Position numbers and translations under genes: made by a program. DNA of 64,000 bases, taken from contig CP099850.1 in the NCBI GenBank assembly GCA_030062745.1, positions 4,216,001-4,280,000 on the forward strand, in the 5' to 3' direction. Below the pieces are notes generated by a model. That model ran no database searches. It was not told the DNA's origin and was given only the letters and a program-made list of their open reading frames with translations. Positions 1 through 64,000 of this stretch are shown here, piece by piece. This DNA comes from Capitulum mitella. Taxonomy: Eukaryota; Arthropoda; Thecostraca; Pollicipedomorpha; Pollicipedidae. Each line of letters begins with the position of its first letter. The first letter of the stretch is position 1.

Positions 1-2039
1 AAATTATGCTCATACTAAATTCCAAATCATGACGCAACTCACTGAATTATGTTTTGCACCAAATGGAAACGGAGGATTTCAGAGCACCTTTGGAATTCGC
101 ACGTTACCCCAAAGGTTGTGCGTTGCAAACAAAAATGAGATAAAGTACGTTCACTGAGTTCGTTTGTAAGTTTAAGACGTTATGTAGGCATATGGTCAGA
201 TTCCATTAGCATAGACGCCAAGATGCATATGACCGTGTTGGATGAGTTTCGACATCAGGAAAGTCACACGAACTGCAGTTATCTGGCATTCCCTTCCATT
301 TTCCGCCCTCACGTGTCGGCCCGGAGCCCGAGCCGGACGGTCCCTTCCTAGGTGCCAGGGGCGGATCAAGAACGAAAATCAGGGCGCATTATTAGGATGT
401 CGAACTTCGTCGATTGCATTTCGTCAGACAGCTAACAATAATACGTCAGCTGTCTTATTATTTCTATATCTTTACGTCCTAAATGTTCGAAGGTATTTAA
501 CCGCTCAGCATTCCTTGTTCTACATCTGCCATCGCACGAACGCCTCCGGAACTATCCGCAAACATGTCCTGCGGGCGCGCGAACGCCTGATGTCCGGGGG
601 ACAATGTCCTAATGTCCGGGCGACTGTGTCCTGATGTCTGGCTGTGGGACGTATTGCATAACTAACGAGGATGTCAGCTGCAAAAGTTGTTTTCATGTGC
701 GTCATCTTTTCAAGCCAGGTTGTTTTGCCTAATTCTTCACCTGTTAGTTCCAACCGCATCTGTTTGGTTGATTTTAATCTGCTAGGTGCAGGTATATTAA
801 TCACTTGAAGTAAATGGTGTTAAGCGCTTATACTAGTCATGCTTTACACTGGCTTGCTTTTCGTACAGAATCATCTGTTCAGAACTAACTGCAACGTTAT
901 AATGCAGACGTTGTAGAAATTGTAGTACGCAACATATTGCAAACTAAACACGTGGCCATTTCCTTTCAGCATGGAACAAACTGGCAGTTTAGTTGTTTTT
1001 GTAGTTGACGTGGTAAACAACGGACAAATACGGTTTCTTTCATTATATGGCTTCCAAAGGGAACATCTGGTAATTGAAGAGAAACGTAAAGACATTCGCC
1101 TGAAGACGTGGCGTCATTGTACCTATCAGCATCGATTTATGGTGTGAAAGTGTAACGGAAACCGTGGTCATTCTTTCAGTGCGTAAACAATGTTTATCTT
1201 TCCTGCTCTTGAAAGCTGCCCCTGCTGTCTTCATGTCAGCTTGTTAACTTTCAATACGTAAACAATGTTGACACTGCGGACCCTTGAAAGCCTTGATATT
1301 TCCCCTGCTGTCCTCATGTCGCATCAGTTCATAGCTGCGGGAGCGAGGGGGCCAGGGAGGCTTCAGCCTCCAACTTTTTTGAAATTTAACATTGACCCTG
1401 TGGATGTTGACTGTGAAGAATTGACCCGAAATGCTTCTCGGCCCCCCGGTTGAAGAGATGTTTCCGTGCCCCTGCATCATTGTTACGGGTTTTACACTAA
1501 TCTTGTTGTCAACTGTTATCAGATTGAACTGTTAGCACCAGTAGCCCGTTTGAATCGAACTGTGTCGTTAACAGGAACCACACACACCTCAGAATTCCGT
1601 GTACGCATCCATGTTTGGTGCATAGGAAGAAGCATCAGCAGCTAATTTTATCGCTACATATCACGAGAAATTACCGCTTGCACGAACGGTGAGAGATCCT
1701 GGCCGCTTATGACTTGCCAGAATTGACACTTCTGAGGAACAGATAACATTGGGAAGCAGTGTGGCTCACCAGCAGTCTCGTGATAACGTCTCTCCATTTT
1801 GAGAATTGTTCGTCTGTCCCAGGTACTGAAGAGTGTGTCATGCCTGTTACCGTGGACTTATCTGTTGACTTAAGAGCCGCCGCCCCTGGCCTGACCTCGT
1901 TACTCACATAGTCTCATCGCTCTCGAGCTGAGGCTTATCGGACGCCACCGTCTCGTCCTGTTTCCTGTTTGGTGTCGTCACGTTGTCTCTCACTAATCAT
2001 GTTGGTTGTCTGCTGCCCCTGTCGGGCACGCTAGGTCGC
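1..2039. other. Upstream non-coding stretch, no gene recognised
   Basis: No exon with homology or consistent splice sites was found. It holds small tandem repeats: about three copies of a CCTGATGTCCGGG unit around 586-640, and a two-copy duplication around GTAAACAATG at 1181-1240 and 1256-1321. Confidence 0.6.
1181..1321. repeat. Imperfect tandem duplication, period about 75 bp
   Basis: CGTAAACAATG...CTTGAAAGC...CCCCTGCTGTC.TCATGTC appears twice, at about 1181-1240 and 1256-1321, with insertions between the shared blocks. It is an old duplication in non-coding DNA. Confidence 0.7.
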
Positions 2040-2880
2040 TGGTCTCCCACGTGCACCGCGTCTCCTCATCTCCACATTTGCCCGCCATCTCCCGGTCACC
2101 GTCTGTCATCGGCTCCACTTAAGGCGCGTTCCGGACCTCACATCCATCGCGACCGACGTCCGTCACATCCGCCGCTGCCCGGGAGGTCCGGCCGCCTCCC
2201 GCCTCCCTCACCCCGCCGCGCCTCTCTGGCTGTCAGCCGTCTCCAGCCTGTCCGGCCGTTGGCCGCCGCTGCCCGGGAGGTCCGGCCGCCTCCCGCCTCC
2301 CTCACCCCGCCGCGCCCGCTGTCCGGCCGACCGATTCCCGGCCGGCCACAGGTGTGGGCCGTCACGTGGGACGGCCGCAGATAGAGGCCCGGCGACGCCG
2401 CGTCGGCCGCGAGTCCGCCGCGCCGCCGATAGTCGCCTCCGGGCCGGTGGCGCTGCCGCAGCTGTGGCCGGCGGCCGCGCAGGCACGCCTGCCGGCGTCG
2501 CTGAGTGCGCGTGTGCGCGTGTGTACGGCCAGTCACGTGTCGGCCGGCCGGACGCGCGGCGATTCCGAGTGGTTTTGTGACCGCGGATGGGGTGTGGATA
2601 CGAATCGGGCCGATCCTGCATCGTCGGGACTTTGCAGCTGTGTGATTCCTGAGTCATTTCGCAAGCCGAGCTGCATGAAATGAAAGCTCAGCGCGTCGGG
2701 TGGAAGAAGGATAACGGTCTGGTGTTAAGAACCACGTTCCTGGTCTGTATTACGTCCGCGTTATTAAACTGTGCGCAACATTGACGAGCCCAAAGCGTGA
2801 ATTAAAAAACGTTGAATATTCTCATCGTCGTCATTCCCCGCAAATTGAGCCCGACGCAGACTCGTCAGTGAAGCCAGTCA
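2040..2880 (+). promoter_or_regulatory. CpG-rich probable promoter / 5' leader of the sickle-tail gene
   Basis: The stretch from about 2040 to 2640 is extremely GC- and CpG-rich and lies just before the first coding exon, while the DNA before it is of ordinary composition. It contains a 53-bp direct duplication (2171-2223 and 2265-2317). No TATA box is obvious. I infer a CpG-rich promoter and 5' UTR. A transcription start cannot be placed from sequence alone. Confidence 0.45.
2171..2317. repeat. GC-rich direct duplication, two 53-bp copies 94 bp apart
   Basis: The block starting GCCGCTGCCCGGGAGGTCC occurs at 2171-2223 and again at 2265-2317, essentially identical, within the CpG-rich leader. 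Near-identity suggests a recent duplication. It gives rise to several accidental long open frames on both strands, which I do not treat as genes. Confidence 0.85.
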
Positions 2881-2882
2881 GC

Positions 2883-3584
2883 ATGGACGGCTGCTCGCCG
2901 TTCAGGGAGAAGACGCCGCCGCAGCGGCTGGCCGCCCCGCAGGCCCCTCCGGTCAAGGGCCAGCCGGCCGGCATGCTGCGCGTGTCCAGCAACGATTACT
3001 GCCGGTTGTTTGCCGTCGAGCCGGCGGCGCAGCACGGCAGGAGCAACACGATCGACTTGGTGGCCAAGGACCTGGCGCGCACCTTCAACCAGGTGTCGGC
3101 GCGGCCGGCCGGCGCCGTCGACGGCGAGAGGAGCTCGTCGGTGGTGCTCCGCCGGCGTCGCGTCCGACGGAACCGGCCGCTCAGCGCGCCGACGCCGTCC
3201 ACCCAGCTCCACCTGCGCCAGGGGACGGCCGTCGGCTCGGCGGCCGGCAGCCGGCCCAGCCCGGTCTCCTCCAGCCTCGGCGACACCACGGACGACTCGG
3301 TGTTCGAGAGCCCGCCGCCGAGCGCGACCGCAACGGCGCCGGCCAGGGAGGGCCGGCCGGCGCAGCGGGCACCCGCGCAGGCCGGGCAGGCCGGCGCTCG
3401 GCCCGCGGACGGGCCGCGGCGCAGGGTCAGGGCCAACTCGGCGGAGGGCGTGTTCAGACGGCGGCCGCTGCAGGTGGTCGGCGAGCAGCTGCTCCGTGCC
3501 GGTCCGGCCGGCGCAGCGCCGCCGCCGAGCCAGACCGAGCCGCCGGCCCGTCTCAGTCTGTCGCCATTGGAGACCGATGTTGAG
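2883..3584 (+). CDS. Sickle-tail exon 1 (N-terminal, 234 codons)
   Basis: It begins [14 protein letters not shown] and ends SPLETDVE before GTAGCT at 3585, in phase 0. The exon is rich in Pro, Ala, Arg and Ser. Short Arg/Ser stretches ([24 protein letters not shown]) look like phosphorylation or docking motifs, but I recognise no domain. The link to exon 2 rests on the matching phase 0 and the intact frame. An upstream non-coding exon is possible. Confidence 0.7.
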
Positions 3585-6500
3585 GTAGCTGTTCGGCTGA
3601 CAGCCGGCCGCGAGTGTGTGTACCTTCAATGAACATGGCTTGCGACGCACGCATCGGAAACGCAACCTCCTTCGAAACGTGAAAACTGGGAAAACATGCT
3701 GTCATTGATGATAACGTGATCGATACTTGAATAATGATTCATGATGTCCTTGGAACAGATCACTAACCATACCACGGGTTCCTCTCATTTATCTCTAAGC
3801 CGTTATCGCTGACTTAGGGAGCGGCCATTAACCAGACGTGCGACCGTTACCGATGACGTCAGGATACTTCTGCTATCAGCTGACATGACTAACAGTGAAA
3901 GCCCGACCAGTGGGGTGACACAGTTGGGGCCAGCGAGGAGGGGCACCAATGATATCTGCTCTGTTATGGAGCAGTAAAGAACCTTGTTGGCGAACGAACT
4001 TGAGATGCGAGAGTCAAGCGTAGTGCCAGAAAGGTGCCTGATTGCAGGTTGTGTTCGTGCAAATTGCGTGAACAGGGCCGGTATTGTCACATGCCTGCAC
4101 GACATCTCTTTTCTTTCTTAATCTCATTTTTTATAGAAATTAATCGTAATGATGTGACAGGGTGATGTTAATGATCGGAGACGGTACTGAGCAGAGCTTT
4201 TAACATTGATTCCGACGCCTATACCGGATCGCGCAGTTCCAGGCACTTATTATTAGGCGTTAGATGTTATGAGTATCAAGTATTATTACATTTTTATGTA
4301 CGTATTATTACGATCCAACTGATTTTTGTGGCGGAAGTCTAACGTGCCGCCAGGAGTGCGACACGGCCGCGTGGTAGTCAACGTGACCCTGTGTTGGCAA
4401 GCTGCCAGCTGACCCGCGGGCCAAATATCGAGCGCCGGGGCGACCCGAACCAGCCTTGCCAAGCCGGGGAGACGAGTGGTGACCTGAACTACCAGACCTG
4501 AACTACCAGTCATCGCAGCGGATAATCGTCCCAAATTTGTTTCATAGTTTGATTGTCATGTAAGGTTGTGCCCTGTGTGAAAACTCGGCTCCAGAACTTG
4601 CTTTGTGAAAACGTTTTGCAACACTGAAAAGCTATTGCACCAATGACGTAATTAATAATGTATGAAATGGCATGTAGGAAGAAAAAACCGAAAAATGGTA
4701 AATGACGTTGGCAGTCTAAGAAAACCTCTAATGAGGAGGGAGCAGCGAAGCCTGTCTGGACTGTGAAGGGATAAACGAGTTCGCGAACTGTCCTGACGCG
4801 GGACAGATGTGGTTTGTGAATCGTCCCGACGCGGAGTAGATGTGCTTCATTTCGTCAGGAGTTGTTTTGTGCGAATTGTTTGGGATGCTACGAGCTGCTA
4901 CAATGATGCATGAATTTTTTCCGGATTTTTTTCCAAAAAAGCCGGAAAAATCTATTCGAAAAGCTGGAGCTGGTTGATTTCTTTTACGTTATGAGGGCTG
5001 CGCCTTTAGTTTAGTTTAGTTCGTGTAAAAAACTTCATTTTTTGCACAAGATTTGTTTGTGACCTTACGAATCATGCAGCAATCACAAATTGCTGCATGA
5101 GCATGATTCCTAATGCAGACAACTTTGCTCTGAAGCCTCCGTTTTAGCTTCACGGTTGCTCTTCAGCGTTTCCCTGTTGATCCCTGTTGTGTTGCTCTGA
5201 TCGCGTCCCCTGACCGTCGTCCGTGCCGCCAGCCGCCGATGAAGGGCTACGCGCCGTCGCCGTCGTCGTCGATGTTCGACGACGACCCGGGCATCATGTC
5301 CGAGGCGGAGACGTCGTCGACGGGGTTCCGGCGGGGCGTGAAGGTGCGCTCCTCTCTACCGGTGGTGCGCACCACCTCCAAGACCATGGAGCGGCCGCTG
5401 GGTAAGTAGGTCGCCCGCGGCACAGCTGGACTCTGTCACAGCTTCTCTGGTGAGCGGGGCATGAAGGATACAGCAGTTTTTTGCTGAGGTGATTGTTTTC
5501 TGTCGTCGACCCGGCTTGTGCCAATATTGCTCTGTGCTCAGTAATTCTCTATTAACAAGTTCTCTTTCCGAGTAGGTACTCTGTTCATTGGTCAGAGTCA
5601 CAGAACTCCCAGTTTCAACACCTGTATTCTCGTCGACATACACTTGGCACTAACAGCGCTAGCGCTTCACTACGTCACGAAGCGTCACGGGACCACCACA
5701 TGTTGAGCCGAATCGAGAGCACTGTTTACTGAAGCTAGAAACTATTACCCTTATTTGGTGCCTACAAACGGAAACGATGAAATAAGAAAGTGCAGTTTTG
5801 ACATCTTAATCAACGAGCTAGGAGGCGTTTTGCAATCTGAATATTCTGGAAGACTAGGCTTTAACCAATGAACGACGTGAGAAAGCACGGAATTCTAAGA
5901 GCTGACTGAGTAGAGCTTATGCATGATCTCAGATTTTTTCTGTTTTGTTTCGGTGTATGCCATTTTTAGATTATGAAAGAGAAGTATCGTTTGAGTTTAC
6001 GGACATCAGACACCAAATAGCACAGCGGCACGGGTAATCTGCTTGAGGTGTTAATGGGCCTTCAGACGTCTTGGATTCCCTCCAGTGGCGGCTGTGAGAA
6101 TTAGAGCTGAAGGCGTTTGGTAGCTTTAGAAAGTTTTCGGAAGCAAACAGTTTGTAGAAAAATCTATAAGCTTTTGGGAAATTTAGGAAACATTGGAATT
6201 TTAAGACTTTCAGACACGGAAGCTTTAAAGCCATGGAACCAACTTTGTTACAGAGAACCGTGCCATGGCCAGAAGTCATCGAAACTTAGATGGAAAACGT
6301 AATTTGTAGGTTTCTTATGAATTCTTTCGCCATGTTTTCACGACGATGCACTATCACTAGTGTTCACATAGATATCCGTGTTTGGGAGGGGAGGGCAGTT
6401 GCTGTCATGCTGGCTGTCCATTTTGGCAGGAAGGCCAGTTATCCAGAACAGTCGCTCTGTCCTCTCCTGTCTGCAGGGAAGGCCGGTTGTCCCGGGCAGT

Positions 6501-9500
6501 AACTCATGCTTGATATGTCCCGGGCCGCTGTTTACCGGACGTATGCCGCGCCTGACATTTCATTTCGGCTAGCCTTTAAATGTCGCTGCAAGCTCGGCTG
6601 CCGGGGGCGGCCATCAGGCTCGGCGCCGCCGCGGTGTCGGGCGGAGCGGCGTGTTCCGGGGCCGCGCCCACCGCCGCGGAGCGGCCGCCCCCGCCCGCTG
6701 ACGGCGCGGCGTATCGGCCGCGTCGGCCGGCGCCTTTAGTGTCTGCCGCGCGGCTGGCGCCTGCCGTTAAAGCGGCCGCTGAGCCGAGTGTCGCTACCCG
6801 GCCGCCGCCGCCGCCCACCGGCGCCGGCCGGTCCGGTGAGCCGCCGGTCGGCGTGGGAGGGCGCGGGAGACCGCCGGTGACCTGTCGCGGCGCGCGGCGG
6901 CCGAGTCGGCGCGCTCGATACTGGGACCAGCGCCGGTCCGCCGCCGGCCGGCCGGCAGCGCTGCGGCGGGAGAGGTGGGTCGTGGTCCACGCGCTGAGTG
7001 CGCGCAGGGTGCCGACGGGGTGGTGGGTAGGCATGAATGTGGCTTGCTGTTCTTTGGGACTGTTTGGGTATCCCCTATCTTGATGCAGATCGGCTGAAAA
7101 TTTGTGATTTTAACATAGCCTACAAAGAGGGCGCTATCGTTGACTCGAGATCTCTAAGACTTAAGGCAAAGGAAACGGAGGCTGGGGTCCATGAGTCCCC
7201 TTTTTGGAGATTTCTTGTGAACCTGATAGAAAAAACGTCTGTGCTCCCCCCCCCCCCCCACCTCCCATTTTAATGGATACTTTTGCACTCCTGTCCAAGA
7301 CAATATGTGTAAGTGATTAGTATCCATCGAAAAAATTACGTCTCTTCGGCAGGCCTGGATCTAGGCTGGTAGTCAACTGACGTGATTCGCTGATGTGTCC
7401 CCACGATCTTTGTGTTCGCAATCCCCCCGGCCCCCAGGGCCATCTGGCGGCGCTTTCAGTCGGAGACCTCCGACCGGACCGGGGACGGGGAGAGAGAGCT
7501 ACCCGTAGCTGTGGGTCCCCGTTCGAAGACGGCCAGGGCTTCCCCGACTGCCGTCCGGGTCGGTCTCTCGCGCTGAACTGCCGTTCACTGACTTGTGCAA
7601 ACTTTGGTGACCACATGCACTGCGGAGAGAGCGCCAGAGCCGGCGGGAAGAAACATACGAATTGTTCGGGCGGAGGATGACAGTTTGAAGTCATTGCAGT
7701 GGTGTTCGAGCACCGGAATGTAATGGGCCAGTTGAATGCGATTTCAAGGTCTGCATCCCCTCATTGCAGTTACGCTTCCTACAGTCTTGTCTTGATTGTC
7801 TTGATTCGCGGCTAAGCTTTGGAAAAAGCTGTAGATCTATAAAGTGAGTGATGCATCGCATTCTGCCGTGGAAACATGCTCTGAGTAACTGTTACCGTAC
7901 CACACAGTAGTAGTATTCACATTACCACGCACAAACGCGCACGTCCCCCAGTCATCGTTCCATCAGCAACGTACCGGTCAAACAGGTTTGTCAGTCATCC
8001 TCCATGCTTTGCCGAGCCAGTTCCTGTCTTCCTCCCCAGAGACCTCTCCATTGAGACCTGCTTCTCGGGCCGCTGGGTGGCGGCGTCGCCTCGCCGCCTG
8101 ACCACCTCGTCACCCCGCTGCACCGACGACGGCTGACCGGTTCTCTGTGCCGCCAGGGGTCGTCTTCCTCCAGTACCGCAACGAAACGAAACGAGCACTG
8201 CTGCCGAACGAGATCACCTCGCTGGACACGGTGAAGGCGCTGTTCGTGCGATCGTTCTCGCACCAGCTGACCATGGAGTACCTGGACTCGGCCGCTTGCA
8301 AGATCTACATCCTCGACTCCAGCAGGGACGTCTTCTACGACATGGAGGACCTCAGGTTGGCGACAGCGGGACGCACCGCGCAGGGGCTTCCGTGGCTGGA
8401 CTGCCCGATCGGCTGCCGGGCCGTCTGTGTCACTTTTGTGGTGTCACAGCCGTGCTTCCAAACTGTTTGATTTTTTGCGAAATCCGGGCTTATTTCGAGG
8501 ATTAGTTCGGAGCCCTCTAGTTTTTTATCAGTGCAACAAAGTGATCTGCGTTAACATGTCGATCACATGGAACATTTCAGCGCGCTTGACTCTGTTCAGC
8601 TGTCGGACTCGTGAATGTGTTCAAGAAACATGTGCCGTTTGGCACTGCCATCTCTGTCTGTTACTTCAGACACAGCGTACTGGTGAACTGTCTATCAGGG
8701 ACATCAATGGCTCTGTCGGACAGGGACTCCAGCACGGACACAACGTACTAATGAACAGACCCCTGTCCGTCAGGGATATAAGTGCCCCTGTCGGACAGGG
8801 ACTCCGGGGCGGACGTAACGTACTAGTGGGCAGACCCCTGTCCGTCAGGGATATAAGTGCCCCTGTCGGACAGGGACTCCGGGGCGGACGTAACGTACTA
8901 GTGGGCAGACCCCTGTCCGTCAGGGATATAAGTGCCCCTGTCGGACAGGGACTCCGGGGCGGACGTAGCGTACTAGTGGGCAGACCTCTGTCCGGCAGGG
9001 ACATTCGAGACCGCTCCGTGCTGAGGATCTTCGAGACGGACCAGCCGCAGACGGCGCCGGCCAACGGCACCTCGTGGGAGGAGAACAGCTACTTCAGCGA
9101 GCCGGAGTTCGACGGCGACCAGAATCACCACGTACACAAGCCCAAGGTGCGCCCACCGCACACGGGCCGCTCCCGGCCATGTGGTGGACAAATCATCAGG
9201 CCATGGGCATTGCTTTCTTCTTTTTTTAGTATAGATATATCCAGTTAAAATTACGTCATAGTTACGAGACTTTTTGCGTTTTCAGATGCGTTTTTGAATT
9301 ATTCTGAGCGTCTCATATTCGTAATAAGGCAAGATCGCAACGAAAGTTATACAGATGGTCAGTTTATAGCCGTGGGTTATACTCATATGTTGGCGCGTGG
9401 TAACAATGACTTTACAAAGCAGTTCGGCAAGACTGCAAGTTGTGCAGGCGACGAAGCGATCTTTCCAGTCAATACAAGATCATTAGCATGTACCTCACAG

Positions 9501-12500
9501 CATTGTCTTGCTCATGATTATTTCAGTTGCTTTGGTCCTGACGAACCCTAGCGGCTGTGCCTCTGACGCCTTCCCCTGACTCTGTCGGCAGGGTAAGGGT
9601 GAGGGTTTTCAGATGGCGCCGCACTATCCGGCCGGCCCCCGACCCAGCGGCACGTACCCCCCTCGCGGTCCGACTGATGGAGTTCCGACTGCCAGGGGGT
9701 ACCACCCCGGAGCAGGTAATCACTCCTACAGAGAGCTCTGGGGCTATCTCTGATGACGTGGTTTTCGGCCGGCTTTGTAAGCTCCATGTGATGTGTGGGT
9801 TTGCGGCTGAGTGTTTTGAAACCACGCGAAAGGGGGTATATGTTTATTTTTGGCAAACTGTGTGTCTATTTCCGGAGTTGTTATTCTGGCGTAACCTCGT
9901 TTTGAACAAGTCGAAGCTGCTGGCGATTTTTAGTGACCTTAACAACTTTTGTTTTTAACGGCCTGTCATAAGACACCGCCGCTGTGTGTAAGCGCCAGTT
10001 CCGTACAGTTGCATAGCGGCCGTTGGTCGCGGAGAATCGTCTCCTCGGCCCCCAGTCCGGGGTGAGCGCAGCACCCACACGCTGCCGGCCAGCAGCGACC
10101 CGCCGACCGGACGCAGTGCCGGGAGGTCGCACCTGACCGGCGCCGTCCGCCGCAGTGCCGCCGCCGAAGCCGCAGCGGGCCGGCTACGGCGCCGGCGGCC
10201 GGCCGGGCCGGGCCGGACCCGTGCCGCGGACGGGCCCGGCGCCGCGCGGCCCGGCCTCGGCCGCCGCCGCCGCGGCCGCCGCTGCCGCGGCCGCCGCCTT
10301 CTACCCGGGCGACGGGTACGGCAGCTCGCCGGAGCGGGGCAGGGGGTACCCGTACCCGGCCGGACCGGCGGCGTTCGGGGACCCGTACTACCCGCCGTTC
10401 CGCAACCCGCTGGTCGACGAGGAGGCCAGGTGAGGCCTGGGGCTGCGGGGACGCAGCGGTCAGTGGGGTCAGATGGGGCTGCGGGAAGACAGGAGGGAGG
10501 TGGCGTGATAATCTGGGAAGGTCAGGTGGTTGCAGTAGAGGCCAGGCACTCTGACTGAAAGAACTTTTCGAGATGGAAAGTTTTTTTGGTCGTCTTTCAG
10601 GCCTCGTGGTAGTGTATCGCGTAAACACCACAAACCTGCATAGCGTCATTGGGCTTGTAGACCTACAAACAATTATGTCTACCAATTCCTTAAGGCCTCC
10701 TGCTAATTCCCTGGGCTTTTGCATAAGCGGTATTATTTTTTATCTAAGCTCATGCTGTCGGATATTGCATGAGGACCAGAGAAGTGAGTTCAAGGGGAGT
10801 TCAGTTAAGACTATCTAGGACAAAAACTGACCACCTTGAACCACAGGGGCGTTTGAAGTCAGGTGAGCGAGTCACACTGTCGCCCTGCCTCCCTCCCCTT
10901 CCCTTGCCGCGGCGGTTTCTTTAGCCTTGCTGCTGAGCACATGCCATCAGAAGCCAATGCCATATTTCTCCTAATGTCCACCGATGTGCACAGAAACTGG
11001 TCCTCTCCACGGGTTTCATCGCCCTGCAGTTGCAATGAGGCTCTTCTCGTCGTAACTGTTAAACAAGTCACGTGGCTAAAATCTCTCTGAAGACATCGGG
11101 TTTAGTGCAATAGTTGATACAGACAGGAATAGGGGCGGTTTTACCTGCATCTCGCAGAACACTTGTCCGAATATGATGCTGACAACTTAAGATGATTTGA
11201 AACTTGCTTCGCTACTGCCTTTGGTAAAGTTTGACGGCAGGACCAAATTCCCTTGCGTCATTTCTGGTGGATAATGCAAGCATCCAGACTTAATTCAGCG
11301 TGAAATGTCACGTGAAACTTGGGCCTGGAAAATCCTAGAAATGTTGCGGAATGTTTAACCACAAAATACACCAGATGTGTCGCTGGATCCGAAGAGCAAC
11401 GGAGACTGCAACGATAATCACGCCAGCGGCAGGCAGTTTTTCACACGGCAGCTTGTCCGCCAGCGAGCTCTGTAGCAACAGCTTTGTGGCTGTCTAGCAA
11501 AAATGATAAGTTCATATGCTGATGGCCGTTTGGGGACAGCTTTTATTGTCCGCTGCATTTGTCCGCAACGTTGGTATCCGTTAGAACCTCTTCCTTTGCT
11601 TCTTTACATAAGGAAATCTGTCCTTCCTGTTTACCCACAGCCAATCATTTCGCCTTCTCTTCATCCTACGGCTGCTTAAGTCTGCTGCGACGTTCGCCCG
11701 GCTTGCTGACATTGCGCTTCATTTATCATCCCTTTCGCAGATACGACGACGGATTTTGCCAGCTCTTGAAACAACAAACCCCCTCATCCCTGCCGTCGCA
11801 GGCCGCCCTTTCCGCCTCTTTCCGCGCGACAGGCCAACCCCAGCTTGCCGTCCCCAGCTGGGGAGGTGGCGAAAGTGCCCTCTTCACCCCAGTTCGGGCG
11901 CCGACCACCCCTGACATCCCCCCCGCCGCCGCCCGCCGGAGCGCCCGGCCGCTGGCCGGCCCCGCAGCCGCCTGAACGCAGCCCTCTCTCTGTGCTCGCA
12001 GAATGGCCGGTTTCTTTGACCCGGCGCCGGCGCGGAGGCCGGCGGCCGGCCGCCGTTTCGACGACAAGTACGCTGCCCTCTTCTGTCTCGCCCTCTCGCC
12101 CGCCTGGCTGTTGCCTGCGTCTCGCCATGCGACCACGCACACACACACATACACGCGCGCCGCCGCATGCCGCGTCCAGTGCTCGGCGCTGCCCGCTGTC
12201 GATGTGTAGAGGTGTGGAGGCCGGGCGGCGCGGCGCCGCCCGCGCCAGGGACCACGGACGGCCGGCCGAACGCATGAGAGCTGTCCACTTTTGTGTAGGT
12301 TACGTGCGTCCTCCTACGCCCGCAGCATCCCCCGGCGGCACGGGCGACGTGGCTGGCGTCTCTTCTGTTTCGTGGCTGAATCCTGATTTTTGTCAGCATG
12401 TTGCGATGTTTTGAGTTGATAGGCGTGAGTGTTGGTGCAAGCTTGTTTTCGGAACGCGAAGCCGGTCTGATGAGAGAGGAAGCACGGTGAAAGCGAAAAC

Positions 12501-14509
12501 GAATGTGCCGGGGGCTATGAACGGGGGCAGTCTACCGTGACGCGTTCAGGAGCAAATCCAGATCGGTACACCTGATTGCCTTTCTCCCTTCGTCTGATTT
12601 TTAGTGGTATGGCCAAGTCCATACCACTTGTATGGTATGGCCAATTGAACGACAGATCGGAAAGTTGGTTCACAAGGTAGTGCCTCCCTTTTCTGGAATT
12701 ATGGGTTTCCCTCTGGTGCTCCCTACTTGTTCTACACCCCGCAGGAAATGTACTACAAGTAGGCTTCCGTCGCTGAAAAATCTTTTGAGTGGTGAAAATG
12801 ATTGAAAGATGATTTTGAATTATCTTTTTCTCGTAAGACGAACTTCATGCCCAGATATCCGCACATTGTTTTACGGGTTTTGATAGCGAAGTTTAAGGGC
12901 TTGGGGATTTTAAAATGGCCGACTGATCTCAATGTTGACATCACCGTGTCGTCCCGGCGGTATTTATTAGTGTCGGCCAGCCCTGAACGAAGTGTCGTCA
13001 GAAATTCGGGAAACCGAGCCGCTTTTTCGGGAATCTGGGCGACAGGTTTTCCGTAATGCCTAGTTTTGCCGCAGGCGGCTGTGGTCGTAAGGGGAGTTTA
13101 AAACCCTGAAACCATCCATCTGAGCTGTAGCTCAGCTCAGTCTCCACCGCAGCTGATGACCATCGTCAGCCGCGAGCTGGGTTACCATTGATGCCTTTAA
13201 CCCAGAATCCTTACCATGTCCTGACCAAAGCCCTGATTGACACTGTGACTCGGATTCTGGTCTCAGACCGTTTTCCTGACGTCACCCCTGACCCCGATTC
13301 CTGACCCTGGCCAACAGGTCCGATCGAAACGCCCCGACTGCCACATTCTGACCTTTGCCGTTCGGCCCAGGGTGCGGGTCGAGTCGATGGAACGCCAGCT
13401 GGCCAACCTGACGGGCCTGGTGCAGAAGGCGCTGCACGCGCCGCGCGTGCCTCGCGCCGTCTCGGACATCGACTCCGGCTACAGGAGCGACCGCGAGACC
13501 TACTACCGCACCCCTAGCGGTGAGTGCCGGAACTAAGCGCGGCACGACGCGGCCGGCGTCGCCCGGCTTCGGAGCGTGCGGACGCAGGTCGACGGCCGCA
13601 GCTCGCAGGTCCCCCAGGTCGCAGGTCCCCGTTCGCAGCTCGCCGACGGGGACTTGGCCCGGCAGCTCTGCGGTGGTGAGACCAGAGCTGTGAATGGGCG
13701 GCCGTGGTTTGGTGAAGATGTTTTGGGGCGTCGGAGGTCGGACTGGTTTACCCTGGTTTACCCAAGTAGTGGAGGCTGTCTTGCCGAGGTGAAGCACTTG
13801 GCAAGAGGCCCACGACGGGGTTTTGAGGCCTCTTCCTCGTACCACAACGAGAGTGACCTAATAAAAATCATTAAAATGGATGATTGACCCATATAAGCGC
13901 AAGGAAGCAACCTGAGTCCCATGAAGTGTTAGATGTTCGTGTTTGGAAACCCAGTGTGGCCCTTGATAGTGACGTTTTGTTTAGATAACTCTTTGTTGTT
14001 GCAGCAAATAGTAGTTTTGAAGTAGAGCCAGAATACCACCTGGAGGGCATCCAAGGTGTGTTTTCACGTTCGTCGAAAACGCTTTCGCATGCACTACCGA
14101 ATGTCATGGTATCATTGTGTTATTGTATATACCGTTATTTGTTTTGTATTTCAAACATTACGTCTGGTGATGCAGCCAATTTTCGTCATGCATGAATAGA
14201 TGTGTGCTTTTGCAAACTCCGCGATGCTTCAGACTATTGAAAAAGCAAGTTGTGGAGATATCTGGACCTTTGGGCTATCTGCGTTCCGGAAAATGAATGC
14301 CTAGCGCGGTATATAGCACGGTGCGTACGCAAAGGAAATTACGGTCAATGTCAAACCGCACGTGCTAATTTGTCTCCATAATTTCTTCAATTATGGCGTC
14401 ACGTTGATGAAACTTTACATACTGTTCCTTCAGCTTATGCTTCGATTTCTGGAAAAGGTTCCGTCGAAATCGGACGAAAACTTAAGGTGCTTTCAGATAC
14501 ATAAATAGC

Positions 14510-14565
<56 letters not shown>

Positions 14566-17500
14566 CGTAGGAACAGGGGGCGGGGACCATGGCCCCCATT
14601 TTAGGGGAGATTTAACATTAGTCCTATATGGGAAAACGCCTCTGCCACCCTCCGAGTATTCGTACGCTCTTGTGTATATATATATATCTATGCATATATA
14701 TATATACGTATTTACTATAAATATATATCCGATATTAATAGGAGCCAACGTTTCAAAAATTAATCGTACTTTGGATGTCCCGACAGACGCTTGAGAGCTC
14801 TAATCACGTCATATCGTACGTCATATTAGCGGCCGGGTTGACATGGGGCGAGCGGCCAGATTGGCTGCCGGGGGCATAGGTGCACTCAAGAAGGAGAAGA
14901 CATCGTACTTGAACCTCTCACGTAGGCTATCGGTCGAAATTATAGAAAGGCATGTCTCAGCATAAATTGTGAAGGAAATTACAAATGCCTGTGTTAACTG
15001 CATTACAATTATTTTCGGCGTGGAACTTTATACTTCTGGGTGCGTCCCTGATCGAAGAAGCAGGTCAGCTTACCGGCGTGCGTGTTTCTGGAATCGGGAT
15101 GCTGTGCTTGAGAAATATTTCGGGCCATTTTTGTCGACATTTTTGAGTAACGACGTGCTTGAGGGGAATTCAGATAAAGTACTAGATGTCGCTGTATCAG
15201 ATGACGTTTTCAGTCTCCATCTTAACAATGACGAATCCGGACGGGTTTCAGTAACGCGTTCCCTTTTCCCCTATTTTACATTTTTCAGTTTTACAAACAA
15301 TTTGGGATTTTGGGGTCCCTGTCCTACACTTTGTGTAACGGAACCTACCCCTGAATGCATGTCTTCATGCCTCCATAACCTTTGTCCGGAATGGTAGGTC
15401 ACGTTTTTTGACCCTCCCATTGACTGTCTGTCGGAAGTACCAACTACCAAGTCCGACTGGCTGTCCGAACTTTTTCCAGAAATCACCGCAGAAGCTGAAA
15501 TGGGGCCATACAAAGTGCTGTCAACGTAAAACTATAATTGTTGGAATCATTGAGGAAGATTAGAACACGCGGGGCTTAACGCGGACAGGAGTTGAATATG
15601 CTGCCTTCAGCAGACTCAGTTTTCTAGGTTTATCATTTTTACATGCTACATGCCGTCTCCGAAAAACGTCTTGTTCAACTAGACTAAGCTTTTTGGGGCG
15701 CACGGCTGAAGGTGGTGTGTGTCATAATGACACAAATGTATAAGTACATTTATAATATCGAATAAATAGCATTATCCCAAAAGAAACGGAAAATTTAGCA
15801 TACAGCCCGGTGCGTAGTCCCATCCCTTTCAGGTTCTGGCTCCAAGAGCTCTGTTGGCCTTTTGCAGTGGTGAAAAAAATGGACAACTTAAATTGAGAAG
15901 TTTTGTGGCGTGCAATAAAACAAATCACTTGAAGTGGTTTTACTTGGAACAGCGTATGCAAACTATCGTATTTAATTGCAGTGCACGGATAGCTAACTGC
16001 TGAGTGCTCTTAACTGTTTGTCTACAACATTTTCACGTTTTTTTGTCTCCAAGTTTTTCTTTTGCCCCACGCATCGTTCGCCGTTGTGAAGTGACCGCCT
16101 GATAAACGAAACTTTACCTTTTAAGATAATTGGTATGCAACTGGCATGCAGTACTAAACTCTCAGGTGTTCAGAAAACATTGACAACACAAACGTTATCC
16201 AAAACATTCACAAAAAACGTTTCTTCTTTGTGCTCCTTTTTCTACGTCCGTATAGGTTTGATTAAGACGTGAAATACTAGATTTAAGGTTGCATACGTTG
16301 ACAGTTATCACATCACCAAACTGTCGCATATCGTTCAACCTGTAACATTTTTTACGTCAGATGGCTTCAGTGTTCATGCGCCATGTACACTGTGTAAAAA
16401 TGTGTGATGTTAAAGGCCCCTATCAGTGTCAGTCCTCCCTTGTTCCGTTGCGCTTTTGTTCCGTCAAGGACATTTGCATGTTAGAACCCACCACCAATGG
16501 GTCACGTGCAATCTGTGAATTGTGCCTAACTGAGAGACATCTGCATTTCAGACGAGAACCTCCTAAAACCTGAAAAGCCTCCAAAGTTAGGACGGGGCAA
16601 AGGTATGCCACTGCGCATGATTGGAATGGTGTGAATGGGCATCCAGTCGTTGCTCGAGGCATTTCTTCCGGTCTTGACTTGCCCGAATGCCATTTCTCCG
16701 TTTGCCCACCTCGCCTAACGGAATGTCTTGTCTTTGTTTTTCCAGTTACAGATTAACTCAAACGAGCTTTGCATAATCTCTCCGAGAATCATCATTACCA
16801 GAAGACTAGACCTTACAAGTTGATACTAAATCAGGAGCGATTAATTTCGGCGTCAAAGGGACGTTTTACGGACTACGTTATAGTTCGTTATGAACCTTCC
16901 ATCTGAATGCTTGCACATGGAATCATTGTTCGACCCTTTTAAAGTTCATCTGGAGTGTTCCTTGTTACCACCGCCGCCGTGTTGAAAATGGATTCAGATC
17001 TGAAGTAGGTCGCCAGATAACATATGGAGTCAAGCTTTTCAGAAAACACTCCATGGGGTTGCATTTAACTTGGCACAAAACATTCCGTTTGGTTTATCTT
17101 GAACAGACTTCCAAGCGGTGTGTGCCATTGTTATGAAGCCGACATTTTCCAACGCGAAAATAACATTTTTGGTAACGTTTAAAGCATTGGTGTTTTCAAG
17201 CAAATCTGTGCCCTCGCACGTTCTCGTTTCTCACGAGTTTGTGTAAAGTCCATTGAGCACACCATTGCAGGTAAAATGAAAAATAACATCCCCCAAATCT
17301 GTTCACTGCAAGTAATTTGTCCTCACTAATGAATCGCTAACCTCATGATTAAGCACTCCGACGGCGTTGCAAATAAAAGGTGGAGTTTTTCACTGTAGCA
17401 CTAGCGATGAAACCTTGCTATTAGTCTAGCTTGGTAGCATTAAACGTAAGCATTTCGAATACCTGTACCTTGTCACAAATTATCTTAACGGTTACCTTGA

Positions 17501-17755
17501 TACAAATTGGGCACCATATTGATCGCAGAGAAGTAAACACTACCAGGGATGTCGATCTGTATACTTTTGAACGGGCCCTGGCCCACCCAATGTTGATTTG
17601 GGCCCACGCAATATTTTATGCCAGTTTTAAGGAGAAATGAGTAATAATAACGAAAAGAACGGCCGGAATAGAAAAAAAATAGGCAGAATGTGAAGAAAAA
17701 TGTCTAAAGCGATATAACTATCTTTCTTCCATTTATATCTATGTATCTATATCTA

Positions 17756-17813
<58 letters not shown>

Positions 17814-20730
17814 AATCTGTACATGGATACATGCAATTTTAAATTTGACCAATAGTAACGAAAAATTTATACATTTCTGCTGGTCAAAATACAGTGGGCG
17901 AAATCCGTCGAGAAACCCACATTTGCGGGAGGTTAGGTGTTGTGCCGTCGGCTCGGCCCCCTCCCCCCCCTCCCAATCATTTACAGAAATCGACATCACT
18001 GAACATTTCACTGTGCCTTCGGACAATGAACTGGTCAATCTCAAGTTGTGCATGTGGATGAAATTGACCAGAGAATATGACTAAACCAACTGCGACGTAT
18101 TCTGATGATAGTGCACAGTGCATGGTCATTGGTGAGGTTACAATACAAGAGTGATGCACGTCCAGAAGGACACGTCTGCAGTATGTTGCACTGCTGCATT
18201 TCTGAGAGCCTGACTGATGTTTCCGTGATCGGTGAAAGAAGGTTCGTGCACTCTGTTCGGTAGTCTGCATGTGTTTGCACCTGCAAGTATGCGTTGTGCC
18301 GGTAATTTGGCTGGAGTACGTCGTTGTGAATCAGTCAGGAGAGGGCAATAGTGCTAAAGTGAACTTCGATGAGGAAAAATGGTGACAACCCACATCACCA
18401 AAGAAAGAAGGCGATTTTGATATAGCGGTTTTTACGGTTCCCCGTTTCGTCGCTCTTATTTTTGGCAAGTTGTTCATACCTCTCCCCATAACCCACGTAT
18501 AACCAAATAGAGGGTAACATTTTGACCCAGATTTGAAACCATGACCGCGTTCAGCATCTTCCTTCCTGTAATATTAAGAAGGAATGATATCAACTTTATA
18601 TAGTATTCCAAAGCTTCCTGTTATATTCAGAAATATTCAGCACCCTGTTGTCACTTGCTCGCGGCCTGTGCCCTCTCGGTCTGTTAGGCTCTTGGTGTAG
18701 GTTGACAGGCACGGATGCTGTTCAACAGAGCGGTTCCGTGTGGTGCGAACCTGACGCAGTTTCGCGCCATGTGCAAATCATTCGCGATGTTTGGGTTTAA
18801 AGCGCATTAAAACATGACACACTGTTGGATTAATATTCCTTTTGCGTAGATATCGCGTTTTGAATGAAAAGAAATTCTTTTACGCCTATTCTTTTACGCT
18901 CCTCCTGTCTGTGGTGTTTCACCGGGGTCAGAGGGAGCATGCACGTGATTTGATGGCTTTAGCTCTCCTCCTCTGCGGATTTTTCCCAACTCACTGCTGA
19001 TTAGTCTGGCCTGGGTCCACGGAGAAGGGGGGAGGGGGTAGCGGGAACGCGCCGTTTAACTGGCCCCAGGCGATGCTAGATGGTATTATGTGTGTCGTCC
19101 GTCATAATTTCTTGACAGGACTGCCGGATACACAGCATACAGCCCATTCTGGATCTTAACCCAGTTTGTGTGGCTTATTATCAACAATCGCGAAGAAACG
19201 GAAACACAACTGCTGTTTATGATATGCGTTAGGGCTGTGATGTAATTCTTATGTGTGGTCGTGTAAGGTAGTATACATAGGTCTGTATTTAATGTAGCTG
19301 GTAATTACTATGCTAGGAAGTGGTTAGTTTCTAACCATGCACGCACATGCACATGCATGCACAAGGCCATGATACAAGGTGGAACAACTTCTTTGTTGGA
19401 GCCATTGGTGGTATTAATCAAGCGACTGAAGTACAGACATTTTGCTCCATTGCTGTGATACGCGGATGTCGTGTTTGCTTCTGGTGAACATTTCAGTTGG
19501 CCAGGCAGAGTCGCTTGGTCCGGACAGAGCACGAAATATTGTCCGGGACAGGAACGGATCCGGCATTTCAGAAAACTGGGTACAAGCGCCACAGCTTTGG
19601 CACTAGGTCTGCCGCGCTGGCTTTGCTGGCTGACGGAACGGAAAGTGTCAAAACGGACGATCTGCTGCTCGTCCTGGCCTGGCTGTTGCGGGAGATGCAC
19701 TGCCTTCTTCGCCAGAGCTCGGCACTGCCTCACTATCAGTAGATATGGCTGATATTGTGTCTTCCGATTTCCGATTTCTTACGTCAAAGTGTTTCTTGAT
19801 GTCTTGAGCTTTGGCCGTTACAGCACGCGATGGGATGCCGCCTAATGACAGGAGAAGTGTATGTGTGCGAGCAAGTACTGTAACCATTACAAAGATTTCT
19901 TACAGCACGGCCGACTTGCGAAATCCGATTCTACAAACTTTCTCGTCCGGTTTAGTTTGATTTGTTTTCCTGTTATCGACAGGTTTACTCCCAGTTACAG
20001 CTGAAACCTTCCTGCAGGTCGTAATGTTCGTACTTTGTGGGAGTGCGTTTTTTTTGCGCGATATCCTGTATGCAATAATGACATTTTGTTTCCCCTCGAG
20101 CATCTCTTTTTGTATTTCCGTCAGCCACATTTCCAATGTTTTTCGCTCTCACGTATCCTTGCCATTTTGAGATCGCGGCTCATTACCCCATGCTGTTTTT
20201 TTCCACTACTCTTTCCCGACGTCTCCCTTTTAATTGACGGTAGTTGTTTAGTTTCTACTTGTCCCATTTTTCGTGTTGTTTTGTTTTCTTGTTCGTTTCC
20301 GTCAGTTCTGATTTGCTGCGCCGTCCCGGTTGTCTCGATAAAGCTCCATTTTATGCCACTTCCTTCCTCGCTGACGCCGGCCGTGCGTTTCCAGACAAGT
20401 CGGTTTCGTTTGAGAAGTCGGTGAGCTTCAGCGACGAGCCGCACGACCCCAACATCCCGCCCAAGCAGCACTCGCCGACACATGCTGGTGAGAGCGGGGA
20501 TTGGGGCACCTGGGGCCTGCTGGGATAAGCAGATGTTACTCCGAAAGATGATGCGATCGCGGAAGAAACTGGTGTTGCCCCTCTCTGTAAATGAGTGGGA
20601 GCTTTTCAGGATCCGATAGATTGGAAGCACTCCATCTTGGGCGGGGTTGTATGCAGGCAGCGATAACATGCCAATTTAACATGCTGGATGGCAACTTGCC
20701 GCCCAGCATATGAAACTGGCATGTTATATA

Positions 20731-20805
<75 letters not shown>

Positions 20806-20838
20806 ATATTGTTTGTTATATCACATTTCGTCTTGGCA

Positions 20839-20896
<58 letters not shown>

Positions 20897-23800
20897 ACTT
20901 GCCGCCTGCAGATGTTTTCGTTAGGATGCGGGTCATTTGATGCCATGAAATTTGTTGCGTCATTTTTCCAAATGACTTTACGTTACAATCATATTTTCGT
21001 GTGCCCACGAGCACATTTTGACATAGGCATGCTCGATTTTGCGCGCATATTGAATGGCGACTTATGTCACGGTGGATGACCACAGATGTGTTATATTTGT
21101 GTCCTCAGAAACATAACAAATGCGTCTGTTGAATCCCCTAATTAATGGTGCTGCTGCGAACTCGACACATCCGAGGTACCATTGATTTTTAGATCACGAC
21201 TGCGTTTTTATGGGATGTCAGTCATTGAATGGCAGCCCTGCGTGCTGTTCAATGGTGCTGTGCCAGTCAGTGCCTGCGACGCCGAGCAACGCGGTCACTG
21301 ACCTCGGCCGAGTCTGTTTACAGCCGACAAAGTGCCAGTCAAGCCGGCCATCAAGTCGTCGACGCTCCCGCGAATGGGATCGCAAGGTAAAAAGGAACTG
21401 TAGCGCCGCTGGACAGTATTACCGCGTTTTTGGTTCGGAACTCCTGCAGTGGTGGACGCCGGAGCCTTCGCCCTGGAAGAGGTGTTTCCAAAAAACTCCA
21501 ACTTTCCATCGGCTGATCGGAATTTCGTAACACTTGGCCCACATTATTATTGCTATCTGACCTGGTCAGCCAGAACTTTTGTAGACAGTACTTTGAATAG
21601 AAGTTAGGTAGTGTGGTATACTTTTCCCACCATTCGATACTACGTCTACGATATTCGGCCGGTCGTTGTGCGCCGCCGCGCTGCCGCGTCAGGTTTTTCG
21701 GACGCGTTGAGCCACATGTGGAAAACAGCTCACAAGTGGAAGGAAAGAAACGTGTTTCGTGTGAACTAATGCGAATTGAGAGTTTAATGCGGGTTAAGTG
21801 GTAGTGGTTACCGGACTCCTGATTGTCACGAACACGAATGAAAAGGACCTTTGCAAACCGGAACTTTAACCCTATTCCCAGAGGGCTAAACGATATAGCC
21901 GATTCCCAACAGTGGAGGGCCATTCGGCCCCCCCCCGCTGAGATCTCGAAAATTGCACTTCCGATTTCATTGCGAGAAAGGCGAATCAAATTTCCATGGC
22001 GTAAACTACATTTTTGATTAAAAATTTTCCAAATCTTGAAAGGGGTGGATACAGGGGCAAAAAAGTCAAAATAGGGGGTATTTGACGCGATATAACTCTG
22101 TTGCTTATGAAGCGATTTTGGTGCAATTGGCATGAATCGAGAGCTGATTGATGAGACTTTTCCCATTGGTACATACCTTTAGAATTTTGAGGGAATTCGT
22201 AGGTGTTCACTGGGTTTCGAGAGTGGAAGGAATATTTTTCTCAAAAACCGAATAAACATAAAAGTTTAAAACGTTTTTGTTAGTTTTTACTCGTTACGTT
22301 GTACTTAGAAGTCTTTTAGAAGAATCTTGTTACATTGTTTGTATAAAGTTGGCATGGGCCGCGCCAGGGACATGAAAATAGGGAACTGTTATGGCCACAT
22401 GTTCATCAGGTTAGCTTGTTATGCTTGACGTTAAATGACCTATTGGTACATGGAATGACCTGGAGTTCAGTTAATAATGTTTTAAAATGTTTCTAATCTA
22501 GTTCCAGTTATATATATTTACTATATTCCTAAAATTCCTGTTTATGGCCGTTTATGTGCATGCGTTTTAGGTCATAGCTCCGTGATTTAACGTTATATGA
22601 GCCTGAAATTTAGTACACAAGCAGAAGGTTTCCGTTTAAGCCACACATATTCGGGATCTTGCATTTTGAGGATAAGTATCGAAAATATTCTCATGAAACA
22701 AAACCGTGGCATTTATTCTTGACTTGACCATATGAAGTGACCTCAAACTAACAAAAATATTTTCTTTATACTTGCCCAGTTGTTTACCTATACACCCATG
22801 TGAAGTTTTAAATTCTACCGAAAAACCTTATATTTGGCAGCCATTTTTATTACATCTTCAGCAATGCCAAAAATGATCTGACGTGACTCCCAAAAACGTG
22901 GCCTGGCTCCGCCCCTGAGCAAAATAGAATTATAAAATTTCGGCACGGCTCTTATATAGAATAGGTGGGAAAAGCGACCACGTTTCGTGAAGTTACTTCA
23001 AAGAAGTCTGGAATCGAAGAACAAAGACCGGAGTGGCACGGATTCGGCCTCCCCTTTCTGGAATAGGGATAAAGCTTATTTTTTTGTACACATGATCGCA
23101 TTTTTCGTTTCAGCGTGCGGTAACTGAACACTTCACCAATGTCAACATCTTTCGCAACGTTGTCAAAAGAATAACAGGATGAATCAGGCTCAGAATTGGA
23201 CCCGATCACTTGATTTGAAAGCTCGTATCATTCTAACCACGTTTCATCGGCTTGTTTACTAACGCCTTGACGAGATGCCGCGACCGGGGACAGAGCGCGG
23301 TGTCGGCCTGACTACCTTCTGGAGACCAGGGCCTAAGTACAGGACAGACCCCGTATCCCTCACTGCGCTCCCCCTATGTCTCCGTGACCCGAGAGAAGCA
23401 CGCCCTGACGCTGTGACGTCACTCTCCACAGAACGGGTCAAGCCCCCACCGCCCCCCAAGCCGACAATCCTGACCAGTTACGAGGGCAAACATAGCGTGT
23501 ACCGAGGTAGTAGTACCGGGCCCGCCAGCGGCGGCCGCCCTCCTCTCAGCATGGGCATCCGGACGCTGTCCCGCCGGCCGCGGGGCGCCGGACTGGCCGG
23601 GTCGGGTCCAGCATGTGCCGGCTGAGCGACTGGGCTATCTCCAGGCGTCCGCTACCCTCGCGTCCTGCGCAGTGCATACCGAGCCTGTAGTTCGCGTTTT
23701 CAGGAGTGAGGAGTTTCGCTGCATGTGGTTGGTGGAATGAGTGGATTTCTCAGTCGGCATGTGTTCACGAAATGGCTTTGTAGCGGGCCCGGTCGGCTTG

Positions 23801-26800
23801 TTTGTTTTTTTCCCCCAAATGGGTACTGCGATTTTATTACGCACTCCGTCAACTGATTTGAGCTGCTTACGGTACTTTTCGTGGCACATGGGTATTTCAT
23901 TTATTTTGCAGGTACTCTATTTTCAGGTTTCCATCATTTCATTAACTGTCTTTGTGACATTTCATAAGTTTTCACGGCTTTCTCATGCGCTGAGCAGTAC
24001 AGAGGAAGCTGCATTATTCGTTTCAGATTGCGTTTTCATACATGTAAAATAAACATCCTGGGACTTCTGCATGAGATGCATCTCGGACTGGCACAGTTGT
24101 TGTTTGTCGCAGTAACACTCGTTGCAAAATGTGGCACAGATGCAGCACTATTCATGTCACCCGTATGTTCTTGCCATGTGGGGTTGGATATGGTGTTGTA
24201 TTAGAGAAAAATTGGCACCGTCGTGCATAATTTTTTCTCATAATTACCTCGCATGTATTTTTTGTCAGTGCATCATAGTGTTTCATTGTGAAGTTTTGTG
24301 CGATTATCGTTTTAAAAGACTGCCGTTTCCGATGTGATGTTTATATTCACAAAATTCGTTTCATCGATGGTGCTGCGATGACCTTGCTTTTGCATTACTG
24401 GAGTGGACTTCTGACTTTTGAAAATGCGATTTCCTCGAAAATAACCATGCTAGGGATTTTTAGGACTACGGCTCGAAATACGCCATTCGTCGGTATGTGC
24501 TTGTAGGCTTTGTTGCTCATACTTTAACTCAAACATACGGATTTCAGTGGCGATTTAAAAGGCACAATACTGGTTTCAGGGATTTTGACGTCACGTTTAG
24601 GCAGAGAATGTACAAAATGACAAAAGTTACGGCATTTTATTCGTCTTCACCGCTTTACTGTCCAATTTACTCGGAGAAGTTTTTACCACACCTCTGGCAA
24701 AGCACTGATCAGGGTTGTACGCGGTTCAGGTGGTAGTCCTTCGTACCGTTATCACGGCGGAAACTGATCTTTTCGACATGTCATTTGTATTGGGAAGTAC
24801 AGAGTGGGCTTTTTCGTTTTGGTTCCTCCACTCCTCCGCGCACATCTGACGGCACTTGTGAATTTGTCCTGGGACGGTGCTTTTTCCATGGCTGAATTGC
24901 AACACTACATAAAACATAGATGGCCTCGGAGAAGAAAAAGAGCAGTATATTCGAGATCGGAAAACGTCCTCTGGTTAGGATCCAAATCACACCAGAAGTC
25001 TGTTCCCCGAACCACATACGGCATCCGGAAACAGAGTCGAAATGCAAGATGCGTTCGGGTAAAAGCCTTTCGGCTATTCGTCCGGTAACCACCGCACACA
25101 AGTCCTTCGTGTGCCGTCGCAAAGTCTTTGAATCTGACAAGACGTAGGGCCATCCGCAGATTCCAGCCGCAGTTGTGGGTCAGGCCCGCCGTCAGCGCGT
25201 GGACGCTCGGTGACACGAGCACGCCTGCCCGCAGACCTGCACCTCTCTCCGGAGACGTACAACCAGCTGAGGAACCTGCAGAAGAAGGCGCGCGACCTGC
25301 GGCAGGAGATGCGGAAGCTTCGACGGCTTTCGCAAGAGCATGCCGTCGCCGTCAAGGAAATGATCGGAGATACTTACTCCAAGATACGGTAGGTCGACAC
25401 TGCGCCGGTTAGCGTGTCGCCGGGTGTCGTGTTCCCCATGGTCTTGTTTCAAAATCGCGCCGAAGCAGTCCGTCTGATCCGTACGTTGTGTAGACAGTTC
25501 GACTGTACTCTTCAGTGGTCTGGGGCAGGTAAAGAGCCGTAACGTATGTTATGGAACAGAATGTGACCCCTAGCAAGATGCTACGAAAACCTCGCCGCCC
25601 GAGTAATTACCTTTTGTCTGCGAATGACGTTCACTGGCATGACCTATTTCGGTATATTTGTATTGTTCTGAGGCGAATTTCCTCCCTTGATGTCTTCTGT
25701 GTTAGAAGCCTGTGTCATTGGAGCGACCTGCACGTGACTCGCTCATATCTTCCGATTGTTTTAGGAAACAGCTTGAGACCTGGTATAACTGATCCCTTCG
25801 CAGGACGTACGCGCTGTTTTGGGGCCCTGTGCTGACCCGGTCTGGCCCCTGTTGCAGGACGTACCTGCTGGCTGGAGGGGACCTGCCTCTGGGGGGCTCA
25901 GACGCCGACGCGGTGCGCGTCCGCAAGCAAGAGGAGGCCTACAGCAAAGACGTGCTGGGGGTAGAGAGGGACCTCAGGTCAGAGGTCCCACCGTCTGGGC
26001 TCCTGTCGGTGCTGATGGTGTTCGTTCGGGCCGGTGTGCGCTGCACGAATTAGAGGCATGTTTACTGAGTCACGTCCATCTCGCAACGTACTCGGGTCCA
26101 CAGACTACGGTACTATGGGGTTTGGTACCCAGACACGCATAGTCCTGCTTGGTGGTTCACAGTGAATTGAAGTTGTCCATTTTGCTTGTGCACGGTATTG
26201 ATACATGTGGCAGAAGGTATCGCGTTGATAATGCTACCACAATCATCTGAATCCTGTTTTTAAACGTGTCAAGAATGTGAGAGTCCGTGCGCTTTTGTCA
26301 CCCACAACTTTTGAAAAGCCCTGTTGTCGTCGGTGCGGCAGTGAGGTGGAGCAGCATGTGGAAGACCTGAGGAGCAATGTGATAAACCGCCGGCGCCGGG
26401 TCAACATGACCGACGTGGAGAGCATGGCCCTGGTGCTCAGCAAGTCCAGGTCAGAGGCTCAGCAGGGTGCCGCCTGGCAGAACGCCCTCAGCTGACGGGA
26501 CGACCTTGCTCCGACTCCAGGCAAACGTTCGCGCATATGAGCGCCTCTTTCTGGAGAATGGACCGGATTTTCACACACCACTGACGTTGTCGGTTGGCGG
26601 AAGCGACATGTTCAGGCAGTGCTCAAGCAGTTGTGCTCACACGTGTTGTGCTCAAACTGTGCAACAGCACAGTCATTTGCTCTGACGAAGGCACTGTGCG
26701 TTTCAGTAAAGCAGTGGCGGACCTGCAGAAGCGTTTTCCCGAGTTGGAGTCCAACTTGCGTGGTCTTGTGGCAATAGAGTCAGACAGGGTCAAGAAGGAG

Positions 26801-29800
26801 GAAAGGTGAGGAGTAAATGGAACAGAAAATGTGAGAACAGCAAGGGGATGTAAAAATTCATAGAGAAACGAAGAGAGGGAAAATGCAGATAGTGTGGAAA
26901 ATGTTGTGAAGACCAGTAGGACCAGGTATTTTTTTCGCCATGTCGCATCGCTATGTGCGTAGCTGTAGTATTTCCAAACCTTATGTAGAATTGGATTGTT
27001 ACTTTGTATACGGCAAAATGGCGGCATATATTTTATGTGCAACATCGGAGGCGTTTGATTGTGGCTTATCATACAGGACCCACTGCATTGTTTGGAACTC
27101 TTTCCATAATAGGTTATTTTGAAGTTATGTAACTGTCTTCTTGGAGAATCTTGCGTCAGTCTAACTGTGGATGCTTGCTAATATGTCACGTTAACTTTGC
27201 TTTCGTGTTGTTTTGAAGTCCCGACAAGTGTTTAAGTGGCTGCGGATTTTTCGTCTTTACAGGTTCATTGGGGAGGAACCACAAAGACTAGAAAACGCTT
27301 TACGTAGAATTAAGAAATTATCTGGTACCTTAGTCACTTTGAAAAGGTAAGCTTGGCTCGCTTAGTCATTACCTTACCTACGACTTCCCATCGATTGACG
27401 AACCTTTTTAGTTTTACCAACCAGATTTAATGCAGTTTCTTCTGACGCCCGTACGATAGGTTAAAATACCAAATGTCATCGCGACTTATAAACTTGACTT
27501 TATTCATATAGATTTTATAAATCCGTTTTCAAAGCAAACCGTTCGTAATGTTAGGCTTGATTCAATGGGCTGCCATCTTTGTATTGGTAGCGTTCGTTCC
27601 CACAGACCATGTTTGAGCTAAGCCAGTTGGTTTTCTCGCTGGTATAAGGGGTTGCGACTATAATACTGGCAAAATCCCGCTGTAGACCAGTCCGCGCTCA
27701 TCCAGCTGTCGATCCCGGTGACGTCACTCCGCCGGCCCTGTCCGGGGCCTGATGTCGGGCCGCCGCCGGCGGTCCGGCCGGCGGCTGCCGCCCCGCACCG
27801 TTCACGGTCGTGTTCTGGAGGGGCCGGCCTGTCGCATCTGTCCCCAGGCTGGCGTCCGTGCAGGAGCAGCGGGTGCCGGAACCGGACGACAGCTCAACGG
27901 TCGTCGCCAAGCCGACCGACGCCGCCGCCAAGGTCGGTACCAAGCACGCGCCCAGTGGCGTTGTGCACTATGCTTCGGTTCAGGGAACTGCTGTTGGTGC
28001 AGACTGAGAGGCCCGCATGTGGTGACGTGTTTTCCTGGTTTTGCGTGTCGCCATTTGGTGTTCATGTTGTCAAAACATGAGTTTCAGCAGGCCAGTAAAT
28101 GCATTTGTGAGCCATGATTGATTCCTCGGTATGCTCGCATACTGAATAATGATATGAGTTGTAGAGCGTGGCTTCGGAAGTTTCTTACGTAAGCTTCTCT
28201 TGCTCTCGTGGGCTGATCATGGCATTGAACACGATGAAAAAGGCTGTTCAGCTGTATTCGAGGATCATGTGTTGCTGTTTACTCTGTTACCGTCTTTCTC
28301 TCTGCAAAAAATACACTTTGCGACCTTCCTGCAACATACGGACTCGCACATACCACGCTTTCTCTCTTGCCTATCCATACCTTTATATCATCCTCACACA
28401 CGGGTTTGATCGTGAAATTATTATCAGCCAGACAAATTTGGGGCGGATCTTTACATTTCATGATGGTCTGTGGATGGGCTTGTTGACTGTCTTGTGATTA
28501 AGGTTTTGAACTTAAATTTCTTTGTAAAGTAAGACGATCTTCGGTATATCTGGAGAGGGCTACTTTAGACAAGAATAAGAGTTCTGTACCATCGCTGCGT
28601 TTACTCATGACATCATGATACATGATTGAGCCAAGAATAAAAACAACTTTTCACCTAAAACGAGCATCCCGACATAACAACGGTTAAAGCACTTAGTTGG
28701 GTTATGCCTCATTCTCGGGGACTTATAAAACGCCATTCTTGATTTTAGCAGGTATCTTTCCCACGTTCGTAATTGTGCTTGGTCTTGCAGGTTCTGTCTT
28801 CCTGATAAAGTGGGATGGTTTGACTGACGTTTGCTCATTCGGAAAAACGCTACGCTCGTTTTATGAAACATTGCAGTCATTAAGTGTTCCGTGTCATGAC
28901 CAGTGGTCGGCTGACGCCATGGTCCTAACGTAACAAACAGGGGGGTCCGCCCCAAGTGTCAGACTCGGAAGTTGGAACCCCGTCTAGGACACGCCTTCGT
29001 ACTTTTGCATGCCTTTTGTCTCGGCTGTCGTCGTAACAGCACCGTGGAGAACTGGCCGCTCCGACGTTCCTCGGTCGAAATAATTAGAGGTTCTCGCCGG
29101 CTGCCAGTCTTCCCTGCTGTTTCTCTGTCTGTCTGTCCGTCTGTCTGTCTGTCTGTCGCTCATTCTTTTCTCTTTCCCTCTGTCCTGTTACTCGCACACA
29201 CCATGTACAGATCGTCTTTTGGTCGAGGTCGCTCACTCCTGTGTCGGTATTTTTGCTTATGTATGATTCTGTTTTGGCATGACAACAGCAGAGATTGTGC
29301 ATACAAGAACAGACGTACCGAAGCATCGGAGGAAAACATTACGTCAGCAGCGATCCATTCAGACATCCAATTGTCAGCATTTCAAAATTTGTCAAAAGCG
29401 ATTTTTGTTCTTATCCTATTTCGAAAACTTTGGAGATCGCATTAGTGAAAAGCGCACACGATTTTTCGGAGGATGCGTGACATTTTCGTGGCTGTTCGTC
29501 TTGTCCAACCGAATTTGTGTGCGGTTCATCGACTTTTGAACATTATTTCAGTTTCCGTAACGGCCACTGCATTCCATTTATACATTATTGCCATTGACTG
29601 CTGGTTTGCACAATCTCTGTGGAGAAGACAACGTATGTATACCAGTGTGTGCGCGTGTGCCCAGCGGAATTTTTGTGCCAGAGAAGCAGCCGTAATTTTT
29701 ACCATTAGTTAACAGTAGTTTTCCGTATTGTAGAGGCTGAAGCATCAATGGAGACAGAGTTCTCTGTTCAAGGAGCGAATCACCGGCAACGAGTAATGAT

Positions 29801-32800
29801 CCAGTTCCGCTATTTGTGTTGCTAGTGGAGTAGCCTTACCCACTGGCTGTTCTCATTATACGCTGTATCGTAGATGTAGTTTCGTATTTACCCTTTCTGG
29901 GTGTGCTGGCATGCATGGCGATGGTTGCTAAGCTCCGCGATGAAGCCAATTACTCAGAGATTCGCTGTCCATGTAGGCTATTTTCAGAACGGCTTCTGAC
30001 AGTGTCTGGTTGGGCTCTTTGTGGGCTGGAACCTTTGCGTGTGGTGATCTCTGTTCGTGATGTGTTTTGCGGTCAGGGTCACAATCTTAATGTCGACTCT
30101 TCGCGCCATTGGGCATTGATCGTTGGCTTTACCTGAGCACTCATAAACCTCCCAGCGCTAAGTCCTGGTTTGAGCGCATTCGTAACTGCTGCTATTTCTC
30201 CAGCTAAGCTTGCCACCGGAGACGAGAAGACTGGCTAATGTAGACTTCTTTCGTTTGGTGTAACACATTGCTTGTCCCGCAAAATGCTCTCGCATAGATG
30301 TGCACGCATCAAGTTCTAAGCAATCCCGCGTTTCAAAACCAATCGCTAAACAGGACGTTAATATTTGGTGCACGACCACTTAAACCTTCAAAAACATAAA
30401 CATGCAACATCCTTTGTGAAATTTAAATGTAGTTTATAAATGTCGGATGAAAGTCCTCGGTGAAATTGACCAAGTTATCATTAAACTAGATGTCTGTGTT
30501 ACAGTTAGTCTTATTTAGTGTTTTTGGTTTACGTGTCTTGGTTTTCATATATACGCAGTAAACTAGGAAATTGCAAGATACATAATTACGTAATTAATTT
30601 TGTCTTGAGGTCGTGGTCCAACCAGTGCAAAAAGTTACTCGTGTGTAACATAAGCAAGGTGCTTTTTATCATTTAAGATAAGGTGTCAAGAAAGCTGACC
30701 CGTGTCAGATGTGTTCACGTGTCGTTTTCGGCCCCATCCAGGTGTCCTCCCGGTCTTTACTGGCTGTAAAAGCCGTGCTATTGACCCCATGTTATGATTA
30801 TTGCTGAAACGTAATTTATCCTTTCATCGAAGCACGTTTTGTTCAAAAACTGGAAGATGGATATTCAGTGACGATCCCGGTTGCAGTGTTCATTTAGTTG
30901 ATTCTTCACGCGTGATGACCGTGTTCAACGACCTTAAAGTAACATCGCTGGGCCTGAGACCAGTTTTTCTTTCGCGTCGTTTTGGTTTACCGATCAGCAT
31001 CCGCAGATGGCGCCGTGGACCGTGCATCAAGCGTCTGCGCGCTGTAAAGAAACGAGCAGTCTTTACCGTCTGAGCCGTCGCTAATGTGCCACGTTCCACA
31101 GTACCTTTAAAACATTTGTTAGATACACGTCCGATAAGCTATTTTGTCTAACATCCGGAAGACAGTTTAATGTACCAGACAATGATATCTCGCATGATCA
31201 GTATGATCAGTGAACTGTGTTTAGAGGCGTGAAAAAGGCTTATCTTTAGTTTTTTCGTAATTCCTATCAAAGCCAAGTATGCCTGTTTTTCAGGAGGTGG
31301 GGGGGGGGGAACATACGCAACCACTGGGAAATGATGACGAACCAGATGGTGGCCATCATGTCATATCGTACGGATCAGTTGGAGACATTTGCTAGTTCAT
31401 TGGACCACCAATCATCTTTGTATCTTATTGCTCACCTTCCCAAGTAAACACCGCTCCAGGGACTACATAACTACACGGAATGGACCTTTTCAGTGAAGGC
31501 TGCATATTAAAGCTTCGCTTCCCACGAATCACATTCATGAACACAATTCCGAAGGATGGAACCACAACATGTGGGTTTTTACTTACAACCTCCAGACTCA
31601 GTTTGCGTAAAACAAAATACACGAACTCGCTAAATAGAATATTGTCGTTTCAACCCACACAAATAGCCAATTACCCTGACAACGTGCTTGCCGACTACTC
31701 CGATGCTGTTTGCTCGTTTCTTACCACTTGGTCCTAGTCTGTGACATCAAAGAAAATGAAAGCGAAGAGTGACGGTTAAAATAGCGTGCAAATTTATCAG
31801 TTTATGTTGCCATTTTCGAACTTTTGGAAATAATGTATCGTTAATTATGAATGTCCCTGAAACGTTGTCCATACATGTTCCTTGTAACTTGAGTAATCTA
31901 TATTAAAATGGCTTCAGACTGAAAGCACCAGTTGAAACCTTACCATTGGCTGAGGAATTTTTCTGGGGGGGGGGGAGTGAGCTGAAAGCCGTTGGCAAAG
32001 CTCCCTCTGTTTGGCACGGAGGGCGTTTGAGACCAGTCAGTTTTGTCTGACGATGCCAAGCGACCATGTGGCAAGGATCGTGGGCCCCTAATCAGTCCCG
32101 GGTAGATGTTGCCGTCGACCTCCTGGCTCTTTCCGAGTTCCCATTGCTGGCTCTTGGTTCACTCTAGGTTCCCTGTGCCCGCCCATGGCTCACACAGAGT
32201 CTCGGTGGCTTGGCTGACGCTGAGTTCCCCAGTTCCCACCTTGGCTCACACTGAGGTCCCCAGTCCCGCTCTTGGCTCACACTTCCTTGGTGCCCACTCT
32301 TGGCTCTCGCTGAGTCCGCCAGTTCCCACCTTTGGCTCACACTGAGTTCCGCCTCCGTTCGGCAGGCGGCCAGCGACGAACCCGCGCACATTGTCTGAAC
32401 AGGTCAGGCACTCTGCAGCTCGTGCGATGGCGCCGAACGCCTCTGTCTAGATTAGCCCACCTCCCCTGGGTAACGCCTGGCAGCTGACCTACCCGACCTA
32501 CTCGGTGCCAACAGGCGCGAAGCGGCGTGCAGCAGTAAAGCCGGCTTTACTGTTGAGCGTTGTTCGGGAGCATGACGTCATTGAGCAAGCCGGGCAGGTC
32601 AGCCCCCGAGCACGTCCCTGATATCCCACGTCAAACTCGCGGCCAGCAGTGGCTCTCATGAGTGGCCAGTGCATGCCAAACACCACCCCATAACCCTGAG
32701 CGGCTGACAAACGGTCGGACAGCGCCCGAAGTGGCTTGGAGTCGGTCACCATTAGAAGGCGTTCGGTTTGCGGCTTCCCTGGTCGGTGGTTGCATGGTCT

Positions 32801-34970
32801 GCCCAAAGACTGGGGCGTTGTTTTGCGTTGTGCCGGTGGCCTGCTTGAAGGTGGCTGCAGGCGCATGTTGTAGTGGTTTGTACATAGACCCGGCGCAGCT
32901 GACCATATCCACTCGGTGAATGTGCGGCTGTCTGTAGCAGATCCCGTGGTTCGCTTCCGTAGGTAACGCGCCGTGGCTTTTTGACCCTGTGCTGGACAGT
33001 TTCGTGGTCCGATCACATCCATGAACCCCGCTTATCTCGTTGCGTTCACGCGTATTTCTAACCCTTTTTGTGGCCAGTTTTGGGTGAGGATGCGCTTTGG
33101 ACCAGTTTTTGGTCAGTCTTGGGAGAGTAAAAGTTTTGGACCGGTTTTGGATAAGGACCCACTTGGATTTATTTTTATTCGATAGTAAAACCTTCAAGTC
33201 TGACGGCGTTTTATTATTTTCGGAAATCCACTGCCTTGACATCTTATATTGTCTTCAGAGAGGCTTCATAAAATGAGTCGAAATGAATAAGTTTTTGCAT
33301 CACTGAGTGGGGGCAAGGCCACGGGCGAGAATATGGCGCTGATGAATTCAAAACAACAGCCGTAGCTGCAGATCCGCGGGTGGTAGCTGAAAACAGGAAA
33401 TGACCACGTATTACTAAAACATTGCTATTATTCAGAATGATTATGGGATGTATCGTTAACTTCCGAGCGGTAATAAGTAGCACAGATACATTTGAGTATG
33501 TCACTTTAAATTGGTCCACGAACAGAATTAGACACCCTCAGGAGGCTTCTCGGAATACCATAGGAGCCAGCCAGATACACTGTCTGAAAGCAGAGGTGCC
33601 TTCTGAAACTCGTTTGAAGCATATGAAGGCGTGGTACCATGACGTGCTCATGGAGTCTAAGAAGCCGTAGAATTATCAGGCTTTTGGCGCTGTGCTGTTC
33701 CAAATGCAACTGAGAGGCCCGGCAGACTGATAGCGCCTCAAACGCAAACGCGATAAGAGTCGTTGAAGAAGGCTCCTTTTTCGTCTCCCGCGTTTGCTTA
33801 TGCACTAAATCCCCACTGTTTGTCTGTTCCAGATGTCGTTATTGCTGAGAACGTGGTCATATTTTTAAGCCGCTCCAATTCTTACGGCAACGTATGATAA
33901 AGGCAGGCGTTTTTTTGCATCAACCAATTTTGTCATCGCGTGATGCTCTCAGCAGCAAAGATCTGTTTCAGTTAACTGTCGTCTGCATGTTACATTTTGT
34001 GAATGTTTTCATAAGCCAACTAGATTTCCCATCAGACTTTTTTGTCCTCTATCATAAGCTAAGTCCGTGCCGTGAAGTGCTCCCTGTCATGTTACCTGGC
34101 CAGGCATCTGCATGGACCCATAACTAACCACAGAATGAGTAATTTCGTCGTGGTTTCTGCGATGGATTCGCCCCGACTCACGATATTGCCATTTAGAACT
34201 GCGTTGGACAGTTCATGACGTTCAGTGTCATCCGTAATTTTCGCCGACGTAAACCCGTAGCAGTCGCATGCTGGCGCCGTGAGGTCGGCGCCTGTCATCG
34301 GACGCCCGTCTGCGCCGACCTGGCGGCGTGGGCGGGCGGGGGTCGGCCGGCTGTGACCGGGCCTGGCGGCGTGTTTCAGCTGCCGTCCGGCGCCGCCGCC
34401 GCGGGCCACCAGTCTGCCGCCGCCGCTGGAGCGCACCCGATCGACGTCGCGCCCCGAAACGCCCTCGATGCCCTTCTGAGCGAGCTGCAGGCCGCCGCGC
34501 CGACCGCCGACCGGCTGCCGCCGACGCCGGAGGCCGACCTGCCGCCATCACTGCCGCCGCCGCCGCCCCCACCGCCGCCGCCGCCGCCGCGGACGTCGTC
34601 GCGCGGCGCCTGCGGCGCGGCGCCGGCGGCGGCGGTCCTGAGCCGGGCCAGCTCGGCGCCCGGCGCGGCGCCGCTGGCCAGCACGCTGGCGCTCAGCGAC
34701 GAGAGTCTGGGCCGCGAGGCCGCCTCGTCCAACTCGAGCAGCAGCGAGAGCATCAGCTCGCAGCGGCCGGCCGAGTCAGCGGCGGCCGCGCCGGCCGGCC
34801 GCCAGGCGGCGCTCGAGCGGCGCGAGCACGAGCTGCGCCGCAAACAGCTGGCGCTGCAGGAGCAGTACGCCCGGCTGCAGGCGATGCGCAGCGCCGCGCC
34901 GCGGCAGCCGGCCGCGTTGGCGGCGGCCGCGGCGCCGCCGCCCGGCCCGCCGCCTCAGGAGCAGGCCTGA
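2883..34970 (+). CDS. KIAA1217/SRCIN1 homolog: Sickle tail / SRCIN1 (p140Cap) family protein, 18 coding exons
   Basis: This family acts as cytoskeletal and junctional adaptors in vertebrates: SRCIN1 restrains Src kinase and links to actin and microtubule partners, and SKT is needed for intervertebral disc development. The spliced frame has a long low-complexity N-terminal exon, then the family signature [18 protein letters not shown] and [18 protein letters not shown], then [25 protein letters not shown] and a run of coiled-coil exons (about 25235-27346) matching the AIP3/Bud6-like region. The protein ends in a Pro/Ala-rich tail. All 18 exons have GT-AG borders and agreeing phases, and they sum to 3270 nt (1089 aa). 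The first ATG is an assumption: the frame is open 102 nt upstream without an ATG, and 2883 has A at -3 and G at +4. Insects have a single such gene (I believe Drosophila CG32809). Internal symmetric exons suggest isoforms. Confidence 0.93.
5233..5401 (+). CDS. Sickle-tail exon 2 ([13 protein letters not shown] signature)
   Basis: The acceptor is CCGCCAG before 5233 and the donor is G|GTAAGT at 5402, phase 0 to 1. It encodes [17 protein letters not shown] and then [16 protein letters not shown]. This block is almost unchanged in vertebrate SKT and SRCIN1 and leads directly into the next exon, so family assignment is secure. Confidence 0.95.
6400..7010 (+). promoter_or_regulatory. Internal CpG island with possible alternative first exon
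   Basis: Inside intron 2, positions 6580-7010 are as CpG-rich as the 5' promoter region. An ATG at 6580 opens a frame of Ala/Pro/Arg-rich sequence. A GTGAG donor at 6836 leaves that frame in phase 1, which is what the acceptor of exon 3 (8157) needs. This could be an internal promoter giving a short isoform that starts [11 protein letters not shown] and skips the SEAETSSTG block. It is inference from phase and composition. Confidence 0.35.
8157..8355 (+). CDS. Sickle-tail exon 3 ([20 protein letters not shown] domain)
   Basis: The acceptor is GCCGCCAG before 8157 and the donor is CTCAG|GTTGGC at 8356, phase 1 to 2. The exon encodes [20 protein letters not shown], then [20 protein letters not shown], then [17 protein letters not shown]. 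It is the most conserved segment of the family, nearly the same in human KIAA1217, so it anchors the gene call. Confidence 0.97.
8676..8998 (+). repeat. 75-bp minisatellite carrying copies of the exon 4 splice acceptor
   Basis: Four tandem units of exactly 75 bp precede exon 4. The CAG|GG junction recurs with CAG ending at 8698, 8773, 8848 and 8923, and finally at the real acceptor, 8998. Each unit continues with GGACATC or GGATATA, like the exon start GGACATT. All units are open in the exon 4 frame ([14 protein letters not shown] and so on). The middle units are nearly identical and the first is more diverged. The repeat seems to have grown by duplication of the intron-exon border. Confidence 0.9.
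8999..9146 (+). CDS. Sickle-tail exon 4 ([13 protein letters not shown])
   Basis: The acceptor is TCCGGCAG before 8999 and the donor is CCCAAG|GTGCGC at 9147, phase 2 to 0. It encodes [17 protein letters not shown] and then [19 protein letters not shown]. Human SKT has the same [10 protein letters not shown] block straight after the exon 3 domain. The frame is also open through the upstream 75-bp repeats, so longer versions are possible. Confidence 0.93.
9613..9715 (+). CDS. Sickle-tail exon 5 (Pro/Gly-rich linker)
   Basis: The acceptor is GGTTTTCAG before 9613 and the donor is GAGCAG|GTAATC at 9716, phase 0 to 1. It encodes [19 protein letters not shown] and RGYHPGAG. Vertebrate SKT has a Pro/Gly-rich linker in the same place. 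Family similarity is compositional, and the phase fit on both sides is the stronger evidence. Confidence 0.75.
10156..10429 (+). CDS. Sickle-tail exon 6 (Ala/Pro/Gly-rich, DPYYPPF)
   Basis: The acceptor is CCGCCGCAG and the donor is GCCAG|GTGAGG, phase 1 to 2. It encodes a Pro/Gly/Arg-rich stretch, an uninterrupted polyalanine run of about 13 residues, and then [19 protein letters not shown]. The polyalanine codons are mixed GCC and GCG, a run likely to vary between individuals. The last residues lead to the [13 protein letters not shown] helix of exon 8. Confidence 0.88.
12002..12067 (+). CDS. Sickle-tail exon 7 (66-bp symmetric, possible cassette)
   Basis: The acceptor is GTGCTCGCAG and the donor is GACAA|GTACGC, phase 2 to 2, 22 codons ([20 protein letters not shown]). 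It can be included or skipped without changing the frame, because exons 6 and 8 also meet in phase 2. I recognise no homologue. The call rests on splice sites, phase and coding-like GC bias. Confidence 0.5.
13371..13519 (+). CDS. Sickle-tail exon 8 ([16 protein letters not shown] helix)
   Basis: The acceptor is TTCGGCCCAG and the donor is CCTAGCG|GTGAGT, phase 2 to 1. It encodes [20 protein letters not shown] and later [19 protein letters not shown]. Vertebrate SKT has the matching METQIASLTGLVQ-type helix. The tyrosine-rich end could be a phosphorylation region, by inference. Confidence 0.92.
14514..14563. repeat. (AT)n microsatellite
   Basis: An uninterrupted AT dinucleotide run of about 22 units in the intron between exons 8 and 9, with a shorter interrupted copy near 14677-14710. 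It creates false Ile/Tyr open frames. Confidence 0.95.
16552..16602 (+). CDS. Sickle-tail exon 9 (51-bp microexon candidate)
   Basis: The acceptor is GCATTTCAG before 16552 and the donor is GGCAAAG|GTATGC, phase 1 to 1, 17 codons ([16 protein letters not shown]). The flanking exons also meet in phase 1, so it is a symmetric cassette. It has a Lys/Pro-rich composition of the SH3-ligand type. Its codon use is less GC-rich than neighbouring exons. It is supported only by splice sites, phase and plausible sequence. Confidence 0.5.
17745..17812. repeat. (AT)n microsatellite with flanking TATC
   Basis: An AT run preceded by TCTATCTAT units, in the intron between exons 9 and 10. No gene content. 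Confidence 0.95.
20395..20487 (+). CDS. Sickle-tail exon 10 ([13 protein letters not shown])
   Basis: The acceptor is GCGTTTCCAG and the donor is CATGCTG|GTGAGA, phase 1 to 1. It encodes [18 protein letters not shown] and then [10 protein letters not shown]. The same [14 protein letters not shown]-like motif is found in vertebrate SKT. The repeated SVSF units are likely kinase targets, by inference. Confidence 0.92.
20724..20893. repeat. Double (AT)n microsatellite with (TG)n
   Basis: An AT run at about 20730-20790 passes into TGTGTGTG, and after about 35 bp of unique sequence a second AT run fills 20840-20893. It lies in the intron after exon 10. Confidence 0.95.
23432..23506 (+). CDS. Sickle-tail exon 11 (polyproline linker)
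   Basis: The acceptor is CTCTCCACAG and the donor is TACCGAG|GTAGTA, phase 1 to 1, 25 codons with [17 protein letters not shown]. The proline run is a typical SH3 or profilin/EVH1 ligand. The donor GTAGTA is weaker than the others. A symmetric phase allows skipping. Confidence 0.7.
25235..25388 (+). CDS. Sickle-tail exon 12 (start of coiled-coil / AIP3-like region)
   Basis: The acceptor is TGCCCGCAG and the donor is AAGATACG|GTAGGT, phase 1 to 2. It encodes [20 protein letters not shown] and [20 protein letters not shown]. Heptad spacing is clear and the sequence parallels the LRKELRDLQAEMRRLR coiled coil of vertebrate members. Confidence 0.95.
25858..25977 (+). CDS. Sickle-tail exon 13 (coiled coil), with upstream in-frame acceptor
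   Basis: The acceptor is CTGTTGCAG before 25858 and the donor is CTCAG|GTCAGA, phase 2 to 2. It encodes [15 protein letters not shown] and [20 protein letters not shown]. The border CGCAGGACGTAC is duplicated 54 nt upstream (alternative exon start 25804). That 18-codon extension has no stop and keeps the frame. Confidence 0.92.
26342..26449 (+). CDS. Sickle-tail exon 14 ([21 protein letters not shown])
   Basis: The acceptor is GTGCGGCAG and the donor is AAGTCCAG|GTCAGA, phase 2 to 2. It encodes [20 protein letters not shown] and then [14 protein letters not shown]. It corresponds to the VEDLR..V..R.RRV..L.DVE helix of the SKT/AIP3 region. Confidence 0.94.
26707..26805 (+). CDS. Sickle-tail exon 15 ([18 protein letters not shown])
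   Basis: The acceptor is GCGTTTCAG and the donor is GAGGAAAG|GTGAGG, phase 2 to 2. It encodes [20 protein letters not shown], matching the SKTIADLKQRFP.L..KLR helix of vertebrate members, then a charged end leading to exon 16. Confidence 0.95.
27263..27346 (+). CDS. Sickle-tail exon 16 ([19 protein letters not shown])
   Basis: The acceptor is GTCTTTACAG and the donor is TTGAAAAG|GTAAGC, phase 2 to 2. It encodes [20 protein letters not shown] and GTLVTLKR, matching the FLKEEP..LD.LLKR... helix that ends the conserved coiled-coil region. It is noticeably AT-richer in codon use than most exons of this gene. Confidence 0.94.
27848..27932 (+). CDS. Sickle-tail exon 17
   Basis: The acceptor is CTGTCCCCAG before 27848 and the donor is GCCAAG|GTCGGT at 27933, phase 2 to 0. 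It encodes [20 protein letters not shown] and KPTDAAAK. A second possible donor (GTACCA) lies 4 nt further and would give phase 1. Phase 0 matches the last exon. Confidence 0.75.
29124..29157. repeat. (TCTG)n microsatellite
   Basis: About eight tetranucleotide units of TCTG/TCCG in the last intron of the sickle-tail gene. Confidence 0.9.
32110..32350. repeat. Imperfect minisatellite (TTGGCTCACACTGAG units)
   Basis: Six to seven diverged units of about 30-40 bp containing TTGGCTCACACTGAG and CCAGTTCCCACC follow each other. They give low-complexity open frames in both strands but nothing that looks like a gene. Confidence 0.75.
32500..33230 (-). mobile_element. Possible decayed Ty3/Gypsy-like pol fragment
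   Basis: Minus-strand translation near 32600-32780 has a VTDSKPL motif followed at the expected distance by FDV.Y, reminiscent of the RNase H region of Ty3/Gypsy retrotransposons. No LTRs, protease or integrase were recognised. If real, it is an old, broken, partial fossil with several breaks. The similarity is weak. Confidence 0.3.
34380..34970 (+). CDS. Sickle-tail exon 18, C-terminal exon with stop codon
   Basis: The acceptor is GTGTTTCAG before 34380, phase 0, and the frame runs to TGA at 34968-34970 (196 codons). It has a short conserved-looking helix ([16 protein letters not shown]), a run of 12 prolines, a Ser-rich block ([14 protein letters not shown]), then a charged helix ([20 protein letters not shown]). 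The open frames overlapping it in other phases are composition artefacts. Confidence 0.85.
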   Translation: MPSGAAAAGHQSAAAAGAHPIDVAPRNALDALLSELQAAAPTADRLPPTPEADLPPSLPPPPPPPPPPPPRTSSRGACGAAPAAAVLSRASSAPGAAPLASTLALSDESLGREAASSNSSSSESISSQRPAESAAAAPAGRQAALERREHELRRKQLALQEQYARLQAMRSAAPRQPAALAAAAAPPPGPPPQEQA

Positions 34971-35900
34971 GGCGGCCGCGGACGTCGCCCTGTACAACCG
35001 CCGGCGCTGGCCACCGCGCGCCGGCCAGTTTGCTCAAGGCCAGAGGAGTGGCGCCATATCGCGGCCCGTTCGGCCGACCGCGCCACCGCCGCCGGTCCAT
35101 GCGAGAGTGGACACGCCCGCCGGCGGCTATGGGGCCGCACGGAGCCGTGCTCGCAGGGTGTTCTTGCTCATGCTCCTTCCCACACGCCCTTTATATTTAT
35201 TCGCTGGCGGGGCCCCTCTCAGCTTAATCGCAGCCTTACGATTCCTATTCAGTGCCAACGCGCCTTCCATCCCGAGGAATGCTCCCGCCCACCCGCCGGC
35301 TCCAGCGCAGCCCTTCGCCAGCGCTCCCCTGTGCTCATCGGCCGGTTTGTGTGTCTGTGTGTGAGAGCGGGCGCGTCGGACGGCCGTTGTGATTCGCCGG
35401 CGGCGCGGGCAGTCGTTGTTTGCGGGTTGTTGTGCGCCGCCTGTGGCCTCTCTGCTGTTGACAATTCGGCGTGGGACGCGTCGGGGACAGACGGACAGAC
35501 GCAGCCAGGGGAGCTGGTGTTGGGACAGGCTCAGACGGGTGCCGCGCCGACCGCACGTGGTGCCAAACAAAACAGCACGGGCGTGAGATGAGAATTCACG
35601 GTCGCGTAGGGACTCGAGTGGTCCGTACGCACGAGCTGGGTGCCAAATGATTCAGAAAAGGCTCGTTCGACGGCCAGGTGACCTTGTCATCAGACCATGG
35701 ATCTGAGGTGCCAAATGTAGCGGACTCTTCATTCGCGGACGAATGAACACATCTTCACAGGCGAACGGGTTGTGGCTGGGCGAAAGGAGTGGTGGCCAGT
35801 CGGCGCTAGTGGCGGCCGAGGTGGGATGAGAGAGTGTTGTTGAGATGGACCGGCTACGTTTCTATAAGGCGCAATAAAATCATGACTGCCTATGGGTTTG
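34971..35900 (+). other. 3' UTR of the sickle-tail gene
   Basis: After the stop the sequence stays GC-rich for about 600 bases and then changes to ordinary composition. A canonical poly(A) signal lies at 35873, followed by GT/T-rich sequence from about 35885. I see no coding exon here. Confidence 0.65.
35873..35878 (+). promoter_or_regulatory. Poly(A) signal AATAAA
   Basis: AATAAA occurs about 900 nt after the sickle-tail stop codon, followed at 10-40 nt by TTTGTGTTTCGC and TGCTTTTTGTGG, a typical GU/U-rich downstream element. It probably ends the sickle-tail transcript. Confidence 0.65.
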
Positions 35901-36584
35901 TGTTTCGCTCTCTGCTTTTTGTGGAGACAGCCGAGGACCTTCTGCTTTCTTTTCTGCGGTGCCTGTTGCGTCTGCTTGTGGGAACGATAAGATATTCTAA
36001 GAAGTCTGCATATGTATGAACAGCACTGGTACGGTACTGCACTGTCAGACAAAATCCAGATGCTTTCTAATGTGAATTCTGAGACATTACTACCCAGGAG
36101 TGGCAGGCTGTTGCAATGTTTCGTACAAACCCAAGGTTACAGATTGCTAAATTTTAAAACCTGCGCGTTAACATTCCCTACGGCATGAATGATACCTTGG
36201 CTGTGTTTTCTGTAGGTTGTGTTTAACACAAATTAACAAGTAGATGAAAACACGCCCGGAAACGAAACGGAAAGTAATGTCCTCAGCTCCACTTCACCAC
36301 GCCTCACGATTTACAACCAGCCACCAACTCTCCCACACGTAGTCACCAACGATCAGTCTCCTCACCGGCATCTTACGTCTGGCACTCCATTCTCACTCCC
36401 AAAACGTTATTTTACTCACCGTCCTAGCCGCCCCCGCGCCGCAACAACCAACTCTGCTAGCGCTGCCAACTCTGCTCCAAGACGTCACGCAGGCGTTCCA
36501 CGGTAAATCGCGCCGTCGATTTACGCCGCACGCCACATGTTCCCTGCTTCGTTGGGTCTCAGAAGTCTTGGCCCACCACACCAA

Positions 36585-36665
36585 AGTACGGTGATCTCAT
36601 CTCCGCTGGTAGATTGCTGATCTCCCAATCCTGGCAAGACGGGTTCGAGTCGCCTCGGCGCTCGA
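36585..36665 (+). repeat. tRNA-like fragment, probably from a SINE
   Basis: CTGGTAGATTGCTGATCTCC resembles a tRNA A-box and D-arm, and GGGTTCGAGTC further on is a good B-box/T-loop. The acceptor stem does not close cleanly and the anticodon arm is poor, so this is more likely the head of a tRNA-derived SINE than a tRNA gene. Confidence 0.4.
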
Positions 36666-36722
36666 TATTTGGTCTGAGGATTAGCTGACACTTGTCCAAC
36701 ACAGAGCTACCACACAGTCACA

Positions 36723-36798
36723 GGCGTGAATACCACACAGTCGTGTGGTAGTCACGCCAGAGGTGTGACTACCACACGGTCGTGTCACACCTCTGGCG
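36723..36798. repeat. Cluster of overlapping inverted repeats
   Basis: Three hairpins share arms. 36723-36738 pairs with 36743-36758 (16 bp, one mismatch, 4-nt loop). 36743-36755 pairs with 36765-36777 (13 bp, perfect). 36755-36768 pairs with 36785-36798 (14 bp, perfect). The arms alternate TACCACAC and CACACCTCTGG. It may be a MITE remnant or a cruciform-forming site. Confidence 0.85.
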
Positions 36799-38283
36799 GC
36801 GCGGTAAGCCTTCGCCACAAAATCAGTCTTTGCCTGCAATTGCGCGATCGGGTATAGGGGTCAGATGCATGCGACAAGCTCTGCTTAATTGCTGTCTCTA
36901 ATATCGCCCTATCCAACCATTCGGGTCAAATTAAAAAAGGAGCACAATTCGTAATAGATAACGGTTTCCAGCCCAACGTTTGCCCAAACAACTCCGCAGT
37001 AGAATTTCATTAAAAAAATGCAGCACTCGTAAAACGCAATTTCGTTCCAAACAGCAACCAATATCAGTGTCTGCTTACAACCAACACCGTGTCAGGATTT
37101 TCGTTACGGACACACGACAGAATGCTCTTCAGACTGCGCTCTGTCGTGCCAGCATGCTCCTTTTTGCACGTCATCACGAAAGAGTGCTCGTTTGTTGTTG
37201 CCAGGAACACTTTTAGAGCCATTCGTTCATGCATTAACATCGATACTGATTCACGTCACAGAGTGACTGATGTCATGTGTCAAACCAGAAGCGTTAAGTT
37301 GGTCGACTGTCAGCTGATTCTGCTTTCATTGCGTTTTTTTCTTTCTTTGGACAGAACAAGTTAGTTTGACAAGTATTCCTATGATGGTCGCAAATGCGTT
37401 CTGTCAACAGGGCTCGTTTTTTCTCGTCACGACTCCTGCTTTCCAGCAAACGTGCTGTGTCAGACACCGACAACCCTATCCTTTGACCATATTTACATTG
37501 GATGCTGCATCGCAAACACCTATTCATGCAACGGGTTCGCCGATAACGGACCGAATGAGGGACCGCGCGGTACCGCACAGTTCATACACTGACCAACGTG
37601 GACACGGACACGCGACACGAAATCCTTTCATCGCATTCATCGCATGACACTGTCTTAGCAGTGCATATAATCAGCAACAATACCGTATTGGCTGGACTGT
37701 CCCTCTGTTCAGATGACCCACGGTCACGCGCCACTGACCTCTCTTGACCCGGCCTTGCCCAAAGGCCATGCCCGACTCTGGCCGACCGAGGCCGTCACTG
37801 TTCCATCACAGATGTACAGGCCGAAAACTAAAGTTAAACGGAGCCACGACAGCAGCTTAGGAACGACACGTCACAACCAAACCCCAAAAACTAAAACCTC
37901 AAACATCAGAATTACTGAACAGGACAAAAACGACACGTTTGCGGCTGGAGGGGGGGGGGGGGGGTCGTCCACCCAGTTAGCATATTAAAACAGGCTCTGG
38001 TCAGAGCTGCACGAGCGCCAGGTCAGATCAGGGGTCAGGCCACAGCTTAAGGAGTCGGGAGGGTACCGCTAAAAAGCACCACCTTAAGGAGCGTAGAATA
38101 AAACAGCCGGAGGAGTCAGTCGAGTTCAGACGAAGTCAGCGGCTCGGGTTCACGCGACTGACGTTTGATGATAAGCCATGACAGGCGCGGTCGAGAACAG
38201 GTCGGATTCAGGGGATGAATGAGGCACCAGATGAATGAAGAAATCCTCCGAAGTCTGTTCAGTGAGGTCGGCTGGTGGTTTAG

Positions 38284-38535
38284 TCAGACCACGGGTGTCA
38301 GCTCCGGGTGATTAGCAGGGGTCTGCCCCGGGGGGTCCGTGACCTCAGATCAAGGGCAACATCGGCGGATGATCATCAGCAGGTTCTGGCGTGGGGTCGG
38401 CGACCTCTGGCCAGGGGCGGTACCTCCAGGTAATCACCAGCAGGGGCTTGTTCCGGCGTTCCGGTCTTGTGGCCTCAGATCAGGGGCGGCACCTCCGGGT
38501 GATCATCAGCCCGTGGCTGCTCCGGTGTGGGTTTG
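38284..38535 (-). repeat. Tandem copies of the DNAAF11 C-terminal coding end
   Basis: Four units spaced 69, 61 and 61 bp start with the real coding end and continue into the 3' flank. On the minus strand they read [11 protein letters not shown]-stop (real), then GDYLEVPPLA, then ADDHPPMLPLI-stop, then ANHPELTPVV-stop. The downstream units lie in different frames after the real stop. Confidence 0.85.
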
Positions 38536-38606
38536 GCGACACCCTTCAGCTCCTCACTCGCCGGCGGCCGCGGCTGCGGCCTCCTCGCCGGCGGCCGCTC
38601 TGCAAA
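38475..38606 (-). CDS. DNAAF11: DNAAF11 exon 8, C-terminus ending PEVPPLI
   Basis: The acceptor is CTCCTGACAG, phase 0, 43 codons and TGA (38477-38475). The last residues, [10 protein letters not shown] and [13 protein letters not shown], match the human C-terminus EDNPEVPPLI. A nearer AG (2 codons downstream) could also be used. Three diverged copies of the end of this exon follow in the 3' flank. Confidence 0.9.
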   Translation of the reverse strand, partial: FAERPPARRPQPRPPASEELKGVAKPTPEQPRADDHPEVPPLI

Positions 38607-41600
38607 CTGTCAGGAGACTCCCGTCATCGGCCACCGCAGGCAGCCAGCCGCGGAGAGCGAGCGAGTCCCAGCATCAAGCAATGAACGGGCTACGGACGTC
38701 GGCCTCGCACAACGTTGCGATCCACACCACATCACTACTACATCGGGCATGGTAACGACCAGGTGTTCGCCGCCTACCTTGGGCATGGTGATGAGCAGGT
38801 GTCCGGTGACCTGAGAACGCTGAACGGAGGTGCTGTCCGGCTTCACCTCCTCCGGCAGCACCAGCTGGAACGGCTGCTGTTTCACCAGCACTCGAACGTA
38901 GCCGGGCTGAACGTCCACATCCAGCAGCGACGTGTCCAGGTGTCTGGCACGGGACGGCACGACAGCGGTGGGAGTGACCGTGTGGCGAACACCGTTGAAG
39001 ACGAGCCTTCACGGAGGGCACAGGGCGGGGGGGGGGGGGCGCTGTACGCCGTGCCAGACCTGGCAGCGTGCTGCGTGTCGCACGTCGTCTTTGTCACCAA
39101 CGTTTATTATCCATCCGTGTGCACATCTATAGATTCCTCTAAGCAGGGGGTTTCCCTGGAAAGATGTTTCAAACACAGGTAAAGACGAACTTCCTGAACA
39201 CGTTACGTATCACGCGATGGCATTACTGGGCCGTGGTCGCTGGCCGTGCTGCTCACTTATAGACGTCGAGGTCCAGCAGGAGCCGGTGTCCGTCCTCGTC
39301 GTCCTCGAGCCGGAACGCCAGTCCGCCGCTGTTGACGTTCAGCGGGCGGCCGTCGGCGGCGAACAGGCGGGGCTGGCGCGGCGGCGCCTCCCACGGCGGC
39401 CGCTCGGCCTTCTCCGGCGCCGCCCGCGACGCCTCCACGTGCCTGTGCAGCTCCAGCCGCGACTCGGGTGTGTACGCCGTCCGCTGCGACCAGAACCTGG
39501 CGGCGGCAGGCCGCGCCGGTCAGCGCCGCAGGGCGCGGGACGAGGGGCGGCCGGCTGGCGTACGTGTTCAGTGCAGTGGTTCGGAACGACACTCGACGAC
39601 TTGAACTGAATGCTGGAAACTGTATACGGTCATTGAAAAGGAAATCAGTGGTAGAGTTATCATTAGGTGGCACTCTCGAAAAAGCCAAGATGAGCAGAGT
39701 TTGACTGGCAAAAGAAGAACATTAAGACGCTCTCATCATTAAGGAGCCAATAATGGGCAATGCAGTCCAACTGAAACCCTTCATTTGAAGAACTTCACAC
39801 ATCCTTTTGCAAGACATTTCCACGAGATCAAACATTTTCAAATCCTCTGAGTGGCGAACCTCCTTCGTAACCGTTTAGTTCGTTTGCAATAATAAACACG
39901 CCTCCGTATAAAAGCACTGTGAAAGGTTTTCTGATCTGGGCAGAGGCACCCCCGCACCCAGTGTAATATATCGGTTATGGTTCAACAGATGGCCTTCTCC
40001 TGCACGGTGAACGATATTCTCCTTTCAAAACATGATAGTGCTACTTTATACGCTAAGCCTTCACGAATGACGCAATGATCACAATGGGCTCATCACCTGA
40101 TCTTTTGGAGGTTTCGGCGACAAAATGACCTTTCTTCTAAAATGGGTTTAGCTATGCCGCCGTAATTATTATCCACATTACAAAATAAATGCAGCGCACG
40201 ACAACAACTAACAACTCACTCTCTGAGTTCATCTTCGCTCATATCTTCCATGTTTTTGGTGTCTTGCTCTACATCACCAGAGGCCTTCTGTTTTTTCCTT
40301 TTCTCTGTAACGAAGGGAAGTAACGAAGGTAAAGATTTTCACACGCGCCCCGGACAAGGGAATGGTTATCCCCTCTCCCACCATCCCACTTCTCTTTATC
40401 AGTGTACAGCAACGAAAGCAAAACGAGCGTGCATCGCATTTCTTTTTAATCTATACGACACTTGACTGACTTTTTCAAGTCACCTGGTGACCCCTCAGGT
40501 TACAGGAAAGAGTGCTTCATCGTTTCCCGTCTCTGCTGCCACGGTCGTTTTTCTACCATCTTGGCCGACAAACCATGCTTTTGTAGAGCACTGGTTTTAA
40601 AATTGGTCAACTTTTGCACTCAATAACTAGTTTTCTTTTTAGGTCAAGGTCAGGTCAGCGAAAGGCCAAAAATCATTGTCAGCCTTTTAAGCTGCTGTAC
40701 CTAAAATGGTGTATGAATATCAAAGACTAGGCTCCTGTCCGCCAAACTCAGCGACAGAAGATTCCTAAAGCCGGTTCAGAACCACAGTGAAGTAATATAA
40801 GGTCACTGGCCCCACATCACGTCAGAAGTCACTGGACTTTCAAATCCAGATATGCTGTCAAGGATATCTGCAAACAATCCCTGTAACGAAAACTGGCACC
40901 ATGTCTCGTCACCCTCATGGGGAAGAAGTCGAAATGTGGCTCAGACCTAAAAAAACGGCTTCAAGGCTCTCGATTATTACCACCGTGACACGACACGACT
41001 TTATTATTATTGTTGTTATTACTTTGAAGACATGGAATAAGGCTTTAAGGCCAGCTGCTGCAACTTTCAGACTCTTGAAGCGGGCCATTCACAGGCACTC
41101 TGAAAAACCTCATGGGGGTGCCAACCACCCCTTCGTCCAGCTAGGGCTAAAAATGGCATCTCTAAGATCTTTCTTACGCACATGTTCTGTTTCATTAGTT
41201 CACTTATGAAGTGGACGACTTGCCATTTCCCGGAATCGCACTAAAGCTCTTGGAAATACCCTCGGGCCGACCGCGTTTGCTTCGCCACTTTAACCACATT
41301 ATTGACATTCTTCACTGTTAACTGAATCAAATCCACCGGGACGAAGACCGCTTCAACGAGGCTCAGCGGCGGCCACCGACCCAGATAGAGCGCCTGCTGT
41401 CTGATGACGTCGTCCCGGACGGCGGAGAACTCCTGGCGGGCTCGGATCCGCTCCGAGGGCTCCACTCTGACGCCGTCCAGCGTCTCCAGCTGCGGCAGAG
41501 TCACCACCAGCCAGGCGCGGTAGCCGGAGAACTCGGCGCACGGGTTACCGGTCAGGTACCTGCGGACGGAGACCGGACCGTACGGAGACGGTGAATCCGG

Positions 41601-43478
41601 TGTGGACCGGCACGGCGGAGAACGGAACGGGTCAAAAACCGATTAATGAGACAAGCAAAAAAATAAAACAACGACACAACCGTCGCGGCAACTTGATCGG
41701 TGGTTTTGCACGTTACACATCTGTGCACAGTAGCTCTCCGTTATTTGCAAAAATGTCTGAAACACGCAAAAGACAGCTGCGGCGGACGCCGCAGCAGCAG
41801 GCGCGCAGTCGTTACTACTAGCTCAGTATGAGAACGGCACTAGTGAAGCGGCCAGTACCGCATTTAAACTTAGAGGCTGAAGGTGCCATTGCATAGTCTG
41901 CTAGCAAAAGCCCAGTGAGAAACTAGCATATGGCTGGTTATGAAACAGTCATTCCGTGATAAATATTTTGGTAGCATTGCCCCAGATACCAGGCTAATTA
42001 CCACAAAACATTTGGAGAGGGTGAGAATGCAGCTACATAAGACGTCTAGCATGTCATACTTCAAATCAAGCAGCAACCTAGGCAATGTCATACGACAGAC
42101 TCCTCGAATAAATGCATAACTCTTAGTCTTCGAATACGACCAGGTGGACTGACCATTTCAGGAGGAATTTCACTTCACATAACACGACAATCAAGACTAC
42201 CGACAATGCACAAAGAGAACAAAAGATCGTCCGCAACACTTCTTACCGTTTATGCAAGAAAGGTGAGTATATATGACAACTCATTACCAATACCATATGC
42301 AGTTAATAACTGAACACGCCAACCTACGCTTTACAGCGTTCACAAACCCGACAGCAGAGTCCGTTCGGACAAAGCAACCAAAGCAGCCACTCACAGTTCG
42401 CGCAGGTTCTCGTTGTGCCGCAGATTAGCCAGAGACGTGATCTCCCCTATGAAGTTCAGCGTCAGGTCCAGCTTGCTCAGGCTTTCGCAGCCCTCCAGGT
42501 TCTCCACGCGCTCAATGCTGTTCACAGCCAGGTTCAAATACTCGAGTCGCTTCAGTCGACTGACGTTTTCTGTGCGAAAATGCGCTGTCAGGCAGTGTTT
42601 CGTGATCAACGCTGTGCTGTGTTGTTAATTTCCCGTGGCATACCATGCAGGTAAAGCAAGGCAAGGTAGACGGCGAATAATGCCATGACACAAGTGACAC
42701 GATGTGCTGACATTATTCTATGGCCTGACCTAATTATTAGTGTCAACGCCTTATTGTGGTCCAGATATTTGTAGCACACGTCAAGCGCTCGCGAAACCCT
42801 TCGGAGTCTATCCATACATCCAACCAAACATTATCATCCTTGACGACTTTGATGCACTAGGCTTCTGGATCAGTGAATACAGCGGCATTAATGACATGGA
42901 AACGACAGCCACGCCATAGCGACGACGGAAGTCTTGGTCGCTACCTGATACAGAAATATACCGACTCTCGTATTTCTGCGCCAAGAAACACTACCTATTT
43001 TGGCAATGAGGTTCGACTGTAGGTAGAGAATCCGTAGTTGCCGGCACCAGCGGTCCAGATGCTGGATTCTCTCGATGTCGCACTGGTGCAGAGACAGCTC
43101 CTCCAGGCTGAATATTTCCTTTTCATTGTGCTCGGCCCGTTTTCGCACCAGCTCCTCCGTGACTTCCAAGGAAAACCATTCATAATGAGATACCTACGAA
43201 CGTTTAAAAATGGGCTCCGCCAACGAAGGGCAGAGGGCATGTAATTCCTACCGTAGGATGAATATAACAGCTAGGGATTCTACATGTAATAAGTCCCATA
43301 AATACACTTTTTTCAAAGTAAGCAATCCTGGTGATGACCTTAAGCCTCCACACATTTACTTGGGCTTAGTTACGTTTCTACTCAGAAAAGTGCAGCAGAC
43401 CAGCCACCGCCGTAACGCCCGGTATAATAAGTGCAGTTAATTCAGACTCCTTGGTTTCACATACTTACTGAGCACCAT
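38475..43478 (-). CDS. DNAAF11: Dynein axonemal assembly factor 11 (LRRC6 / tilB), 8 exons
   Basis: This is a cytoplasmic factor that helps assemble outer and inner dynein arms before transport into motile cilia and sperm flagella. Loss causes primary ciliary dyskinesia in humans, and the fly gene tilB is needed for hearing and sperm motility. The spliced protein (about 384 aa) starts [20 protein letters not shown], closely matching the vertebrate N-terminus. Next come leucine-rich repeats ([39 protein letters not shown]), the LRR cap ([23 protein letters not shown]), SEDELREFW, TPESRLE, a p23-like CS domain ([33 protein letters not shown]) and the C-terminus [10 protein letters not shown]. 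Phases agree throughout. The linker between the LRR and CS parts is shorter than in human (466 aa), so one exon may be missing from my model. Its presence implies motile axonemes in the animal. Confidence 0.96.
38778..38943 (-). CDS. DNAAF11: DNAAF11 exon 7 (CS domain)
   Basis: It encodes [40 protein letters not shown] and [15 protein letters not shown]. This is the most conserved part of the CS domain. Acceptor CGTGCCAG, donor CCCAAG|GTAGGC, phase 2 to 0. Confidence 0.97.
39257..39496 (-). CDS. DNAAF11: DNAAF11 exon 6 (TPESRLE, start of CS domain)
   Basis: It encodes [20 protein letters not shown], then [20 protein letters not shown] and LLLDLDVYK. Human has FTPESRLETLRHM, GKALNVN and IILDLAVYR. 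Acceptor GCCGCCAG, donor TATAA|GTGAGC, phase 2 to 2. Confidence 0.96.
   Translation of the reverse strand, partial: VLVAADGVHTRVAAGAAQARGGVAGGAGEGRAAAVGGAAAPAPPVRRRRPPAERQQRRTGVPARGRRGRTPAPAGPRRL
40220..40304 (-). CDS. DNAAF11: DNAAF11 exon 5 (charged linker, SEDELRE)
   Basis: The acceptor is TTCGTTACAG and the donor is AGAGA|GTGAGT, phase 1 to 2. It encodes [20 protein letters not shown] and MSEDELRE, matching the SEDDLEFW junction of human LRRC6 once joined to exon 6. It is AT-richer than its neighbours. Confidence 0.9.
41381..41559 (-). CDS. DNAAF11: DNAAF11 exon 4 (LRR cap)
   Basis: The acceptor is CCGTCCGCAG. It encodes [40 protein letters not shown] and [11 protein letters not shown]. 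The donor at CTGG|GTCGGT is chosen because it gives phase 1, as exon 5 requires. The frame stays open further, so the 3' end is less certain than the start. Confidence 0.88.
42395..42569 (-). CDS. DNAAF11: DNAAF11 exon 3 (leucine-rich repeats)
   Basis: The acceptor is TTTTCGCACAG. It encodes [40 protein letters not shown] and [19 protein letters not shown]. Donor GAACT|GTGAGT, phase 1 to 2. Confidence 0.97.
42995..43162 (-). CDS. DNAAF11: DNAAF11 exon 2 (first leucine-rich repeats)
   Basis: It encodes [20 protein letters not shown] and then [33 protein letters not shown]. Phase 1 to 1, donor ATAG|GTAGTG. The sequence is nearly collinear with human LRRC6. Confidence 0.96.
43469..43478 (-). 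CDS. DNAAF11: DNAAF11 exon 1, 10-nt coding start
   Basis: ATG at 43478-43476 is followed by GTG CTC A and then the strong donor GTAAGTATG. Joined to exon 2 (phase 1) it gives M-V-L-I-T-E-E-L, against M-G-W-I-T-E-D-L in human. The tiny exon was chosen because it restores this conserved N-terminus. Confidence 0.85.
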
Positions 43479-44165
43479 GTCACGAGCTGCTGAGTCAGCT
43501 GCCGCAATTCCCAGCAGCCTTGTGTTTTCGATTGTCTTCTTTCAATTCTTTTTTATTCCCCACTTATTGCACATCGTATCACCAGCCACACCGTCTTGAA
43601 AATCCGACAAAATTGTTGTCTAATATAATCCCGGTTATTTGCAAGAAGCGTATGTGCTCCAGTTGCTATGGTAACGCATAGTGAGCTCCCATTTTCACCA
43701 TCGACATGCCGTGGGTGAAGTAATGTGAAAGTTTTCCTCATTTGTTACATTATGTGAGTATAAATGTAATATAAGTACGTTATGGATTCATAAATTATTT
43801 TGTGTTTAACAGTCGTAAAAGCTTTTTTGGGGGACTAATCGCGAAATGTACTTTTGACAAGGACCTGAAAGAGATGGGATGCATTCTTGGCCCTTTCAGA
43901 AGGGATCGGCTGCCGTCAAGTGGCTGGGAGGGTATAGGCGCCGCCATTTTTGTAGTTGGCATGTGGATTTGTTTATTTTGAAGGCCTATGGGGTTTTGAC
44001 GTTCATCCTGCGAGCGGGTAATGCTATAGCATTTTTGGAAGAATATACAAGGGCGTGTTGACAAGTTCATTTAACATTTTCTGAAAGGGTTTTCTGACTG
44101 CGTTTGGCCCAGTTGGATTTAACTCGGAAAGGAAATTTACAAGCGAACAAGTATGATTTATACCG

Positions 44166-45861
44166 CCATTAAGGACTTACACCACTGGCAGTTAGATTGT
44201 AGCTGTAGGTGGCAGAAGATGGTATAGCAGACTGGGAAGGGAGGTCTGTGTTATCATTGTTCACCTTGCTTATGATGTGCATGTTAATGCAATAAAAAAG
44301 CTTTGATGTTAGGTTTTGTTATGAGGTAGGGGTGCAGCCAGAATTTTCTTGTGGGGGATGGGCAGAACTCACTGGCCTGAAATCATACAAAAATTGCTGC
44401 TGGGAAGACCATGTGCAATTGTTTTCACAAGAAATGTAGGTGTAAGGGGACCAGTTCCCCCCTTTGGTTGTGCCCTTGTCATGACTGACCTATTTGGTTT
44501 TGGTAATGATTGGTCATCACATGAATAAATATAGAACTATGCTTCATTTTGAAGTATGTGATGGAAAACATACTGCACAATTCATCATGTAAGAGAAACT
44601 CTCTGTGAACTACATGGTTTCCACTTCATTTTCTCATTGGGTTGAAGACATGTTTAAAGTGTTTGAGTGTATTGAGTGTCTTTATATTGTGGTACATCTG
44701 TCATAGAGCATATTGTTGAGTCACACAGCATTTTGTCTCAGAGTTGTTGTCTTGTAATATAGAACTGGAAAATATGAACTAGCTTGAACCTGTGCTTCAT
44801 AACTGCCCTAATGTTGGATGAATGATGATAGCAGTAAGTCATAAGTACTGTGGCCAAGCAAACCATGGAAAGTCAGGGCAGCAGATTATTTTGCACTGTA
44901 TTTGTATAGCCTCTTAAGAATTACCTATGTGTAAGCCAGCATCAGTTCTGCTTTGCTGGCAGTTGTGATATGAAATTTGTAAAGTTGGTGCATAAAACTG
45001 TTTATTTCACTGTATATTTGTGATACAAAGCACCTTTGAACAGTTTTATGCACTAACTTTGCAGATTTCATGCTACAACTGCCAGCAGTGCAGAATTGAT
45101 ACTGGTTGAGAATCTAATAATTAAAACATTAAGACATTAAAACACAAGGTAAAAACAATAATTGGTGAAATATACTCAACTTGTGACTGCTTATTTTTTA
45201 ACAGAATAGTCAGTGCTTCTAGATATTGGTATTTGAATGCTTATAAGGAATGAATTATCCCACTTTTACTGGTACAATATGGGGCCTTGTCCAATGCCAA
45301 CACCTGGTCATGATTCATTGCTAATGTCTTTCTGGTATGGATGGTGTGTAATTCTTGCTGCACAGTAGTTGTGCATCTACCCAGAAAAACTGCAACTTGT
45401 TTGATTATCTGTAAATGCAGTCCATTTGCTGTAGCTACAAGATATTTTGGTAATGACCAGGACTAGTAATGAAAAAATCTAGTTTCCCTTCCATGGGCAT
45501 AACCACTGGGGGCTGGGGATGTCTTCCAGTTTTAGCAGTATTGGCTTTTCCCCCTCAGTTATGGTCTGAAAGTGAATATTTTCCTCAAACTCCCAGTGGA
45601 AGATGAGTTTTGGGCCAGATTGTCCTTATCAGCCTATTTAGTTATGTAAATCCAGGAAACTATAACAATACTGCAAATGCTTTCCCTACCAACAGAAATG
45701 CAAATACCCAGAGTTGTTATGCATTATACCAGTAAATTGTATGTGTATCATCATCACTGGGAGGATCATCACTGGGAGGAGATGGATGGGAACCAATTGT
45801 GAGGAAGTTCTCTTTGAACTATGAAACCAAAAAATGTTTCTCAACATAAAGCTGGTAAAAT
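44166..45861. other. CpG-free tract between DNAAF11 and GSS
   Basis: I read this stretch base by base and found no CG dinucleotide in about 1.7 kb, although GC content is only moderately low and flanking DNA has frequent CpG. No exon or known element was recognised. It contains a fold-back repeat at 44936-45106 and a 16-bp direct repeat near 45750. CpG remains sparse up to about 46440. Confidence 0.85.
44936..45106. repeat. Fold-back element, 65-bp arms with 40-bp loop
   Basis: 44936-45000 pairs with the reverse complement of 45041-45106 at roughly 85 percent, sharing CTGGCAGTTGT and GTGCATAAAACTG. It may be a MITE or an inverted pair of short repeats inside the CpG-free tract. Confidence 0.75.
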
Positions 45862-47079
45862 CGGACTGTTGCGTAATTTCCGCTGCTTCTCAGTGCTTTT
45901 GCTCAGAGCAAAAGATGCCCAGACAAAACATGAAAGCAATGGCATGCTCTTTTCTGGACCTCTGTCTAATGCTGATTAACTCAACACATGAACAGCTTTG
46001 GTGACACAGATCTATACACATGTGAAAGCCTACACCATGCTTGACAATCTGCACATGACACAGCATGAAGCACCAATAAATCTGATCCTGCATTGGCCAA
46101 ATCTCAGGTAAATGTTCGGCATAGGGTGGCTCTGCCATGATCTGATACAATCAACTTCAGCATTTCCTACATCTGCTTTTATGAAACAACCAGAGCGATA
46201 CCACCATGTGGTTGTTTTATGATATTCCCAATCATCAGTCTGGACTGTCACAGCTTGTAACAGTCATACAGTCTTGCCCCAAAAGATCTGCATGGCACTT
46301 CTAGCAACTAATAACCTGTACAAGAATAGTGGTCTCTGAATCAGGCCTTGCAAGATTTCACAATGGCAACTAATGCTTGTACAAGAATAGCAACTTCTGT
46401 GGGCTGGGGGCCACACCATCATGAATCATGTAGTCAAGCTGGCATCATTCAACAGCGTAGACACTGGTCGAGTATCGAAGGCTGCCCCCGCTTCTGTCGT
46501 TCTGTGCGCTCGGCGAGGGTGGCGTCTGCTGGTCGTATCGTGCTCCGCCGCTGGCTGCCGTAAAACCGTCCTCAGAAACGGCCGTCAGCTGGACACCCGT
46601 CCCGAGTAGCGGCTGTCAGCTGGACACCCGTCCTCAGTTGCGCTTGTCGGCGCCGCCGTGGCCGGACCTGTGAGGACACAGGGTCAGGTGTCAACACACG
46701 ATTAACCCGGTCACCTGCCGCACCGCGGGCAGCACGGCGGGCACCACTACACGCTGCGGGTCTGCGATCACACGACAAGACGTTAGACGGCACGGTCAAA
46801 AGGTCTTTAACAGCGGCAATATTCCGGACCTACGACGCAGGGCACCCCACATTTTCCACGCGCCTTTCCAATTGAAGCCCATGCCTTCTATGATTGCTGG
46901 AACCTTCGTGGGTAAAAAGCCAACGTACGACCTCAACCCGAACTCTCCTTCACAAAACTGCATCGCGTCCTTGTCTGATTTCAGGGATATGGTCGCAAGG
47001 GGACGTCAACCTATTCTTGGGGAACGCTGGTGATGACTATGCTGCTAACATTTCCTGGTAGCTGTAATCGTCAGGAGTG

Positions 47080-47353
47080 CTACTTGCCACACAAACATTC
47101 ACACCACCACCTATGACGAGGACACCGATACGGAAATCTGAACCTCCTGACCATGATGGCCGGGTGACCGCGGCCGGCCAGCACGCACCCGTCGCCGGCG
47201 GCCGCCGCGCTGCGGACACACTCGTCCGTCTCCACCAGGAAGGGCGAGTCCATGGCGCCGAAGCCGGCGATGATGCCGCCCTCCTGCACCGAGGACGGCT
47301 TGGAGCGCAGCGTGAACCCGCAGCACTCGTTGCAGTACGTCTGGTCGGGGTCA
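47080..47353 (-). CDS. GSS: GSS exon 11, C-terminal lid and possible extension
   Basis: Acceptor CGGCCCGCAG, phase 2. It encodes DPDQTYCNECCGFTLRSKPS and VQEGGIIAGFGAMDSPFLVE. The Arg and Lys of LRSK and the GIIAG turn match the human LRTK and GVAAG lid. The human protein ends about here, whereas this frame runs on through a Cys/Arg-rich tail to TAG at 47082-47080. Splicing to a small exon near 46640-46670 (SGHGGADKRN-stop) is an alternative. Confidence 0.82.
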
Positions 47354-50300
47354 CTGCGGGCCGGGAGGCGCGCGATGTTCAGCTGCTGGCGCTCCGCAGT
47401 GGGACCAGTGGAGCGGAGATCAAGCCGGCCACAGCGTTGTGCACAAACGCATCACGACGACGATCATACGGCATGACATCATGGCAACAGCTTTAGACAA
47501 TCGTCAGGGTGATGAGTCCACCTGAAATGCGGCAAACATGAGAAGAGCCCCCGAAGAACCAAGTGCAGGAGACGACACATCGCCAGGGCCGGCGATGTCT
47601 TTCTCCCAAACAGGACTCGACCCACCTCAGGATGTAGCCGAAGACGCCCAGCTCGCCGACGGCATCCACCAGCTGCGGCCCGCCCTCGCCGGGCCGCAGC
47701 AGGTAGTTGGGCTGCACGTGCGGCTCGATCAGGTCCATCAGGATGTAGGCGCTGCGCTCCGGGCTGTGCCGCACGCCCTCCAGGATGCGCGCGATCTCGG
47801 CGCCGTACACGTTGTTGCCGCCGCCCTCGCGCTGGGGCTTCAGCACGTAGTGGTGCGGCGCCGCCAGCGCCATCTCGACCGCAGCGTCGCCCTCTGCGTC
47901 CTGTCGCGACGTCAGGTGTCAGCACGAATCACGACTGCAGCGTCCAGTCGCGACGTTAGGTGTCGGCACGAAACCCCTGGACAGGTGTTAGTTACCAAAT
48001 GACCTTGAAATACGGTTCACGCGGTCTGAGTCTCGGCCGTTGTCGGTTTACAGATGTTGCCGTTTTCGGACCCCGCGTGATATGACACGCAGCCGAGGCT
48101 GGAGGGCGGAGCCGGCTGGTGCCAGGGCGCGGTACCGGCCACGCTCACCATGTCCAGCGAGTAGAGGCCGGTGAAGACGGACCGGCAGAGGGCGACCTCG
48201 TCCTCACGCAGATAGCGCTCGAGCACGCCGGGACGACACAGCTCCTGCTGCACCTGCGGCGCCGGCCCGCGCACGGTTAACGCGGCCGAGCGGCACCCGG
48301 GAGCAGCGAGGCAGCAGCGAGTGGCGGTGTCGCCCCGGCCGGACAGTGGGCTCAAACGGCGATACATCGCGGCGATGGCATCTCATGGAACTAGAAGTAC
48401 AAGGGAATGTCTACGGTACATTCTTTTTCCTAGTGCTAGAATTATCACCAAAACTATTTTTCTGCGTAAACGTAGGCATTTTTACACCGGGCACCGATAA
48501 ATGCGCAGCTGTTACAATGCGGATACTAGCAGTGACGCGACGTAGCCGTGTTCATCGGTCGGCAAATCATCCTTAGGAAGCACGGATCACATGGCCGCAC
48601 GATCGCGCGACGGACCTGAGCTCCCAAAGGTCTTCACCACGGCACAATCACACCGGGGAGACGCGACTCTGTGGTGCCACCGAGCTCACATCTGAGCCGC
48701 CCGACAGCGATCGGCCCACCTTTTTGGTGCCGGCTAGGTGCAACTGAATGGAGGGCGATTTAATGGCGAGCGACCTCTCGATGAGCAGTCTCAGCGCCCA
48801 CTCGCGCTCTGTGGGATACTGGTCCGGGGAGTAGCCCACTCGGTAGTAGACCACCGCCACCTCGCGCCCGTCACTGCAGATAGTCCACACCGGCTGCCAT
48901 CAGCACCATACAGAGAGAGCACTTTCATTCACCCGCCGGGGAAAAGGTGCACGAGGTACATCTTCAGATTTCAAATCAGAAGCGGATAAGCCGAATGCAG
49001 TGATGAAGAAAGACGAAAGAGATGATAATGAAGAAAGAATGAGAGAGGGGCTTAACGCGTGTCATTTCAGAGGCCACTAACGAAAACTGCTGCAGGTCAT
49101 CACAAGTTTTGTGTTGTGATCAGGCGAAATAAAAATACATTCAGAGCAGATAGATCCCTTTCCTGGTCATTATGACTACTCTCACCGTGATCGAGATACC
49201 CTCACGATGATCCCATGATCCGGTTCGTGTTCGGGTGAACAGCTTCAGACAGACTATTACACAGACTCTATTCAAAACAACGCCAACGGTTGTCAGCATA
49301 GCGAATTCTGTTTGTCCCCCGGCTGATTTCTGAGCCACTCACACCATGAGACGCCGGCGGTCATCCAGCGACGCCTGGTCCAACAGCTGGGCGAGTGACC
49401 GTCTGATGACCTTGATGTCGGGACGCTGCCGGTACACTTGGAATTCGTGGAAGCGCTGGTCGGCGATGTTGATGGTCCGGTCTTCCACCACAAACAAAAT
49501 CACCGCTCTGTCAAAACGCAGGTCATCGGGGTCAATGTCAGAAATGACTCGCCCGTTGTTTTGAGAGTGCGTGCAAACAAGGAACTGCGAGTGCAGGACG
49601 TCTACCAATTATCTCGCCCATGCCTAAAGGGAAAGGCAAATATTTTCCCTGGCGGACTTTCGCCATATCCAAAGATCAACGAAAGCACCGTACTCAGACT
49701 GCCCGTACGGTTTCGTACACCAATGCTACGCATTTCCGAGAGGCCTTTCTTCCAAGGCCATTGAACCTCATCACTATGACGTCAAAAGTTCGACAATGCT
49801 TACTATTTATACCATTTCATTCTAATTCGCTTGCGCTTTGCTTACACTTATGACCTACAAGACGCTGGTATCGTGCTGGTATAACGCGATATGTGTCATA
49901 ACGTCAGTCACTCACAGATCTCGTATCACGCAACCAATGTACATGCATTTATTGTGACTTCTTAATATGGCACCAATTTATGGCTGAAAACGAATTACAA
50001 CCCTTTCAAGGACATCTGGTGTTGCTTTTCAATTTTAAAACGTACGGTCGTCGAATGACGTCTGGCTCTATCAAGTCGTTGAGTAGTTCCCCAGAAAGTA
50101 GACTGCACATTGTTAACCTCCCTCAAACTTGGTCTGTCAAGCAAACTTGAGAAGATATTTGCAAGATCGATACGCATGATACGTTTAAGTAGTTATCTCA
50201 ATTATTTGTATTATGGTTCGAAGCAAATGTGAAAGCTTTTCACCTTGGCCCGCTGATCCTTGCACTATGCAGAAATTTTGCACCTGACCTTGGCTTGCAA

Positions 50301-53300
50301 CCTGATTATTACCCCGAACTTAATTATTTTCCAAGCCCAATGTCGCACAACACTGTCTATCAAACGGCATCTCAACTGCCCAAAGCCGTCCATTATTTCA
50401 AGAGGCACCCCGATGGACAATTTTTACACCCTCATATTTTTGCCGTCTCCGCCGTCATCGTAATAATTGTACAGTAGAGCAGCATGCAAAGCATAAAATT
50501 TTGGCGATTTGATGTTAGAACTGACCCATCGTTGTAGTTACAGACCATTTTTAATTCGAATCAAGATCAGATCGAAGAAAGGCCATCTATCATTACCATC
50601 TATCACCGTCATATTCTAATATGATTATCACTTGACGCTGCTAGTGGCAAAATTTATGGTTTACTTTCAAAGACAAGAGTCCTGATCACCAACAGGGGTA
50701 AACATAGTTTCCATTCCTGAAAACATCGTTAAAAATTACCCCAAGACGGGTTCAAAATGATTCTGAGGTAATATCAGATCAGTGACACCACTACAAAAGT
50801 TTCGTTTTTTTTACGAAACTTTGCGTAGAAAAGTTTCGGAAAGGTCAATAACCTTTCGAAACACGATATGTTGTAAAGCATAGGCCGAAACAGTCTTGCA
50901 TCATAAAACGGATACTATATCTCCGTCAGATTCCTCAGAAAGAAGCCAAAAAGTAACCCGCTCCAGACCAATGGCTTGCAAGCTCTGCAGCATGACATAA
51001 CTCGGTGGCCTGACATGACCTGTTATTTTTTTCCTGAAAAGGTCATGACGTCAGCCGTTCGCCGCCAGTCCATGAAAAATTTATCTCGGTGCCCCTCCCC
51101 ATTTCCTTCGTCCAGCGGGGGCTAAGACGCTCACATGCAACGAAGACCTGCGCAGAACAATAACAGGCGTCACAGTTACGACCGTGGCGACGAGAGCTCC
51201 CAGGCGCGCCCACGAAGCTTGCGCTACGCGCCAGTCAAAGAGCAACTTGATAGCTAAAACACAACAGCTGATACCGACAACCTAACATGGCGCCCCAGCG
51301 GCGGCCACGCGGGCGGCCGGTCGCCGGCCCCGGCAGCCGTACCGTTCCACGTTGTACTTGTCCCAGGCGTGGATCATGCCGGCAGCAATACCCTCCAGGG
51401 ACGTGTTGGCCGGGATCTGACCACAGACGTGACATCAGTCTCAGGGCTGCACCAGGCAACGGAAGGCAGACAGACGAACACCGGGAGACGCCTGGCAAGA
51501 GCAGGGGACTTCAAATGAGGAGGGAAAAGGAGAACGGGAAACCGTGGCGGTATGGGACGGCATGGCCAGCTGCAGGCGTGAATCATTTACATCTGCGAGG
51601 ACTGGGGCAAAATACGTATGCAGTAAACCCACTTGTAGTCTTGCACGTCATGATCCAGTAGTCAAAAAAATGCTTAGGAACTTCTTTAAAACTAGTGACA
51701 CCGACCGCCTCGCAATACTATCACCGTAACAAACAAACAAACAAGCAAGCAAACAAACAAACAAAACAAAACAGGCGGATTTCACAAGTCTGGTCCATTA
51801 TGCATTTAACTACAACCCAGTGCAGCTGGAGAGAAGGTCCTCACCAAGGTGAACATGGGCTTTCGCTACATTTCTTCTTGATATTCGTGTCGCCGAATTT
51901 AAGCAAATAATGACAACTGCGCAAGGGCAACATCTCCCTCTTTGGTTCACCATTTTTGCGTGAACCACATGAACAGCACAAAACATATCAAAGCCATGAA
52001 AGCCTGAGAAAATCTTCTGTCTTACTGCTCACCTGGTCAATCTGGTTGCGGTGGCCCAACAGGGTGAGGCCATACCTGCAAAAGCAAGTCATGAGACAAG
52101 CAGATACGCCAAGGAATCGGACGGATGCCACCAAATGAAGCTTACAATGATTGTGGTAAAATGACGCATATTCTTAGACTTAGACAGGGAGTTCAGGCTT
52201 CACTGGAGCTTGTCGTACACGTCAATCTTCCACATAAAGAGGCGCTAGGCACCAGCAAACAACCAAGTGCGTTCGTGAGTATGACAAGGCGCCAAAACCA
52301 CAGGCACAAGTACGGCTAACGTGATATCCGACAACAAAACGCGACCATAAAACCCCAGTCACGGTCCGCCAGTGAGATGCATGCCACAGCTACAGGACGA
52401 CCTCCGTCAATATCCCAAACCACCATCAGCAGGCCTGGGAGGTTTTTTTTTTGGTTGGGAGTTTAGTTTAGTTTAGTAGTTTAGGATTAGTTGGGAGGTA
52501 CCAATTCACTAAGAGAACCATGCCATGGTCCCTGCCACCGCCGCAAACCACCACTTATATTGGGCGTCACAGCAAAGTACTGGCACCATTAATGGAATCA
52601 CACTACAGGGACGAGTCCAGCCAGCGTTGTAACAAGCGTCTCCACGTGTCAGGAAAATGGGCTTTCGGTTAGATTTTACACTAGTCCAAAATCAGTCGAC
52701 AGTCGAGCATCTTTCAATAGTTTCACCTTCTCCATTCCCAAAAATGCATGCCTTTGAAGAAGAGTATAATGGGTTCAGTCGATAATTTTGCGGTGTATGC
52801 TTCAAGGCAGGCAATGCCATACAGTGGCGTCGCCAGAATTTAAAGGCTGGGGGGAGGCAAATCAGGCAGGAGCAGATTTCGACCTCAAAAGGTCATGTTT
52901 CCACGCATTTTTCTTTTGTTTACTTTTTCTTCCGCGGATATCGACGAGCGGCATCTTGCCGCATTATATGTTCCTTTTCTAAGGTGTGTTGTCTCATAAA
53001 TGATGCACTGTCGAAGGCTAACAGGAAATCCAGCGCTTCGCTACTGGTGAGGGGCAGAATCAGAGGAGAATAAAACTTGAATCATAAGACAAACACATGA
53101 ATGCTTTTGCGAGATTTTAACAAGTTACCAGGTGCTTGCCGATCTTTTTTTTAGTTTGGTTGAAAATTAATTTCATGGGAACAGAACTGCGTGGAGATCT
53201 TTTCCTCTTGAGGCCGTGAGTTCATATTTAATGCGATTCCTTCAGTATGGATAACAATAATTTGCAAACGAATTTCGTCCGCATTGTTAGGAGCTCAGTT

Positions 53301-56300
53301 ATTAAAGACACATAAAGCAGAGGAACCCAAACCCGAATGAAACCAATTCAGTCGTTTGTCGCCATTTAGGAACAATGAGAGCGACATAGCTGTACGACCT
53401 GGGTGCAAAACCGAGACATCGCATAAAGCCTTTTTTCGTAAAACCGTCTTTGTCATCATTTCAGGTGGTTGCCATGACGCTTGGCCATGACTAGCATGTA
53501 TACCTGTTACCAGCGAGGCCCTAAGCCGTAAACCGAGTGAGTCTTCATCCAATCAGTAAGACGCCTCGTTGGGCACACAAGCGCGGCTTAATGTGTTTCT
53601 CTTCAAATTTAAAAGCACGTTTTTAACTATTGTTCGGTGCACTTATATCCCCTTGGTGCTTTGTCTCAAGTGTGTGTTTGTGTGTGTATGTTCATTTCAA
53701 TCGTATGCATCACAAACGAACAGCGGTCCATCTATTTCATTAAATCCTTTGACGTCCAGTAGTTGCAGTTACCATCTTACAAAAGGCGTTAGGGCCGGAC
53801 CAGGAAGGCCGCTCGATATGATTTTTCTGCTAATTGAAGTATAACTCACTGGGCCTACGTGACACGCTGGCCCGGCCTGGTCGTAACGTTTTCTGCAGGC
53901 TAACAAAGTTGTAACCCTTAAGCACCGAACCATAAAATATTTGCCAAAAGATAGCCCAGTGCCTCAAATTTGTATCCAGATCTGAATAATGCTTTCAAAA
54001 TGTATTGGCTTCTAAGTTTCCTTTGTCCGGTAATTATTCCGAGTCAGTGCATGAGTCCGAATCATTCCGAGTCACACCATTTGCAGTGGTGTTTTTGAGC
54101 AGCTCATTAAGAACAGCGAACAATACCACACTGCGCTTGATGTTTGAACCTGCAATTCATCGGGTGCCAAACCCTCAACAAGATGCTTCAGCTAGTCCAA
54201 CACAGGCATAAATGACATGAAGCAGACGTGAAAAAGCTGCCGATGATCTCAGGATCTATGACTGGCCCTTGAACTCGAAGGAGCGAAATTCTTGGCACTG
54301 GTGCACATTCTAAAATATGAATTAATTTATTTTCCGGCAGTTTACTTTCACCTGCAGTCCGTGAGTTTCTGCCACACAAACCATCTGATGAAAGGCTGCC
54401 GCACAAAATCTGTCCGCTCTTAAGGCGTCGGCCCAAAACGTGAAGATACGAAAGCTGCCTGCCTGCAGAGCCTTACACAGACAATGAACTATGTGCATGA
54501 TGTCCATTCACATTAAAACGTTTTGAACATATTAAAAACAATGTCATGAATATAAACCTAGTCCATGAAACGAGCCGCTTTGTGATATTCCCCTGTATAC
54601 CGAGACTGCAGATTAAGGAAGCATAATTCAAGAGTGCTGTGCGAAAAACACTCGTGCAATCAAAAATTCAGAACTCTGGTTTTAATCAATTGTGCCGCTG
54701 CTTTCGCTCGCTCCTATGATCTGAAACGTCACGACTGTAATGTAGAAAGCATCAATGAGAAATCTGTACGCCAAACAACATTTTAAAACGGTCTTAAATC
54801 TGAAGAGGAACGCAGTATGCCGCGCTCGTCACACGCCCCAACAGGCTCTTACTGATTTAGTTTGTTTTAAAAATGCAATTTTCATCACATTCAAAAACAG
54901 ACACGCCCAAAATCCCATCCGCCATAGATAGAATATGCACCGTTGTTCTCATGCGCTGTTATCGCCTACATATATGAAGCCTAGAATTTTCTTTATTATA
55001 TCATTCTTTTACAAAGGCGTGGGAAACCTTTCGATATCAATTTCGAGGGAGAGGGTAGGTAGGAAAACGTTATTCATGAAAAACGGTGTTAAAGCAGAAT
55101 ACTGTCTACGTACGTGGAAAAGCAGTAGATAAGGATAAAGGTCACTCCCTTACTTGCATGCTCAATTCATGTCATTCCCCATCTCAGCCTGTTTTCTGCT
55201 TGAGCTGGATGCATCCCCGCACGACACGATTACATGCCACACTGGTCTGAAGCCTCGTTCGCCTTCTCCGACATGTTTTGTTCTTGGTCGTATACCACAA
55301 TACAGAATAAGGTGCTGGACAACAGCTTGATTGTTTGGAAAGCGACTGACAGGTTCCGTTTCCCTATATGCCGACGCACTGCACACGAAAGAGACCGAAC
55401 GGATACGCCCTTTCAGCTTTTTGTTTTCTATAAAATTTCGTCGATTTTTCGAGTGCGCAACGTCGCCAACGCTAGCGTTCAGACACCTCTGCAGTGCACT
55501 CGGAAAGCATGTAATCTAAGATGATCGAAATACGCCTCACGCGGCGCCGCCACGGCCGCCGACAGCACAGTTCACCCTATCCGAGAAATGATATCTCACC
55601 ATCTGAGACGACACTAGAAGTGCCTCCCGCTGCATGGTGAGCACCCAGCCACCAATTTCAACTAGAGTTAAGTCTGCACTGCATTCGGTTGAACTTTGGG
55701 CACTGGCGTTCGGCATTCCACCTCCTCTCTCCCAGAAAAGTCCGCGGACTTGGGTCGAGTTCAAAGGGGCATCCTGTGGAGATGGGGTAGGGGGGAGGGC
55801 GGACAAGCTGCCCTGCTGCCCCCTTGCGACGACACCACTCGTGCCATGCATCGCAGCAAAATTCTCTTTAGTTCAGGGACCATGGGATTTACATTGGTAA
55901 AACGCAATCCGCCGACTTATATCAAAACGCGTCCAAAATTATTAAAGCGCTAAATTTTCCAACCTCCAAATCAGTCGGCGCTGCAGCTTTTCCCACGCGT
56001 GCTATCCGACCGTAGAGAAACTTTTTGCATCAAATATTTTGAAGGGCTGACGAAATTAAATTGCTCATCCTGCTATCTTCATTTGTACGCCTAGCGACGC
56101 AGGGGGTAGCCAAGGGGGGGGGCAAGGGAGCCATGCTTCCGCTTATGGTTGAAAATTCAACGTTTCTTTGCTAACCAAAAATTAACAAATACAAATTTCC
56201 GTAACTCAAAAAACACGCCAAAATTCGAGGTGTCAGTTTTATGCGGGGCTGGATTTCTCCTGCCCCTCTACTTAGCGAAATCCTGGCTACGCCCCTGGGG

Positions 56301-59300
56301 CAAGGTGCAACTACTTGTAATCCGGCTCAAAGTTCTGGAGTCAATAAAAATGGTCAGTGCGATTACGTTCATTTTTTTAATGACTTTGAAATTCTGCTGA
56401 CCTCCCAAGAATTGTTTTTCTCTGATTAGTCAAGCTGGGGGAAAAGCTGTGTCACGCTGAAGTCAAACTTCTTCCACTAAGTCCACAATGTAATGGTGGG
56501 GCGTCACGATAGAAAGTGGTAAAATACCCGATCCTATCCAAGGTTTGTCCTCACAATGCCATCAGACGTAGAGAAAAGGTAGTGCAAAACCCTATGCCAT
56601 ATATGATCACAATGACAAAAACAATCGCAAACTAATGACAGCCAAACAACAAAAAACAATACACGCATAACTGCACGGGACTACCCAGCCGCCTACTACA
56701 CCCAGGAGTCAAGCGCGCGACCACGGAGCCGGACACCGGAAGAGCCTTCCCGGACCAAGCGCCCCACCCAGGACCGCCCGGGCCGAGACAGGGCGGCGGC
56801 CGCGGTGGCGTACCTATGCATGTCAGTGGTGGTCTGGCTCATGGCACTCCAGCCCGCCGCGATCACATTCGTCTCCACCTGGCTAATGGAGCCGTGTAAG
56901 TCGCAGGCGAAATAGTCGGAGCGGAGCAGGCCCAGCGTGGCCGGCTGAAAGTAGAGCGGGCTTCAGAGGCGGCACCCGGCCGGCGGTGGCTCTGTGATGG
57001 CGGCTGACGGCGCGACCAGAGCGGCGACGACGGGCGGGGAGCCGGCGGCGGCGTCCGGCGCGAGACCGCGGCCAGGTCAGGAAGCCAGCGCAGGGGCGGC
57101 GGCACCAGCAGGCAGAAACCGCAGAGCGTTTTGTCAGCGGTAGCATCGTCCGCGCTCGGGGAAGGGACAGAAAACGGCGCCTCGGAACAGCTCCCAAGAC
57201 CGCGAGAAGGCAAACCGGGGCGAGAGGGCACTAGAGGGGCGGCGCCAAGCGGTAAAGCGGGAAGCATGACTATACCAGCGACAAAGCGACGAGAGACAGG
57301 CCCCAAGCATCTCAAACCGCTACCAGCTGACGCAGCTCCGCAAACAGCAGAATAGTGGCCTGCTAATCGTCCAGCGCGAGCAGACCGTGCGAGGGACAGC
57401 ACAACTACAGCAGAACACACGACTTAACGGCCAAATGTATCGGCCATCCGCTGGCATCGCAGCACACCCGTAATGCCTTCTAATCAATCAGGTTTCACGG
57501 ACGTTCTTCCGGAAAGTTTCTCTGCAACATTTTCTGCGCCGCTTTCTCGGGGGGGGGGAGGGGGGTCAACTCGAGAGCAACGGATCAGTTTCTGGGTTGG
57601 CTGCATAACAGTGAACGAAAAACAACCACGGGGCACGTGGCTTAAATCGGCGACCCCTTGGCAAACCTCTGGACGCGCCACTTTCCACGGCTGCAAAAAA
57701 AACGCGTTCAACCATGCTCACACTCCGACCCAGAGGCCTGAACTTCTTTCTTACCACGAGGTTATCCCATTCCCAACTCAAGGTGTAACGCCAGCGATTC
57801 AATGTAAAGGTCTGAGGCGCGCGGTATTAGGTCTGACCCGCGCCAAAATCGTCGAATGACAAATACACTGAAGTAAACGCCAGTCAATGTCATACAGCAC
57901 GGGAACTTCTAAAACTGCATTCGCAAGAAAGACATCCAAAAACGTGATTTTCCTTTGTCGTGAGAAGGGAGCCGTCTGACGCCGGTGCGCGCGCTGGCAA
58001 AGGATAACATGTTTTACTAGACAAAATGACGTAACAACATAATATCAAGCTCAACATTGTTCTCTGGCCAAATGACGCTAGATTTGATAAATAGCACAAA
58101 TTGTTTGAGTGCCTGTGATGACCTAATGTGGGGTCAAGGACAGATAAATATACCGACCTCTCATAACACTATCATTCGTGTCGCACATCATATCATACCA
58201 CCGTACTGCAGTTCATATGTATACACAACGAAGAAGAAAATTCAACTGAGATAAAAAAATTGCCGACATGGTCACCTTTGTGATGACCCATTGGCAAAGA
58301 TCTTGAACAACACTGCCAAAACAAATTACGCCAATATATGCGGACTTGATTTAAGGTAAGGTACTGGAAGTTCGATACTGCTGACTTTTAGATATCTCGC
58401 AATTTCGCTAAGATGACGATTCGTTGCTCCCTCCGCGCCCCGTTAACTCGCCAATGACTGGGGGGAGGGGCGTTTAACGCCCTTCAGGCGCATTTCCTAA
58501 GTATCTCCCAAACGGATAAACGCTGCGGCTTGAACTTTAAGTACCCTTTCTTACAACAATTGTGCAGACACTGACAAAATTGAAAGTGGGGACATCGTAG
58601 GTCACGTCTTAATGATGTCAAAGACAACCATCTTTTGCAATTCGACGTTCAGCTTAACTTTGCCACCATTTTGTCGGTGCTTTTACAGTGCATGGCGACT
58701 GTGGCTTGCCTTGCGTATCAGCAAGATCTGAAAGCCCAACAAAGAGCTCCTCTGACCTCATGCTAGGTCATCACACGTCAGCTCTGCATTTTTCACTTTC
58801 CGGGTCTAGTGAGAGTATATTTTGCAAACGGAACTGAACAAACTGATTTCTGGATACAGCCGGATAAACTACTGAATCTTATTGCAAGACACTGTAGCAT
58901 ACAATGCAGTTTCTTGCAACAATGCGGCATATTTTGTAGTGGGTTTTGACGTTCTTATGCAGATTCCAGCTTCGCGAGTAAACTGGTGGAGTCGATTTGA
59001 CATTCTCGATGACCGGTGTGAGAATATAGGACTTTGCAACGTAGCGCAACGCTCCGTGAAAATGTGCAACATGATCCAAAGTGACTTGCAGGGTCATCCA
59101 GAGGCTGCAGATGGAGTTCATTAGCCTGCTCGTGACAATCCGAGTTTGAAACCACAAAACGTTGCAAGGTAACGCAAGGTAACCATTACAAGGTAACAAG
59201 GAGCCATTCCAAGGGCACCAATGTACCTCAAGCACTTTTGAAAAGTCTTTTTGAGAATCTCCGTGTCAAACGGCCCTTTATGACCCGTATGACTTATTGT

Positions 59301-62300
59301 CACGAACGTCAAAATTTGACCATGCCTCTGAACTTGACCTCTGATGACCTCGGGTCCGGTGGCACTCAGAATACGAGACCAAGTTACCAGAGACATACTA
59401 CAATGTAGACCTCAGTTTCGGCCTGCTTTTCATTTCGGTTAGGCAGCTCTGGATTCGGCCAGGAAGACTGGAGAGAAGAGTCGTTTTTGGGTCTTTGACC
59501 GGACCTGTGGCGTCATCAATGATCTAAAAGTGAAAAATTTAAATGTCACAGGATAGCATGGCTCAGTGCTATCGACTGCCGTTTGGATGGGACAAAGCGG
59601 GCGACTGGTTCTCGAGATAGACAGCAGGCGTTAAACGCCCCCCCCCCCCCAGTCAACGGAAGGTGGCGAAATAACCCAGTCAATGCCGGGTAAACGGCGG
59701 GTAACCACCGGCCGATAAGCGGGTAAAGCATATTCAAGTTGTTTTAATGAAGTTTCTTTACATGAAACGTCCATGTGCGGAACATTGAAATGAAAACGAT
59801 TTGGTTACACATGCCCATCTTTCACAGAGTAGAGACCATGTTCACTAATACATGCAAACAATAGTCGATGCGGCCAAAAACATGAGTGCAACGGGCGCAT
59901 GCGCATGAAAAACCGCACATGGTATCCTAAATACGATTATAGAGCAAATCAATATATCAATATAAAAGACTTTGAGCTACCAAATAACAAATAAAAATAC
60001 CAATAAAGATTTACATCTAAAACCATTTGGAGCATCCCAGCATTTCCACCGCTTTCCGACTGTATACTGAAACATTTAACTCTCAGAGTGTACAATCTCA
60101 TTCTATGTCACATGTATGTCACAAACAACGTGCAAGGCAAAACAACAAAGAAAAGATCGCAAGTAAATTGACCACGGCAGATCTGCCGTACTTTTTCTGT
60201 TCTGTTACGGAATAACAAAAGGAAATGTACTCATTACTGCCGTACTTTTTCTGTTCTGCTACGGAATAACAAAAGGAAATGTACTCATTACAACAAAGAC
60301 ATTCACAGGAATGAGAAAGGCCACAAAAACACCACAATGACAGTCCAAGATAAATAAGGCTCCCGTGTACACATCAAGTAGGAATTCTGGAAACAATAAA
60401 AGCTAAAAGGTGGTACGCTGATGGTGCGCATTAATTGGTCATCCATCTTCCGCGCACCCTGAATATACACTTTAAAATCCCCATCAATTGTAATCACTCT
60501 CATATTGCTGATTAATGAAAAAGTAAATCAGCAAAACGCAACAAAAATAACATTGTACACAAATTCGCAGATCCATGTATGAAACACCAAATAAAAAAGA
60601 AGCAAGTACGTCATTCGAGTCGGGTAAGTAAAACATGGCGTTCACAGCAACATCAAACGCACATTAGCGAGAGCCATCAAAAGGCTTCACAAAGGAGAAT
60701 CAATATTGTTCTTGACAATGTCATGGCCTAAGGATCAGAATACGTGCGTAAGAGTGGGACACAACTTCTTAGGTAGCAAACGATAAAACCTGATAAAGGG
60801 TACGCTACGGTGCACGTTTTGGTAATGTCACCATGTATTAGTTCTCCTCATGTATTAGTTTTTGTCGCTCCCATTTTTAGAAATGCGAAAACCAGTGAAC
60901 CGCGTAATTAGTTGATCTAGTTGATTTAGTCTGACTCCGACATCACAGCCTATCGTCCGCAAAGTCTGTCCCTCACAGCACAGTGCTAGCAACACCGCAC
61001 TCCCATCACAGGCACAAGCACCCCAGCCTCAGCAGACCCGACCTCCCCCCGCTCCCCGCTTTCCATTCCGTGCCGGCCCCACAGCCAGCGCGTGGCCCGC
61101 AGAGACCAGCAGACCGCCCACGGCCCGTCCGGCGCCGCAGCATGCCCCGACCCCGGGCCGCGGCCGCCCCGCGACAGCCGAGCCGACCAGCCACGGGGGT
61201 GCACAACGCCGCCGCGGCGAGGGGGGGGGACAGCAGTGCCGGTTACCTATGGCAATCGTTAAGGACCGAGGAGACAGCGGCGAAACTGCACGAGATCGTG
61301 TTGCACTCCACTTGCTTTAGGCCTCGACTGGGAACGTCGTAAAAATAGTCGCTGCGCAGGAGGCCAAGGCTGGCGGCCTGAAAACCAGAACGCGTTTTGC
61401 AGGTGGCCACGTGCCGAGATGGTCACTGCTCCGTCTCCTCAAGCGTCTCACAGATCGTAAGCAGCATTGTTTGGCGAGAGAAAGCCGCCAGTGACGCTCA
61501 TTAGTATAATCACAATACATGTACCGACATGCAATCATGCTCATCACGGTGACCTGGATGGACACACGTCGTAGAAAGGCCGCATACAGAAGTGCGCCAG
61601 CCGCTCCCCGCCGACGCAAGGGTCCGTGCGATCACACACCACGTCAGCAACAAACGCACACAGTAAATACGTCGGTGTATAGTGCGCGTCAGACGGATAA
61701 CGAAAACCGCATTTCATGCATCTCAAAAATTTCCTAGGAAACCTAGCAGTCACCGTCATGGGGAAATGCATTTTACCCATAGGTAAGGCGCATGTTTATG
61801 CGCACATGTAATGAGAAAAAACATTCAGTATATGCTTGAACCAATTCTTAAGAGCACTAGAGAACTGGAGAAAGAAACGGCATTATCTTGACGACGACGA
61901 CATCTTTCACAGGACTGGCGCGTGCTCCCGGAGGCGTGACGACGGAGCCCGACACCAGACCAGGCGCGCACGCAGGCGGCGGACAGACTGACAGAGAGAA
62001 TTCTGACACAGCCCAGACGCTGCACGAAAATAAACGGACCAGACGCAGCTCAAGCAGTGGCCACCCCCCACCGGCCAACTCTGCGGGCACGATTAGTCTA
62101 CGGAGGGAGTGGTGGGAACATTGTTTATGCAGTTTACAGGGACGCAGCATGCCTTAAATGGTTAAAGAAATGCCGATACGTCCCAACAGAAAATCCTGAA
62201 AAAAATGTACGAATAACACATCGAAGAGTGAAGACTGCGATACATATTAACGAGATGAATGCAAAATACAACCATGATCTGGCATCAAGTAGTCGTGAGC

Positions 62301-63962
62301 TAAATGCATTAAGCAAAAAGAAGCAAGTTAAAAGCAGCACAGAAAAACTCCAACAGTAAAAAAGCAGCCAAAACGATATGCACGTGATGGCAAGGATGAT
62401 CTTGAGGCAGTTGAATATCATAAAGCAGGGAAAGAAGTACAGAATCAATACATATATGCATGAAAATCACATCACTCCTATTTATTGTTATATAGACTCA
62501 ATCCATGCACAAATCTACATCAATAACGCTTTCTCCCCGTTACTCAGACATCATGGTCACAGAGCTACAGTGAGGTGACAGTAATGAAAATTGCTTATCA
62601 CAGCTCTAAGCGTCGCGCGTGAATCGGCAACGCCATCAGCCAACCCACCTGGGCCGGTCCTTCGTCCATCACCGTGGTGTAGATGTCGAACAGCCGTGCT
62701 GTGAAATCGTCCACCTGGATCGTACTGCACGCGACGAGGACAAACACAGAGTCAGCGCAACGTTCTCACGCATCAGACGCCCTGGGGCTCTTTAGGGTTT
62801 CCCATTTCCTGCACTCTGAGAGCTGCTGACCTGACAGTATTTCATCTATTCGATGGCGGTAGATGACATAGGTACGCAGAGACCGGCACATCTTTTTTTA
62901 TTTTCAGTCTTCAGTTTATCGCCCAAAAGACCAGAATTCAAAGTCATAAGGTCGTCCTAATCCATCCTCCTTGGTCGCACATAACCATGAGAATATTCAA
63001 TCCCAGACGTGCAACAATTTTCTGGTCATGGCTCTTTTGAGCAAAACGGACAAAATGCATTGGTTAGGGAATGGACATTAGAAATGTCATATTCCCTCTT
63101 CCCCCAACAGCTTTACAGCAGGCTGTCACCATCCATATACACATATTGATCTTTGCTGGCTTCCAAACCCATAACACGTCACCATCAGATGCAGGATGTC
63201 AAAATCTTGGACCTTCGGCGTACCTGCGCCAGCGGACTAGGCAATCCCGCTACCAAAACCGTGATTCACCTCACGCGATCCGGGCGGGTCCGACCGTGAG
63301 CTCACCTCTTCAGGCAGCTAGTGATGAAGTCGCGGTCGTGGGCCACGCAGACGGTCAGCTTGTTCATGACCGTCTGCGCCAGAAGGCCCGTCCGGAAGCC
63401 GCGCGCCGGGAACAGCGACGGGAACAGGAAGAACGGCGCGAACCGCACTTCGTCGTCCGAGGTGGATTCGCGCAGCCTCAGGGTGCCTCCTGGGGAACAT
63501 CCGGGTGTGGCATGACGTCACTGTCGCATGCCCTGAACTGACTGGGCAGTGTGTGCTGAGGAAGCTAGATGAAACTGGCAGAGGGCAGTCCCTCAGGTAT
63601 GTGTAAATTGAAGTAAAATAACTTCAGCAACATTACTGTCAGCAGGTGCCTGCAAAGACTATGGCATGACAAAAGTGACATTAGTGCCAAAGCTGTATCA
63701 CAGACTGCAAGGTCATCATGGAGGTTATCCTCCTTGGAGGGTTCAGGGGCCAGAAATGAAAAGCTGCAAAGCAAACAAAATGAAAAAGGAATAGAAAACA
63801 AGGAGTTCTTTATGATCAGCATCCTTCTGGTTCATACAAAAAGTTTGAATATGGCTTACCATGCAGCAGAAGAAAGTCACGTTCATTCTTTGACACTTCT
63901 TCCAAAACTTTCTCATCCACAGGGAACTTCAAAAATGGATGAGTGCTTGGGGGTTGGGACAT
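47080..63962 (-). CDS. GSS: Glutathione synthetase (eukaryotic type), 11 exons plus one alternative exon
   Basis: The ATP-dependent enzyme joins gamma-glutamylcysteine and glycine in the cytosol, the last step of glutathione synthesis, and acts as a homodimer with an ATP-grasp fold. The spliced frame gives, in order: [35 protein letters not shown] with VE.N, INIADQRFHEF, DIKVIRRSL, EVAVVYYRVGY, AGTKK|VQQELCRPGVLE, GLYSLD, HYVLKPQREGGGNN (ATP-binding glycine loop) and FTLRSK...EGGIIAG (substrate/ATP lid). All are collinear with human GSS. With one of the two 131-bp exons the model is 1584 nt (527 aa), against 474 in human. The surplus is mostly a C-terminal tail after DSPFLVE that I cannot verify. 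Phases agree at every junction. The start ATG (63962) is inferred from the preceding sequence and the fit of phase 1. Confidence 0.95.
47626..47900 (-). CDS. GSS: GSS exon 10 (ATP-grasp loop LKPQREGGGNN)
   Basis: Acceptor GTCGCGACAG, donor ATCCTGAG|GTGGGT, phase 0 to 2. It encodes AAPHHYVLKPQREGGGNNVY, ILMDLIEPHVQPNYLLRPGE and VGELGVFGYILR. The KPQREGGGNN loop that closes over ATP is intact. Confidence 0.97.
48149..48253 (-). CDS. GSS: GSS exon 9 (VQQELCRPGVLE)
   Basis: Acceptor GGCGCCGCAG, donor GACATG|GTGAGC, phase 0 to 0, 35 codons. It encodes VQQELCRPGVLERYLREDEV and SVFTGLYSLDM, against VQQELSRPGMLE and ATFAGLYSLDV in human. Confidence 0.97.
48720..48873 (-). CDS. GSS: GSS exon 8 (EVAVVYYRVGY)
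   Basis: Acceptor CTATCTGCAG, donor AAAAAG|GTGGGC, phase 2 to 0. It encodes DGREVAVVYYRVGYSPDQYP, then LRLLIERSLAIKSPSIQLHL and AGTKK. The Arg and Tyr of R-V-G-Y correspond to substrate ligands R267 and Y270 of human GSS. Confidence 0.97.
49343..49507 (-). CDS. GSS: GSS exon 7 (INIADQRFHEF, IKVIRR)
   Basis: Acceptor GTTTTGACAG, donor CATGGT|GTGAGT, phase 2 to 2. It encodes AVILFVVEDRTINIADQRFH, EFQVYRQRPDIKVIRRSLAQ and ASLDDRRRLMV. The Asn and Gln of N-I-x-D-Q and the VIRR strand are as in human GSS. Confidence 0.96.
49508..51342 (-). other. GSS intron between exons 6 and 7
   Basis: AT-rich, with no exon recognised. Its upper part (about 50570-51180) resembles part of DNAAF11 intron 4 (40660-41160), sharing CCTTCGTCCAGC and GGGGCTAA, so both probably hold old copies of one dispersed repeat. 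Confidence 0.5.
51343..51416 (-). CDS. GSS: GSS exon 6
   Basis: Acceptor TGTGGTCAG, donor GGAACG|GTACGG, phase 0 to 2. It encodes IPANTSLEGIAAGMIHAWDK and YNVER, matching the region of human GSS around AEGLAAGLVSAWELYG. Confidence 0.93.
51725..51773. repeat. (CAAA)n-type microsatellite
   Basis: About eleven tetranucleotide units, mostly AAAC and AAGC, in the GSS intron between exons 5 and 6. Confidence 0.9.
52033..52075 (-). CDS. GSS: GSS exon 5 (43-bp small exon)
   Basis: Acceptor CTTTTGCAG, donor GACCAG|GTGAGC, phase 2 to 0. It encodes YGLTLLGHRNQIDQ, the helix after the substrate-binding exon. Both versions of exon 4 join it with the same phase. Confidence 0.85.
52076..56813 (-). other. 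GSS intron between exon 4a and exon 5 (4.7 kb)
   Basis: No further exon was recognised. It contains fragments of dispersed repeats (GGCGTCGCCAGAATTT at about 52826; CTGGCTACGCCCCTGGGG near 56282) and a G-run near 56115. Minus-strand open frames at 54322-54507 and 55537-55851 do not match GSS convincingly. Confidence 0.6.
56814..56944 (-). CDS. GSS: GSS exon 4a, alternative version with altered substrate-site residues
   Basis: 131 bp, acceptor CTACTTTCAG, donor CATAG|GTACGC, phase 0 to 2, the same length and phases as exon 4b. It encodes [20 protein letters not shown] and then [33 protein letters not shown], VE.N and the final HR are kept, but the ISCS serines become IAAG. Only one of 4a and 4b can be used: including both or neither breaks the frame into exon 5. 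Whether it is expressed is unknown. Confidence 0.88.
56945..61246 (-). other. GSS intron between the alternative exons 4b and 4a (4.3 kb)
   Basis: No exon was recognised. It holds G/C-runs at 57549 and 59639, an inverted pair of GGCGTTTAACGCC repeats at about 58473 and 59629, and a 54-bp tandem duplication at 60184-60291. The flanks of both alternative exons are very CpG-rich. Confidence 0.6.
60184..60291. repeat. 54-bp perfect-like tandem duplication
   Basis: TGCCGTACTTTTTCTGTTCT and the bases after it, to CATTAC, occur at 60184-60237 and again at 60238-60291, with a single mismatch. It is a recent duplication within a GSS intron. Confidence 0.95.
61247..61377 (-). CDS. GSS: GSS exon 4b, canonical version of the duplicated active-site exon
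   Basis: 131 bp, acceptor GGTTTTCAG, donor CATAG|GTAACC, phase 0 to 2. It encodes [20 protein letters not shown] and then KQVECNTISCSFAAVSSVLN, DCHR. It keeps the arginine of RSDY, the Glu and Asn of VECN (Mg/ATP ligands E144 and N146 in human) and the serines of ISCS, which correspond to human S149 and S151 of the gamma-Glu-Cys site. It is mutually exclusive with exon 4a by frame. Confidence 0.93.
62649..62724 (-). CDS. GSS: GSS exon 3 ([15 protein letters not shown])
   Basis: Acceptor GCGTGCAG, donor GCCCAG|GTGGGT, phase 2 to 0. It encodes [20 protein letters not shown] and DEGPAQ, against [20 protein letters not shown] in human. Confidence 0.96.
63306..63489 (-). CDS. GSS: GSS exon 2 ([12 protein letters not shown])
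   Basis: The acceptor is GTTCCCCAG, phase 1 to 2. It encodes [40 protein letters not shown] and VAHDRDFITSCLKR, matching the SYAPFTLFPSPVP region of human GSS. It is very CpG-rich. Confidence 0.93.
63860..63962 (-). CDS. GSS: GSS exon 1 (start)
   Basis: ATG at 63962-63960 opens MSQPPSTHPFLKFPVDEKVL and ends RDFLLLHG before GTAAGCC, phase 1. It meets exon 2 as [13 protein letters not shown], comparable to the LLNGVLMRT region of human GSS. Codons are AT-rich and CpG-free, unlike the following exons. Confidence 0.8.
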
Positions 63963-64000
63963 GATGGACTGTTGCCAAGGAAACTTGATGACAAGTCTGA

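Follow-up and report, generated by a model that had tools for sequence, protein, structure and literature searches.

The question raised by this locus is whether one glutathione synthetase (GSS) gene of the barnacle Capitulum mitella carries two exchangeable versions of an exon that contributes to the active site. The window (the whole stretch of 64,000 nucleotides that was analysed, C12:4216001-4280000) holds a GSS gene on the minus strand, running from 63962 to about 46.6 kb, in which exons 1 to 11 could be joined into a single open frame with GT-AG borders. The features are given below with the evidence for each in brackets; the extent of exon 5 (52075-52033) is a correction to an earlier note, and forms 1 and 2 denote the canonical and the second version of exon 4 in other animals.

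63860..63962, minus strand, GSS exon 1 with the start codon (spliced frame; single window match)
63306..63489, minus strand, GSS exon 2 (spliced frame; window and assembly match)
62649..62724, minus strand, GSS exon 3 (spliced frame; single window match)
61247..61377, minus strand, GSS exon 4A, canonical version (ISCS), 131 bp (frame; log-odds +55.9, form 1)
56814..56944, minus strand, GSS exon 4B, alternative version (IAAG), 131 bp (frame; shares 31-33 of 43 residues with each of three barnacle-type proteins)
52033..52075, minus strand, GSS exon 5, entered in phase 2 (spliced frame; single window match)
51343..51416, minus strand, GSS exon 6 (spliced frame; single window match)
49343..49507, minus strand, GSS exon 7 (spliced frame; single window match)
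48720..48873, minus strand, GSS exon 8 (spliced frame; single window match)
48149..48253, minus strand, GSS exon 9 (spliced frame; window and assembly match)
47626..47900, minus strand, GSS exon 10 (spliced frame; window and assembly match)
47189..47353, minus strand, GSS exon 11, 3′ border uncertain (window and assembly match)
46634..46667, minus strand, GSS exon 12, possibly the last, carrying the stop codon; uncertain (several donors would serve)

Exons 4A and 4B are both 131 bp long, are entered in phase 0 and left in phase 2, and have the same acceptor (TTTCAG), with GTAACC as the donor of 4A and GTACGC as that of 4B. They are identical at 19 of 43 residues and 65 of 131 bases, and a tblastn search of the window with the 4B peptide returned 4A at E = 1.75e-8 and the next match at E = 0.14. 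When exon 3 was spliced to exon 5 without 4A and 4B, a stop was reached after 12 codons of exon 5, and when both were included, a stop was reached inside 4B. Two marks of mutually exclusive exons are therefore present: the exons are homologues that lie next to each other within a single gene and agree in length and phase, and the frame is broken by neither or both. The initial annotation had described two such GT-AG exons at 61247-61377 and 56814-56944, one reading ISCS and the other IAAG with the Arg, Glu and Asn kept in each, and had argued that exactly one must be chosen; the coordinates, borders, phases, residues and the argument from the frame were all borne out. In the order of transcription 4A comes first and 4B follows; steric exclusion between them is unlikely because 4.3 kb separates the two. 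RNA pairing was considered as a means of enforcing the choice, and seven inverted pairs (18-23 nt) were found; one of them, 57033-57050 with 61595-61612, lies upstream of both exons, but at 18 nt, 83% matched and GC-rich it was taken as probable chance.

A protein search was carried out with isoform A, and the best 120 of its 3,628 matches were used. The top three relatives were Pollicipes pollicipes isoform X2 (P0003, 79% identity), P0004, a jgi protein (74%), and isoform X1 of Amphibalanus amphitrite (P0005, 71%), and all three carried an exon of the 4B type, with 33, 33 and 31 of 43 residues, respectively, in common with 4B of the window. The conservation of 4B among these barnacle-type proteins resembles that of the other GSS exons. 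P0004 probably represents spliced RNA, because its 522 codons lie on a 2,247-bp contig that is too short for introns, and the Pollicipes annotation drew on RNA-seq according to the accessible text of its report (PMC8917513). The search of related arthropods for both versions, proposed in the initial annotation, thus recovered 4B in barnacles (3/3 proteins), and 4A as a match to form 1 of other animals; a 4A-type exon was present in none of the three barnacle proteins returned, from a database clustered at 90% that possibly hides such proteins.

That 4A and 4B belong to two separate genes, or that 4B is a decayed copy, is very improbable. Distinct form-1 and form-2 genes do exist, as in Athalia (P0019 and P0127, on equal-length contigs, with flanks identical at 66/120 and 198/315 positions). 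Against such an arrangement here, 4B is intact and conserved inside full-length barnacle proteins, and the remaining GSS exons occur as a single set: in the window, exons 1 to 11 except exon 4 gave one match each (exon 12 being too short for this test). The assembly (477 Mb, 16 contigs) was searched as well, by a search that matches exons, never whole genes, and that missed some exons. PF03917 matched six stretches of the assembly, all at the GSS locus and two of them 4A and 4B; P0003 matched nine and P0084 five (exon 4 not included), again all at this locus and none elsewhere. Both of these proteins contain the PF03917 and PF03199 domains; membership of the window gene was assigned by exon-level matches, PF03917 falling on six window stretches, of which five are single GSS exons besides 4B. 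Two separate complete GSS genes, named in the initial annotation as the arrangement that would speak against an exon pair, are ruled out by this single locus as far as the assembly is complete.

For a wider comparison, the residue corresponding to human Ser151 was tabulated among the best 120 of 3,628 matches: with the two window segments left out of the count, 94 had Ser, 21 had Gly and five had one of each. Among the 21 proteins with Gly151 were the three barnacle proteins and, from Zootermopsis, P0058, in other respects a form-1 protein. Twelve further proteins were added from a second search (132 in total), and segments were obtained from 131 of them. With form 2 defined by the motif G(F/W)(G/S)(W/H/L)(L/M)G, these comprised 100 form-1 segments (85 distinct), 33 form-2 segments (30 distinct) and three of barnacle 4B. 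Gly151 was present in 30/30 distinct form-2 segments and in 4/4 4B segments.

Thirteen pairs of GSS versions, picked by eye, were then compared. In six of them (Tigriopus, Macrobrachium, Panulirus, Neocloeon, the isoforms i4 and i12 of one Trinity cluster, and a jgi pair) the aligned flanks were identical and the differences were confined to the stretch between the borders seen in the window; those named represent two decapods, one copepod and one mayfly, and the Trinity isoforms contain one version each. The flanks of the other seven were not identical: 171/181 and 360/360 positions agreed in Cloeon and 119/120 and 312/316 between Schistocerca gregaria and S. cancellata, three jgi pairs had 5-11 differences before the exon and 7-28 after it, and two hymenopteran pairs, with flanks about 55-63% identical, are separate genes. 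Five read-through gene models contain both versions in one protein, always with the second version first, which is the reverse of the order in the barnacle window. The X1/X2 pairs of Tigriopus, Macrobrachium, Panulirus and Neocloeon are like the barnacle pair in family, exon and borders and in joining a Ser151 version to a Gly151 version; they are unlike it in that their second version reads IASGFG(W/H)(L/M)GP, mostly with a cysteine-rich loop. In a protein search for reach beyond Pancrustacea, 16 of the 18 scored candidates were returned, the named ones being a springtail and Hymenoptera. Judged from these sequences, the same exon choice appears to be widespread in Pancrustacea.

The second version seems, moreover, to have been held more closely than the canonical one. 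Across 14 sets with both versions (nine pairs, one of which spans two species, and the five read-through models), 85 of 91 comparisons showed the form-2 segments to be more similar to one another than the form-1 segments, with means of 27.1 vs 21.9 of 38 columns, even though three read-through models cut the end of form 2 and so work against its greater likeness. Outside barnacles, form 2 made up one clade, with support of 100/98 in a 51-row tree and 95 in a 120-row quick tree. At least three cysteines were found in the loop before QVE in 30/33 form-2 and 25/100 form-1 segments. This slower change, seen in 85/91 comparisons, suggests that the second version has a specific job.

Whether 4B descends from this second version is a closer matter. 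It reads GWSAMS after Gly151 and has neither the GFG(W/H)(L/M)G motif nor GWLGP nor the cysteine-rich loop; it was therefore not filed as a form-2 exon, since it fails the motif by which form 2 is defined, although it occupies the same position. Its log-odds (+12 to +24) lie on the form-1 side, close to or under the lowest form-1 value of 18.6, and the highest form-2 value is -33.7. For the 51-row tree, 13 named long or cut rows were set aside and the remainder was sampled from the 120; 4B fell outside the form-2 clade, and p-AU was 0.284 when it was joined to form 2 and 0.32 when it was joined to 4A, so that neither placement was rejected, on 38 columns, which are too few. In the 120-row quick tree, 4B forced with form 2 beat the free search in likelihood (p-AU 0.931). 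Five form-2-type queries against the window matched, within the GSS gene, only 4B and 4A, with no canonical form-2 exon. Two weak matches in the window outside the gene (E 0.005, and E 0.007 across a stop) were unlike a form-2 exon and were discarded. When the assembly was searched with a composite form-2 query, two weak hits came from a different contig (E 0.097 and 1.03); absence of the canonical form-2 exon from the assembly is only weakly indicated, because the same search missed 4A and 4B and the P0084 matches lacked exon 4.

We slightly favour, at about even chances, an origin of 4B within the barnacle line, as a replacement exon that underwent the same change to Gly. That it is instead the second version known elsewhere in Pancrustacea, remodelled and moved, is a little short of an even chance: the shared Gly151, the outcome of holding 4B with form 2 in both trees and the lack of a canonical form-2 exon in the window all speak for descent, and the missing cysteine loop and GWLGP, log-odds far from those of form 2 (-34 or lower), the reversed exon order and the failure of 4B to join the form-2 clade when the 51-row tree was left free speak against it.

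By position in the printed 2hgs alignment, exon 4 spans residues 118-164 of the human enzyme, and R125, E144 and N146 (human GSS numbering) are present in 4A and 4B; these catalytic residues are invariant in a 42-protein alignment that includes form 2 and 4B. In the potato GSS structure, two serines bind the cysteine of the dipeptide through the backbone, and separate side chains bind the glutamate, according to the accessible text of PMC5919673. In 4B these serines are replaced by Ala149 and Gly151, and the stretch beyond is also changed. The two backbone-contact serines are taken to correspond to human residues 149 and 151, and most of the side chains that bind the glutamate are taken to lie outside exon 4. 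Ala149 is usual in form 1 (83/85 distinct segments), so that Gly151 is the consistent pocket change across animals. A backbone contact could survive the change from Ser to Ala or Gly, and a kinetic or regulatory isoform is therefore favoured, on sequence, as more likely than an altered choice of substrate.

A changed acceptor for the 4B isoform and for form 2 of other animals (another gamma-glutamyl or thiol peptide, or another added amino acid) is accordingly considered unlikely. In its favour are the position of exon 4 along the dipeptide pocket, the uniform Gly151 of form-2 and 4B segments and the GSS relatives of cyst nematodes, in which the pocket is changed and the canonical activity lost (PMC5919673, accessible text); the backbone action of the pocket serines, the position of most glutamate-binding side chains outside exon 4 and the occurrence of Gly151 in the form-1 protein of Zootermopsis count against it. 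GSS is dimeric and binds substrate cooperatively, and the 4B product might also be a poor catalyst that modulates the dimer by pairing with a subunit of the 4A type. Full activity would not be required of it, only the fold, and the Arg, Glu and Asn are kept in 4B; their retention in 42/42 aligned proteins suggests that catalysis is needed, and we regard this role as improbable. Of what the initial annotation had proposed, exclusive use of the two exons is well supported by the frame, the single gene, the three barnacle-type proteins with 4B and the same-border pairs elsewhere, and the altered substrate choice is supported only in part, given the backbone contacts of the serines.

Taken as a whole, it is quite probable from sequence that one barnacle GSS gene yields two enzymes through the choice of 4A or 4B. 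A splicing regulator would select one of the two exons, and transcripts with neither or both would presumably be removed by nonsense-mediated decay. Exon 4 would supply the Arg125, Glu144 and Asn146 part of the protein, which lines the gamma-Glu-Cys pocket on the side of the cysteine; the ordinary GSS enzyme would come from 4A, and 4B would give one that keeps the three residues, with Ala149, Gly151 and the changed stretch after them. The likeliest reading, at about even chances, is that the enzyme made with 4B still adds glycine to gamma-Glu-Cys but differs in kinetics or regulation, and that it is used in certain tissues, at certain stages or under certain stresses. A broader scenario is rather doubtful: that exchange of the pocket exon has let a single pancrustacean gene encode two biochemically distinct GSS-type ligases ever since the common ancestor of the group, that the second ligase acts on a different thiol peptide or provides glutathione under separate control, and that barnacles, having lost the original second exon, acquired a new one in which Ser151 is likewise changed to Gly.

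Exclusive exons that alter the kinetics or regulation of metabolic enzymes are familiar from KHK (exons 3A/3C) and PKM (exons 9/10), which differ from the GSS pair in being other enzymes, studied in vertebrates. Exons 4a/4b of OGDH are likewise duplicated, mutually exclusive exons that retune a metabolic enzyme, although a different one, in which the swap governs calcium sensitivity (PMC7969005, accessible text). The GS-like effectors of cyst nematodes are GSS proteins with a changed dipeptide pocket; unlike the barnacle isoforms, they are separate secreted gene copies substituted on the glutamate side, and the main text, where accessible, does not mention alternative splicing (PMC5919673). 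Drosophila Gss1 and Gss2 place two GSS copies in one genome, and they arose by a recent whole-gene tandem duplication, according to the accessible parts of PMC6814777 and PMC10449164. Among the titles and abstracts listed, none describes this GSS exon pair, though a prior description may exist in other papers, and glutathione is absent from the main text of PMC3303723 on insect exclusive exons. The statement in the initial annotation that no GSS with such a pair had been described thus agrees with this literature, but the pair is not peculiar to this barnacle, X1/X2 entries being annotated elsewhere. Already known are exclusive exons in enzymes and X1/X2 GSS isoforms as unexplained entries in public annotation; as far as could be seen, a pocket-swapping exon pair in GSS is apparently undescribed.

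GSS is usually regarded as a single, unvarying housekeeping enzyme. Should the choice of one exon provide two versions of its pocket, retained in springtails and insects as well as in decapods, copepods and barnacles, it would be a control point for glutathione supply or thiol chemistry of which no description was found in the literature searched, and the pancrustaceans concerned may produce two kinds of a basic antioxidant enzyme from one gene.

The intron separating the two alternative exon-4 versions of the GSS gene, 4A and 4B, contained the following two repeats.

58460-59648, 1.2-kb stretch with 22-nt inverted repeats at both ends
60183-60290, tandem repeat, two copies of a 54-nt unit with 98% identity

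By a genome search, the 58460-59648 stretch was identified as a member of a dispersed repeat family in the C. mitella genome, and its other copies reached approximately 70% identity at best among the 40 of 1,688 first-look candidates that were scored.

Within form 1, the canonical exon version, Gly at human position 151 was found only in the GSS protein P0058 of Zootermopsis nevadensis (one of 85 distinct form-1 segments). The exon-4 loop of another GSS, P0104 (jgi protein, 548 aa), was unusually long (70 residues) and contained CC pairs, and despite this loop the exon-4 segment had the ending of form 1.

Separate genes appeared to encode the two GSS versions in sawflies (P0019 and P0127 of Athalia rosae), and GSS proteins of form 2, the second version, were also present in an ant and in Diprion (P0128 and P0134). 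Gene duplication may have taken the place of exon choice here.
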